Shown piece by piece: positions 1-52,571 of a stretch of DNA of 52,571 nucleotides (positions within the stretch are counted from its first letter, which is position 1; every line of letters starts with the position of its first letter). The notes under the pieces are model-generated. The model did not search any database. It saw nothing but the letters and a program-made list of their open reading frames with translations, and was not told where the DNA came from. The DNA comes from Actinomycetota bacterium (GTDB lineage Bacteria > Actinomycetota > Actinomycetes > Nanopelagicales > Nanopelagicaceae). A program made the translations under genes and the position numbers. The stretch spans positions 1-52,571 of the forward strand of contig JAPLBF010000027.1 of assembly GCA_026392825.1 (NCBI GenBank). Direction: 5' to 3'.

Positions 1-20
1 TTCTCTGGCATTGACTTATG

Positions 21-42
21 GCACGCTGTTGAGTTCTCAAGG
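21..42 (-). promoter_or_regulatory. Pre-16S rRNA leader element (rRNA operon starts at left edge)
   Basis: Read on the minus strand this contains CCTTGAGAACTCAACAGC, the leader element found just upstream of 16S rRNA in many actinobacteria. Its core TTGAGAACTCAA (29-40) is a perfect 12-bp palindrome. It follows two promoters and tyrS, so the 16S gene should begin a short way beyond position 1 on the minus strand. In mycobacteria the corresponding segment is linked to antitermination and RNase III processing; that role here is inferred. Confidence 0.75.
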
Positions 43-95
43 TACGGATGCGCACTGCGTTTCGGCTTATGACCGATTTTCAGGGCAGACTGCCA

Positions 96-125
96 AATCT
101 AGTCCATTCACGCAGGCACGGTCAA
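96..125 (-). promoter_or_regulatory. rRNA operon promoter P2 (proximal)
   Basis: On the minus strand TTGACC (120-125) is followed by an 18-bp spacer and TAGATT (96-101). It lies between promoter P1 and the pre-16S leader element, so transcription would start near position 89 and run off the left edge. Assignment to the housekeeping sigma factor is inferred from the hexamers. Confidence 0.55.
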
Positions 126-198
126 ACCGGCCTAAATGAGGTCTAGAACTGGAAGATGCTGTACGGCCTAATTCGTCCGTTCCACAGCAAGGAGCGTA

Positions 199-228
199 AC
201 TATAGGCGCCTTGGGGTGAAGGGGTCAA
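199..228 (-). promoter_or_regulatory. rRNA operon promoter P1 (distal)
   Basis: On the minus strand TTGACC (223-228), an 18-bp spacer and TATAGT (199-204) form the best sigma-70-like promoter in the window. It sits about 100 bp upstream of P2, giving a tandem arrangement typical of rRNA operons. Both promoters use the same -35 hexamer and the same spacer length. Confidence 0.7.
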
Positions 229-333
229 ATCGGCTGATCCCCGCAGCCAGTGGGATTGGTCATACTCAAAAAAATGATGAAAATTGCAATATTTATGCGT
301 AAAAATGATGCAAAACGCTAGCGGGAGTGGCTT
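229..333 (-). other. AT-rich spacer between tyrS and rRNA promoters
   Basis: The gene-free stretch 1-333 holds the rRNA leader and promoters plus this spacer. It contains a small inverted repeat GGCTG/CAGCC (232-248) directly upstream of the P1 -35 box, and two T-rich minus-strand tracts each preceded by CATCATTTTT. The repeat could weakly terminate tyrS transcription or bind a regulator, but its stem is only 5 bp and I see no canonical terminator. No small gene or tRNA is visible. Confidence 0.4.
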
Positions 334-1623
334 TTAGATCAATTCCACAGCAGCTAAATCGCGCTTGCCTTTACGTAAAACCGCATATTTACCGCATAAA
401 AAGTCACTTTTTTCGGGAGCAAAGTCTTCTCCAGATATCTTTACATTATTTAAATAAGCGCCGCCTTCTTTGACGATACGTCGGGCGGCCGATTTCGAAT
501 CAACGACGCCGGTTGCGGCCAAAAGGTCTACCCAAGTTGGGATTGGTTCACCTTTTTTTACCGTAGTGCGCGGTAATTCGGCGAGTGCGGATGCAAGGGT
601 TGCTTCGTCTAACTCTGATAACTCTCCCTGACCAAATAGTGCGCGAGCCGCGGCTTCTACGCGATCACAAATATCGGATGAATGAACAAGAGAAGTCAGT
701 TCGCGAGCAAGTGCACGATGCGCCTCACGTAAACCCGGATTCTCGTTATGAGATTTTTCAAGAGCCTCAATCTCACTCTTTGATTTAAATGAGAAAACTT
801 TTAAGAAGTTGATTACATCTTTGTCATCGGTGTTTAACCAGTATTGGAAGAATGCATATGGTGAGGTCATTTCGGGATCTAGCCAGATCGCTCCCCCAGC
901 AGTTTTCCCGAATTTACTGCCGTCTGCTTTAGCGAGCAACGGAATCGTTAGTGCATGTCCGCTTCCGCTTTCAACGCGTCGAATCAAATCGAGACCAGCA
1001 ACAATATTTCCCCATTGATCCGATCCACCAAGTTGGAGTGTGCAATTGAAGCGACGATAGAGTTCTAAGAAGTCAAAAGATTGCAGAACCTGATATGAGA
1101 ATTCAGTGTAAGAAATTCCACCGCCCTCGAGTCGCGATGAAACCGAATCTTTCGCCAACATTTGATTGACGCTGAAGTGCTTACCAATGTCTCGCATGAA
1201 TTCGATTGCGGAAAGTGGCGCTGTCCAATCTAAATTATTGGCCACGATTGCCGCGTTTCCGGTCGCACCAAAATCAAGATACTTGGAAACCTGAGCGCGA
1301 ATTCGTTCTACCCACGCAGCAACCACATCAGTTGTATTGAGCGAGCGTTCTTCGCTCTTTCCGCTGGGATCTCCAATTAAACCCGTTGCTCCACCAACCA
1401 GTGCAATTGGGATATGACCGGCTATCTGAAAGCGACGAAGCACAAGAAGGACTACGAGATTTCCTACGTGAAGGCTCGGCGCAGTTGGATCAAAACCAAT
1501 GTACAGAGTCGTTGGCTTGGATAACGCTGAAACTAGTGCAGCCTCATCAGTTGATTGAGAAAAAAGACCACGCCATTTAAGGTCATCAATCAGGGCTTTA
1601 GATTGTGGAACAGCTGAAGTCAT
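334..1623 (-). CDS. tyrS: Tyrosyl-tRNA synthetase
   Basis: This class I aminoacyl-tRNA synthetase (429 aa) activates tyrosine and charges tRNA-Tyr in the cytoplasm. The HIGH-type motif is HVGN at residues 52-55 and the KMSKS-type loop is KFGKT at 238-242. The tyrosine pocket segment QLGGSDQWGN is at 198-207. An S4-like RNA-binding domain ends the protein, with KEGGAYLNN followed by a KSDFL/KYAVLRKGKR tail. The ATG overlaps the argH stop by 4 bp (ATGA), so it is probably translated as the last gene of the arginine operon. tyrS followed by an rRNA operon is a familiar actinobacterial neighbourhood. Confidence 0.97.
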   Translation of the reverse strand: MTSAVPQSKALIDDLKWRGLFSQSTDEAALVSALSKPTTLYIGFDPTAPSLHVGNLVVLLVLRRFQIAGHIPIALVGGATGLIGDPSGKSEERSLNTTDVVAAWVERIRAQVSKYLDFGATGNAAIVANNLDWTAPLSAIEFMRDIGKHFSVNQMLAKDSVSSRLEGGGISYTEFSYQVLQSFDFLELYRRFNCTLQLGGSDQWGNIVAGLDLIRRVESGSGHALTIPLLAKADGSKFGKTAGGAIWLDPEMTSPYAFFQYWLNTDDKDVINFLKVFSFKSKSEIEALEKSHNENPGLREAHRALARELTSLVHSSDICDRVEAAARALFGQGELSELDEATLASALAELPRTTVKKGEPIPTWVDLLAATGVVDSKSAARRIVKEGGAYLNNVKISGEDFAPEKSDFLCGKYAVLRKGKRDLAAVELI

Positions 1624-2963
1624 TGGCTCATCATCTCGGAAAAAGCGTTGATCTGGGCGGATATTTTCACCTGAGTGGCCTTCGTTTCGGCGGCAGCATC
1701 GCTAAGTTGTTTCGCTAACGCCGCTCCCCCGGTAGCGCCGATGGTTTTGCGTGAAGCGATTGCGCCAGCCACAGTTAAGGAATTGTGAACATCAGAAGTT
1801 AGGGAGGCTTCATGTGCTTGAGCAAATGGAACACCGGCGCGAACCAAGAAGTCAGCGACCTCGGTCGCCAGGGAGAATCCCTGAGGGGCAGCCGCAGCCA
1901 TTTTTCCACGATCAAAAGTTGTCGTTGCAACCATTCCGGTTACGGCGGGAAGAACTAATCGCAAAGTATCAATTGAATCAAAGAGTGGCTCTTTATCTTC
2001 TTGAAGATCGCGGTTGTAAGCGAATGGCAAACCTTTTAGCATTGCAAGAACGCCGGTGAGATTTCCAATTAAGCGACCAGCTTTTCCACGGGCTAGTTCG
2101 GCGACATCGGGGTTCTTCTTCTGTGGCATTATCGAGGAACCTGTTGAGTAAGCATCAGCAACTTTGGCCCATCCAAATTCGGATGTTGCCCAGATACACC
2201 ACTCTTCACCGATACGAGAGAGATGAACGCCAACCATTGAAATTATGAAAAGCGCCTCTGCAACAAAATCGCGATCTGAAACCCCATCGATGCTATTTGC
2301 CGAAGATCCAGTGAATCCCAGATCTCTCGCTGTTACTTCAGGAGCTAAACCCAAACCGGATCCAGCGAGCGCTCCAGAACCTAGCGGACTAACTGATGTT
2401 CGAGTCAACCAATCGGTGATGCGGTCAATATCACGAGCAAAGGCGTGAATGTGTTTTGCTATTTCGTGACCAAATAAAATTGGTTGCGCATGTTGCATAT
2501 GGGTAAATCCCGGCGCAGGCGCATCGCTGTATTCACTTGCTTTGGCGATAAGTGCTTCCTGCAAGTGCGTTATTTGATTGGCAATATCGAGCATATGATC
2601 AATTGCAAAAAGTTTTAGATCGGTAGCGACTTGATCATTTCGGGAGCGACCGGCGCGTAAAGATCCTCCTACTTCGCCAATTTTCTCAGTTAGTCCGCGT
2701 TCCAGCGCGCTATGTACATCTTCATCTTCAGAGTTAGGTAGAAATTTTCCGGAGGCGACTTCTAAAATCAACTCACGTAGGCCGGCTTCTATTTTTTGCG
2801 CGACATCCGATTTCAGGAGACTTGAACTCTGCAGAACCCTTAAATGGGCGAGCGATGAACGTAAGTCATACGGTGCTAAGCGCCAATCAAAATGAACGCT
2901 TCGTGACAGCGCGAAGACGGCGTCGGCCGGTGCATCGGAAAATCTTCCACCCCAGAGCGCCAT
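1620..2963 (-). CDS. argH: Argininosuccinate lyase
   Basis: ArgH splits argininosuccinate into arginine and fumarate, the last step of arginine synthesis. The 447-aa protein has the fumarase/aspartase superfamily signature GSSIMPQKKNPD (275-286), whose serine loop is catalytic, and a THMQHAQP segment (154-161) carrying the conserved histidine. N-terminal LWGGRF is the usual ArgH opening. Its start overlaps the argR stop as TAATG and its stop overlaps tyrS as ATGA, so translational coupling is likely. The argG gene that normally precedes it is absent here, so its substrate must come from an argininosuccinate synthase encoded elsewhere. Confidence 0.97.
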   Translation of the reverse strand: MALWGGRFSDAPADAVFALSRSVHFDWRLAPYDLRSSLAHLRVLQSSSLLKSDVAQKIEAGLRELILEVASGKFLPNSEDEDVHSALERGLTEKIGEVGGSLRAGRSRNDQVATDLKLFAIDHMLDIANQITHLQEALIAKASEYSDAPAPGFTHMQHAQPILFGHEIAKHIHAFARDIDRITDWLTRTSVSPLGSGALAGSGLGLAPEVTARDLGFTGSSANSIDGVSDRDFVAEALFIISMVGVHLSRIGEEWCIWATSEFGWAKVADAYSTGSSIMPQKKNPDVAELARGKAGRLIGNLTGVLAMLKGLPFAYNRDLQEDKEPLFDSIDTLRLVLPAVTGMVATTTFDRGKMAAAAPQGFSLATEVADFLVRAGVPFAQAHEASLTSDVHNSLTVAGAIASRKTIGATGGAALAKQLSDAAAETKATQVKISAQINAFSEMMSQ

Positions 2964-3472
2964 TATTTTCTCGCCTTCCGATTACTGTTGGATTTCTTTT
3001 CCGATCTACCGAATGAGAGCAATTCTTTCGCTAATTCCGCTCCTCCGTTGGACTTCTTGGAGACCACCAAGACCGTGTCGTCGCCTGCGATGGTGCCGAT
3101 AATGCTGGAAATCCCCGAATTATCTAATGAACTGGCTAGGAACTGTGCTCCACCAGGTGGAGTGCGGACCACTGCCAAATTCCCAGAGGATTCAACTGAG
3201 AGAATTAAATCGGAAGGCAGTGGCATTGATTTTGAAATCGCGCCATCCGAAGAAGCGCCAATTTGGTAGATCAGTTCTCCGAACTCATTGCGAGATCGCA
3301 CAGCACCAACTTCTTCTAAATCGCGGCTAGCCGTTGCCTGAGTAACGGCAAAGCCTGCCTTCTTTAGCAGTTTTACCAGATCAGATTGTGAATGAATCAC
3401 GCCTGCTTTGATCAATGAGATCGCCTTTGAACGACGAGCGGCAACCGATGATGAGTTTAGAACTTTAGCCAC
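2963..3472 (-). CDS. argR: Arginine repressor ArgR
   Basis: ArgR is a hexameric arginine-sensing DNA-binding protein that represses arginine genes. The 169-aa protein has an N-terminal winged-helix part (about 10-75, with SQSDLVKLLKKAGF and TQATASRDLEEVGA) and a C-terminal oligomerisation and arginine-binding part with the signature GTIAGDDTVLVV. The start is GTG at 3470-3472, preceded by a strong GGAGG ribosome binding site inside the end of argD; the two genes overlap by 8 bp. A basic tail rich in K, R, N and S follows the core. The likely operator is the ARG-box pair at 7593-7624 in front of argC, making this an autoregulated operon. Confidence 0.95.
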   Translation of the reverse strand: MAKVLNSSSVAARRSKAISLIKAGVIHSQSDLVKLLKKAGFAVTQATASRDLEEVGAVRSRNEFGELIYQIGASSDGAISKSMPLPSDLILSVESSGNLAVVRTPPGGAQFLASSLDNSGISSIIGTIAGDDTVLVVSKKSNGGAELAKELLSFGRSEKKSNSNRKARK

Positions 3473-4643
3473 GTTCCACCTCCTGCATACATAAAGTGAA
3501 AACAGTTATGAATCTATCAATTTGAACTTTGGAAACGGTTAAGGCAGGAGCGATTCGAATCGTTTCGTCATTCGGCGCGTTGACCAAGATCCCGCGATCT
3601 GACAATTCCGCGGCTAACGCCTTTGCATAGCCACCATCTAGACCTATCCCTAAAAGCAAGCCACGGCCTCGGACTTCGGTTACTCCCCTAATCGCGACAA
3701 GTTTAATTTTCAGACGTTTTTCAAAACTCTTAGCTGAAACCATTAAACGATTCTTGGTGATGAATTCAATCGCAGCGAGACCAGCCGCAGCCGAAACTGG
3801 GTTACCGCCGAAAGTTGTGCCGTGTTCACCTGGTGCAAATTGTGGACAGTTAGTACCTAAAGAAATCATCGCGCCGAGAGGAAGGCCACCACCTAAACCT
3901 TTTGCCAAGGTGATTACATCAGGACGAATCTTTTCCTCTTCATATCCAAACCAGGTTCCAGTACGCCCAATTCCTGTCTGCACGCAATCAAAGACTAATA
4001 GGACTCCATGTTCGCTGCACAGCTCTCTTAATTGTTTTAGGTATCCAAATGGAGGAACGATGACTCCCGCTTCACCCATTATCGGTTCCACAATTACCAT
4101 TGCAGTCTTTTTGTTCACTGCTTTGCGCATCGCTGAGATGTCGCCAAAAGTTACATGCTTAATATTTTTCACAAGGGGTTTAAAGGGATTACGTTTACTT
4201 GGTTGCCCGGTGAGAGAAAGAGCTCCCATAGTTCTACCGTGGAATGAACCAGTTGTGGCGACGATCTTTGAGCGGCCAGTTTTGCGCGATAATTTCAGCG
4301 CTGCTTCGTTCGCTTCCGCCCCTGAATTGCAGAAAAATACTCGTGCTGTGTTATCTCCAGTTAGCTCTTGTAACTTTGCCGCTAATGCGATTCCTGAGGG
4401 TTGACTGTAAAAATTACTTACGTGACCTAGGGTTGCGATTTGTTTGGAGACAGCGCGAACAATTACAGGATGTGCGTGGCCTAATACGTTGGTTGCAATG
4501 CCCCCCAGAAAATCAAGGTACTTCTTGCCCGCGATGTCGGTTACTACCAGGCCCTTTCCGGATTTCAAGGTAATCGTCGGAACACCGTAATTACCCTGCA
4601 TTACATCGCTCCAACTAGCGTTTATCGCTTTCGCTGTGCTCAT
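3465..4643 (-). CDS. argD: Acetylornithine aminotransferase
   Basis: This class III PLP-dependent aminotransferase (392 aa) converts N-acetylglutamate semialdehyde to N-acetylornithine using glutamate. Visible features are the phosphate-binding segment FFCNSGAEANEAALK (103-117), the aspartate of VFDCVQTGIGRTG that contacts the PLP ring nitrogen, and the Schiff-base lysine in TLAKGLGGGLPLGA (K248). The ATG overlaps the argB stop by 4 bp and the 3' end overlaps argR by 8 bp. Related enzymes can also act on succinyl-diaminopimelate; the operon context favours the arginine role. Confidence 0.95.
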   Translation of the reverse strand: MSTAKAINASWSDVMQGNYGVPTITLKSGKGLVVTDIAGKKYLDFLGGIATNVLGHAHPVIVRAVSKQIATLGHVSNFYSQPSGIALAAKLQELTGDNTARVFFCNSGAEANEAALKLSRKTGRSKIVATTGSFHGRTMGALSLTGQPSKRNPFKPLVKNIKHVTFGDISAMRKAVNKKTAMVIVEPIMGEAGVIVPPFGYLKQLRELCSEHGVLLVFDCVQTGIGRTGTWFGYEEEKIRPDVITLAKGLGGGLPLGAMISLGTNCPQFAPGEHGTTFGGNPVSAAAGLAAIEFITKNRLMVSAKSFEKRLKIKLVAIRGVTEVRGRGLLLGIGLDGGYAKALAAELSDRGILVNAPNDETIRIAPALTVSKVQIDRFITVFTLCMQEVERG

Positions 4644-5425
4644 TTGGTCACCAACGTTCCTCCGTTATTGCCCAGCGCCGCAGCGAAGGCTGATGGATCG
4701 GTTCCATCGATAATTCTTACGGCACTTGCGCCACCTTTAATTGCATCCAAGCAAGCCTGAACTTTTGGAGCCATTCCTTGCGCGAATGTTCCTTTGATCG
4801 CATTTAATTCCGTAGCTGTAATCTCCGAAATCAATGAAGCGGTATCTGGCCAAGAACGATAAATTCCAGCGACATCAGTCATAATTATTAAACATTGCGC
4901 ATCAAGAGCACCAGCAATTGCCGCGGCTGCTAGGTCGGCATTTACGTTAAGGCCTGACTTGAAACTCTCATCTACCGCGATCGGAGAAATCACCGGTACC
5001 TGACCACCCTTTAGTGCGTTCTTAATTGCTTGTGAATTAACGGCAGTTACTACTCCGACCAATCCCAAATCAGCTGGTGTGCCATCAACTAGTTGACGCA
5101 AAGGTTCGGCAATTAGCGATTCAGAGGTTCGTCCCGAAAGTGCCACTGCATTTACCCCTGCTTTTTGTAGCGCTTTTGCAACCGCGGGTCCGACCTCACT
5201 AGCGAGAACGCGTTCAACAACTTCAAAAATTTCTGGAGTTGTGACGCGGAAACCTCCAATAAATTCTGAATTTATCTGCTCTTCTCTTAGCGCCGCATCA
5301 ATTTGCGGCCCACCACCATGGACTATCACCAACGCAACACCATCGTGCTGGGCGGATGCGATCGCTCTTGCAAAAGCACCGTTTTCATCTTGCATGGCAT
5401 GACCGCCGAATTTAACGACTATCAC
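4640..5425 (-). CDS. argB: Acetylglutamate kinase (short form, no N-terminal helix)
   Basis: ArgB phosphorylates N-acetylglutamate. The 261-aa protein has the amino-acid kinase fold, with VVKFGGHAM at 3-11, VIVHGGGPQID at about 33-43 and the ATP-side segment LIIMTDVAGIY. The start is GTG (5423-5425), overlapping the argJ stop. An in-frame stop at 5456-5458, ten codons upstream with no usual start codon between, shows the protein really lacks the roughly 25-residue N-terminal helix of arginine-sensitive hexameric enzymes. In length it resembles the arginine-insensitive E. coli enzyme, although the pathway here uses ArgJ recycling. Confidence 0.95.
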   Translation of the reverse strand: MIVVKFGGHAMQDENGAFARAIASAQHDGVALVIVHGGGPQIDAALREEQINSEFIGGFRVTTPEIFEVVERVLASEVGPAVAKALQKAGVNAVALSGRTSESLIAEPLRQLVDGTPADLGLVGVVTAVNSQAIKNALKGGQVPVISPIAVDESFKSGLNVNADLAAAAIAGALDAQCLIIMTDVAGIYRSWPDTASLISEITATELNAIKGTFAQGMAPKVQACLDAIKGGASAVRIIDGTDPSAFAAALGNNGGTLVTK

Positions 5426-6564
5426 GTTGCGTACGCCGAGTTCTCGTGGACGTAGTCATGAGATAAATCGTTGGTAAAGACCGTTGCCTGGGCATCGCCC
5501 ATATTCAGATTGATATCAATTGTGACGAGTCGATTGGTAAAGGAAACTTGCTTTCGATCAGCAAACGGTGCACTTGCTTTCGCCACTTGAACACCATTTA
5601 AAGTCACATCGATATTTAATGGATTCAACTGCGCTTGCGCGGTTCCGACGGCAGCGAGAACTCTGCCCCAGTTGGGATCACCACCAAATATTGCGCACTT
5701 AAGTAAATTGTTTCGAGCGCAAGCGCGAGCGACTTCAACCGCCTCTGCTTCCGTCACCGCGCCAAATACCTTAATGGCGACCGTCTTTGTTGACCCTTCG
5801 GCATCGGCGATTAACTGTTGGGAAAGTGATCCACAAACCTGCATTAGTAAATCTTCGAACTCTGTCTCGGCGGGCTCGTATCCACTCGCACCTGAACCCA
5901 TTAGCAAGACCGTGTCATTGGTTGAGGTGCAGCCATCTGAGTCAATTCGGTTATAGGTTCGGTCGCACACTCTTTTAAATACCTCTTGCGCGTTTTCTGG
6001 AAGTACGGCATCGGTCATAATTACCGAAAGCATCGTCGCCAAAGCGGGAGCTAACATTCCGGCTCCTTTAGCAACTCCGGATACCTCAAAGTTAGCGCTC
6101 TTGTAGGTCGCGATCTTGGCAACGCTATCGGTCGTCATAATCGCCTGTGCTACATCTGTTAGAGAATCAGTTTTAAGGCTCTTTGAGATGACATCTATCC
6201 CGCTGAGAATATTTTCCATCGGAAGCAATTCACCTATTAGACCGGTAGAGCAAACAACTACTTCACCAGCGGAAATATTCAGCAACTCACCAACGTATTC
6301 GGCCGTCTTATGGGTATCTGCGAATCCTTGAGGACCTGTGCAAGCATTAGCTCCGCCAGAATTAAGAATGGCCGCCCTGACGATTTTGCCTTTAGTGACT
6401 TGTTTGCTCCAAATAACGGGAGCAGCAACAACTTGATTTGAGGTGTAAACAGCTGCGGCATCAAAGTTAGGTCCATTATTTACGACCAAAGTTAAGTCGA
6501 GCGCACCTGAACTCTTCAGCCCTGCTGCACACGAGGCAGCGGTAAAGCCGTTGGGTAACTTCAC
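5422..6564 (-). CDS. argJ: Glutamate N-acetyltransferase / ornithine acetyltransferase
   Basis: ArgJ moves the acetyl group from N-acetylornithine to glutamate, closing the cyclic arginine pathway; some members also use acetyl-CoA. The 380-aa precursor carries the autoproteolysis site KGAGMLAPALATML, with cleavage expected between A176 and T177 so that T177 becomes the N-terminal nucleophile of the beta chain. The oxyanion-hole segment CSTGLIGE is at 105-112. The start is GTG (6562-6564), overlapping the argC stop. No argA or argE is visible in the window. Whether this enzyme is mono- or bifunctional cannot be told by eye. Confidence 0.95.
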   Translation of the reverse strand: MKLPNGFTAASCAAGLKSSGALDLTLVVNNGPNFDAAAVYTSNQVVAAPVIWSKQVTKGKIVRAAILNSGGANACTGPQGFADTHKTAEYVGELLNISAGEVVVCSTGLIGELLPMENILSGIDVISKSLKTDSLTDVAQAIMTTDSVAKIATYKSANFEVSGVAKGAGMLAPALATMLSVIMTDAVLPENAQEVFKRVCDRTYNRIDSDGCTSTNDTVLLMGSGASGYEPAETEFEDLLMQVCGSLSQQLIADAEGSTKTVAIKVFGAVTEAEAVEVARACARNNLLKCAIFGGDPNWGRVLAAVGTAQAQLNPLNIDVTLNGVQVAKASAPFADRKQVSFTNRLVTIDINLNMGDAQATVFTNDLSHDYVHENSAYAT

Positions 6565-7580
6565 GTACCGATACCTTGGCTAGTTAGCCCCAGATTCTCG
6601 GCGAAACCACAAATGATATTCGCGTTCTGAATAGCCTGCCCCGCTGCACCTTTTACGAGATTATCGATCGCAACGCTGACAATCAAGCGATTGGTGTGAT
6701 CATCAACTGCAACCTGCATCGCCACATAATTACTACCAAGAACCGAAGAAGTCTTAGGCATTTGACCTTCCGGCAACAATTGAACAAACTCTTCGCCGGC
6801 ATATGCCTCTTCGTATGTTCTTCGAACTTGATCGCTAGTGACTCCAGATTGCAATTTCATAGTGATCGTCGCCAAAATTCCACGCGGCATCGGCGCTAAA
6901 ATTGGGGTAAACGAAATCTTTGAAGACTTACCCGTAGCGCGAGTGATCGCTTCTTCAATTTCTGGAGTGTGTTGATGCACTCCCCCAAATTTATAGGAGG
7001 TGAGACTTCCCATAACCTCACTTGCGATGAGATTAATTTTTGCGCTACGTCCCGCACCTGTTGTGCCAGAGGCTGCGACGACAACAACATCTTCAATATC
7101 TGCAATATTTGCTGCGGGTGCAATTCCGAGTGCGATAGCAGTTGCATAGCAGCCGGGATTAGCCACTTTCTTTGATTTTGCAATCCCAGCGCGTGCGCCC
7201 GGAAGTTCAGGTGCACCATAAGTCCAAGTTCCGGCGTGATCTCCTCCGTAGTACTTATTCCATTTCGCGCTATCTTCTAAGCGAAAGTCCGCACCTAAGT
7301 CGACGATCTTTGCGCCACTGTGCAATGAAGAAATTACACCCGCACTTTCGCCGTGTGGAAGCGCTAGGAAAATTACTTCACAGCATTCTAAATCCTTGGG
7401 ATTGAACGAACTGAAAGTCTTCCCGGAGTAGTTCGTGAGATGTGGGTGCACCGTAATGATCGCCTCGCCTGCATTCGAATGAGCGGTCACGGTACAAACA
7501 TCAAATTCTGGGTGGACCGCCAATAGACGCAAAAGCTCTCCCCCAGCATATCCACTGGCTCCGATGATCCCGATTTTCAT
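6561..7580 (-). CDS. argC: N-acetyl-gamma-glutamyl-phosphate reductase
   Basis: ArgC reduces N-acetylglutamyl phosphate to the semialdehyde with NADPH. The 339-aa protein begins with the dinucleotide-binding loop GASGYAGGEL (7-16), and the catalytic cysteine is in ANPGCYATA (C144). It is the first gene of the arg operon. Its ATG follows a TATTAT box by only 6 nt, with no room for a ribosome binding site, so a leaderless mRNA is likely. The upstream 50 bp contain the ARG-box-like repeats and then the pheT stop codon. Confidence 0.96.
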   Translation of the reverse strand: MKIGIIGASGYAGGELLRLLAVHPEFDVCTVTAHSNAGEAIITVHPHLTNYSGKTFSSFNPKDLECCEVIFLALPHGESAGVISSLHSGAKIVDLGADFRLEDSAKWNKYYGGDHAGTWTYGAPELPGARAGIAKSKKVANPGCYATAIALGIAPAANIADIEDVVVVAASGTTGAGRSAKINLIASEVMGSLTSYKFGGVHQHTPEIEEAITRATGKSSKISFTPILAPMPRGILATITMKLQSGVTSDQVRRTYEEAYAGEEFVQLLPEGQMPKTSSVLGSNYVAMQVAVDDHTNRLIVSVAIDNLVKGAAGQAIQNANIICGFAENLGLTSQGIGT

Positions 7581-7586
7581 AAGCGA

Positions 7587-7592
7587 ATAATA
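7587..7592 (-). promoter_or_regulatory. argC -10 box, leaderless promoter
   Basis: The minus strand reads TATTAT, then 6 nt, then the argC ATG, so transcription should start at or next to the start codon. No convincing -35 hexamer is seen. The ARG-box repeats begin one base upstream of this box, so ArgR binding would block polymerase. Confidence 0.5.
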
Positions 7593-7624
7593 GCATAATT
7601 ATGCATAGATGTGCATAATTATAC
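7593..7624. promoter_or_regulatory. Candidate ArgR operator (two ARG-box-like palindromes)
   Basis: Two near-identical 12-mers, GCATAATTATGC (7593-7604, a perfect palindrome) and GCATAATTATAC (7613-7624), are separated by 8 bp. They also form a larger inverted repeat, AATTATGCA-N6-TGCATAATT. AT-rich 18-bp palindromic ARG boxes in pairs are the known targets of the ArgR family. The location over the argC promoter, in an operon encoding ArgR, supports the assignment. The second repeat also contains TATAAT on the minus strand (7618-7623), which could be an alternative -10 box. Confidence 0.65.
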
Positions 7625-7628
7625 AAAC

Positions 7629-10085
7629 TCAGTTTGTGCGCAGTACCGCTCCAGTAGCCTTTTCTGCCATTGAGACTGCGGCTTCTCGCATCGCCGAAAC
7701 CTCGGTACCTGTCAGGGTCCGATCCGATGCTCTGAAGGTCAAAGTAAAAGCTAACGAGATCTTGCCGTCACCGATCTTGTCATAGCGATCGAAGAGCTTG
7801 ATGGACTCGAGCAGATCCCCCGCTCCTTTTCGTAGCGCTTGTTCAACTTCTTGCGCTGAAATCTTTGCGTCAACAATAAGAGCGACGTCTTGCACTGCAG
7901 CTGGCATGGTGCCAACACTGGATGGGCGAACGATTTGCGAGTCTGGTAGTGCGCTTAAACCAACCGCAAAAGCAACGCTTCGCTCTGGAAGACCGTATTT
8001 GGCCATGATTCGTGGGTGAATTTCTCCGGCGTGCGCAACTGCTTTTCCGTCAACGATTAATTCGGCGCATCGACCAGGGTGCCAAGGCGCGAAATCAGAA
8101 CGTTTCACCGTCCACTCCAGATTACATAAACGCAAGATATCTTGGGCGTAAGCAATTGCATCTTGCCAGGTATATGCACGAGCCTTGCCTTGCCAGTTCT
8201 CTTCTTCGTTTTTGCCTACAAGTAAACCTGCTACGTGAAAAGCCTGTGGAGGCACACTGCCGTAAATATCGGAGATCGTCTTCGCATCTGGTCGAGTTCC
8301 AATTAATGGCGAGACGGCTGGAACCAACTTCTGGGAACTTCTAAATATTGAACCCATTTCGAAAATGGCGAAGTCCTTAGCGCCACGACTGATATTACGC
8401 GCCGCTACTTCGATCAAACCTGGTACCAAGTGAACGCGCATCAGCGGTAGTTCATCTGACATTGGATTTGCGATGCGATATGTCGCTGCTCTCTCACCGA
8501 CAAAGCCCATCTGATCAATGGTCTCTTGATTTGTAAATGGGAATGTTTGAACTTCGGCGAGTCCACGCGCTGCCAACATCGCAGAAATCGCACGGCGACG
8601 TTTTTGTGTAGGAGTGAGGCTGGAGTGATTTGGTCGAGGCGGCAAAATTGAAGGTATCTTGTCGTAACCAATCATGCGCGCAACTTCTTCCGCCAAATCC
8701 GTTGGAGTTAGCAAGTCCGGACGCCAAGATGGTGGATCTACCTCAAAAGTCTTTTCATCTACATCGCAACCGATTATTCCCAAAACACGGGCAATCTCTT
8801 TGGGCGAAACATCCAGCCCGAGTAGCTTGGGGATGAAAGCGGAATCTAACTTTATAACTGGAGCGAATCTCGGTTCACCTGCGACAACTGTTGCAACATG
8901 CTTAGCCGAACTATTTGCGGTTAACAGTTGCACAAAGCGTGCTGATGCAAATTCAGCAAGAGACGGATCTACACTTCTTTCTAGACGGCGGGATGCTTCT
9001 GAAGAGAGTTTGTGGCGTCTGGAATTCTTAGCAACGCACACTGGATCAAAGCGGACCGCCTCTAACGCAATATCGGTTGTCGTCTCTGAAATTTCCGAGG
9101 ACTGCCCACCCATTGTGCCCGCAAGAGCAAGCGGGCTTTTATCGTCGCACACCATTAGATCATCAGGATCAAGTTGGCGAACTTGTCCATCTAAGGTGGT
9201 GAAAGGTTGGGCTTTACCAATTCGTTTTATTGTTAGCCCACCAGAAATCTTGGATTTATCAAATGCGTGCAATGGTTGTCCAAGTTCTAGCATCACATAG
9301 TTTGTTACATCGACTACTAGAGAGATCGAACGCATTCCCATCTTTTCTATGCGCTGGTGCATCCACATAGGCGTTCTAGCCGATGGATCAAAATTGGAAA
9401 GTGTGCGCAAGTAAAAGACTGATGCCGTGGCAGGATCGGCGATCTTGGCAGAAACTCCTGTGCCAGTATTCTCAAATTTAACTTCGCGTAGGGCATCTAT
9501 TGGATCCACGAATTTAAGGCCAAGGGCCCCGGCTACTTCTCGCGCTATTCCGCGAATACTTAACGCATAACCACGATCAGGGTTGACTGCAATATCAAAG
9601 ATCGTGTCGTTTATTTCCAGGCCTGCAATGGCATCGCTTCCTATCGCAACGTCTCCTTCGGCAAAGACCATAATTCCGGAGTGGTCTTCGCCAAGTCCTA
9701 GCTCGCGTGACGAACAAATCATTCCATTGGATGTTTTACCATATGTTTCTCGGGCAGCGATCTTAAAATCTCCTGGAAGAACTGCTCCAGGAAGCGCCGC
9801 TACCACCAAATCTCCGACAGCGAAGTTGGTAGCACCGCAAATTACGTAACGGACTTCTTTCTCTCCACAATCAAGGCCCACATAGCGAATCGGTTTCTTA
9901 AACTCGGTTACTTCTTCGATAGTCAAAACCTTGGCAAATTTCAGTGGTCCAGTAAGACCCGCTCCACTTTCAATAACTTCTTCAACTTCAAAGCCAACGC
10001 GAACTAGCCCTTCGGCGATTTGATCAACTGAAATGTTTTTCGGTATTTCTACAAACTCTCGAATCCAAGATAGTGGTGCGCGCAT
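7629..10085 (-). CDS. pheT: Phenylalanyl-tRNA synthetase beta subunit
   Basis: PheT is the large subunit of the (alpha-beta)2 enzyme that charges tRNA-Phe and edits mischarged tyrosine. The 818-aa protein has the expected domain order: an N-terminal OB-fold tRNA-binding domain (about 40-150, with GATNFAVGD and SSRELGLGEDHSGIM), B3/B4 editing domain, B5 domain, catalytic-like core (ERAATYRIANPMSDELPLMR), and a C-terminal FDX-ACB anticodon domain (about 725-818). Its ATG follows the pheS TAA with no gap, so it is co-translated with pheS. Its stop lies only 4 bp from the ARG-box region, so the arg promoter abuts the 3' end of this gene. Confidence 0.97.
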   Translation of the reverse strand: MRAPLSWIREFVEIPKNISVDQIAEGLVRVGFEVEEVIESGAGLTGPLKFAKVLTIEEVTEFKKPIRYVGLDCGEKEVRYVICGATNFAVGDLVVAALPGAVLPGDFKIAARETYGKTSNGMICSSRELGLGEDHSGIMVFAEGDVAIGSDAIAGLEINDTIFDIAVNPDRGYALSIRGIAREVAGALGLKFVDPIDALREVKFENTGTGVSAKIADPATASVFYLRTLSNFDPSARTPMWMHQRIEKMGMRSISLVVDVTNYVMLELGQPLHAFDKSKISGGLTIKRIGKAQPFTTLDGQVRQLDPDDLMVCDDKSPLALAGTMGGQSSEISETTTDIALEAVRFDPVCVAKNSRRHKLSSEASRRLERSVDPSLAEFASARFVQLLTANSSAKHVATVVAGEPRFAPVIKLDSAFIPKLLGLDVSPKEIARVLGIIGCDVDEKTFEVDPPSWRPDLLTPTDLAEEVARMIGYDKIPSILPPRPNHSSLTPTQKRRRAISAMLAARGLAEVQTFPFTNQETIDQMGFVGERAATYRIANPMSDELPLMRVHLVPGLIEVAARNISRGAKDFAIFEMGSIFRSSQKLVPAVSPLIGTRPDAKTISDIYGSVPPQAFHVAGLLVGKNEEENWQGKARAYTWQDAIAYAQDILRLCNLEWTVKRSDFAPWHPGRCAELIVDGKAVAHAGEIHPRIMAKYGLPERSVAFAVGLSALPDSQIVRPSSVGTMPAAVQDVALIVDAKISAQEVEQALRKGAGDLLESIKLFDRYDKIGDGKISLAFTLTFRASDRTLTGTEVSAMREAAVSMAEKATGAVLRTN

Positions 10086-11093
10086 TTATAGACCTACCCC
10101 GAATTGACGAGTGAAGCGTAGATCGCCTTCGACGATGTCGTGCATATCGGTCACGTTGTGGCGCACCATTAGCGTGCGTTCCAGACCCATTCCAAATGCA
10201 AAACCTGAATAAACATCAGTATCTATTCCACACGTTTGTAAGACTCTGGGATTGACCATCCCGCATCCGCCCCATTCAATCCAGCGGCCGTTGAAGAAAA
10301 TATCAACTTCTGCACTTGGTTCGGTGAATGGAAAGAATGATGGACGCAAACGTGTTGTTACATCTGGGCCGAACATAGCCTGAGCGAAATTATCTAGAGT
10401 GCCTTTTAAGTGCGCCATAGTGATGCCTTTATCAACTACTAAGCCTTCAACTTGGTGGAAAACTGGGCTGTGCGTCGCATCTAACTCATCAGCACGGAAA
10501 GTGCGTCCTGGACAGATCATGTAAATAGGTGGCTCATTATCCAACATTGAACGAATCTGAACCGGTGAAGTCTGCGTGCGTAAGACCATGCCAGAATCCA
10601 CAGGTTCGATATAGAAAGTATCTTGCATAGTGCGCGCCGGATGGTCTGCAGGGATATTTAACGCATCGAAGTTGAGCCAGCCTGATTCGAGTTCAGGACC
10701 TTCTTCAACGCTATAGCCCTGCTCAATAAAGAAATCACTAATTTCATTTTTAATTATTGAGATTGGGTGCAATCCACCCCGATGTGCGCGATCAACCGGA
10801 AGAGTTATATCAACGACTTCTTCCAACAAGACTTTCGTATCCCGTTCGGCTTCCAATTTTAAAGTTGCGCGTTGTAGCGCATCAGTGATCGCCGCCTTAC
10901 CTTCGCCGATAATCTTTCCGGCACTTGCTTTCTCTTCCGCGGGCAAAGATCCAAGTGCACGACTTGCCAGCGAAATCTCAGCCTTATCGCCGAGGTGCGC
11001 CAAGCGAGCAATTTTCAAATCATCTAGATCTTTCGAGGATGTAAAAGCTGCTTCGGCAGCAGCGATCCAACGCTTAATGTCTGCGGGATTCAT
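10086..11093 (-). CDS. pheS: Phenylalanyl-tRNA synthetase alpha subunit
   Basis: PheS is the catalytic class II subunit (335 aa). It has an N-terminal coiled-coil arm (about 1-90), class II motif 2 around CPGRTFRADELDATHSPVFH, and motif 3 near GFAFGMGLERTLM close to the C-terminus. The segment RTQTSPVQIRSM precedes motif 2 as in bacterial PheS. pheT follows directly. No T-box or leader peptide is apparent; the start codon is preceded by TAGAAT and 6 nt, indicating a leaderless transcript. Confidence 0.97.
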   Translation of the reverse strand: MNPADIKRWIAAAEAAFTSSKDLDDLKIARLAHLGDKAEISLASRALGSLPAEEKASAGKIIGEGKAAITDALQRATLKLEAERDTKVLLEEVVDITLPVDRAHRGGLHPISIIKNEISDFFIEQGYSVEEGPELESGWLNFDALNIPADHPARTMQDTFYIEPVDSGMVLRTQTSPVQIRSMLDNEPPIYMICPGRTFRADELDATHSPVFHQVEGLVVDKGITMAHLKGTLDNFAQAMFGPDVTTRLRPSFFPFTEPSAEVDIFFNGRWIEWGGCGMVNPRVLQTCGIDTDVYSGFAFGMGLERTLMVRHNVTDMHDIVEGDLRFTRQFGVGL

Positions 11094-11099
11094 GCGGGA

Positions 11100-11105
11100 A
11101 TTCTA
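11100..11105 (-). promoter_or_regulatory. pheS -10 box, leaderless promoter
   Basis: TAGAAT on the minus strand lies exactly 6 nt from the pheS ATG. There is no ribosome binding site between them and no clear -35 box. The 45-bp gap to the upstream methyltransferase gene is enough for a separate promoter. Confidence 0.45.
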
Positions 11106-11138
11106 ACCTGCTCCCTTGCAACTATGCGGGATATTTGA

Positions 11139-11918
11139 TCAATTATGCGAGAGGTGAAAGATCACAATAGCCGCTGCAGCAGCAAGATTGAGGCTCTCAG
11201 CATTGCCAGTCATAGGAATACTAACTTGCATTACATCAGATTCGATTAGCGCATCAATACCGCGCGCTTCATTTCCAAAGATCGCCACAACATCAGGAAG
11301 TTCTTTGACTTCCAGAAGAGATTTTTCTCCTTGCGCACTTAGCGCGATTTTTGCAACGCTAGGAAGCTGTTCGTTTAACTGCGCGAGAGTTATTCCCGTA
11401 AAGAGTGGAACGTGCCATAGAGATCCGGCAGTGGCGCGAACTACCTTTGGCGAATACATATCTACGCTTCCGGGAGAAACAATTACCGCATCTATCCCCA
11501 TTGCATCGGCAGTGCGAAGAATGGTTCCCGCATTTCCTGGATCTTGAATTTCGTGGAGGTATATATAACGAGATTTTCCAGAAGGTTTCAGTTCGGAGAA
11601 TTCATTGTCCGCGACCGAACAGATGGAAATGATTCCTTGTGGCGTAATTGTCGGAGACATTGCCGCCATCACTGGCTCGCTCACCAGCACTACTTCAGCT
11701 CTTGAAATATCTAGTCCTGCTTGATCAATACGCGACTTTCCACTTTCGGTCAGATAGACGGTTCTAACGCCAGGACCTTTTTTTGAGGTGAAAGCTTCTC
11801 GGGCACATTGCAAACCCTCGGCGATAAATTCACCATGCGCTGCGCGTTCTTTATTTCCCCGGGAAGAGATAAGAGCCTTCACCCGCGCGATATGCGGCGA
11901 GTGAAGGCTCTCGATCAT
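11139..11918 (-). CDS. SpoU/TrmH-family RNA 2'-O-methyltransferase
   Basis: The 259-aa protein is a SPOUT-class RNA ribose methyltransferase using S-adenosylmethionine. An N-terminal substrate-binding part (about 1-100, starting near LISSRGNKERAAHGEFIAEG) is followed by the SpoU knot domain with motif 1 LHEIQDPGNAGTILRTADA, motif 2 IFGNEARGI, and motif 3 SIPMTGNAESLNLAAAAAI. The family methylates 23S rRNA or tRNA; the exact target cannot be told. It sits between rplT and pheS, a common actinobacterial order, 21 bp after rplT, so it is probably co-transcribed with the ribosomal genes. Confidence 0.9.
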   Translation of the reverse strand: MIESLHSPHIARVKALISSRGNKERAAHGEFIAEGLQCAREAFTSKKGPGVRTVYLTESGKSRIDQAGLDISRAEVVLVSEPVMAAMSPTITPQGIISICSVADNEFSELKPSGKSRYIYLHEIQDPGNAGTILRTADAMGIDAVIVSPGSVDMYSPKVVRATAGSLWHVPLFTGITLAQLNEQLPSVAKIALSAQGEKSLLEVKELPDVVAIFGNEARGIDALIESDVMQVSIPMTGNAESLNLAAAAAIVIFHLSHN

Positions 11919-11939
11919 CTAAGTTGTCGGCTGAGTTAA

Positions 11940-12299
11940 TTAAGCAGTTACGACGTTTTTGCGCGCTAGATCAACTAGCGTTTTAAACGTTGCTGGATCG
12001 TTCGTTGCGATATCAGAGAGAACGCGACGATCAACTTCTACACCTGCAGCCTTTAAGCCTTGGATGAAGCGGTTGTAGGTCATTCCGTTTTCGCGAGCAG
12101 CAGCATTGATGCGCTGAATCCAAAGTTGACGGAAATCGCCTTTCTTATCTTTACGATCGTTGAAGGCGTAGACCATTGAGTGAGTAACTTGTTCCTTCGC
12201 CTTTGTGAAAAGACGGGAACGTTGCCCACGGTATCCGCTGGCGCGTTCTAGGGTTGTGCGACGCTTCTTAGCAGCGTGAACTCCACGTTTTACTCTCAT
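11940..12299 (-). CDS. rplT: 50S ribosomal protein L20
   Basis: L20 (119 aa) binds 23S rRNA early in large-subunit assembly. The basic N-terminal arm [19 protein letters not shown] and the globular part with [20 protein letters not shown] match the family at normal length. It is the last gene of infC-rpmI-rplT. In other bacteria L20 represses this operon by binding the leader; the long infC leader makes control of some kind plausible here. Confidence 0.97.
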
Positions 12300-12317
12300 T
12301 TAATTCACACTCCTTAC

Positions 12318-12524
12318 TTAAGACCAAGCATGCGCTTGGCTGTCATAGTTACGGTTGGCTTTGCTGATTGGCTTTGCTGATTGCTCAGTACTTAGACGAC
12401 GAGTTACGCGAGATGACTTACGCTCCAAAAGGTGGCGCTTGCCGGCACGCTCGTGCATGATCTTTCCTGATCCGGTGACGCGAAAAGTCTTCTTCGCACC
12501 ACTATGGGTCTTCATCTTTGGCAT
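12318..12524 (-). CDS. rpmI: 50S ribosomal protein L35, C-terminus altered by a 13-bp duplication
   Basis: Residues 1-51 are a normal L35 ([32 protein letters not shown]). The open frame then continues into a non-canonical tail (residues 53-68, ending SQAHAWS), giving 68 aa. The cause is visible: 12355-12383 contains a 13-bp unit in tandem. Removing one copy gives a 65-aa protein ending AKRMLGLK, the usual L35 tail and length, with TAA at 12314-12316. So this is either a real frameshift with an altered C-terminus or a sequence/assembly error. The ribosome binding site AGGAG precedes the ATG. If the normal frame is correct, the gene spans 12314-12524 less 13 bp. Confidence 0.9.
12355..12383. 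repeat. 13-bp tandem duplication inside rpmI
   Basis: The plus strand reads TTGGCTTTGCTGA at 12355-12367 and again at 12368-12380, followed by TTG, giving 2.2 exact copies. Thirteen is not a multiple of three, so the second copy shifts the reading frame. Deleting either copy restores a canonical L35 C-terminus. Confidence 0.95.
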
Positions 12525-12558
12525 CTATCTTCTCCTGTACTTCGTCGTGTTTTAAAAA

Positions 12559-13155
12559 CTATTTATCTTCTGCGGCCGCAGCTTGTGCTGCTTGCTTTTC
12601 CTTAGCAGCTCGCGCCGCCTTTTGTTCTGCTACCGCTTCGGTCTTCTTCTTTGTCGGACCGAGCACCATCGTCATATTTCGTCCCTCTTGCTTTGGGGCG
12701 AACTCAACAAAAGCAACTTCTGCAACATCTTCTGCAAGACGCTGCAATAGCTTGTAACCAAGTTCAGGGCGAGTTTGCTCGCGCCCGCGGAATTTCATCG
12801 TGATCTTCACCTTGTCGCCACCTTTAAGGAATTTCACGATTGCGTTACGTTTTGTCTCGTAATCGTGATTTTCAATCTTTGGTGTCAATCGCACTTCCTT
12901 CACCACAATGTGGGTCTGGTTCTGACGAGCTTCACGGGCCTTCTGGGCTACTTCATATTTATATTTGCCGAAGTCCATGATTTTGCATACAGGTGGAGTA
13001 GCATCAGGTGCGATCTCTACGAGATCTAAACCGACTTCATCTGCCATCTGTAGCGCTGTGTCGATATCTACAACTCCAACTTGATCTCCGGTATGTCCGA
13101 TGAGACGAATTTGGGGTGTGCGGATACGGTCATTAATGCGCGGTTCAGTTGTGAT
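12559..13155 (-). CDS. infC: Translation initiation factor IF-3, AUC start codon
   Basis: IF-3 binds the 30S subunit, checks the start codon and initiator tRNA, and prevents premature 50S joining. Starting at ATC (13153-13155) the protein is 198 aa and opens with [11 protein letters not shown], the conserved IF-3 beginning; the [18 protein letters not shown] linker and [12 protein letters not shown] follow. A TAA lies in frame four codons upstream (TAA GGA GAA CAA ATC), so no conventional start can precede it, and the first ATG (13045-13047) would remove 36 conserved residues. AAGGAG sits 5 nt before the ATC. Non-AUG starts let IF-3 repress its own translation in E. coli (AUU); the same logic is inferred here. 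The C-terminus is an Ala/Lys/Glu-rich tail. Confidence 0.93.
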
Positions 13156-13356
13156 TTGTTCTCCTTAGTTGGTCTGCTACTTGTCTTGTGACTTAGGTAG
13201 CCAGGCTTATCGCAAAAATCGCGCACCGCTAAGGAAAGTGAATGACGCCCGCAGACGAATTACTTCCGACAAACCAGCCAGCTCTACATTTGTAGGCCGA
13301 GAAGGTGGGAGCGGTGAGCTCCTCTTGCAGTAGCCGAGGCCACTGGTCTGAGGGTT
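13156..13356 (-). promoter_or_regulatory. Long leader of the infC-rpmI-rplT operon
   Basis: About 200 nt separate the putative promoter from the infC start. A GGAGC/GCTCC hairpin with a 5-nt loop lies at 13308-13322 and is flanked by complementary GGCC blocks. The minus strand also has a GCGCGATTTTTGCG segment. Leaders of this operon often control it, through L20 binding or attenuation. No known riboswitch was recognised and no small gene is evident. Confidence 0.45.
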
Positions 13357-13386
13357 ACTTTACCTTCACGCACCCATCGCGTGCAA
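13357..13386 (-). promoter_or_regulatory. Possible infC operon promoter
   Basis: On the minus strand TTGCAC (13381-13386), an 18-bp spacer and TAAAGT (13357-13362) span the fabI stop codon. The hexamers are imperfect, but the 18-bp spacing equals that of the two rRNA promoters. Confidence 0.35.
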
Positions 13387-14133
13387 ACCGCCGTCTACGT
13401 GGATGATTTCAGCGGTGGTTTTAGGGAACCAGTCAGAGAGCAGGGCTACCGCCGCCTTTGCCGCAGGGACTGGATCAGTGACATCCCATTCCAGCGGTGA
13501 GCGTTCATTCCAAACTTTTTCAAATTCGTCGAATCCAGGGATCGACTTTGCTGCCATTGTGCGAATTGGACCGGCAGCGACAAGGTTTACACGAATATTT
13601 TCTGCACCTAAATCACGCGCTAGGTATCTCGATGTGGATTCAAGTGCGGCCTTGGCAACACCCATCCAGTCATATTTCGGCCAAGCAACGGTTGCATCAA
13701 AATCTAAACCGACAACAGACCCACCGCCATTAAAGAGTGAACGCGTTGCCATAGTTAAAGATTTAAGTGAGTAAGCCGAAACGTGCACGGCCGTTGCCAC
13801 ATCTTCCCAAGCAGTGTTTAAAAAGTTGCCTCCGAGCGCTGCCTCAGGTGCGAAACCGATCGAATGCACAACTCCATCTAAGTGCGAAACATGCTCACGT
13901 ACTCGGTCTGCGAGTGCATCTAGGTGTTCTTGATTTGTTACATCTAACTCAATCACTGGTGCGGTTTGCGGAAGGCGTCCTGAGATTCGTGTGGTCAAAC
14001 TCATGACGCGTCCATAAGATGAAAGCAGGACAGTCGCACCTTCTTCTTGAGCCAATTTAGCAATATGAAAAGCGATAGAGCTGTCGGTCAGAACTCCCGT
14101 AACCAAGATGTTTTTCCCTTGCAAGATTCCCAT
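13366..14133 (-). CDS. fabI: Enoyl-ACP reductase (InhA/FabI type)
   Basis: This NADH-dependent short-chain dehydrogenase performs the last reduction of each fatty-acid elongation cycle. The 255-aa protein has the FabI-type cofactor loop TGVLTDSSIAF (12-22), the YDWMGVAK active-site pair Y154 and K161 (spacing 7, as in InhA) and a DGGLHAMGA C-terminus. fabG precedes it by a single base, the same order as mabA-inhA in mycobacteria. It belongs to the family targeted by isoniazid and triclosan; sensitivity cannot be inferred. Without mycolate genes in view, a housekeeping FAS-II role is the simplest reading. Confidence 0.95.
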   Translation of the reverse strand: MGILQGKNILVTGVLTDSSIAFHIAKLAQEEGATVLLSSYGRVMSLTTRISGRLPQTAPVIELDVTNQEHLDALADRVREHVSHLDGVVHSIGFAPEAALGGNFLNTAWEDVATAVHVSAYSLKSLTMATRSLFNGGGSVVGLDFDATVAWPKYDWMGVAKAALESTSRYLARDLGAENIRVNLVAAGPIRTMAAKSIPGFDEFEKVWNERSPLEWDVTDPVPAAKAAVALLSDWFPKTTAEIIHVDGGLHAMGA

Positions 14134-14134
14134 A

Positions 14135-14851
14135 TTAATGACCCATTCCTAATCCACCATCAACTGGTATTAACGCCCCGGTAATGTAACCAGCATCTGC
14201 AGATGCCACAAATGTCACTACTTTTGCAATCTCATCTGCAGAACAGAATCTTCCTAGTGGTACCGACTTAGCAATTTCATCACGACGCTTTTCGTCGAGG
14301 GTGGCAGTCATATCGGTTTCCACAAATCCTGGTGCAACAACATTTGCAGTGATTCCGCGTGATCCTAGCTCTCGCGCAAAAGAACGTGCCATTCCTAATA
14401 AGCCAGCTTTACTCGCTGCGTAATTAACTTGACCGGCCGCACCGACTCCCCCAACAACGGAACCGATAAATATCAAGCGACCGCGCTTTAATTTTAATAA
14501 GCCCTTAGTGGCGCGACGGGCAACGCGGAAGGCACCAGTTAAATTGGCGTTAACGACATCTTCGAAGTCACTGTCGTTCATGCGCAACACCAAGCCATCT
14601 TTGGTGATTCCTGCATTAGCCACAATTACTTCTGGTGTTCCCCAATTTTCCTCAATTTCGGCGAAGGCCGCCTCCACGCTTTCTGAGGAAGTTACATCCA
14701 TCTTTACCGCAAGAAATTCCGAAGGCGCATCACCGGATCTGTAAGTGATGACTACACGGTGGCCAGCTTTAGATAACGATTGCGCAATCGCTAATCCGAT
14801 TCCGCGATTTCCACCCGTTACGAGGGCGAGTGAAGAATTATCTTCTGACAT
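14135..14851 (-). CDS. fabG: 3-oxoacyl-ACP reductase
   Basis: FabG reduces 3-ketoacyl-ACP with NADPH in fatty-acid elongation. The 238-aa short-chain dehydrogenase has the cofactor loop TGGNRGIG (12-19), NAG at 79-81, and the catalytic set S131, Y144 and K148 (YAASK). It ends PVDGGLGMGH. The gene is followed by fabI after one base. Its start codon lies 7 nt after TAAGTT, suggesting a leaderless mRNA, and the 81-bp region to the divergent DUF3099 gene carries both promoters. Confidence 0.96.
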   Translation of the reverse strand: MSEDNSSLALVTGGNRGIGLAIAQSLSKAGHRVVITYRSGDAPSEFLAVKMDVTSSESVEAAFAEIEENWGTPEVIVANAGITKDGLVLRMNDSDFEDVVNANLTGAFRVARRATKGLLKLKRGRLIFIGSVVGGVGAAGQVNYAASKAGLLGMARSFARELGSRGITANVVAPGFVETDMTATLDEKRRDEIAKSVPLGRFCSADEIAKVVTFVASADAGYITGALIPVDGGLGMGH

Positions 14852-14858
14852 ATGGCAA

Positions 14859-14864
14859 AACTTA
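14859..14864 (-). promoter_or_regulatory. fabG -10 box, leaderless promoter
   Basis: TAAGTT on the minus strand is 7 nt upstream of the fabG ATG. No ribosome binding site lies between them. It is part of a recurring TAnnnT pattern in this window. Confidence 0.4.
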
Positions 14865-14920
14865 CCCTGCTACTTATGCGTAACCAGCATTTCCACCTCG
14901 CGCCTGGCCTAAACGAGCCA

Positions 14921-14926
14921 TACTCT
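14921..14926 (+). promoter_or_regulatory. DUF3099 gene -10 box, leaderless promoter
   Basis: TACTCT ends 6 nt before the ATG at 14933. This spacing supports that ATG over the in-frame ATG at 14852, which would overlap the fabG promoter. Confidence 0.4.
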
Positions 14927-14932
14927 TATCTC

Positions 14933-15235
14933 ATGGCTGGCATATTCCGTAAGAAGCAGAGAAAAAAGGGTTTAGCACCTGTTTATGACATCACCGCTGC
15001 TCCCGCATCTCTAACTCGCGATCAAGCCGGACGTCAAAGACGTTACTTCATCTCAATGATGATTCGTACCGCCTGCTTCTTACTCACTGTGATTCTGCCC
15101 AGTCCATATCGTTGGTTTGCTTTATTGGGTGCGGTGACACTTCCTTACATTGCGGTCGTTGTTGCAAATGCAGGTCGCGAAAGTTTTGCGCCTGGAGAAT
15201 CCTTGGTAACCGATAAAGCTAAGTCTTTAGAGTAA
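14933..15235 (+). CDS. DUF3099 family small membrane protein
   Basis: The product is a 100-aa membrane protein of an actinobacterial family of unknown function. It has a short basic N-terminus, the family segment VYDITAAPASLTRDQAGRQR, then two transmembrane helices (about MIRTACFLLTVIL and WFALLGAVTLPYIAVVVANAG) and a short hydrophilic tail. A longer in-frame start at 14852 was rejected because the first 27 codons are not family-like and overlap the fabG promoter. SURF1 follows 23 bp downstream on the same strand. Confidence 0.8.
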   Translation: MAGIFRKKQRKKGLAPVYDITAAPASLTRDQAGRQRRYFISMMIRTACFLLTVILPSPYRWFALLGAVTLPYIAVVVANAGRESFAPGESLVTDKAKSLE

Positions 15236-15246
15236 TTACTATTCGC

Positions 15247-15252
15247 TAGACT
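15247..15252 (+). promoter_or_regulatory. SURF1 gene -10 box, leaderless promoter
   Basis: TAGACT lies 6 nt before the SURF1 ATG, immediately after the DUF3099 stop. No ribosome binding site is present. Confidence 0.4.
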
Positions 15253-15258
15253 TCCAGC

Positions 15259-15999
15259 ATGACGTCTAAGCCAGTTAAAGCTCGCGAGCCACTGGCACTT
15301 TTGAAATCCTTATTGGCGCTTATCTTGGTAGCGCTCTGCATTTGGGCGGCGCAATGGCAATTCCAAAGAGGAATAGATCGCCAAGATCGCAACGCCCGAA
15401 TTGAATCCCAGCTCACCTTATCTCCGCTCGAGATTAGCGATATTACTTCCGGAAAAGATTCTGAAATCGCTTCCTACGAATGGCGAACGGTAAACGCATC
15501 AGGCTCTTTTACCTCCGACCAGCAGATTCTCTTGAAGAATAGATACTTCGAAGGTGTTTACGGATATGAAGTTTTGACCAGATTTAAATTATCTGACGGC
15601 AGGTTTATTTGGATAGATCGCGGTTGGGTTAAAGCGGGCAAAGATGCACAGACCGCTCCGACTGTGACCGAGGTACCCGATGGGCCAGTTTCGATTTTAG
15701 GAAGAGTTAGATTGGATCGCTCACTGCCGGTCGGCGCATTTTTTGCTCTACCGAATTCAGGCGCTGGCATGATCTCTAAGTTAAATGCGCAAACAGGTTT
15801 TGAAAGTGAAGGGTTTTATCTGGATTTAATCAGTGGATCAGCAACTTCACTAACTCCCGAGGCGCCAGCACAAGTTCCAGAACTCAGCGATGGACCCCAC
15901 TTGGCATATTCATTTCAGTGGGTATTTTTCGCGGGACTATTCGTTTATGGGCGAATATTAATTAGACGTGGTCAGATCCTGACGAGCAAAGAGCTCTGA
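15259..15999 (+). CDS. SURF1-family cytochrome oxidase assembly protein
   Basis: SURF1 proteins help insert haem A into subunit I of cytochrome c oxidase. The 246-aa protein has the family architecture: an N-terminal transmembrane helix (about 14-31, LKSLLALILVALCIWAAQWQ) followed by the WQFQRG motif, a large extracytoplasmic domain with LLKNRYFEGVYGYEVLT and RFIWIDRGWV, and a C-terminal helix (HLAYSFQWVFFAGLFVYGRIL). Its last 42 bp overlap the 3' end of the convergent ABC exporter gene; both C-termini look native. It fits with the haem A synthase gene ctaA at 24220. Confidence 0.9.
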   Translation: MTSKPVKAREPLALLKSLLALILVALCIWAAQWQFQRGIDRQDRNARIESQLTLSPLEISDITSGKDSEIASYEWRTVNASGSFTSDQQILLKNRYFEGVYGYEVLTRFKLSDGRFIWIDRGWVKAGKDAQTAPTVTEVPDGPVSILGRVRLDRSLPVGAFFALPNSGAGMISKLNAQTGFESEGFYLDLISGSATSLTPEAPAQVPELSDGPHLAYSFQWVFFAGLFVYGRILIRRGQILTSKEL

Positions 16000-17826
16000 G
16001 TAGAGCCCACCTGCTCGGACTAACTCTTCGTGCTTTCCGCGTTCGCGAATCAAACCATTTTCCAAAACAATAATCTGGTCGGCGCTCATCACCGTGCTCA
16101 AGCGATGGGCGATTACGATGCTGGTTCGTCCCTGTAGAGCGCTAGCCAGAGCAGTTTGAACCAACTCTTCATTCTCAGAATCCAAATGCGCGGTTGCCTC
16201 ATCCAAAATTACGATGCTTGGAGATTTCAATAGCAATCTTGCTATGGCTAGACGTTGCTTTTCTCCACCAGAGAGACGGTGACCGCGTTCTCCGACCATA
16301 GTCTCGAGTCCATTAGGAAGCGAGGAAATCAGATCCCAGATTTGCGCAGCCTGGCATGCTGCTTTCATTTCATCAAGTGATGCATCGGATTTCGCATAAC
16401 GTAAATTCGCAGTGATCGTGTCGTGAAATAAATGTGAATCTTGCATTACAACTCCTATTGAATCGCGCAGAGAGGTAAGCGATAAGTCCCTAAGATCATT
16501 ACCATCGATTTTTATAGAACCTGATGTCACATCGTATAGTCGCGGCAAAAGTGCGCTGATTGTTGTTTTACCCGCACCCGATGGACCAACAAGTGCGGTC
16601 ACAGATCCAGGTTTTGCGGTGAAAGAAATCCCCTTTAATATCTCTTCGCTATCTTTGATTTCTGGCAATGACGCAGATTCCAGAGATGCTAGAGAAATCT
16701 GTTGTGCGTTTGGATAGGTAAAACGAACATCGCTAAATTCAATTTCTGGGGTTCTACTTTTCAAGACTTTAGCGTTCGGTTTTTCCTGCACCATAGGTTC
16801 TAGATCTAAAACCTCAAAGACGCGCTCGAAAGAAACAAACGCTCCCATAACATCAACTCGGACTGTCGCTAACGCGACTAGAGGACCATATAAGCGAGCC
16901 AAAAGTGTTGTGATTGCGATCAAGCTTCCGACGGTAATGGCGCCATCAATGGCCAGGTGGCCACCGATCCCGTAGGCGATCGCAGTAGCTAGCGCTGCAA
17001 TACTGATCAGTGCGATGAAAAAGAATGTATTGAGCATCGCCATTGAGATACCAAGATCAGCAACTTTGCGAGCTTTCTTTTTGAAAACCTTTGACTCTTC
17101 ATTCAAATCTCCATATAACTTGACCAGGAGAGCCCCTGAGACATTGAAACGCTCGGTCATAGTGGAAGACATTTCTCCATTGATTTCGAAGGAATCACGC
17201 GTATATCCCTGCAAGCGGGCACCGATCCATTTAGTTGGGGCTAAGAAAACTGGGAGTAGCAGAAGGGAGGCAACGGTAATTTGCCAACTTAGCGCCAACA
17301 TTGTTCCGACAACCAGGATAAGAGTGAGCACATTGCTGATTAGCCCTGAAAAAGTAGAGGTGAAAGCACGCTGTGCTCCAATAACATCAGAATTAATTCG
17401 GGTTATTAAAGCACCAGTCTGAGTGCGCGTGAAAAATGCAATTGATTGCTCTTGCACGTGGCGGAAAACTTGTGAACGTAGATCGTAAATCAAACCTTCA
17501 CCGATTTTGGCAGAAATCCAGCGAACAACGATATTTATCACTGCAGTCAATATCGCCAAGACGGCTACGGCAACCGCCATTGTTGTTACGACAGTACGAT
17601 CTTTTGGAATTACACCTTGATCGATGAGTTCGCGCAGTAATAACGGGGTGGCAACCGTTAATATCGCATCAGCGATAAGACAGAAAAGAAAGAGTGCGAA
17701 AGTTGATTTATAGGGGATCGCGTAAGTGAATATGCGTTTCAGCGTTCCCGGACGTAGCTTTGCGTTCTTTACAGATTGATCAGAACTTAGAGTTCTTAGC
17801 GCCATCCAGCCAGCGTGCATGGACAC
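15958..17826 (-). CDS. ABC exporter half-transporter (permease-ATPase fusion)
   Basis: The 622-aa protein fuses a six-helix exporter membrane domain (about 30-345) to an ATPase domain (about 370-610). The ATPase has Walker A GPSGAGKTT, signature LSGGEKQRLAIARLL, Walker B IVILDEATAHLD and the switch histidine in IVIAHRLSTV. This is the MsbA/LmrA/BmrA type, which works as a homo- or heterodimer exporting lipids, drugs or peptides; the substrate is unknown. The start is GTG (17824-17826), with an ATG two codons later as alternative. It stands alone between the suf operon and SURF1, overlapping the latter by 42 bp tail to tail. Confidence 0.9.
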   Translation of the reverse strand: MSMHAGWMALRTLSSDQSVKNAKLRPGTLKRIFTYAIPYKSTFALFLFCLIADAILTVATPLLLRELIDQGVIPKDRTVVTTMAVAVAVLAILTAVINIVVRWISAKIGEGLIYDLRSQVFRHVQEQSIAFFTRTQTGALITRINSDVIGAQRAFTSTFSGLISNVLTLILVVGTMLALSWQITVASLLLLPVFLAPTKWIGARLQGYTRDSFEINGEMSSTMTERFNVSGALLVKLYGDLNEESKVFKKKARKVADLGISMAMLNTFFFIALISIAALATAIAYGIGGHLAIDGAITVGSLIAITTLLARLYGPLVALATVRVDVMGAFVSFERVFEVLDLEPMVQEKPNAKVLKSRTPEIEFSDVRFTYPNAQQISLASLESASLPEIKDSEEILKGISFTAKPGSVTALVGPSGAGKTTISALLPRLYDVTSGSIKIDGNDLRDLSLTSLRDSIGVVMQDSHLFHDTITANLRYAKSDASLDEMKAACQAAQIWDLISSLPNGLETMVGERGHRLSGGEKQRLAIARLLLKSPSIVILDEATAHLDSENEELVQTALASALQGRTSIVIAHRLSTVMSADQIIVLENGLIRERGKHEELVRAGGLYSELFARQDLTTSN

Positions 17827-17859
17827 TTGAAACCCCGATTCGTAGAGATAAAGAAAACC

Positions 17860-18171
17860 TTAAACAGTAAATCCTAATGCGCGTAACTGCTCGCGCCCAT
17901 CATCGGAGATCTTATCGGGACCCCACGGTGGCATCCACACCCAATTGATTTTTACATCAGAAGTAAGTGGTGCTAGCGCCTGACGAGTTTGATCCTCAAT
18001 CACATCCTGCAATGGGCAAGCCGCTGAAGTTAAAGTCATATTTAAAACGGCGATATTGTTATCGTCGACCATTACGTCGTAGATTAAACCGAGGTCAACA
18101 ACATTGATCCCGAGCTCAGGATCAACAACATCCTTCATCGCCTCTGTTACATCATCAACTGCAGCAACCAT
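17860..18171 (-). CDS. sufT: SufT/MIP18-type iron-sulphur assembly protein (DUF59)
   Basis: This 103-aa protein of the DUF59 family is an accessory factor for Fe-S cluster maturation. The family hallmarks DPELGINVVDLGLIYDV and TLTSAACPLQD, with its conserved cysteine, are present. It is the last gene of the suf operon, 24 bp after sufU, the usual place in actinobacteria. The relative PaaD has the same fold, but no phenylacetate genes are nearby. Confidence 0.9.
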   Translation of the reverse strand: MVAAVDDVTEAMKDVVDPELGINVVDLGLIYDVMVDDNNIAVLNMTLTSAACPLQDVIEDQTRQALAPLTSDVKINWVWMPPWGPDKISDDGREQLRALGFTV

Positions 18172-18195
18172 TATTGGTCCTCTCTCTTCTGCTTA

Positions 18196-18645
18196 TTAGT
18201 CTAGTTTAGATTTAGATTGAGCCTGAACACTGGCATCTTTAAAGGCCATCCAACCCAAGAGCGCACACTTTATCCGAGCCGGGTATTTCGAGACACCGGC
18301 GAGGGCGATTGCATCTTCCAACACCGCTTCATCACCTGAAACGGTCCCCTTGCTCTGCATGAGTGCAACGAAGTGATCAAAGATGGAATAGGCCTCGTCG
18401 ATCTTCTTACCGATTAATAAATCTGTGAGGATCGAAACACTTGCTTGCGAAATTGAGCAGCCAACCCCATCCCACGAGATGTTGCTAATCGTTCCATCCG
18501 TGATCGTTAAATTCAGATCTATTTCATCTCCACAAGAAGGATTGACGTGATGAACCTGTGCATCATAATTCGCTGAGAGCTTCTTATTTTGAGGGCGCTT
18601 GTAGTGATCTAAAATCACTTCTTGATAAAGGTTATCTAATTGCAT
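18196..18645 (-). CDS. sufU: SufU, zinc-dependent sulphur acceptor
   Basis: SufU accepts persulphide sulphur from SufS through zinc ligand exchange in Gram-positive SUF systems. The 149-aa protein has the ligand set C38 and D40 (NPSCGDE), C63 (GVGCSISQAS) and a third cysteine in RIKCALLGW. The insert distinguishing SufU from IscU is consistent with its length. The ATG overlaps the sufS stop by 1 bp (TAATG), so the SufS-SufU pair is translationally coupled. Confidence 0.94.
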   Translation of the reverse strand: MQLDNLYQEVILDHYKRPQNKKLSANYDAQVHHVNPSCGDEIDLNLTITDGTISNISWDGVGCSISQASVSILTDLLIGKKIDEAYSIFDHFVALMQSKGTVSGDEAVLEDAIALAGVSKYPARIKCALLGWMAFKDASVQAQSKSKLD

Positions 18646-19889
18646 TAGCCGAAGTATTTCTGCGCATCGCGAACACCATCAAAAAGGACGTCTATATCCG
18701 CCAAAGTGTTATAGAGATAGAAAGAGGCACGGGTCGTTGCGGGAACGCCCATCTTGCGAGTCAGTGGCCAAGCGCAGTGATGCCCTGTGCGAACTGCTAT
18801 TCCTGAGTTGTCTAAGAACTGGCCGAGATCATGTGGGTGTATATCTCCCAAGGTGAATGAAACCGCTCCCCCGCGTAGATTCATATCTACCGGACCAACA
18901 ATTTTAAGATCTTGGATTTCCTGCAATTTAGATATCGCATATTCAGTAATTGCAATCTCGTGGTTATGAATCTTCTGCATTCCGATTGCCGTTAAATAAT
19001 TTAAAGCGGATCCCAATCCAACGATCTGCGCCATATTTGGAACACCTGGTTCAAATTTGCGCGGCGCAGGTGCCCAGGTGGCATCAGTCATTGTCACGCT
19101 TTCGATCATAGAACCACCGAAGAGAAATGGTGGGAGTTCATCAAGTAGGTTTGCACGACCCCAAAGAACACCGACGCCAGTTGGTCCAACCGCTTTATGA
19201 CCGGAAAAAACTAGGAAATCAATATCGAGTGCACCAACATTGACTGGCATATGGGGCACTGATTGACACGCATCAAGTATGAAAATCGCACCAACTTGGT
19301 GCGTGCGCTTAACCAAGTCAGTCAAAGGATTGATTGTGCCAAGTACGTTGGATTGATGAGTTAAAGCAACAATCTTAGTACGATTTGTAATCACTCCATC
19401 TATATTTGAAAGATCCAAGCGCCCATCAGGAGTTACTTCAAACCATTTAAGAACGGCGCCAGTTCGCTTTGCAAGTTGTTGCCAAGGAATCAAATTAGCG
19501 TGATGTTCCATCTCGGAGACAACAATCTCGTCGCCAGCTTGGAGATGAAATCTATTTCCGACCGGAGAATTACCGATTGAATACGCTAAAAGATTAAGTG
19601 CTTCGGTTGAATGCTTGGTGAAAACAATTTCATCAACAGCGCCGCCCAGAAAATTAGCAACTACTTCTCTTGCTGATTCAAGCGCTTCTGTTGCTTCTTC
19701 AGCCAACTGATGTGCGCCACGATGTGCGGCAGCGTTATGGTTCCGATAGAAATTAGACTCAGCCTCAATAACCACCACTGGCTTTTGGCTTGTAGCGCCG
19801 CTATCGAGATAAACCAACCGTTTTCCGTCGCGAATGCTCCGTTCAAAGATCGGAAAATCCTTGCGAATTACTAGTGGGTCAAAGGTCAT
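18645..19889 (-). CDS. sufS: SufS cysteine desulphurase
   Basis: SufS is a PLP enzyme that takes sulphur from cysteine as a persulphide for Fe-S assembly. In the 414-aa protein the Schiff-base lysine is K232 (FSGHKAVGPTGVG), the histidine stacking on PLP is in SEMEHHANLIPWQ, and the persulphide cysteine is C372 in RTGHHCAWPL. This is the group II short-loop type. It lies 6 bp after sufC and overlaps sufU. Confidence 0.96.
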   Translation of the reverse strand: MTFDPLVIRKDFPIFERSIRDGKRLVYLDSGATSQKPVVVIEAESNFYRNHNAAAHRGAHQLAEEATEALESAREVVANFLGGAVDEIVFTKHSTEALNLLAYSIGNSPVGNRFHLQAGDEIVVSEMEHHANLIPWQQLAKRTGAVLKWFEVTPDGRLDLSNIDGVITNRTKIVALTHQSNVLGTINPLTDLVKRTHQVGAIFILDACQSVPHMPVNVGALDIDFLVFSGHKAVGPTGVGVLWGRANLLDELPPFLFGGSMIESVTMTDATWAPAPRKFEPGVPNMAQIVGLGSALNYLTAIGMQKIHNHEIAITEYAISKLQEIQDLKIVGPVDMNLRGGAVSFTLGDIHPHDLGQFLDNSGIAVRTGHHCAWPLTRKMGVPATTRASFYLYNTLADIDVLFDGVRDAQKYFG

Positions 19890-19895
19890 AAGAAA

Positions 19896-20648
19896 TTACG
19901 CGGTTACGTACTCCGCATAACCGTTAGCTTCCAATTTATCGGCAAGCTCTGGTCCGCCTTCTTCGACTATCTTGCCATTAGCAAAGACGTGTACGAAATC
20001 AGGTTTGATGTAGCGCAAAATTCGGGTGTAGTGGGTAATTAAAACCACCCCAATGTTATTGCTTTCTTTTGCGCGATTAACGCCTTCTGAAACGATGCGT
20101 AGCGCATCTACGTCAAGACCCGAATCTGTTTCATCAAGAATTGCAATTTTTGGTTTCAATAGTTCCAGTTGCATGATTTCGTGACGCTTCTTTTCGCCAC
20201 CGGAGAAACCTTCGTTTACGTTGCGCTGTGCAAATGAAGGATCCATGCTGAGCGCCTGCATAGCATCCTTAACTTCGCCAACCCATGTGCGTAGCTTTGG
20301 AGCTTCACCTCGAAGTGCGGTTGCTGCTGTGCGAAGGAAGTTAGAAACTGATACTCCAGGAACTTCAACTGGGTATTGCATCGCCAAGAAGAGGCCAGCC
20401 TTAGCACGTTCGTCTACGGTCATCTCAAGAACATCTGCGCCATCCAGGGTAACGGTGCCACCTGTGATGTTGTACTTGGGATGTCCTGCAATTGAGTAAG
20501 CTAGAGTTGATTTACCTGAACCGTTAGGGCCCATGATGGCGTGTGTTTCGCCTGACTTAATTGTGAGGTCTACACCTTTAAGAATTTCTACTGCACCGTT
20601 TTCGGTATCTACAGAAACCTTTAAGCCGCGAATTTCTAATGTACTCAT
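19896..20648 (-). CDS. sufC: SufC, SUF complex ATPase
   Basis: SufC is the cytosolic ABC-type ATPase that drives cluster assembly on the SufB-SufC-SufD scaffold. The 250-aa protein has Walker A GPNGSGKST (40-48), the SufC-specific signature FSGGEKKRHEIMQLELL, Walker B IAILDETDSGLD and a switch histidine in VVLITHYTRIL. There is no membrane partner, as expected. The Rieske gene precedes it by 12 bp. Confidence 0.97.
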   Translation of the reverse strand: MSTLEIRGLKVSVDTENGAVEILKGVDLTIKSGETHAIMGPNGSGKSTLAYSIAGHPKYNITGGTVTLDGADVLEMTVDERAKAGLFLAMQYPVEVPGVSVSNFLRTAATALRGEAPKLRTWVGEVKDAMQALSMDPSFAQRNVNEGFSGGEKKRHEIMQLELLKPKIAILDETDSGLDVDALRIVSEGVNRAKESNNIGVVLITHYTRILRYIKPDFVHVFANGKIVEEGGPELADKLEANGYAEYVTA

Positions 20649-20660
20649 CGAATTACCTAA

Positions 20661-20957
20661 CTACGCTTCTACCGTGACGGAGTCTCCGTCAACGATTACT
20701 GAATAAACTTTTATTGGTGCAACTGCAGGAGGCGTAAGCGCTTCCCCAGTTCGTAAATCAAATTCAGCGCCATGTAACCAGCACTCAATTTTGAAATCAG
20801 TGATGTCACCTTCAGAAAGTGAGGCATCTGCGTGCGAGCAGGTGTCATCTACTGCGAAAACTTGATCGCCGACCCTTGCCACACAAATTGAGCGTCCATC
20901 CTTCTCAATTTTTACTGGCTTGCCCGCTGTTAGCGAAGCGAAAGATAGGTCGCTCAT
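20661..20957 (-). CDS. Rieske-type [2Fe-2S] ferredoxin in suf operon
   Basis: The 98-aa protein is a soluble Rieske ferredoxin, like the small electron-transfer components of dioxygenases. Cluster ligands are C40-x-H42 and C59-x2-H62 (DTCSHADASLSEG and ECWLHGAEFD). The ATG at 20955-20957 overlaps the sufD stop as TGATG; an in-frame TTG one codon upstream was not chosen. Rieske genes between sufD and sufC recur in actinobacterial suf operons, so it probably supplies electrons or serves as a cluster carrier, but that role is inferred. Confidence 0.9.
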   Translation of the reverse strand: MSDLSFASLTAGKPVKIEKDGRSICVARVGDQVFAVDDTCSHADASLSEGDITDFKIECWLHGAEFDLRTGEALTPPAVAPIKVYSVIVDGDSVTVEA

Positions 20958-22048
20958 CAAGCACCCGCCTTAGCAAGTTCTGAGTCAATACGATCCATAA
21001 GGCGCGTTTGAATCTCTTCATTGCCAATTTCGGAAACGATCTCGTTAAAGAATCCGCGCACGACTAAACGTCGGGCATCAGCCAAAGTGATTCCACGGGA
21101 CATTAAATAGAAGAGCTGTTCATCATCGAAACGCCCCGTTGTGCTCGCGTGGCCCGCTCCGACGATTTCGCCAGTTTCAATTTCCAGGTTAGGAACAGAA
21201 TCTGCGCGCGCACCATCAGAGAGCAAAAGGTTGCGATTTAATTCGTAGGTATCGGTTCCTTCTGCGGCGGCGCGAATAAATACATCGCCGATCCAGACGG
21301 TGTGTGCTTGATCTCCAGCTAGTGCACCTTTGTAGTTAACTCGAGATTTCGCATTAGGTACTTTGTGATCTACAAACATGCGATGCTCAAAAAACTGACC
21401 GGAAGTCGCAAAGTACACACCGAGTAATTCGCATGAAGCACCAGGTGCGGCAAATTCAACTGTTGGCAAGAGTCTTACTAGCGAACCACCGATTGTGACG
21501 ATGATGGATTTAAATGAAGCATCACGATCAACGACGGCATGTTGGCGACCAGCGTGAATGCTCTTGCCACCCCACTCTTGAAGAGAAACCAGAGTAAGGC
21601 TGGCACCTGGCGCTACTGAAATTTCTAGATCTTCGGCTAAATGAGTATCTCCGGAGTTCTCGATGATTACAGTTGCGCGAGCGTGGTTTTCGACGCGAAT
21701 TAAGACACGGGAAAATTCAGCAGTATCTAGCGCCCCGGCAGAGCGCTTTAAAAATATTGGCTCGGCAACTTCTGTATTAGCAGCGATAGTTAAAACCGAA
21801 ACCTCTTTAGCGAAATCACGGATTCGTGCAACGATTACATCGTCACTTTCGGAAATTGGTGAGGCATCAGAGGCTGAAACAAGAGCGAATGAAACTCCAG
21901 CAACATTTCCAGAACCGAGTGTCAGCGAGTGACGATCTGCAATTACTGCAGTGCCATCGTGAAGGCCGCCTAAACGCTTTAACGGGGTAAAGCGCCAGGC
22001 CTCTTCACGTCCAGTCGGCGTTAAATAGTTGGTTGTAAGGGTTGTCAT
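20957..22048 (-). CDS. sufD: SufD, Fe-S scaffold subunit
   Basis: SufD pairs with SufB and SufC in the SUF scaffold and is important for iron entry. The 363-aa protein has the right-handed beta-helix core of the SufB/SufD family, and the C-terminal helical segment with [24 protein letters not shown] containing the conserved histidine. The N-terminus GREEAWRFTPLKRL is typical of actinobacterial SufD. It overlaps sufB by 1 bp (TAATG) and the Rieske gene by 1 bp. Confidence 0.95.
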   Translation of the reverse strand: MTTLTTNYLTPTGREEAWRFTPLKRLGGLHDGTAVIADRHSLTLGSGNVAGVSFALVSASDASPISESDDVIVARIRDFAKEVSVLTIAANTEVAEPIFLKRSAGALDTAEFSRVLIRVENHARATVIIENSGDTHLAEDLEISVAPGASLTLVSLQEWGGKSIHAGRQHAVVDRDASFKSIIVTIGGSLVRLLPTVEFAAPGASCELLGVYFATSGQFFEHRMFVDHKVPNAKSRVNYKGALAGDQAHTVWIGDVFIRAAAEGTDTYELNRNLLLSDGARADSVPNLEIETGEIVGAGHASTTGRFDDEQLFYLMSRGITLADARRLVVRGFFNEIVSEIGNEEIQTRLMDRIDSELAKAGA

Positions 22049-23457
22049 TAACCAACAGCGCCTTCCATTTGCAACTCGATAAGGCGATTAAGTTCAAGTG
22101 CGTACTCCATAGGAAGTTCGCGGGCGATTGGTTCAATAAAGCCGCGAACAATCATCGCCATCGCTTCATCTTCAGTTAAGCCACGAGACATTAAGTAGAA
22201 GAGTTGATCATCACTGATCTTGGAGACAGTCGCTTCGTGTCCCATTGATACATCGTCTTCACGAATATCTACATATGGGTAGGTATCAGATCGTGAAATC
22301 GTATCCACCAAGAGAGCGTCACACTTAACTGTGCTCTTTGAGTGGTGTGCGCCTTCTTGAACTTGTACAAGTCCGCGATAAGACGTGCGTCCTCCGCCGC
22401 GCGCCACTGACTTAGAGATAACAGATGAAGATGTGTAAGGAGCGGCGTGAACCATCTTGGCTCCTGAGTCTTGGTGCTGTCCAGGACCAGCGAAAGCGAG
22501 AGATAGAGTCTCACCTTTTGCATGTGGGCCCATCAACATCACAGCTGGATATTTCATTGTTACCTTTGAACCGATATTGCCATCAACCCATTCCATAGTT
22601 GCACCTTCAGCGCAGGTTGCACGCTTGGTGACCAAGTTGTAAACGTTGTTAGACCAGTTTTGAATCGTGGTGTAACGAACGCGTGCACCTTTCTTAACAA
22701 TGATTTCAACGACTGCAGAGTGGAGTGAATCTGATTTATAGATAGGTGCTGTACAGCCTTCAACGTAGTGAATGTAAGAGTCTTCATCTGCAATGATCAG
22801 GGTACGTTCAAACTGACCCATATTTTCGGTGTTGATGCGGAAATATGCCTGCAATGGAATATCTACGTGAACCCCTTTAGGTACATAGATAAAAGATCCA
22901 CCTGACCAGGCCGCAGTATTTAGCGCTGCAAATTTATTGTCGCCGACTGGAATAACAGAACCAAAATACTCTTTAAAGAGTTCTGGGTGCTGCTTTAGAC
23001 CGCTATCGGTATCAAGGAAAATAACGCCTTGTTTTTCAAGATCTTCACGGATTGAGTGATAAACAACTTCTGACTCATATTGTGCTGCAACGCCAGAAAC
23101 GAGGCGTTGTTTTTCAGCTTCCGGAATACCCAAGCGATCGTAAGTATTTTTAATTTCATCTGGAAGGTCATCCCAAGTCGCTGCCTGCTTCTCAGTTGAG
23201 CGAACGAAATATTTGATTGTGTCGAAGAAGATTCCAGTGAGATCTGATCCCCAAGATGGCATCGGCTTCTTTTCAAATAAAGCTAAACCCTTTAGGCGCA
23301 TATCTAGCATCCACTGTGGTTCGCTCTTCTTTGAAGAGATGTCGCGAACAACCTCGTCGTTAATTCCTCGGCGTGAATTAGCGCCGGCGTCATTACCGTC
23401 AGACCAGCCGTATTCGTAATTTCCAAGTCCGTCTAGTTCTGGGTGTGCAGTTGTCAT
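22048..23457 (-). CDS. sufB: SufB, Fe-S scaffold subunit
   Basis: SufB is the scaffold on which the nascent Fe-S cluster forms. The 469-aa protein matches the family over its length: [11 protein letters not shown]-terminus, the [19 protein letters not shown] strand, [29 protein letters not shown], and the SKCD-like [11 protein letters not shown] with the conserved cysteine near the C-terminal part, then [20 protein letters not shown]. No intein is present, unlike SufB of some mycobacteria. Its ATG overlaps the sufR stop as ATGA. Confidence 0.97.
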
Positions 23458-24125
23458 GACCGCGCCTTTCCGGCTGTTAGTGGTTGTTTCTTACTTATAT
23501 TTGGAATGTAGGTTGTGCAAACACCATCACCGTGGGCGATAGTGGCTAAACGTTGTACGTGCGTGCCGAGCAACTTAGAGAAAGCTTCGGTTTCAGCTTC
23601 GCAAAGTTGGGGAAATTCAGATGCTACGTGTGCGATTGGACAATGGTGCTGACAGAGTTCTTCACCGGTGGTACGTGGTCCGACACTTGCGGCGTAACCT
23701 TGTTCAGTTAAGAATGAAGCTAAAGCATCTATCTTGTTTGAACTTTTCGCAATAGCGATTGCGCCCTTCCGTTCTATATCGTCAGCGCGAGATTTCGCGA
23801 AGGCAGTTACCAGGTGTTCGCCAGATTGTGCGGACATAAACTTAAGTGCGGCGACTGCAAGATCGTCGTAAGAGTGTTCAAATTTTTCGCGACCGGAATC
23901 GGTCATAACAAATACTTTTGAGGGTCTGCCGCGTCCGCGGGTAGATGAAACTCGTGGTTCGCGCGCTTCTAAAATTCCATCGGCGGTGAGTAAATCTAAA
24001 TGGCGTCGAATACCAGCTGGCGTTAAACCCAAACGTTCTCCAAGGGCTGCCGCAGTGGATGGCCCATTTTCCAGAATGGAGCGGGCGATGGCATCGCGAG
24101 TACGCGGATCGTCGATGCTTTTCAA
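23454..24125 (-). CDS. sufR: SufR-type iron-sulphur sensing repressor (TTG start)
   Basis: SufR is a winged-helix repressor that binds a [4Fe-4S] cluster and controls the suf operon. The helix-turn-helix reads [18 protein letters not shown] and the wing [13 protein letters not shown]; the C-terminal half has cysteines in [17 protein letters not shown] and GVCTTYIP as likely cluster ligands. I place the start at TTG 24123-24125 (223 aa) because GGAGG lies 7 nt before it. The longer frame from GTG 24185 would add 20 residues and put the palindrome at 24147-24161 inside the gene. It is first in the operon, overlapping sufB by 4 bp. Confidence 0.88.
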
Positions 24126-24146
24126 GGCTGGCCCTCCAGTTATTTT

Positions 24147-24161
24147 CACAACACTATTGTG
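24147..24161. promoter_or_regulatory. Candidate SufR operator
   Basis: CACAA-N5-TTGTG is a perfect inverted repeat, containing ACACT-N4-TGT, which resembles the ACACT-N5-TGTGA type site reported for mycobacterial SufR. It lies 21 bp upstream of the proposed sufR start and 58 bp from the divergent ctaA start, so it could control one or both. Confidence 0.6.
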
Positions 24162-24207
24162 TCGTAATTCGCTCGCGCTTTCCACTCAGGGCGCGTTGCG
24201 AAGGTCC

Positions 24208-24213
24208 TAGTCT
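24208..24213 (+). promoter_or_regulatory. ctaA -10 box, leaderless promoter
   Basis: TAGTCT is 6 nt upstream of the ctaA ATG. No ribosome binding site lies between, and no strong -35 box is evident. Confidence 0.4.
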
Positions 24214-24219
24214 TAGGCC

Positions 24220-25107
24220 ATGAAATTGCGTCGCGCCCTCTATGGAGCTTTGCTCGTTTTGCAGGCGGGGCTTGTTCTAACCGGTGGAGCTGTGCGCCTA
24301 ACTGGATCAGGGCTGGGATGTCCAACTTGGCCAGAATGCACGCCCGGTTCTTACACCCCCGTCCCCAATCAAGCCGAAGGTCAATTGCACGCTTGGATTG
24401 AATTCGGAAATAGATTGTTGACTTTCGCGCTAATCGCAGTCGCGCTCGCAGTTCTGGTGCACGTGCTATTTAAGAAGCGCAAGGATTTACGCTTGTTAGC
24501 GCTCGGTCAGGTTCTTGGAATTTTAGGTCAAGGCATACTTGGTGGGATTACCGTTCTGACAGATTTACATCCACTGCCCGTCGCAGGACACCTTTTACTT
24601 TCAATTATTTTGATCGGAGGTGCCACTTCGCTATATGACCGTCGCGAAAATGGCATCATCCGAATTAAACCTGCAGAGAAAATGACGGCAAATCTTTCAA
24701 CCGCTCACATCTATCTAACCTTCCTGGTGATTGCTTTGGGCACTCTGGTAACCGGAAGTGGACCGCATGCCGGCGATATAGATTCACGTCGCTTTGGATT
24801 TGATATACGAACCGTTGCAACAATCCACGCCGAGGCTGTTATCGCACTTCTGGGACTGACGTTAGCTCTCTATGTTGCCGCTCGTTCAAATCCATTACAT
24901 AAGCGCGGAATTTTAATCTTTGTTGCTATCTCTCTTGCACAAGGCGCGATTGGATATATCCAATATTTCACGGGAATACCTGAAATACTCGTCGCTGCAC
25001 ACCTCTTAGGATCAACGCTAGTTTGGATCTCAGCCTGGCGTCTGCGATTGGCCATAACGACTTCCCCAAAACGGACTCAATCAACTAACGCGGGAGAAAG
25101 TTCTTGA
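24220..25107 (+). CDS. ctaA: Haem A synthase (CtaA/COX15)
   Basis: CtaA oxidises the methyl group of haem O to make haem A for cytochrome aa3 oxidase. The 295-aa membrane protein has eight predicted helices in two similar halves. The first-half motif GGAVRLTGSGLGCPTWPEC contains the regulatory cysteine pair, histidine ligands are in QLHAWIEFGNR and AGHLLLS, and the second half has TIHAEAV and AAHLLGSTLVW. tkt follows with its start inside the ctaA stop. The haem O synthase gene ctaB, which often sits between ctaA and tkt in actinobacteria, is not here. Confidence 0.94.
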   Translation: MKLRRALYGALLVLQAGLVLTGGAVRLTGSGLGCPTWPECTPGSYTPVPNQAEGQLHAWIEFGNRLLTFALIAVALAVLVHVLFKKRKDLRLLALGQVLGILGQGILGGITVLTDLHPLPVAGHLLLSIILIGGATSLYDRRENGIIRIKPAEKMTANLSTAHIYLTFLVIALGTLVTGSGPHAGDIDSRRFGFDIRTVATIHAEAVIALLGLTLALYVAARSNPLHKRGILIFVAISLAQGAIGYIQYFTGIPEILVAAHLLGSTLVWISAWRLRLAITTSPKRTQSTNAGESS

Positions 25108-27158
25108 TGCATACTTTAGATAACTGGTCAGAATTCGATGATCGCGCTGTTACATATGCTCGCGCCCTAGCAATGGATGCGGTACAAAACGCTGGCCACG
25201 GTCATCCTGGAACCGCAATGTCGCTTGCACCAGTTGCCTATAACTTATTTCAACACCATTTAGTTCACGATCCATCAGATCCAAAATGGTTGGGTCGCGA
25301 TCGTTTCGTTCTCTCTTGCGGACATTCATCGCTTACTCTCTACACTCAACTCTTCTTCAGCGGCTATGGCCTTGAAATAGAAGATTTGAGAACTTTCCGT
25401 ACCTGGAATTCCCTAACTCCGGGCCATCCTGAATATGGACACACTGCTGGCGTTGAAATGACGACGGGTCCATTGGGCGCGGGCGTTGCAACAGCAGTCG
25501 GTATGGCTATGGCAGCGCGTTACGAACGTGGTTTATTAGATCCAGATGCCGCAGCAAATTCATCACTCTTTGATCATAATATTTGGGTTCTCTGTTCAGA
25601 TGGAGATCTACAAGAAGGTGTAAGCAGCGAAGCTTCATCGCTGGCTGGAACACAAGAACTTGGTAACTTAAAAGTGATTTATGACGATAACCGTATTTCA
25701 ATCGAAGGTGACACTCACATCGCCTTTACCGAAGATGTCTCAGCTCGCTACCGCGCATACGGATGGAACGTTATAGATGTTGCAGCAACAAGTGATGGAA
25801 ACGTTGATCTAATTGCAGTGGATGCGGCGATGATTGCCGCTAAAAAACAGACAATCAAGCCGACGCTAATTCGTATGCAATCGATCATCGCTTGGCCCGC
25901 ACCTAAGGCACGAAACACTGCCGAATCCCACGGTTCCGCTCTTGGCGCAGAAGAAATTGCTGAAACTAAGAAGTTGCTGGGCTTGGATCCGGAAGAACAT
26001 TTCGCGATGCCGGCCGAAATTCTGGCCCACGTTCGCGAAGTTAAAACCAGAGGCGTAGCCTCTCGAAAAGTTTGGGATGAAAAATTCGCATCCTGGAAGA
26101 GCGCTAATCCAGATCGTGCGAGGCTATTGAATCGTTTAGTTAGCGGTGACCTACCTAAAGGTTGGGACGCTGATCTTCCGCAATATCCCGCAGGTAAAGA
26201 TGTTGCGACCCGCAAAGCATCTGGTGAGGTTATTGCCGCACTTGCAAAAACACTTCCAGAATTTTGGGGTGGTTCTGCAGATCTTGCGGGAAGTAACAAC
26301 ACCACCATAAGCGGCGCTGGTTCTTTCTTGCCTTCAAGCAGCAAGATGGCCGGTGCTAATCCTTACGGAAGAATGATCCACTTTGGTATTCGCGAACACG
26401 CAATGGGTTCAATACTTAACGGAATCGCACTTCACGGATTATCCAAAACTTTTGGTGGAACCTTCGCAGTCTTTAGTGATTACATGCGACCAGCGGTTCG
26501 ACTATCTGCAATTATGGATCTGCCAAGCATTTTTATCTGGAGTCACGATTCAATTGGACTTGGTGAAGATGGTCCGACACACCAACCTGTAGAGCACTTA
26601 GCAACGCTTAGGGCGATTCCAAATTTCTCCGTAGTTCGCCCCGCAGATGCCAATGAAGTCCGCGAAGCCTGGAAAGCGATCATGCTTCGCCGCAAACCTG
26701 TTGGGTTACTGCTCTCGCGCCAAAATCTTCCGGTCGTTGATCGCTCAACACATGGTTCAGCAGAATTAGTTAATAAAGGCGCTTATATCCTCAAGGATTC
26801 ACCAACCGCCGCCGAGGTTGTCATCATTGCAACAGGCTCAGAAGTATCGGTTGCACTTGCCGTGCAGAGCATGCTGGCTGATAAATCGGTTGCAGTACGC
26901 GTCGTAAGCGCTCCTTGCTTGGAATGGTTTGCACAAGAGAGTTCTGCATACCAAGAGAGCGTTCTGCCAAAATCGGCCCGCCTAAAGGTGAGTATCGAGG
27001 CAGGTATCGCACAAGGTTGGCGTGAGTACATTGGAGATAATGGAATTGCTATCTCACTCGAACACTTCGGAGCTTCTGCCTCCGCTACAAAGTTATTTGC
27101 TGAATTTGGATTCGGCGCCGAAGCAATTGTTGCCAAGATTGAAGCAGCTCTTAATTAA
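25107..27158 (+). CDS. tkt: Transketolase
   Basis: Transketolase moves two-carbon units between sugar phosphates using thiamine diphosphate. The 683-aa protein shows the N-terminal GHGHPGTAMSLAP loop, the cofactor-binding segment CSDGDLQEGVSSEA, the pyrimidine-domain segment GIREHAMGSILNG, and the substrate segment SIGLGEDGPTHQPVEHLA. I chose ATG 25107, which overlaps the ctaA stop; an in-frame TTG directly before it (25104) is possible, and GGGAG lies 10 nt upstream of the ATG. pgi follows as TAATG. The transaldolase and glucose-6-phosphate dehydrogenase genes usual downstream in actinobacteria are missing. Confidence 0.96.
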   Translation: MHTLDNWSEFDDRAVTYARALAMDAVQNAGHGHPGTAMSLAPVAYNLFQHHLVHDPSDPKWLGRDRFVLSCGHSSLTLYTQLFFSGYGLEIEDLRTFRTWNSLTPGHPEYGHTAGVEMTTGPLGAGVATAVGMAMAARYERGLLDPDAAANSSLFDHNIWVLCSDGDLQEGVSSEASSLAGTQELGNLKVIYDDNRISIEGDTHIAFTEDVSARYRAYGWNVIDVAATSDGNVDLIAVDAAMIAAKKQTIKPTLIRMQSIIAWPAPKARNTAESHGSALGAEEIAETKKLLGLDPEEHFAMPAEILAHVREVKTRGVASRKVWDEKFASWKSANPDRARLLNRLVSGDLPKGWDADLPQYPAGKDVATRKASGEVIAALAKTLPEFWGGSADLAGSNNTTISGAGSFLPSSSKMAGANPYGRMIHFGIREHAMGSILNGIALHGLSKTFGGTFAVFSDYMRPAVRLSAIMDLPSIFIWSHDSIGLGEDGPTHQPVEHLATLRAIPNFSVVRPADANEVREAWKAIMLRRKPVGLLLSRQNLPVVDRSTHGSAELVNKGAYILKDSPTAAEVVIIATGSEVSVALAVQSMLADKSVAVRVVSAPCLEWFAQESSAYQESVLPKSARLKVSIEAGIAQGWREYIGDNGIAISLEHFGASASATKLFAEFGFGAEAIVAKIEAALN

Positions 27159-28693
27159 TGATTACTTTATCGGGTCCAGCTCTAAGTAAGGTAAATCGTC
27201 AAGATCCTCTTTATCTGACACTCGCAGATGCCCATCCAAGAGTTGCTAAGAAGGATGCAAATACTTGGGGGCCAGCAGCCGCGAAAGAAGCCGCGGTAAG
27301 ACTTAATTGGGTTGATTTAGATGAGAGTTCAAGGCAATTGCTTCCGATACTTGATGCAGCAGCTGCGAAGTTTAGAGATTACGAGAACTTAGTTCTGTGC
27401 GGAATGGGCGGTTCTTCTCTCGCTCCAGAAGTGATCGCTAGAACTTACGGTAAAAAGGTATTTATCTTGGATTCAACTGATCCAAATTACTTAGCGCACG
27501 CACTAACCGGCACCCCCGAGAAATTGCTAGTGATTGTTAGCTCTAAATCAGGATCGACAATTGAGACAGCCTCACAGCGAGCTTTCTTTGAAGATCACTT
27601 AAGAAAAGCTAAGTTAGATCCAACTGCCCACATGTTGTTTGTTACAGATCCGGATTCGCCTTTAGATAAAGATGTAAGGTCTAAAGGATTCACAGTTATC
27701 AACGCTGATCCAATGGTAGGCGGTCGCTTTAGCGCACTCACCGCTTTTGGTCTGACACCTGCAACTCTTATGGGAGTTGATGCTTCAATACTTTTAGATC
27801 AGGCAGGCGATGCCCGTTCGCAATTAATGAGTGATCCTTCAGTGGTGCTAGATGTTTCGTACTTACTATTGACTCAAAATCAACAATATTTGGGTTTCAC
27901 CGATCTCGGATCTAACTTTCCGGGGCTCTCTGATTGGATCGAACAGTTAATCGCCGAATCAACCGGCAAGGATGAAAAGGGAAGGTTACCGATTGCAACA
28001 GAGAACTTTAGCCAGGCAGAAGGTGGCGGTGCTTTCTCGATTGCTTTCACACCAGGTGCGCATTTAAGCATTAGCGCAGAACTTGGTGAGCATTTCTTAT
28101 TTTGGGAGTGGGCGACCGCTTTGATGGGCGCCGCGCTCAACGTTGATCCCTTTAATCAGCCGAATGTAACTGAAGCTAAAGAGGCAACGTCTGCAGTATT
28201 AGTGGAGTGGAATAACAAATTACCGCAACTAACTGCAGTTTCCGTAGATGAGCAGATAGAAATTTTTGGAGATGGAAATACTCTAACTGCCGCGTTAAAG
28301 AACTTAATAGCAACCACAGATTCAGATGGCTACATTGCAGTTATGGCTTATCTAGATCGCAGAGATGATGCGGCAGTGGCTGAACTTAGAAGTATTTTGT
28401 CAGAGAAATCTGGTCGACCTGTTACTTTTGGTTGGGGTCCTAGATTTTTGCACTCAACCGGACAGTTCCATAAGGGTGGACAACAGAACGGTTCGTTCTT
28501 ACAAATAACCGGCGCCACCAGTCAGGATTTCGAAGTTCCTGGTCGTGGATTTACTTTTGGTACTTTATTAATGGCGCAAGCCGTTGGTGATTACCGTGCA
28601 CTTGGGGCAAGAAAATACCCGCTCCTTCGCCTTAACTTGCTAGAACGAAGTGCGGGTATTGCTCAACTTATAAACGCTGCAAAAGCTCTTTAA
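27158..28693 (+). CDS. pgi: Glucose-6-phosphate isomerase (actinobacterial, Tal-Pgi-like)
   Basis: This enzyme interconverts glucose 6-phosphate and fructose 6-phosphate. The 511-aa protein has the sugar-isomerase core LCGMGGSSLAPEVIARTYG, the phosphate-binding SSKSGSTIETASQR, VGGRFSALTAFGL, the catalytic-glutamate region AEGGGAFSIAF, and the C-terminal GQFHKGGQQNGSFLQITG. It resembles the isomerase half of bifunctional transaldolase/isomerase proteins more than E. coli Pgi, but no transaldolase domain is attached. It is coupled to tkt by TAATG. Its stop is directly adjacent to the stop of the convergent rbpA, leaving no terminator space. Confidence 0.92.
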   Translation: MITLSGPALSKVNRQDPLYLTLADAHPRVAKKDANTWGPAAAKEAAVRLNWVDLDESSRQLLPILDAAAAKFRDYENLVLCGMGGSSLAPEVIARTYGKKVFILDSTDPNYLAHALTGTPEKLLVIVSSKSGSTIETASQRAFFEDHLRKAKLDPTAHMLFVTDPDSPLDKDVRSKGFTVINADPMVGGRFSALTAFGLTPATLMGVDASILLDQAGDARSQLMSDPSVVLDVSYLLLTQNQQYLGFTDLGSNFPGLSDWIEQLIAESTGKDEKGRLPIATENFSQAEGGGAFSIAFTPGAHLSISAELGEHFLFWEWATALMGAALNVDPFNQPNVTEAKEATSAVLVEWNNKLPQLTAVSVDEQIEIFGDGNTLTAALKNLIATTDSDGYIAVMAYLDRRDDAAVAELRSILSEKSGRPVTFGWGPRFLHSTGQFHKGGQQNGSFLQITGATSQDFEVPGRGFTFGTLLMAQAVGDYRALGARKYPLLRLNLLERSAGIAQLINAAKAL

Positions 28694-29032
28694 CTATTCG
28701 TCATCTCCACGAAGTTTGCGCAGAGCATCTTCTAGGATCTTCGCGCCCTCGGTATCAGTGCGACGTTCTTTTACATAAGCTAAATGAGTCTTGTACGGAA
28801 TATTAACTACTGCCTTAGGCGGATTGTTCCGGTCGCGACCAGCAGGTAATCCACACTTTGGACAATCCCATTCAGCTGGAATAACAACGGTCTCTTCTAC
28901 AGCAAATGATGGGCGAACTTCGTGTCCGTTGCCGCACCAGTAGGAAACGGTAGCGCGTTCAATCTGATCTCCGCGCTCTGCTTCGCCCATTGGGCCAGCG
29001 CCAACACGACTTCCACGAATTGCGCTTGCCAT
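28694..29032 (-). CDS. rbpA: RNA polymerase-binding protein RbpA
   Basis: RbpA is an actinobacterial transcription factor that binds the group 1 sigma factor and RNA polymerase and stabilises open promoter complexes. The 112-aa protein has an N-terminal basic tail (ASAIRGSRVGAG), a zinc-binding core (YWCGNGHE and WDCPKCG), a basic linker and the sigma-interaction helix near YKTHLAYVKERRTDTEGAKILEDAL. It lies 3 bp after secG. It is a strong marker of Actinobacteria. Confidence 0.96.
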   Translation of the reverse strand: MASAIRGSRVGAGPMGEAERGDQIERATVSYWCGNGHEVRPSFAVEETVVIPAEWDCPKCGLPAGRDRNNPPKAVVNIPYKTHLAYVKERRTDTEGAKILEDALRKLRGDDE

Positions 29033-29035
29033 TTA

Positions 29036-29266
29036 TTAACCCTTCAAAACAAGACTTAGCGCGACAACGCCGCCGAACCAAATACCACCAACAACAATTG
29101 TGATGCGATCTAGGTTTCGCTCAACTACGGATGATCCACCGTAATTTGAAGATATTCCGCCACCGAATAGATCGGAGAGGCCAGAACCTTTTCCTTTGTG
29201 GAGCAGAACAAGCAAGATCATCACAAGAGAAGTGATGACCAACAAGATTGAGAGAGCTAGTGCCAC
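29036..29266 (-). CDS. secG: Preprotein translocase subunit SecG
   Basis: SecG is the small third subunit of the SecYEG channel. The 76-aa protein has two transmembrane helices (about 3-21 and 53-74) and the conserved cytoplasmic loop HKGKGSGLSDLFGGG. The start is GTG (29264-29266) with AGGGG 9 nt upstream. The order gap-pgk-tpiA-secG is conserved in Gram-positive bacteria. The 64-bp gap to tpiA has a small GCCC/GGGC hairpin just beyond the tpiA stop, without a T-tract. Confidence 0.94.
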   Translation of the reverse strand: MALALSILLVITSLVMILLVLLHKGKGSGLSDLFGGGISSNYGGSSVVERNLDRITIVVGGIWFGGVVALSLVLKG

Positions 29267-29330
29267 GATTAAGAACCCCTAATGTTTTGGATGGAGATAG
29301 AGCGTAAGGATACTAGATGCCCGACCGGGC

Positions 29331-30110
29331 CTAAGCGCTTTCTGCCGCGTAGAACTTGGCGATCTTGGCCAATTCTTCAGGATCTAGGCTCGCTCCCCCG
29401 ATTAGTGCACCATCAACATCGGTCTGCTTCATAATCTCCGAGATATTGGATGATTTAACAGATCCGCCGTAAAGGATGCGCATATTCGAGGCAATTTCTG
29501 CAGACCCAATTGAAGCGATCTCTTCACGAATTGCGGCGCAGACTTCCTGTGCATCTTCTGGGGTTGCAGTCTTTCCGGTACCGATCGCCCAAACTGGTTC
29601 GTAGGCGATCACAATCTTCTTCAGTTCAGGTTTTGTAAATCCGTCTAAACCTGCGCGCACTTGGCGGATTACGTGAGAAACATGAGCGCCTGATTCACGG
29701 ATTGAAAGTTCTTCGCCCACGCAGAAAATTGGAGCTAACTGACTGGCTAAAGCGGCCTTTATTTTACGATTAACTAACGAATCATCTTCTTTATGGATTG
29801 CACGTCGTTCAGAGTGACCGATTACAACAAAGGTGCAACCTAACTTTGCCAACATATGACCGGAGATATCGCCGGTAAATGCTCCGCTCGCCTCTGGCGA
29901 GATATCTTGCGCTCCGTAGAGCAAGCGAAGACGATCGCCGTCGATCAGAGTCTGAATCGAACGAATATCGGTAAAGGGTGGAATTATCGCGATATCAACC
30001 GCGTCGTAATCTTTATCACCTAGGGAATAGACCAACTTTTGGGCAACTGCTATTGCTTCAAGATGATTTAGATTCATCTTCCAGTTACCGGCCATTAGCG
30101 GCTTACGCAT
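29331..30110 (-). CDS. tpiA: Triosephosphate isomerase
   Basis: TpiA interconverts dihydroxyacetone phosphate and glyceraldehyde 3-phosphate. The 259-aa TIM barrel has AGNWKMN with the catalytic lysine, the electrophilic histidine in VIGHSERR, the catalytic glutamate in [14 protein letters not shown], and the phosphate-binding LYGGSVK and [17 protein letters not shown] lies 6 nt before the ATG. It is third in the gap-pgk-tpiA block. Confidence 0.97.
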
Positions 30111-30143
30111 GATCTGCTCCTTTTGATAGTTACTGCAACGATA

Positions 30144-30155
30144 CTAAAGCTTTAG
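30144..30155. repeat. 12-bp perfect palindrome between pgk and tpiA
   Basis: CTAAAGCTTTAG lies in the 52-bp gap between pgk and tpiA. It is too AT-rich for a terminator and has no known function. It could be chance or a protein-binding site. Confidence 0.5.
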
Positions 30156-30162
30156 ATTTTTA

Positions 30163-31365
30163 TTAGAGATCTAGGGCTGTTAAGCCCGGAAGTTCCTTGC
30201 CTTCTAGGTATTCCAGAGAAGCGCCTCCGCCAGTTGAGATATAACCAAAGTCAGTATCCGCAAAACCCAGTGCGCGAACAGCCGCAGCGGAGTCTCCCCC
30301 ACCAACTACAGAAATACCAGAGACTTGCGTTAACGCTTGCGCAACGACCTTAGTTCCGTTGGCAAAAGATGGAAATTCAAATACGCCCATTGGGCCATTC
30401 CAGAACACTGTCTTGCATCCACGAATTGCGCTTGCAAATGCTTCTGCAGAGTCTGGTCCGATATCTAAACCCATTTGATCTGATGGAATTGAGTCTGCGC
30501 TAACCAAAGTTGCTGGCGCATCCGCTGCGAAATTAGGGGCCACCACGATATCTGTGGGCAGAACTAAAGTAACGCCGGAAGCAACTGCCTCTTTAATCAA
30601 ACCTTGAACAGTCTCAATCAAATCTTTTTCAACAAGTGAAGAACCGATCTCTTTACCTTGGGCGGCAAGGAAAGTGAAGACCATTCCTCCGCCAATAGCC
30701 ATTACATCTACCTTGCTGAGCAAGTTAGAGATAACTCCAATCTTGTCTGACACTTTCGCGCCACCAAGAACGACGCCGTAAGGGCGCTCTGGATTTTGTG
30801 TTAGCTTCTTTAGAACTTCAACTTCAGCCGCAACTAAAATTCCGGCTACGTGTGACAGAAGTTTTGGCAGATCAAAGACTGAAGCGTGCTTTCGGTGCAC
30901 TGCTCCGAAGCCATCGCCAACGTACAAGTCTGCTAACTTCGCCAATTCATTAGCAAAGAGTGAACGCTCAGACTCTTCTTTCGAGGTTTCCGCAGCAGAG
31001 AAGCGAATGTTTTCCAGCAATAAAACTTCACCGCTCTTTAAAGCCCCAGCTTTTGAAGTTACTTCTGGTCCCGTTACGGCGCCGGCGAAGATCACCTGAC
31101 TTCCAAGCAATTCTGATAAACGGGCCGCAACCGGAGCTAAAGATAGTTCTGGTTTTGCTTCACCCTTGGGACGACCTAAATGCGCTGCAATTACCAAACT
31201 TGCACCTTTAGCCAAGAGGGTTTTGATAGTCGGCAGCGAGGCACGAATGCGTCCATCATCTGTGATCTTTCCATCCTTTAAGGGAACGTTGAGATCACAG
31301 CGAAGAAATACTCGCTTGCCGGCTACGTCAAAACTTTGCAGTGAATTAATTGCAGAATTACCCAT
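30163..31365 (-). CDS. pgk: Phosphoglycerate kinase
   Basis: Pgk makes ATP from 1,3-bisphosphoglycerate in glycolysis. The 400-aa two-domain protein has RVFLRCDLNVPLKDG near the N-terminus, the substrate-binding AAHLGRPKG, GDGFGAVHRKHAS, the hinge VVLGGAKVSDKI, and the nucleotide-binding WNGPMGVFEFPSFANGT and VVGGGDSAAAV. It starts 5 bp after the gap stop with no clear ribosome binding site, so coupled translation is likely. Confidence 0.97.
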   Translation of the reverse strand: MGNSAINSLQSFDVAGKRVFLRCDLNVPLKDGKITDDGRIRASLPTIKTLLAKGASLVIAAHLGRPKGEAKPELSLAPVAARLSELLGSQVIFAGAVTGPEVTSKAGALKSGEVLLLENIRFSAAETSKEESERSLFANELAKLADLYVGDGFGAVHRKHASVFDLPKLLSHVAGILVAAEVEVLKKLTQNPERPYGVVLGGAKVSDKIGVISNLLSKVDVMAIGGGMVFTFLAAQGKEIGSSLVEKDLIETVQGLIKEAVASGVTLVLPTDIVVAPNFAADAPATLVSADSIPSDQMGLDIGPDSAEAFASAIRGCKTVFWNGPMGVFEFPSFANGTKVVAQALTQVSGISVVGGGDSAAAVRALGFADTDFGYISTGGGASLEYLEGKELPGLTALDL

Positions 31366-31370
31366 CTAAA

Positions 31371-32525
<1,155 letters not shown>

Positions 32526-33503
32526 CTAATTGAGAAGATCTGGTGAAAGGCCCGCTTCGGTATCAGGAATACCGAGCTCCCCCGCACGTTTATCTGCCAT
32601 CGCCAAGAGGCGACGAATACGTCCGGCAATAGCATCTTTAGTCATAGGAGGCGTTGCAAGTGAACCAAGTTCTTCCAGGCTCGCTTGTCCGTGGCTAATG
32701 CGTAACTCTCCAGCCTCTTTTAAATGATCTGGAATCGTTGGCCCCAAAATTTCCATAGCGCGCTGAACACGAGCAGCGGCGGCAACAGCGGCTCGCGCAG
32801 AACGGCGCAGGTTTGCATCATCAAAATTTGCTAAGCGATTTGCAGTCGCACGAACTTCGCGACGCATGCGTCGCTCTTCCCACGCCAATACGCTTTCGTG
32901 AGCGCCTAAGCGGGTGAGGAGAACGCCAATTGCATCTCCGTCACGAATAACAACACGATCAACGCCACGAACTTCTCGTGCTTTGGCGGTAATTCCTAGG
33001 CGCCGAGCCGCACCGACTAGCGCCAGCGCTGCTTCCGGACCTGGGCAAGTTATTTCAAGTGAAGATGAGCGTCCTGGTTCAGTAAGTGAGCCGTGTGCGA
33101 TAAATGCACCGCGCCAAGCAGCTTCAGCATCACAAATATTGGCGGCGACAACTTGTGGTGGAAGACCTCGAACTGGTCGGCCATTGCTATCGATCAATCC
33201 GGTCTGTCGTGCGAGTGCGTCGCCAGCTTCGATAACTCTCACAACGTATCGACTGCCTTTGCGAAGTCCACTTGATGATAGAACTGCTAGATCGCTGTCG
33301 TGTCCATAGATATCTGCGATATCTTTCTTAAGTCTGCGTGCGCTTTGTGACGTATCGAGCTCAACTTCGATCACAACTTTTCCAGCTGCTATATGTAATC
33401 CGCCAGCAAAACGAAGAAGTGAAGATACTTCGGCTTTGCGGCAGCAAGGTTTTGTTACTGAGAGACGACTTAGTTCGTCTTTGACTGCTGCGGTCATTGC
33501 CAT
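32526..33503 (-). CDS. whiA: WhiA, sporulation/division regulator family
   Basis: WhiA combines a degenerate LAGLIDADG homing-endonuclease fold (about 1-215, with [16 protein letters not shown] and [17 protein letters not shown]) and a C-terminal helix-turn-helix (about [21 protein letters not shown]). In Streptomyces it activates division and sporulation genes with WhiB; in non-sporulating bacteria it affects division and chromosome segregation. The 325-aa gene follows yvcK by 5 bp in the conserved rapZ-yvcK-whiA block. No sporulation is implied. Confidence 0.95.
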
Positions 33504-33508
33504 GGGGC

Positions 33509-34477
33509 TTATCCAAGCAGGGTTTGGCTAGCAATGTGTGCGAAAAGCGAGGTCAATTTTTTGGAGCTATGATGTATCAGCGTGACGTTATCGCGTAAAT
33601 CCGCGGCAATTAACTCTCCACCTGTACTTGAAAGATGCTCTTGCATCTCATCTCCACGTAAATCGAGGCTCTCGTCTGCGATTAAGTAATCAAAGGACAA
33701 GCCCGGGGCATAATCTTGCAAGATTTTTACATGTTCTAGCGGGGTGTAGCCTGCAAATTCACCTGAATTAAAAGTTCGTCCATTTGCACTGGCCGAATCG
33801 AGATTTAAAATTATCATTTTCTTTGCTCTCGAATTAATGATCGCTTTACGCTGCTCCGGAACCAACAGATGAGGTAGGACGCTAGAGAACCAAGAACCGG
33901 GTCCCATAACTATCCAATCCGCTTCTTCAATTGCTTGTAATGACTCTTCAAGTGCTGCAGGATTTTCGGGATGAAGCCGTAGCGATTCCAAGCGCCCCTT
34001 TGCGGTAGCGACTTCAACTTGTCCTTTTACAATAAATCTTCCAGTTGAATTAGTGAACGTTGCCTCAATATCTAAAGGTTCTTTCGACATTGGTAACACT
34101 CGACCAATTACTTTTAAGAGTGATCCCACGCGATCAAGTCCTGCAACAGGGTCTTCGCCTTTATTCCAGAGCGCTGCCAAAAGAAGATTACCGACAGCGT
34201 GGCCATCGAGAGGGCCATTGCTTGCGAATCGGTATTGCATAATTTGCGCCCAACTGCGGCCCCACTCATCATCTGCGCAGAGTGCAGCAAGAGCCATCCG
34301 CAGATCGCCAGGGGGGATTATTGAGAATTCATCTCGTAAACGTCCACTAGATCCACCGTTATCTGCCACAGTAACAATGGCAGTTATATTTGTTGTGACT
34401 CCGCGCAGCGCAGATAGCGTTGCTGCTAAACCGTGGCCACCACCGAGTGCAACTACGCGCGGGCTACGACCACTCAT
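33509..34477 (-). CDS. yvcK: YvcK/CofD-like regulatory protein
   Basis: YvcK proteins share the fold of LPPG transferase CofD, bind UDP-sugars, and regulate central carbon and cell-wall metabolism. The 322-aa protein has [17 protein letters not shown] near the N-terminus, [14 protein letters not shown], and the [13 protein letters not shown] segment typical of Yvc[17 protein letters not shown]-type residues lie mid-protein. It overlaps rapZ by 4 bp. It should not be read as a coenzyme F420 gene, because the rapZ-whiA context is diagnostic. Confidence 0.93.
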
Positions 34478-35343
34478 TCACGACCAACATCGCGATGAGT
34501 GGCATGCGCAGATATCTCAATCTCACTTGGATCAGACGATAATTGGTGGGCAATTTCTGCCGCAATGGCAACGCTGCGATGTTTTCCACCAGTGCATCCG
34601 ATTGCGATGGTTACGTACTTTTTTCCTTCACGCAGGTAGCCCGGCATCATTTGACGAATGACAGAGACATAGCTCTTAACGAATTCCGAAACTCCTTCAC
34701 TGGTTAAGACTTTATTTGAAACCTCAGCGGTTAAGCCTGTCAGCGGACGAAGTTCGGGAATCCAATGTGGATTGGGTATGAATCGGCAATCAAGGACCAG
34801 ATCAGCATCAACAGGTATTCCGTACTTATAACCAAAAGATAAAACGTTAATACGAATCGCATCTAGCATTCCGGCAGAGAAAATCTCACCGACGCGTTTT
34901 TCTAACTGATGGACGTTGAGGTTCGAGGTGTCAATTACTACATCAGCCTGTGAGCGAAGTTCTTCAAGTTTGGTACGTTCGCGTTCGATTCCATCAACTA
35001 TGCGATCTTTTCCTTGCAATGGATGTGGTCGACGGGTTGATTCAAAGCGTTGCACAAGTGATTGGTCAGTGGCATCTAAAAATAGCAAGCGGTATGCAGC
35101 CCCACTCGATTGAAGAGTTAGCAGCGCGCTATTTAAAGCATCAAAGAACTTTCCACCACGCACGTCTACTACCACCGCGAGAGATGCGATCTCGGAACTA
35201 TTGGCTTGCGATGCTAGTTCGGGCAATAGCGCAGGAGGCAAGTTATCAACGACATACCAACCGAGATCTTCAAGAGCATGCGCGACCGTGGATCGACCGG
35301 CTCCAGACATACCGGTGACGATCAATAACTCTTTATTGGCCAT
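34474..35343 (-). CDS. rapZ: RapZ-family nucleotide-binding protein
   Basis: RapZ is a P-loop protein; in E. coli it is an RNA-binding adaptor controlling glucosamine-6-phosphate synthase mRNA. The 289-aa protein has Walker A GMSGAGRST (11-19), a Walker B-like VVVDVRGGKFF, and the C-terminal IGCTGGKHRSVAIAAE segment conserved in the family. It overlaps yvcK by 4 bp and follows uvrC by 37 bp. In actinobacteria its molecular role is less clear than in E. coli. Confidence 0.92.
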   Translation of the reverse strand: MANKELLIVTGMSGAGRSTVAHALEDLGWYVVDNLPPALLPELASQANSSEIASLAVVVDVRGGKFFDALNSALLTLQSSGAAYRLLFLDATDQSLVQRFESTRRPHPLQGKDRIVDGIERERTKLEELRSQADVVIDTSNLNVHQLEKRVGEIFSAGMLDAIRINVLSFGYKYGIPVDADLVLDCRFIPNPHWIPELRPLTGLTAEVSNKVLTSEGVSEFVKSYVSVIRQMMPGYLREGKKYVTIAIGCTGGKHRSVAIAAEIAHQLSSDPSEIEISAHATHRDVGRE

Positions 35344-35380
35344 GGCTACATTGTGCCTGCACTGTCAAGGAACGCTAAAT

Positions 35381-37306
35381 TCATAGGATCTCCCCCGTCT
35401 GCATATCAACGCCCTGCATATCTGTATTCTCGCGTTGACGCTGTAAATGCTCAAAAATGATTTCAGCAATTTTCTGGCCAATACCCGGAGTAAGCGCTAA
35501 TTCGTGCAAGCTCGCTTTACGTAAGGCAGCAACAGAACCAAAACGCTCTAATAGCGCGGCGCGGCGAGATCGACCCATCTGTGGGATGTCATCTAGAACA
35601 GATTCCAACATAACTTTAGAACGGCGCGATCTATGGAAAGTGATTGCAAAGCGGTGTGCCTCATCGCGAATACGTTGAAGTAAGTACATTCCTTCACTTG
35701 TGCGCGGCAAAATAAGCGGGTCAGAATTGTTCGGTAGCCAAACTTCTTCTAAGCGCTTGGCAAGTCCGCATAACGCCACATCCGTGATTCCTAATTCATT
35801 CAGGGCGCGCTGAGCAGCGGCAACTTGTGGCGCACCACCATCAACAACAATTAACTGCGGCGGATAAGAGAATTTACTTAATCGACCTCCAATTTCAGCG
35901 ACATCGGATTCGTCGGCTGCGCGATCATTTAACAACCGCTTCATTCTGCGAGTTATAACCTGGTGAATCGCGCGAGTGTCATCCGAGGCCGTCGTCGTAT
36001 CGATTATAAATCGCCGATATTCACTTTTCTTGGCTAAGCCATCTTCAAAGACAACCATTGAGGCAACAACCGAGGTTCCTGAAATATTCGAGATGTCAAA
36101 GCACTCGATCCGTAGTGGAGTGCGCTTTAACTGCAACTGCTCTTCGATTTCTAATAGCGCTTTACCGCTGACTGCGACATCCGTTGCCCGCTTACTCAAG
36201 AATTGAATTAGCGCGTAGTGCGCATTCCGATCTACCGTTTGGAGTAGTTCTACTTTTTCGCCTCTTTGCGGAACTTTTATCGCGACCTTGGCTCCACGTA
36301 ATCCGCTTAACCAGCCCTCCAATGCCTGTAGATCGCTAGGTTCACGATTTAAAAAAATCTCATTCGGAATATCGGCAGGTGCTGCTCCGTTGTAGATCGA
36401 GAAAAAGAGCGATGCGACTTGGTCGTCTCCTTCAAGGGCGCGTTCTTGATCAACAATCCATGATCTTGAACCTTTGATCGATCCTCGCCGCACCACAAAG
36501 ATCGAACCAGCGGCGTGCAAGCCTTCCTCGTGAATCGCGATGAAGTCGCCATCGAGATCATCTGAGAGATTTCCTTGCGTAGATCTCTGCGCTTTTTCAA
36601 ACGATTCAATTTGATCACGAATACGCGCGGCTCGCTCAAACTCTTCGCGACTGGAAGCCAGCTCCATCTCATCGCGTAACTTGGGAAGAATATCTTCCAT
36701 ACCTGCTTCCATAAAGGCATCAAGTTTCACTGCGATCTCTCGGTGCTCTTCTGGAGTAACCCAACCCACGCAAGGTGCAGCGCACTTGCCTATATCCCCC
36801 AGTAAACATTGACGCTTACTTCGTTGAGCACGTTTGAAATTTCCTTCGCTGCACGAGCGCACTGAGAAGACTTTTAGAAGTACTTCATAAGTATTTCGTA
36901 GCGCCCACGCATTTGTGTAGGGACCAAAGTATTTGAGTCCCTTTCGTTTCTCTTTTCGGGTGATAAATATCCGGGGAAATTCGTCCTCCATGCTGATTGC
37001 CAAATATGGGTATGACTTGTCATCTTTAAATTGAACGTTATAGGTCGGCTGATACTGCTTGATCCACGAGAATTCGAGGGCGAGGGCCTCTAGCTCCGTG
37101 CCAACAATCGTCCAATCAACTCTAACCGCCTCATGCACCATCCGGTGAGTCTTGCGAGCCAAGTTAGAGCCGAAGTATGTAGTCAAACGATTCTTTAAAT
37201 TCTTAGCTTTACCTACATATATGACTTTATCTTTTGCATTGTAGAAACGATAAACACCAGGAAGCTCTGGGATTTCCTTAGGTCGGTAACTTGCCGGATC
37301 AGACAT
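35381..37306 (-). CDS. uvrC: UvrC, excinuclease subunit C
   Basis: UvrC makes both incisions in nucleotide excision repair. The 641-aa protein has the N-terminal GIY-YIG nuclease domain (GVYRFYNAKDKVIYVGKAKN), a cysteine cluster around CLLGDIGKCAAPCVG, a UVR domain (about 205-240) that contacts UvrB, the RNase H-like second nuclease domain (RIECFDISNISGTSVV, LIVVDGGAPQV) and C-terminal helix-hairpin-helix motifs (about 575-625). It follows uvrA without a gap, completing uvrB-uvrA-uvrC. Confidence 0.96.
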   Translation of the reverse strand: MSDPASYRPKEIPELPGVYRFYNAKDKVIYVGKAKNLKNRLTTYFGSNLARKTHRMVHEAVRVDWTIVGTELEALALEFSWIKQYQPTYNVQFKDDKSYPYLAISMEDEFPRIFITRKEKRKGLKYFGPYTNAWALRNTYEVLLKVFSVRSCSEGNFKRAQRSKRQCLLGDIGKCAAPCVGWVTPEEHREIAVKLDAFMEAGMEDILPKLRDEMELASSREEFERAARIRDQIESFEKAQRSTQGNLSDDLDGDFIAIHEEGLHAAGSIFVVRRGSIKGSRSWIVDQERALEGDDQVASLFFSIYNGAAPADIPNEIFLNREPSDLQALEGWLSGLRGAKVAIKVPQRGEKVELLQTVDRNAHYALIQFLSKRATDVAVSGKALLEIEEQLQLKRTPLRIECFDISNISGTSVVASMVVFEDGLAKKSEYRRFIIDTTTASDDTRAIHQVITRRMKRLLNDRAADESDVAEIGGRLSKFSYPPQLIVVDGGAPQVAAAQRALNELGITDVALCGLAKRLEEVWLPNNSDPLILPRTSEGMYLLQRIRDEAHRFAITFHRSRRSKVMLESVLDDIPQMGRSRRAALLERFGSVAALRKASLHELALTPGIGQKIAEIIFEHLQRQRENTDMQGVDMQTGEIL

Positions 37307-40141
37307 CTATTTCACGGCAGCTTTTTTCTTCGCTGGCGCACGATTACTCGCCAAAATTTCTGCTAAATACTTTCCGGTGTAGCTCGCTTTTACCTTTGCA
37401 ACATCTTCTGGGGTCCCCTCGGCAACAACTTCGCCACCACGGAATCCACCCTCAGGCCCCATATCAATTACCCAGTCTGAGGATTTGATGACATCGAGAT
37501 TGTGTTCGATAACAACAACAGTGTTTCCAGAATCAACAAGGCGGCTAAGTACCCCAAGCAACTTACTAACATCTTCAAAGTGAAGCCCGGTTGTTGGTTC
37601 ATCCAATACATAAATCGTGCGACCAGTAGAGCGGCGCTGCAATTCCGTTGCCAACTTAACGCGTTGGGCTTCGCCACCCGAAAGGGTTGGTGCTGATTGC
37701 CCTAATCTCACATATCCCAAACCAACATCACACAGTGTTTTGAGATATCTCGCGATTGTGGGAACTGATTCGAAGAATGTGTGGGCAATTTCAATCGGCA
37801 TGTCGAGTACTTCAGCGATTGTCTTACCTTTGTAATGCACTTCAAGTGTCTCGCGGTTATATCTAGCACCGTGGCAAATTTCGCAAGGAACGTAAACATC
37901 TGGCAAGAAGTTCATCTCAATAGTGATGGTGCCATCGCCTGAACAGTTCTCGCAACGACCGCCCTTTACGTTAAAGGAGAAGCGGCCCTGTTGGTAGCCG
38001 CGGACTTTCGCTTCGGTAGTTTCGGCAAATAGTGCTCGGACTTTATCGAATACACCAGTGTAAGTCGCTGGATTTGATCTAGGTGTGCGGCCAATCGGTG
38101 ATTGATCTACGTGAACCACTTTATCAAGTTGATCTACTCCGGTTACGGTGCGATGGCGACCTGGTACTAAGCGGGCTCCATTTAATTTGTTGGCAAGAGT
38201 TGTATAGAGAATGTCATTAACCAAAGTCGATTTACCAGATCCGCTTACTCCGGTCACGGAGACAAAGAGACCTAGCGGAATATCAACTACCAGTTTACGT
38301 TTTGGATCTACCGGTCTGCGTTTATCTGGAATTGCAATTGATTTGCGTCCTGATAGGTAAGCGCCAGTGATGGATTCTTTAGAGTCAATTAACTCATGGT
38401 AGGAACCCGAAACAACAACTTTTCCACCGTGTTCACCAGCTCCGGGACCAATATCTACGATCCAGTCTGCAGTACGAATAGTTTCTTCATCGTGCTCGAC
38501 AACGATCAAGGTATTTCCTAGATCACGTAAGCGAGTGAGCGTTTCAATTAAGCGGCGGTTATCTCGTTGATGCAAACCAATACTTGGCTCATCCAATACA
38601 TAGAGCACACCCACCAAGCCAGAACCAATCTGAGTCGCCAAGCGAATACGTTGGGCTTCGCCACCAGAGAGCGTTGCCGCAGGTCGTGCTAAGGAAAGGT
38701 AATCAAGACCTACGTCAAGGAGAAATCCAAGTCTTGCGTGCACTTCTTTCATAACTCGTTCTGCAATTTGCGCTTCACGTGCATTTAGCGAGATGCTCTT
38801 CAGGAATGTGGCGCAGTCAGCAATTGAAAGTTCGCAGATTTGGGCGATATTCTTCTCACCAACTGTTACAGCGAGAACCTCAGGCTTTAGGCGCGCACCA
38901 TCGCAAATATTGCAGGGAATTTCCCGCATATAGGACTGATACTTCTCGCGGGAATAATCACTTTCAGTCTCATCGTGTTTACGGTGAATAAATGGGATTA
39001 CCCCCTCAAAGCCTGAAGAGTAATTCCGGACGCGACCATAACGGTTCTTATATTTGACGTGCACTTCATATTCAAATCCGTTGAGAATTGCTTCCTTGGC
39101 CTTCACTGACAGTTTCTTCCACGGATTTTCTAGCGAAAACTTTACTTCCTCAGCCAACGCTTCAAGTAGGCGTAAGAAATACTCTGAGGTTTGACCATTT
39201 GACCAAGGGGCGATCGCACCTTCGTTAATGCTGATCGAATCATCTGGAATCACTAACTCTTCATCAACTTCTAATTTCGTACCTATTCCCGAGCACTCAG
39301 GGCAAGCACCGAATGGTGAGTTGAAGGAGAATGAACGCGGTTCTAACTCTTCGAAGGATAGGTTGCAATCGTGACAGGCTAAATGTTCGCTAAAGGTGCG
39401 CTCCTTCTCCGCCCCTTTGCTATCAACGAAATCGAGGAGCACTATTCCGCTAGCTAAACGAAGTGCGGTTTCAATTGAGTCGGTCAGACGAGACTTCGAT
39501 TCCACTTTAGCGGTTAAGCGATCAACCACGACTTCAATGGTGTGCTTCTCTTGCTTCTTAAGCTTTGGCGGTTCAGAGAGCGAGATCGTTTCTCCATCAA
39601 CGCGGGCGCGCGAATAGCCCTGGGTAACAAGTTCGGCAAATAGATCAACGAACTCACCTTTACGTTCGCGAATCACTGGCGCAAGAACTTGGAACTTTGT
39701 GGTCGCCGGCATTGTCAGAATTTGATCAACTATTTGCTGCGGGCTCTGGCGCGAAACTGCCTTTTTGCATTTCGGACAGTGCGGTCTTCCTGCGCGTGCA
39801 AAGAGTAGGCGGAGATAATCGTAAACCTCAGTAATGGTTCCGACTGTAGATCGCGGATTTCGGTTGGTAGATTTCTGATCAATAGAAACTGCCGGCGAGA
39901 GTCCTTCGATAAAATCAACATCAGGCTTATCCATCTGCCCTAAGAATTGGCGTGCATAGGCTGAAAGTGATTCAACATATCTGCGTTGGCCCTCAGCAAA
40001 TATCGTGTCAAAGGCAAGCGATGATTTTCCCGACCCCGACAATCCCGTGAAAACGATTAGTGCCTCGCGCGGAAGTTCAATAGAGACATCTTTGAGATTG
40101 TGCTCGCGGGCACCGCGCACAATTAATTTATCTATGCTCAT
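37307..40141 (-). CDS. uvrA: UvrA, excinuclease subunit A
   Basis: UvrA recognises DNA damage and loads UvrB. The 944-aa protein has two ABC ATPase modules, with Walker [13 protein letters not shown] near residue 35 and [12 protein letters not shown] near 645, each split by a zinc-binding insertion (CHDCNLSF...CPEC and CENCSGDG...CEICHG), and two signatures ([18 protein letters not shown] and [17 protein letters not shown]). The tail is lysine and alanine rich. The gene abuts uvrB and uvrC at zero distance, so subunit synthesis is probably coupled. Confidence 0.97.
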
Positions 40142-42229
40142 TTAAATTCCCGCCTCACCCATACCGCGCAATTCCTTCTTCAACTCTCTGATCTCATCAC
40201 GCAGACGCGCTGCAAGTTCAAATTGCAGATCACCTGCAGCAGAGCGCATCTGCTCGGTGAGGGAGCCTATCAAGGCGAGGAGTTCTTGGCGCGGCAGAGA
40301 GAGAACTTTCTTTGTATGGAATCCAAGATCGGGAACTAAAGCTTTCCCGCCCTTTTTTGCCTTCGCGCTAGCGAGTAAATCATCTGTGTCATCGCTCTCG
40401 CGTGCAATGGTGTCGGTTATATCTGCAATCTTCTTACGAAGTGGCTGCGGATCGACTCCTCGTTCTAAATTGTATGAAACTTGCTTTGCACGACGACGAT
40501 TGGTTTCATCAATTGCCTGAGCCATAGATTTTGTTATGTTATCGGCATACATATGGACTTCACCAGAAACATTTCGTGCAGCGCGTCCGATAGTTTGAAT
40601 CAACGAAGTCGCAGAGCGCAAGAAGCCCTCTTTATCGGCATCGAGGATCGCAACGAGTGAGACTTCAGGTAAATCTAAACCTTCACGCAGCAAATTGATA
40701 CCAATCAAGACATCATATTCTCCTGTACGCAGCTCGCGAAGTAACTCGACTCTACGTAAAGTGTCAACCTCGGAGTGCAAGTAACGCACGCGAACTCCGC
40801 GCTCTTGCAAATAGTCAGTTAAATCCTCAGACATTTTCTTCGTTAAAGTGGTGACCAAAATACGCTCATTCTTAGCCGCACGGATATTGATCTCGTTTAA
40901 GAGATCATCTATCTGACCTTTAATCGGCTTAATAATGATTGCAGGATCTACCAATCCAGTTGGACGAATTACTTGTTCAACAACATCGCCTTCAACTTTA
41001 GCCATCTCATATTTTCCAGGAGTGGCGGAGAGAAATAACTTCTGCCCCACGCGCTCTAAGAACTCGGGCCATTTAAGCGGGCGATTGTCCATCGCACTTG
41101 GCAGTCGGAAACCGTGTTCAACGAGCGTGCGTTTACGGGATGCATCACCTTCAAACATTGCACCAATCTGCGGAACGGTTACGTGGCTCTCATCAATAAC
41201 TAATAGGAAATCTTCTGGAAAGTAATCAAGCAGACAGTTTGGGGCAGAGCCTGGTTCGCGTCCATCTAGATGTCGTGAGTAGTTCTCAATTCCCGAACAG
41301 AAACCAAGTTGTTCCATCATTTCTAGATCGAAGGTGGTGCGCATCTTTAGGCGTTGCGCTTCTAATAACTTGCCCTGCTTTTCAAATAGATTGAGTTGAA
41401 TCTGCAACTCATCTTGGATCTCCCCCATTGCCCGCTTCATCGTTTCGGGTCCTGCGGCGTAGTGAGTGGCTGGGAAAATGTAGATCTCGGTCTCATCTCG
41501 AAGAATTTCTCCGGTTAATGGATGCAGCGTCATTATCTTTTCAATCTCATCTCCGAACATTTCGATTCGGATCGCCAACTCTTCGTACATTGGAATAATC
41601 TCAATTGTGTCGCCTCGAACACGGAATGTGCCGCGCTCAAAGGCCATATCATTTCTTTGGTACTGCACATCGACAAATTTGCGCAGTAACTTGTTGCGCT
41701 CAATTTCATCGCCCACTTTCAGGCGAATCATGCGATCGATATATTCCTGTGGTGTACCAAGTCCATATATGCAAGAAACTGTTGCGACCACGATTACATC
41801 TCTGCGGGTTAACAATGAATTTGTAGCCGAGTGGCGTAAGCGTTCTACCTCATCGTTGACGCTGGAGTCTTTCTCAATAAAAGTGTCAGTCTGTGGAACA
41901 TAAGCTTCGGGTTGGTAATAGTCATAATAAGAAACAAAGTATTCGACTGCGTTATTGGGTAAGAGTTCACGGAATTCATTAGCAAGCTGCGCTGCCAGAG
42001 TTTTATTTGGCGCTAAGACCAGCGTTGGTCTCTGCAGGCGCTCAATTAACCAGGCTGTTGTTGCGGATTTGCCGGTACCCGTCGCGCCAAGCAAGACGAC
42101 ATCCTGGACACCAGCATCGATTCGTCGAGCAATTTCTTCGATTGCTTGTGGTTGATCTCCGGCAGGCACATAATCACTAATGACCTGGAATGGTTCGACC
42201 TTTCGCTGCAGGTCAGAGATCGGGCGCAT
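40142..42229 (-). CDS. uvrB: UvrB, excinuclease subunit B
   Basis: UvrB verifies damage with its helicase-like motor and recruits UvrC. The 695-aa protein has Walker [13 protein letters not shown], the beta-hairpin that inserts into DNA ([13 protein letters not shown]), helicase motifs [10 protein letters not shown] and [10 protein letters not shown], and a C-terminal UVR domain (about 650-690, [20 protein letters not shown]) matching that of UvrC. It lies 9 bp downstream of coaE and is joined to uvrA with no gap. No SOS box was recognised upstream. Confidence 0.97.
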
Positions 42230-42238
42230 TTTCCTAGC

Positions 42239-42829
42239 CTACTTCGCTCGGCTCGGTAATTCCTCCCAGAGGTTTTCTACAGCGCGCAGCAACTGGTCTT
42301 CATCTCCGTCATTGGTGATCACGAAATCTGCCAGCGCTTGCCTCTCTTCACGAGTGGCTTGAGAGGCTATGCGCCGTTCTATTTCAGAGATAAGCATTCC
42401 ACGCTTTCGCAGACGCTCCTTGCGAAGTTCTAAATCTGCTTCCACTGTAATAACTAAATCAAAATTCTTAGCCGAACCAGACTCTGCTAAAAGTGGGATC
42501 TCATAGATTAGAACTTCACCAGGTTGCAGATCTGAAACAACTTCTGCGAAAAGTTCACGAACTCGTGGATGAATAATCGCTTCTAGATCTTCCTTCGCTC
42601 GCGGGTCTGAAAAGATGATCTCTGCTAACGCCTTGCGATCAATATCTCCATCACGCAATATCTTTTCGCCAAAGCGCAGGATAACTTCATCAAATCCTTC
42701 ACTGCCTCGCTCGATTGCGACTCTGGCAAGTTGATCGGCATCAACAACGCGCGCGCCAAGATCAGAGAAATATTGCGCAGCCAGCGATTTTCCGGCACCG
42801 ATTCCTCCGGTAAGAGCGACGATCAACAT
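42239..42829 (-). CDS. coaE: Dephospho-CoA kinase
   Basis: CoaE phosphorylates dephospho-CoA in the last step of coenzyme A synthesis. The 196-aa protein begins LIVALTGGIGAGKS (P-loop 8-15), has the FSDLGARVVDADQLAR substrate segment and the lid region. I chose ATG 42827-42829; a 17-residue longer frame reaches into the rpsA terminator and is not family-like. A TAGAGT box 7 nt before the ATG suggests its own leaderless promoter. coaE beside rpsA and uvrB is a classical actinobacterial order. Confidence 0.94.
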   Translation of the reverse strand: MLIVALTGGIGAGKSLAAQYFSDLGARVVDADQLARVAIERGSEGFDEVILRFGEKILRDGDIDRKALAEIIFSDPRAKEDLEAIIHPRVRELFAEVVSDLQPGEVLIYEIPLLAESGSAKNFDLVITVEADLELRKERLRKRGMLISEIERRIASQATREERQALADFVITNDGDEDQLLRAVENLWEELPSRAK

Positions 42830-42836
42830 ATCGCCA

Positions 42837-42842
42837 ACTCTA
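42837..42842 (-). promoter_or_regulatory. coaE -10 box, leaderless promoter
   Basis: TAGAGT on the minus strand lies 7 nt from the coaE ATG, just downstream of the rpsA terminator. That position fits a fresh start for the coaE-uvrB-uvrA-uvrC run. Confidence 0.4.
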
Positions 42843-42866
42843 CCTCGGAGCAGAACTTTGGAGCAT

Positions 42867-42900
42867 AAGAAAAGGCCCACCCGAAGGTGAGCCTTTTCTT
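42867..42900 (-). terminator. Intrinsic terminator after rpsA
   Basis: On the minus strand a 15-bp stem (one G-U pair) closes on a TTCG tetraloop flanked by C and G. The base of the stem is AAGAAAAGGC on the left and GCCTTTTCTT on the right, so a T-rich tract follows the GC-rich part. It starts 9 bp after the rpsA stop. The A-rich left arm makes it potentially bidirectional. It is the clearest intrinsic terminator in the window. Confidence 0.92.
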
Positions 42901-42909
42901 GTTAACTAC

Positions 42910-44277
42910 TTATTCTGCAGATACTTCAGCAACAACTTCTTCTACCGCAGGAGCAGCAGCGTCAGCAGCTTTCGCTTCTGCCTTCTGCTTCTTGTGCGCT
43001 AGGAAACGAGTCTGTGCCTCTTGGTACTGACGTTCCCATTCTTCGCGTTGTGAATCAAAGCCTGGCTTCCATTCCTGTGTATCAGGATCGAAACCTTCTG
43101 GATAAATGAAGTTTCCAGCTGCATCATAACGAGCAGCCATTCCGTATTGAGTTGGATCGAATGCTTCGATTTCAACTTCGTGGCCTTCATTGGCTTGCTT
43201 AAGTGAAAGAGAGATGCGTCGACGCTCGAGATCAATGTCAATGATCTTCACGAAGAGTTCGTCATCTACTGCAACAACTTGCTCTGGAATTTCAACGTGG
43301 CGTTCTGCCAACTCAGAAATGTGAACGAGTCCTTCAATTCCTTCGTGAACACGAATAAATGCTCCGAATGGAACTAGCTTTGTCACGACGCCTGGAACAA
43401 CCTGATTGATTGTGTGGGTGCGTGCAAATGCCTGCCATGGATCTTCTTGAGTCGCCTTGAGTGAGAGTGAAACACGTTCGCGCTCAAAATCAACTTCGAG
43501 AACTTCAACAGTTACTTCATCGCCGACTTCAACAACTTCGCCTGGATGATCAATGTGCTTCCAAGAAAGTTCAGAAACGTGAACGAGGCCATCAACGCCA
43601 CCTAGGTCAACGAATGCACCGAAGTTTACGATTGATGAAATCACGCCAGTGCGAACCTGACCCTTTTGGAGCTGGTTCAAGAATGTTGTGCGTGACTCAG
43701 ATTGAGTCTGCTCAAGGAATGCACGACGAGAAAGAACAACGTTATTGCGGTTCTTATCGAGCTCGATGATGCGAGCCTCAACTTCCTTACCGATGTAAGG
43801 AGTTAGATCGCGTACGCGACGCATTTCAACAAGAGATGCTGGCAAGAAGCCGCGCAGACCGATATCTACGATCAAGCCGCCCTTAACAACTTCAATAACT
43901 GTTCCGACGACAACTTCATCGCGCTCTTTCTTGCCTTCAATGTCTCCCCAGGCGCGCTCGTACTGTGCGCGCTTCTTAGAAAGAATTGTGCGGCCTTCTT
44001 TATCTTCCTTCTGTAGAACGAGCGCTTCAATGCGATCGCCCACCTTAACAATGTCATTTGGATCTGCATCGTGGCGGATTGAAAGTTCGCGGGAAGGGAT
44101 TACGCCTTCTGTCTTGTACCCGATATCAAGAAGTACTTCTTCGCGATCTACTTGTACAACGGTTCCTTCAACAAGGTCTCCGTCATTGAAATTTCTGATT
44201 GTGCCTTCGATTGCTGCAAGAAAATCTGCGGCCGATCCGATGTCGTTAACTGCTACGACTGGTGATGATGTGCTCAA
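42910..44277 (-). CDS. rpsA: 30S ribosomal protein S1 (TTG start proposed)
   Basis: S1 helps the 30S subunit bind and unfold mRNAs. From TTG 44275-44277 the protein is 455 aa, beginning STSSPVVAVNDIG as in other actinobacterial S1. It has four S1 RNA-binding domains (for example LVEGTVVQVDREEVLLDIGY, VVGTVIEVVKGGLIVDIGLR, VRTGVISSIVNFGAFVDLGG, VVPGVVTKLVPFGAFIRVHE) and an acidic, alanine-rich tail. GGAG lies 4 nt before the TTG, a little close. The longer frame from ATG 44319 adds 14 unusual residues and has no ribosome binding site. Actinobacterial S1 has four domains rather than the six of E. coli. Confidence 0.94.
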   Translation of the reverse strand: MSTSSPVVAVNDIGSAADFLAAIEGTIRNFNDGDLVEGTVVQVDREEVLLDIGYKTEGVIPSRELSIRHDADPNDIVKVGDRIEALVLQKEDKEGRTILSKKRAQYERAWGDIEGKKERDEVVVGTVIEVVKGGLIVDIGLRGFLPASLVEMRRVRDLTPYIGKEVEARIIELDKNRNNVVLSRRAFLEQTQSESRTTFLNQLQKGQVRTGVISSIVNFGAFVDLGGVDGLVHVSELSWKHIDHPGEVVEVGDEVTVEVLEVDFERERVSLSLKATQEDPWQAFARTHTINQVVPGVVTKLVPFGAFIRVHEGIEGLVHISELAERHVEIPEQVVAVDDELFVKIIDIDLERRRISLSLKQANEGHEVEIEAFDPTQYGMAARYDAAGNFIYPEGFDPDTQEWKPGFDSQREEWERQYQEAQTRFLAHKKQKAEAKAADAAAPAVEEVVAEVSAE

Positions 44278-44349
44278 GTTGCTCCGTAGGGATAGAAAGT
44301 AATAGGACTCCAGAACCATTCTGGTGAACGGGCGTAAGCGTACGGTTTT

Positions 44350-44355
44350 AGTCTA
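44350..44355 (-). promoter_or_regulatory. Possible rpsA -10 box
   Basis: TAGACT on the minus strand gives a leader of about 65 nt to the TTG start. A weak TTTATC lies 16 bp upstream. Ribosomal protein S1 is autoregulated in E. coli; nothing specific was recognised in this leader. Confidence 0.25.
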
Positions 44356-44385
44356 GTTAAGGGCAAATCCTGATAAAAATAGGCG

Positions 44386-44391
44386 TAAACT
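44386..44391 (+). promoter_or_regulatory. MFS gene -10 box, leaderless promoter
   Basis: TAAACT lies 7 nt before the ATG of the MFS gene, with no ribosome binding site in between. It diverges from the rpsA promoter region. Confidence 0.4.
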
Positions 44392-44398
44392 CCAGAAA

Positions 44399-45625
44399 AT
44401 GAAGCGCTATCGGGAATTGTTTTCATTCCCGCAAGTTATCTCTCTCGGCATCGCAGCTTTTCCTGCCCGACTCGCTTACGGAATGATCGGCCTAGGTATT
44501 TTCTTCAAGGCCGAACAAAGTACAGATTCTTTTGCCATTGCAGGTTTAGCCATTGGATTAAATTCTTTGGCTGGTGCAGTAACAGCCGGTATCAGAGGAT
44601 CGGTGATGGATCGCTGGGGACAGAAATGGCCACTGCGGATTCTTGTTCCTGGTTACACCATCTTAATTCTGACGCTTAATCAAATGGACACTGCGCGATC
44701 AATTCTTATTACAGCATTCATTTTAGGAATCTCGGCTCCTCCCATTAATCTCTCGGTTAGACCGCTGTGGAAAGACATTGTTCCCGCTACATATTTGCGC
44801 ACCGCATATGCCTTTGATTCCGCAATGATGAGTTCGACTTCTGTAATTGGTCCGGTGATTGTTACAACGTTAGCGCTCTCTTCACGTCCATATTTAGCGT
44901 TAAATGTAGTCGCCGCGCTTATGCTCACTGGCGGAATTGCACTCGCTTTGACTTCTGTTTCGCGAAATTGGATCCCTGAGAAGAAAGTTAAGGGACAGGA
45001 AAGTTTGATCAAGAATCGCGCTATACAGTTATTGATGTTTGAAGGATGCTTCATTGGATTTGGTTGGGGAGTATTTGATGTTGCAGTTCCTGCGTATGCG
45101 ACCCAGGAAGGAGTTCCTCACCGCGTTGCTTGGATCTTTGCCTCCTTTGGTATTGCTACCGTCATTGGCGGATTACTCGGTGGGCTGGTCTCAAAAAAGT
45201 TAGCCCCGCTTACAGCGATGCGACGCTCCTATTTGTTGTGGGCAATCGCTTGTTTCCCAGTTGCATTTACATATCCGGACTGGACTATGGCACTCGTCGG
45301 TGCATCAATTGGTTTACTAGGTGGTGCGTTGCAAGTCTTTTACTTTGAAGTCCTAGAAGCAGTTCGTCCAAAAGGTTCGCAGACATCTTCCCTCGGTTGG
45401 ATATGGAGCGTTGAAGGATCTTTTATGGCGGTAGGCGCTGCAGTTGGCGGCGTTGTCTCAGAACATATTTCACCCCGTGTTGGGTTGGCAATGCTTCCAA
45501 TTATGCTTTTTCTTGGATACATAATTCTCTCAATCGGACGGGGTCGCTTATCTGCGGCGAATGATTTACCTACAGATGAAGAAGATTTGGCTGCTATGGC
45601 CGATAATTCACCAACAATTAAATAG
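44399..45625 (+). CDS. Major facilitator superfamily transporter
   Basis: The 408-aa protein has about 12 hydrophobic segments arranged as two six-helix halves, with the MFS cytoplasmic loop signature after helix 2 (GIRGSVMDRWGQKWPLRI, resembling G-x3-D-R-x-G-x-[KR]) and an equivalent loop GGLVSKKLAPLTAMRRS in the second half. A charged tail (DLPTDEEDLAAM) ends it. The family exports drugs or moves small metabolites; the substrate is unknown. It is a single gene between rpsA and polA and converges on polA with a 17-bp gap and no clear terminator. Confidence 0.85.
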   Translation: MKRYRELFSFPQVISLGIAAFPARLAYGMIGLGIFFKAEQSTDSFAIAGLAIGLNSLAGAVTAGIRGSVMDRWGQKWPLRILVPGYTILILTLNQMDTARSILITAFILGISAPPINLSVRPLWKDIVPATYLRTAYAFDSAMMSSTSVIGPVIVTTLALSSRPYLALNVVAALMLTGGIALALTSVSRNWIPEKKVKGQESLIKNRAIQLLMFEGCFIGFGWGVFDVAVPAYATQEGVPHRVAWIFASFGIATVIGGLLGGLVSKKLAPLTAMRRSYLLWAIACFPVAFTYPDWTMALVGASIGLLGGALQVFYFEVLEAVRPKGSQTSSLGWIWSVEGSFMAVGAAVGGVVSEHISPRVGLAMLPIMLFLGYIILSIGRGRLSAANDLPTDEEDLAAMADNSPTIK

Positions 45626-45642
45626 CCACAAAGATAAAGAAT

Positions 45643-48240
45643 TTAATGCGCGGCTTCGTTCCAACTCTTACCAATACCAACGCTGACATCTAAAGGTGCT
45701 TTGAGCGGATATGCCGCGGCCATCTCGCGGCGCACTAACGAGGTAAGACTCTCTTCTTCTCCAGCTACTACTTCCAAGATCAATTCATCGTGCACTTGCA
45801 GCAATAGGCGTGATTGAAGTTTCTCTTCTTGCAGCGCACGTTGCACATTTAGCATCGCTTGCTTAATGATGTCGGCAGCGGATCCTTGGATCGGTGCATT
45901 TAGAGCCATGCGTTCGGCAATCTCACGGCGTTGACGATTATCGTGCGTCAGATCGGGAAGGTAGCGACGACGACCCATCACCGTTTCGGTGTATCCAACT
46001 TTGCGCGCTTCGACAACCACGCTACTTAAATAATCACGGATACCACCGAAACGTAGGAAGTACTTATCCATTAAATCTTGGGCAGCAGGTGGCGAGAGAT
46101 CTAGTTGAACCGCCAAGCCATAAGCGCTAAGTCCATAAGCCAATCCGTACGACATCGCTTTAATCTGCCGGCGCATTTCAGGATCGACATCGACGGCTGC
46201 AACTCCAAAGACAAGCGCTGCCACGGTGGCGTGTAAATCTTCACCAGTTTCAAATGCAGCAAGCAGACCTGCATCATTAGATAAATGCGCCATGATGCGC
46301 ATTTCTATCTGACTGTAATCCGCGGTCAGTAGCGAGCTATATCCAGAGCCCGCAATGAATGTCTTTCGAATGCTGCGACCTTCCTCGGTCCGCACCGGAA
46401 TATTCTGCAAGTTAGGACCAACCGAAGATAAACGACCGGTGGCAGCAACCGTTTGTGCAAAGTGAGTACGGATGCGACCGTCTGCGCCAATTTCTGCGAT
46501 CAACCCTTCGACCGTTGTGCCAAGTTTCTTAGTTTCACGAATACGCAAGAGTGATGCCAGAAGTGGATGTTTAGTCTTCTCAAAGAGCCAATTAAGCGCC
46601 TCGGCATCAGTTGTAAATCCAGTCTTAATTTTCTTAGTCTTCGGCAGATTTAATTCGTCAAAGAGAACGACTTGTAGTTGCTTAGGAGATGCCACATTGA
46701 ACTCGTGACCTGCGGCTAAATGCGCAGCCTTAGTTTCGCGTGCTACTTCGCCTTCAAAAAAAGTAGCAAGTTTCTCTAGTTCTTTGCGATCAACGGCTAT
46801 CCCACGATTTTCCATAACCGCCAAGAGCTGGGCTATCGGAAGTTCTAAATCATTAAATAGCTGCAGAACGCCACGGTCACGCATCTCCGTTTCCAAAGAT
46901 TTACGTAAAGTGAAAAGGACCGCCGCGCTACTTAATAGTTCTTGCTCGGGAGAAGATAAATCTATTGCGGCTCCATCTCCCCATCGCTCAAGGAGATCAG
47001 GCAACTCTTGGGCACGGACTCCCGGATTAACTAGATATGCCGCCAAAGCGGTGTCAAAGATAACTCCATCAAGTAAATTCTCGCGTGCCAGTGTTTTTGC
47101 ATCGTGTGCAATTTTCGGAATCATTTTATTCTGAGCCCACTCCCCCATTTGCGAGGAGTGAATCAATTGGACATCTGACGGTGAAAATGCAACTGCGTAG
47201 CGATGCAATTTCTCATCACGTATTTCAAATGAAACTGCAATTTCACCTTGATGGGTGGAAATACGGGCATCTATCTCAGCTGGCGTAAGCACACCACCTT
47301 CGACAGTAGGTGCAAAGAGGGTTAACTCCTCAATAGATTCCTGCTTCTTAACTACAGAATCAGGGTTAAGAATTGGCTTAAGGCGATCCTTTAGCGTCCT
47401 AAATTCCAGTTGTTCGAATAGTTTGGTGAGATCTGCTTCCACTACGCCTGGCCAAGATAAATCATCAACTTTGTACTCGATGGGAGCATCGTGAATCAAC
47501 TGGGTCAGCTCGCGATTGCGAATGACATCGTTGATGTTATCGCGCAGAGATTGACCTACTTTGCCGCCCACTTTATCCACGTTGGCAATTAGTTCTTGCA
47601 GCGACCCGTACTCCACAATCCACTTAGCCGCTGTTTTTTCGCCAACGCCAGGAATAGATGGCAAGTTATCGCTTGGATCTCCGCGAAGTGCCGCAAAATC
47701 TGGATATTGATCTGGCGTCATCCCGTACTTTTCCTGAACTGCAGTGGGCGTCATTCGCGCCATTTCAGAAACGCCACGCTTTGGATAAAGAACTGTTGTC
47801 TTATCTGTTACCAACTGAAAGCTATCTCGGTCGCCTGTACAGATGAGAACTTCTGCGCCTTCACGTTCGGCTTGCTTGGTAATTGTTGCGATTATGTCAT
47901 CCGCCTCAAAGCCTTCTAATGCAAACTGCGTTATCCCAAAGCCATTGACCAAATCATTCAGAAAGGACATCTGCGAGCGAAATTCATCGGGTGTCTTGGC
48001 GCGATTAGCTTTGTAATCAGGAAAAATATCGGTACGAAAAGTCTTGCGCGAAACATCAAAAGCAACGGCCACGTGAGTCGGTTTCTCATCTTTCAACAGA
48101 GAGATCAGCATTGTGGCAAAACCGTAGATCGCGTTGGTGTGCTGGCCTTGGGCCGTTGTGAAATTCTCGGCAGGAAGGGCGAAGAAAGCTCGATATGCCA
48201 TTGAGTGGCCATCGATTAGAAGTAATCGCTTCTGGGCCAT
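45643..48240 (-). CDS. polA: DNA polymerase I
   Basis: PolA fills repair gaps and removes RNA primers. The 865-aa protein has an N-terminal 5'-3' exonuclease (DGHSMAYRAFFAL, EGFEADDIIATI, GDRDSFQLV, DNLPSIPGVGEKTA), a central 3'-5' exonuclease-like domain and a polymerase domain with motif A LLTADYSQIEMRI, motif B RRQIKAMSYGLAYGLSAYGL and motif C QVHDELILEV. The central domain lacks the acidic DxE pair (SFEIRD at that place), so proofreading is probably absent, as in other actinobacterial PolA. The ATG is preceded by TAGGAT and 6 nt. It is divergent from the thioesterase gene. Confidence 0.97.
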   Translation of the reverse strand: MAQKRLLLIDGHSMAYRAFFALPAENFTTAQGQHTNAIYGFATMLISLLKDEKPTHVAVAFDVSRKTFRTDIFPDYKANRAKTPDEFRSQMSFLNDLVNGFGITQFALEGFEADDIIATITKQAEREGAEVLICTGDRDSFQLVTDKTTVLYPKRGVSEMARMTPTAVQEKYGMTPDQYPDFAALRGDPSDNLPSIPGVGEKTAAKWIVEYGSLQELIANVDKVGGKVGQSLRDNINDVIRNRELTQLIHDAPIEYKVDDLSWPGVVEADLTKLFEQLEFRTLKDRLKPILNPDSVVKKQESIEELTLFAPTVEGGVLTPAEIDARISTHQGEIAVSFEIRDEKLHRYAVAFSPSDVQLIHSSQMGEWAQNKMIPKIAHDAKTLARENLLDGVIFDTALAAYLVNPGVRAQELPDLLERWGDGAAIDLSSPEQELLSSAAVLFTLRKSLETEMRDRGVLQLFNDLELPIAQLLAVMENRGIAVDRKELEKLATFFEGEVARETKAAHLAAGHEFNVASPKQLQVVLFDELNLPKTKKIKTGFTTDAEALNWLFEKTKHPLLASLLRIRETKKLGTTVEGLIAEIGADGRIRTHFAQTVAATGRLSSVGPNLQNIPVRTEEGRSIRKTFIAGSGYSSLLTADYSQIEMRIMAHLSNDAGLLAAFETGEDLHATVAALVFGVAAVDVDPEMRRQIKAMSYGLAYGLSAYGLAVQLDLSPPAAQDLMDKYFLRFGGIRDYLSSVVVEARKVGYTETVMGRRRYLPDLTHDNRQRREIAERMALNAPIQGSAADIIKQAMLNVQRALQEEKLQSRLLLQVHDELILEVVAGEEESLTSLVRREMAAAYPLKAPLDVSVGIGKSWNEAAH

Positions 48241-48246
48241 TGCGCC

Positions 48247-48252
48247 ATCCTA
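48247..48252 (-). promoter_or_regulatory. polA -10 box, leaderless promoter
   Basis: TAGGAT on the minus strand lies 6 nt before the polA ATG, within the 47 bp separating the polA and thioesterase start codons. No ribosome binding site is present. Confidence 0.45.
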
Positions 48253-48273
48253 GAGAAGTACTCGTTAACAAGT

Positions 48274-48279
48274 TACTAT
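48274..48279 (+). promoter_or_regulatory. Thioesterase gene -10 box, leaderless promoter
   Basis: TACTAT lies 8 nt before the ATG at 48288. It supports this start over longer in-frame starts that would lie inside polA. Confidence 0.35.
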
Positions 48280-48287
48280 TTCGAACT

Positions 48288-48719
48288 ATGACGCAGCCAG
48301 AAAATACCCCAAACTATTTAGAGTTGATTCGCGAACGTGGAAGTGGTGCCCTAGATAAGAAGATGGGGATCGAGATTTTGGAGGCGTCCCCGCAACGTTT
48401 AGTTGGACGAATGCCAGTTGAGGGAAATACTCAACCAATCGGATTGCTACACGGCGGCGCCAGCGTTGTACTTGCCGAGTCTTTAGGCTCTGTTGGAACA
48501 CAACTTCACGCCGGTCCAAATCGAAAAATTGTGGGCGTTGATATAAATGCCACACATCACAAATCAGCGACGTCAGGTTTTGTTACTGGGGTTGCAACCG
48601 CAGTCTCCTTGGGGAAAACCCTGTGCTCCTATGAAATTGTGATCACAAATGAGGCTGGTCAAAGAACCTGCACCGCTCGGATAACCTGCCTGATCCTTGC
48701 CGAGGCCGCGGTCCGTTAG
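48288..48719 (+). CDS. PaaI-family hotdog thioesterase
   Basis: The 143-aa protein has the hotdog fold signature of the PaaI/YdiI group: IGLLHGGASVVLAESLGSVG with the conserved HGG, followed by VGVDINATHHKSATSGFVTG. Members hydrolyse acyl-CoA thioesters such as aromatic-CoA or 1,4-dihydroxy-2-naphthoyl-CoA. In actinobacteria a PaaI-like gene often neighbours polA, so the substrate cannot be inferred from pathway neighbours here. The start is ATG 48288; upstream frame belongs to the polA 5' end. Confidence 0.87.
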   Translation: MTQPENTPNYLELIRERGSGALDKKMGIEILEASPQRLVGRMPVEGNTQPIGLLHGGASVVLAESLGSVGTQLHAGPNRKIVGVDINATHHKSATSGFVTGVATAVSLGKTLCSYEIVITNEAGQRTCTARITCLILAEAAVR

Positions 48720-48726
48720 TTAAGGT
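48697..48726 (+). promoter_or_regulatory. Possible liv operon promoter
   Basis: TTGCCG (48697-48702), an 18-bp spacer and TAAGGT (48721-48726) straddle the thioesterase stop. Start would be near 48733, giving a leader of about 80 nt to livH. The hexamers are imperfect, but spacer length matches the rRNA promoters. Confidence 0.35.
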
Positions 48727-48748
48727 TAGCCACCTAGCAAGAGCAATC

Positions 48749-48768
48749 TGCATCCAACGATTGATGCA
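48749..48768 (+). promoter_or_regulatory. Inverted repeat upstream of livH
   Basis: TGCATC-N8-GATGCA is a perfect 6-bp inverted repeat 45 bp before the livH ATG. It could be a regulator-binding site for the transport operon or a weak RNA hairpin. It is followed by CTGAAAAAAG, which is not a terminator tract. Confidence 0.4.
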
Positions 48769-48813
48769 CTGAAAAAAGATGTGGAGTGCGACTTGAATTT
48801 AGCAAGAAAGAAG

Positions 48814-50088
48814 ATGAGCGCGCGCTTCATCCTCTCGTTAATCACCGTATTAAGTGCGGCAGCTGGTTTCTCTTCAATCGCAGCCCCTGCGCACGCTGCT
48901 GATAAACCCACCAAACTCTACGGAGTGGTTACTAGTTCTACCGAAGAACCACTTGCCGGAGTAGGCATCTCAGTTGTTGGTCCAGATGGCTTCAGCGCTG
49001 AAATTAAAACCGATTCGCTTGGAAAATGGGAAGTTCTCATTCCTGTTAAGGGCACATATAGCGCGACGATCAATGAGGGCGATCTTCCTTCTGGGCAGGC
49101 GCTAACTGATCCGACCAAGGTAACCGTCAAAGCAAATGTATTCATGCTTGGTGTGGAACTTCGACTTCTCTTTCCTGTAGGACCAGGAGTTGAGAAAGCC
49201 ACCCTGCTGGAACGGTCAGCTCAATTGACAGTAGATGGATTAATTCTGGGACTGATAATTGCGTTAGCTGCTTTGGGGCTAAATTTAATTTTTGGAACAA
49301 CTGGGCTAACCAACTTTGCCCACGGTGAGATATTAACCTTTGCCGGACTTCTTACCTATTACTTCAGCGCCATAGCCAAGCTGCCGGTTCTTTTAGCGGC
49401 ACCGATCGCAGTTGTACTAAGTGCATTCATTTCAGGATTCTTGCAAGACAGATACCTATGGAAACCACTGCGCAAACGTGGAACCGGTTTAATTGCAATG
49501 CTGGTTGTTTCAATTGGATTTGCAATCTTTTTGCGTTATTTCTTCCTCTTCCTCTTCGGTGGAGATACACGACAACTTCCGCAGTATGCAGGGCAAGCCG
49601 GGCTCGAGCTTGGGTTAGTTAGTATCACTCCAAAATCTATTCTTACGACGGTAATTGGAATCGGATTTATAGTATTTGCAACGCTATGGCTCCTCCGTAC
49701 TCGCATGGGCAAGGCCAGTAGAGCGGTTGCAGATAATCCCGCTCTAGCTTCTGCTTCAGGAATTGACGTACAAAAGGTTATTCGAGCGGTATGGATTTTA
49801 GGTGCAGCCCTGGCTGGTTACGCCGGTGTCATTGTTACCGTCAACCAAGGCGTCAGCTTCCTTATGGGACAGGACATGCTGCTTCTTATATTTGCAGCAG
49901 TTACATTAGGTGGATTGGGTACCGCTAATGGCGCACTTGTTGGCTCATTGATCATTGGTCTCTTTGTTCAGTTATCAACTTTGTTCATTCCGACTGAGTT
50001 GAAGTATGTAGGCGCATTGATCGTTCTGATCTTAATCTTGATCGTTCGTCCTCAGGGAATTCTGGGCCGGAAAGAGAGGATTGGCTAA
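48814..50088 (+). CDS. livH: LivH-type ABC permease with N-terminal signal peptide and beta-sandwich-like domain
   Basis: From residue about 120 this is a normal LivH inner-membrane permease: GLILGLIIALAALGLNLIFG, TNFAHGEILTFAGL, TLGGLGTANGALVGSLIIGL and RPQGILGRKE. Unusually it starts with a signal peptide (hydrophobic core 5-17, likely cleavage after AHA near residue 28) and an 85-residue segment, about 32-118, that reads like a carboxypeptidase regulatory/Ig-like fold (LYGVVTSSTEEPLAGVGISV, KTDSLGKWEVLIPVKGTYSA). I chose ATG 48814 because it begins the signal peptide; an upstream GTG at 48781 would add 11 polar residues. The 424-aa protein is about 130 residues longer than standard LivH. 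Confidence 0.88.
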   Translation: MSARFILSLITVLSAAAGFSSIAAPAHAADKPTKLYGVVTSSTEEPLAGVGISVVGPDGFSAEIKTDSLGKWEVLIPVKGTYSATINEGDLPSGQALTDPTKVTVKANVFMLGVELRLLFPVGPGVEKATLLERSAQLTVDGLILGLIIALAALGLNLIFGTTGLTNFAHGEILTFAGLLTYYFSAIAKLPVLLAAPIAVVLSAFISGFLQDRYLWKPLRKRGTGLIAMLVVSIGFAIFLRYFFLFLFGGDTRQLPQYAGQAGLELGLVSITPKSILTTVIGIGFIVFATLWLLRTRMGKASRAVADNPALASASGIDVQKVIRAVWILGAALAGYAGVIVTVNQGVSFLMGQDMLLLIFAAVTLGGLGTANGALVGSLIIGLFVQLSTLFIPTELKYVGALIVLILILIVRPQGILGRKERIG

Positions 50089-51084
50089 ATGGACATTCTC
50101 TTTATTATTCAACAGACCTTGAGTGCAACTCTTGGAGTTAATGCAATCATATTTGCACTGGCTGCAATTGGTCTGAATATGCACTTCGGTTACACGGGTT
50201 TGCTCAACTTCGGTCAGGCAGGTTTTCTAGCAATCGGTGCTTACAGTGTCGCAGTACCGGTTATCTCCTTTGGCCTCTCACTTTGGCTAGCTCTTTTGAT
50301 TGGCATTTTTAATTCGATTCTCTTTGCCCTACTTCTCGGAGTTCCGACTTTAAGATTACGGGCTGACTATCTTGCGATCGTAACTATCGCTGCTGCTGAA
50401 ATCGTTCGACAGATTGCGCGCTCTGCCACATTTAATGACTCACTCGGTGGATCAGATGGAATCACCGGAAAGTTCGGTAAGGAATTCTTCGACCTCAATC
50501 CATTTAAAGAAGGCCTTACAACTCCTATTCTTCGCTTTAATGGCAACGACCTTTGGGTTGTTATAACTGGCTGGATTCTTGTTGCGATCATTACATTCAT
50601 TATGTGGATTATGGTCAACTCACCATGGGGTCGAGTTATGCGCGCCATCCGTGAGGATGAAGATGCGGTTCGTTCACTAGGTAAAAACGTCTACCTGTAC
50701 AAAATGCAATCGCTGATTATCGGTGGCGTCATTGGATCCTTGGGTGGCTTTGTATATGCCTTGTCTCGTCAGTCAGTCCAACCAGATAACTACGGAACCG
50801 CACTAACTTTCTTCGCCTACACAGTACTTATCCTGGGCGGCGCTGCAAGAGTCTTCGCGCCAATCGTGGGCGCAATGATTTTCTGGTTCCTGATCGTATT
50901 TATTGAACAGATACTTCGCGCAGGAGTAACGTCAAACTTGATTCCAGATTGGCTGATTGGAGTAAATCAAGTTGGGCAGATTCGATTCATGCTCATGGGT
51001 CTTGGGCTAATGCTCCTGATGATCTTTAGGCCACAGGGAATCTTTGGCGATAAGAAGGAGTTGGCACTTGATGCAAAAGCATAA
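50089..51084 (+). CDS. livM: LivM-type ABC permease
   Basis: The second permease of a branched-chain amino-acid type importer has 331 aa and about eight to ten transmembrane helices. Typical LivM segments are LNMHFGYTGLLNFGQAGFLAIGA, TLRLRADYLAIVTIAAAEIVR, SPWGRVMRAIREDEDAVRSLG (the coupling-helix region contacting LivG/LivF) and FRPQGIFGDKKE. It starts directly after the livH TAA and overlaps livG. The substrate could be leucine, isoleucine, valine or another amide or amino acid; no binding protein gene is in the window. Confidence 0.93.
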   Translation: MDILFIIQQTLSATLGVNAIIFALAAIGLNMHFGYTGLLNFGQAGFLAIGAYSVAVPVISFGLSLWLALLIGIFNSILFALLLGVPTLRLRADYLAIVTIAAAEIVRQIARSATFNDSLGGSDGITGKFGKEFFDLNPFKEGLTTPILRFNGNDLWVVITGWILVAIITFIMWIMVNSPWGRVMRAIREDEDAVRSLGKNVYLYKMQSLIIGGVIGSLGGFVYALSRQSVQPDNYGTALTFFAYTVLILGGAARVFAPIVGAMIFWFLIVFIEQILRAGVTSNLIPDWLIGVNQVGQIRFMLMGLGLMLLMIFRPQGIFGDKKELALDAKA

Positions 51085-51925
51085 CTCCGGGGCAGACTTT
51101 GCCTTGACTACTTCGCAAACTGCTGGATCTTCAAAGCCAGATCCTATTTTGATTGCAGATAAAATAACGCGCCAATTCGGTGGGTTAACCGCCGTCAACG
51201 TTGATCACGTAGAGATACAGCGCGGTTCTATTACGGCGTTGATCGGCCCAAATGGCGCTGGAAAAACTACCTTCTTTAATCTTCTAACAGGCTATGACTC
51301 CCCTAATTCAGGAACCTGGAGTTTTAACGGCAAGGCGCTTAATGGAATTCCGCCACATAAAGTTGCCAGACTCGGAATGGTTCGTACCTTTCAGTTAACC
51401 AAAGCCCTCTACCGACTAACAGTTATGGAAAATATGTTGCTCGGTGCTAGAGCGCAAAAGGGAGAATCAGTTCTCCTCTCGGTTTTTCCTTGGATCTGGC
51501 GCGCGCAAGAGGCGCAGATCCAGGTAAAAGCAACATCGATCCTCGAGAAATTTAAACTTCTGGAAAAGCAAGATGATTTCGCTGCAGCTTTATCAGGTGG
51601 TCAGAGAAAACTTCTCGAAATGGCCAGAGCGCTAATGGTTGAGCCAGAAATGGTGATGCTAGATGAGCCAATGGCCGGCGTAAACCCTGCACTGAAACAA
51701 TCCCTCTTGGAACATATCAAAGATTTACGCAGTGAGGGAAAGACAGTTCTTTTCGTTGAACACGATATGGATATGGTTCATGAGATTAGCGACTGGGTGA
51801 TTGTTATGGCACAGGGTCAAATTATTGCCGAGGGTACTCCAGCGAGCGTTATGGGAAATTCTCAGGTGATTGAAGCTTATTTGGGCGCTCATCACGATAC
51901 AGATTTATCAAGCGAAGGGGCGTGA
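51071..51925 (+). CDS. livG: LivG-type ABC ATPase
   Basis: The ATPase (284 aa) energises the importer with LivF. It has Walker A GPNGAGKTT, signature LSGGQRKLLEMARALM, Walker B MVMLDEPMAGVNP and switch histidine in VLFVEHDMDMV. I chose ATG 51071, with AAGGAG 10 nt upstream (an in-frame TTG directly precedes it); the longer frame from 51044 lies within livM. The gene overlaps the livM end by 14 bp. A 25-residue polar N-terminal leader precedes the conserved ILIADKITRQFGG. Confidence 0.93.
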   Translation: MQKHNSGADFALTTSQTAGSSKPDPILIADKITRQFGGLTAVNVDHVEIQRGSITALIGPNGAGKTTFFNLLTGYDSPNSGTWSFNGKALNGIPPHKVARLGMVRTFQLTKALYRLTVMENMLLGARAQKGESVLLSVFPWIWRAQEAQIQVKATSILEKFKLLEKQDDFAAALSGGQRKLLEMARALMVEPEMVMLDEPMAGVNPALKQSLLEHIKDLRSEGKTVLFVEHDMDMVHEISDWVIVMAQGQIIAEGTPASVMGNSQVIEAYLGAHHDTDLSSEGA

Positions 51926-51928
51926 GTG

Positions 51929-52571
51929 ATGAGTTCATCTGTGACTACAGCGCTGGTTTCTGCAAAGGATTTAGTAGCCGGGTACCTACCTGGAATTAAT
52001 ATTCTCAATGGCTGTAATTTGTATGCCAATAAGGGAGAACTCGTTGGCATCATCGGCCCCAACGGAGCGGGTAAGTCAACGCTGCTAAAAGCGTTGTTTG
52101 GACTTGTAAAAATTCGTGAAGGTGCCGTCACTCTCGCTGGCGAAGAGATTACAAATATGAGAGCGGACCAATTAGTCGAGCGAGGAATCGGTTTTGTTCC
52201 TCAAAGCAACAATGTTTTTCCATCTTTAACGATTGAAGAGAACCTTCAGATGGGCGCCTTTCAATCACCTGATAAATTCTCAGAGCGTTTTGACTTTGTA
52301 ACCGAACTTTTCCCAACTCTGCGAACACGACGCAAGCAGAGAGCTGGTTCTTTATCTGGTGGTGAGCGCCAGATGGTTGCTATGGGTAGAGCTCTTATGA
52401 TGAATCCATCTGTACTCCTGCTAGATGAACCAAGTGCTGGACTATCCCCTGCCTTGCAGGATGAAGTCTTTGTACGTGTTCGTGAGATTAATAAGATTGG
52501 CGTAACGGTAATCATGGTCGAGCAAAACGCACGTAGATGTTTGCAGATCGTTGATCGAGGTTATGTTCTAG
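51929..52571 (+). CDS. livF: LivF-type ABC ATPase, cut by window edge
   Basis: This gene starts at ATG 51929, 3 bp after the livG stop, and stays open to the right edge (214 codons). It encodes Walker A GPNGAGKSTLLKALFG, the Q-loop GFVPQSNNVFPSLT, signature LSGGERQMVAMGRALM, Walker B VLLLDEPSAGLSP and the switch segment IMVEQNARR. Family length is about 235 aa, so only some 20 residues are missing. It completes the livHMGF set; a livK-like binding protein gene may follow outside the window. Confidence 0.93.
   Translation, partial: MSSSVTTALVSAKDLVAGYLPGINILNGCNLYANKGELVGIIGPNGAGKSTLLKALFGLVKIREGAVTLAGEEITNMRADQLVERGIGFVPQSNNVFPSLTIEENLQMGAFQSPDKFSERFDFVTELFPTLRTRRKQRAGSLSGGERQMVAMGRALMMNPSVLLLDEPSAGLSPALQDEVFVRVREINKIGVTVIMVEQNARRCLQIVDRGYVL

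Follow-up and report, generated by a model that had tools for sequence, protein, structure and literature searches.

A predicted prealbumin/CnaB-like domain at the N-terminus of a LivH-type permease widespread in Actinomycetota

Introduction

Two described systems stand closest to the permease analysed here, UrtB being the closest architectural precedent and MalF-P2 the closest functional one. The UrtB of Sinorhizobium meliloti (UIJ92873.1, 537 aa) consists of a signal peptide, ~215 residues with a weak match to HEAT repeats (helical) and a BPD_transp_2 permease; MalF-P2 directly contacts MalE (PMC3150292). The general reference is Escherichia coli LivH (PRK10740) of the HAAT family, with which the present locus has in common the permease domain, the livHMGF gene order and a LivK-type binding protein of the Peripla_BP_6 family. 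The locus lies in a window (the whole stretch of DNA analysed) of 52,571 nucleotides from a member of the Nanopelagicaceae. A preliminary description had depicted it as an oddity of one gene, in which a LivH permease is preceded by a signal peptide and an outer domain. This framing proves too narrow, since the architecture recurs across the phylum (62 of 65 matches, in 19 GTDB families; see below). The association of LivH with a predicted β-sandwich is real, widespread in Actinomycetota and apparently undescribed; the literature searched, the coverage of which is incomplete, yielded no description of a LivH with a CarboxypepD_reg domain or an N-terminal extension.

Architecture of the gene and translation start

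The gene and its parts are arranged as follows.

48781..50088, + strand, LivH-like permease gene with N-terminal extension (open frame; GTG start, alternative ATG at 48814)
48781..48897, + strand, signal peptide, predicted cleavage after AHA, residue 28 from ATG 48814 (n-, h- and c-regions read directly)
48904..49188, + strand, predicted extracytoplasmic prealbumin/CnaB-like β-sandwich domain (AF2 model, Foldseek, VIA-align, CarboxypepD_reg)
49189..49203, + strand, short linker from the domain to the first permease helix (full-length AF2 model, lower confidence at ~121–130)
49204..50085, + strand, LivH-like transmembrane permease, BPD_transp_2 (PF02653, E 3.1e-35)

Residues are counted throughout from ATG 48814, so that the signal peptide occupies residues 1–28, the domain residues ~31–125 and the permease residues 131–424. 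The protein has 424 aa from this codon and 435 aa from GTG 48781. The earlier placement of the start at ATG 48814 is probably 33 bases off. Among the 8 sequences compared, a GTG or TTG is present at 48781 in all 8, the position of ATG 48814 reads ATC, CTC, AGC or TTA in seven close relatives, and stop codons occur shortly 5′ of 48781 in three; for these reasons GTG 48781 is preferred and is probably the true start, giving a protein of 435 aa.

The signal peptide (residues 1–28, MSARFILSLITVLSAAAGFSSIAAPAHA, followed by AD) is of textbook type and ends in APAHA before the AD. Its existence, claimed from the start, is read directly in the sequence, and the same anatomy (K/R, hydrophobic core and AxA ahead of the domain) is found in 88 of 90 homologous frames, one of the two exceptions being a frame cut by a contig end. 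In LivH, positively charged segments come after helix 3, after helix 5 and, at the C-terminus, after the final helix. Since a signal peptide stands at one end and positive charges stand at the cytoplasmic ends, there is good support for inferring that the N-terminus of LivH lies outside (N-out) and that the domain is on the outer face, in line with the placement first proposed.

It was also considered that the extension might be untranslated, with LivH beginning near residues 111–118. In favour of this reading, the sole candidate, an ATG at residue 111 (49144), occurs in 18 of the 30 sequences aligned, but the rest of the clade lacks it, and there is no conserved start codon around residue 118. 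Moreover, the extension shows purifying selection on its codons, its frames are open throughout in the homologues and the signal peptides recur as described. An internal start, which the preliminary description had named as a possible refutation, is thus rejected on the grounds of the selection on domain codons, the signal peptides and the start-codon comparison, and we regard it as extremely improbable. An assembly or frame artefact is likewise rejected, because independent genomes carry the extension. The layout of signal peptide, ~95-residue domain and BPD_transp_2 permease is confirmed by these sequence comparisons as real, far beyond chance.

Assignment of the permease and operon context

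The BPD_transp_2 domain (PF02653) is matched at residues 139–409 with 122 bits, against a Pfam cut-off of 26.8. The scores for the two named families stay below their cut-offs, namely 107.2 versus 379 bits for the LivH equivalog (PRK10740) and 122.7 versus 250.3 bits for UrtB (TIGR03409). Searching the PDB with a profile of the permease family returned no solved structure related by sequence. The neighbouring genes are the following.

48288..48719, + strand, 4HBT/PaaI-type thioesterase, conserved upstream neighbour (PF03061, E 1.9e-12; synteny)
50089..51084, + strand, LivM-like permease (PF02653, E 4.6e-45)
51071..51925, + strand, LivG-like ATPase (ABC_tran, BCA_ABC_TP_C; listed from TTG 51044, with ATG 51071 matching relatives)
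51926..52570, + strand, LivF-like ATPase, cut by the end of the window and contig (ABC_tran, E 2e-34)

The order polA (− strand), 4HBT thioesterase, livH, livM, livG, livF and convergent livK is found in many loci across the phylum. Its polA–thioesterase–livH part spans 45643–50088 in the window, and most of the loci that extend far enough retain livMGF and the convergent livK. The livK of the window's genome lies at the extreme end of another contig, C17 (G000:C17:55938-57146), and its product is 96% identical to the LivK of locus L016. The break at window position 52570 separates livF from the convergent livK, and C17 and the window contig are probably neighbours. With livM, livG and livF in the window and livK at the end of C17, convergent in relatives, the composition expected of a HAAT operon is present. 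The best explanation of the permease is that it forms the first membrane subunit of an actinobacterial ABC importer of the LIV type (HAAT). The same genome has a second LIV-type operon (L085:3245-7982, G000:C6) with an ordinary LivH of 302 aa.

LivK is a Peripla_BP_6 protein with a lipobox (ASLVLAGCGGGG), and it is a lipoprotein in most loci with a readable N-terminus; automatic ‘no-lipobox’ labels, which often stem from truncated segments, were left out of this comparison. Because LivK is itself a lipoprotein, a tether provided by the LivH domain is not obviously needed. A dependence of the domain on the lipid anchor of LivK was considered and set aside, there being no simple link, as LivKs with a lipobox also occur in the unextended outgroup loci L087 and L088.

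Fold and conservation of the N-terminal domain

In the window protein, Pfam places CarboxypepD_reg (PF13620) at residues 35–87 with E 1e-5, at a score (26.3–29.9 bits) below the gathering cut-off of 32.3. All 39 homologous domains match the same family, with E-values up to 0.01 and 9e-10 at best. The full-length AF2 model has a pLDDT of 82, with 85–91 over most of the domain, and an AlphaFold model of the domain only, built with 39 homologues, reaches a pLDDT of 92.9 and a pTM of 0.82 and is mostly a β-sandwich. The top Foldseek match is CnaB2 of Lactobacillus plantarum, followed by the B-type domains of a pilin, SdrD and UafA, and further matches include 5-hydroxyisourate hydrolase and carboxypeptidase D. 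Superpositions of the predicted model by VIA-align on CnaB/TTR structures cover 91–95 residues, with Z 11.3 for the SdrD B domain (10ps; 95 residues, 3.1 Å), Z 10.4 for CnaB2 (8bdw) and Z 9.7 for a TTR-like hydrolase (3qva). The domain is thus predicted with high confidence to be a prealbumin-like (CnaB/CarboxypepD_reg) β-sandwich. The carboxypeptidase-regulatory or Ig-like fold suggested initially is borne out by the models, the structural matches and the 39 profile matches, these last also answering the doubt that a profile search might find no β-sandwich. The prealbumin/CnaB-like fold is common, and the structural matches show no function.

Conservation was assessed in 91 sequences. The conserved set comprises G37, G70, W72, G80, Y/F82, D/N87, L91, P92, G94, F120 and G123, the strongest positions being G70 (100%), L91-P92 (98%), G123 (96%), F120 (92%) and G80 (91%). 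The best conserved residues are glycines, prolines, aromatics and hydrophobics, mostly in turns and core. No acidic, basic or His position is invariant among the 91 sequences, and no Lys or Glu is conserved that could form a Lys-Asx-Glu isopeptide triad; the domain therefore looks like a structural module rather than an enzyme. These results bear on the idea of a ligand-sensing or catalytic domain, for instance a transthyretin-like hydrolase or an isopeptide-forming CnaB. The matches to 5-hydroxyisourate hydrolase and CnaB2 speak for it, but no conserved Lys, Asn/Asp, Glu, His or Arg is suited to an active site or a triad. An isopeptide or enzyme role was accordingly rejected for want of conserved residues supporting either, and we consider the idea as a whole very unlikely. 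Somewhat less improbable, albeit unlikely, is a domain that binds the cell wall or a surface polymer and positions the transporter in the envelope. Its structural matches are mostly surface proteins and pilins, as such a role would have it; however, these reflect a common fold, the domain is single and without repeats, and no conserved exposed set of aromatic residues was recognised in the 91 sequences.

As judged from codon comparisons, the domain is under purifying selection, with dN/dS of ~0.04–0.27 in close pairs as compared with ~0.01–0.17 for the permease. Among the closest relatives, amino acid changes accumulate in the domain at ~5 times the rate of the permease.

Distribution and evolution

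Scanning genome contigs brought up 52 loci from close relatives; those with a title are all actinobacterial, and the extension is seen in this set wherever the 5′ end of the frame is present. In a survey of 396 sampled Actinomycetota genomes, full-strength matches were defined by a permease similarity of E 1e-65 or better. There are 65, and 62 of them, spanning 19 GTDB families, reach into the extension; in the remaining three, those of G382 and G066 are short or cut, and that of G123 is without the domain. Matches from the order to which the window belongs have a bimodal distribution, as all 26 at 63–100% identity are extended and the other 37, at <40% identity, are ordinary LivHs of ~300 aa. 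The survey of LivH N-termini proposed at the outset, now run on the order and on the phylum, thus establishes that by sequence the extended LivH marks an actinobacterial clade with members in no fewer than 19 of the GTDB families sampled. Among its carriers are planktonic actinobacteria of fresh water, whose genomes are streamlined, and cultured members of Acrocarpospora (for example A. pleiomorpha, L038), Aeromicrobium and Nonomuraea.

A permease tree of 94 rows, made by a quick method and with its outgroup on a long branch, groups the extended proteins together, and the presence of the extension needs only two changes, one basal and one a loss at L086; the base of this tree is not polarised, the unextended outgroup being taken as ancestral by assumption. 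Some unextended LivH relatives (L092, L096 and L098) have other N-terminal additions, which resemble extra transmembrane helices. Scored against the genomes, the domain profile gives high values almost only in the extended LivH clade, with weaker matches in large surface proteins. The same type of domain, with an LPxG motif, is found in an unrelated 436-aa protein of G114 with an N-terminal zinc ribbon (L123:1693-3000, − strand). On the evidence of this strong match the domain is a mobile module, and the LPxG motif may be there for the fold of the domain itself rather than for a contact with the transporter.

The LivHs of L086:4968-5945 (G123) and L134 (G746) belong to the same clade and still have the signal peptide but no longer the β-sandwich. 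In L086 the signal peptide joins the permease almost directly, and this retention after domain loss supports an N-out LivH. The G746 copy is 99% identical to that of G123, and this domain-less type occurs in 2 of 121 genomes of that family. The LivK of this system is divergent (37%) and without a canonical lipobox. As the lineage retains the operon, the domain is dispensable; the lineage offers a natural domain-less relative for comparison.

The loss, together with the fast evolution of the domain relative to the permease and a conservation confined chiefly to core glycines and hydrophobics, argues for a passive or stabilising module that would aid the insertion, folding or stability of LivH, or shield its outer face, with no specific partner. 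Against this, the domain is kept in nearly all of the phylum-wide clade, including streamlined genomes of ~1.4 Mb, which argues for a useful role. A passive module is a possible, if rather doubtful, reading.

Proposed role of the domain

By analogy with MalF-P2, the likeliest role of the domain is to dock or guide LivK. In the proposed scheme, a signal peptide and one prealbumin/CnaB-like domain would have been fused, most simply once, to the N-terminus of LivH. The signal peptide would carry this N-terminus across the membrane and be removed by signal peptidase, and the folded domain would remain attached to the outer end of LivH helix 1; the support for these steps is good. It would thus sit beside the substrate entry, where it may offer a docking or guiding surface to the lipid-anchored LivK, as MalF-P2 does to MalE, and may stabilise the encounter of LivK with LivHM, without binding substrate itself. 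We give about even chances to this combined picture of a LIV-type LivH with a once-fused, exported N-terminal domain that docks or guides LivK. A wider proposal, a phylum-wide LIV subclass in which the CnaB-like domain of LivH docks lipid-anchored LivK as an independent β-fold counterpart of the helical UrtB extension and of MalF-P2, is put forward more tentatively, at somewhat below even chances.

A distance-based analysis of whether the domain co-evolves with LivK, with LivG and LivM as references, gave a partial r of 0.19 (p 0.10, 14 loci). Three observations count against docking: evolution at ~5 times the permease rate fits a loose function, the domain-less lineage with its operon kept implies that the domain is not strictly required, and the module recurs with its LPxG motif in the unrelated G114 protein.

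Comparison with known systems

With respect to E. coli LivH, the actinobacterial protein has ~130 extra N-terminal residues and scores far below the equivalog cut-off. It shares its fold and a weak sequence likeness with CarboxypepD_reg, CnaB, SdrD B and transthyretin-like domains. Unlike CnaB and transthyretin-like domains, that of LivH is without isopeptide triad or catalytic residues and is joined to an ABC permease.

UrtB, initially cited as a precedent with a different fold, holds as such, the S. meliloti protein having the same plan and a helical extension. The UrtBs of Pseudomonadota and the extended LivHs thus share the succession of signal peptide, extracytoplasmic domain and permease, within one permease family, but the extension is ~215 residues long and helical in UrtB and a predicted β-sandwich of ~95 residues in LivH. 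Several actinobacterial UrtB matches above the cut-off are shorter frames as read (293–318 aa), without such an extension. As the outer domain that follows the signal peptide differs between these two lineages, the N-out terminus of LivH may be a recurrent site for accessory modules. As proposed for the LivH domain, MalF-P2 is an extra folded, β-containing domain on the binding-protein side of an ABC importer permease; it lies, however, inside the permease chain (residues 91–271) and in another permease family, whereas the LivH domain is N-terminal, behind a signal peptide.
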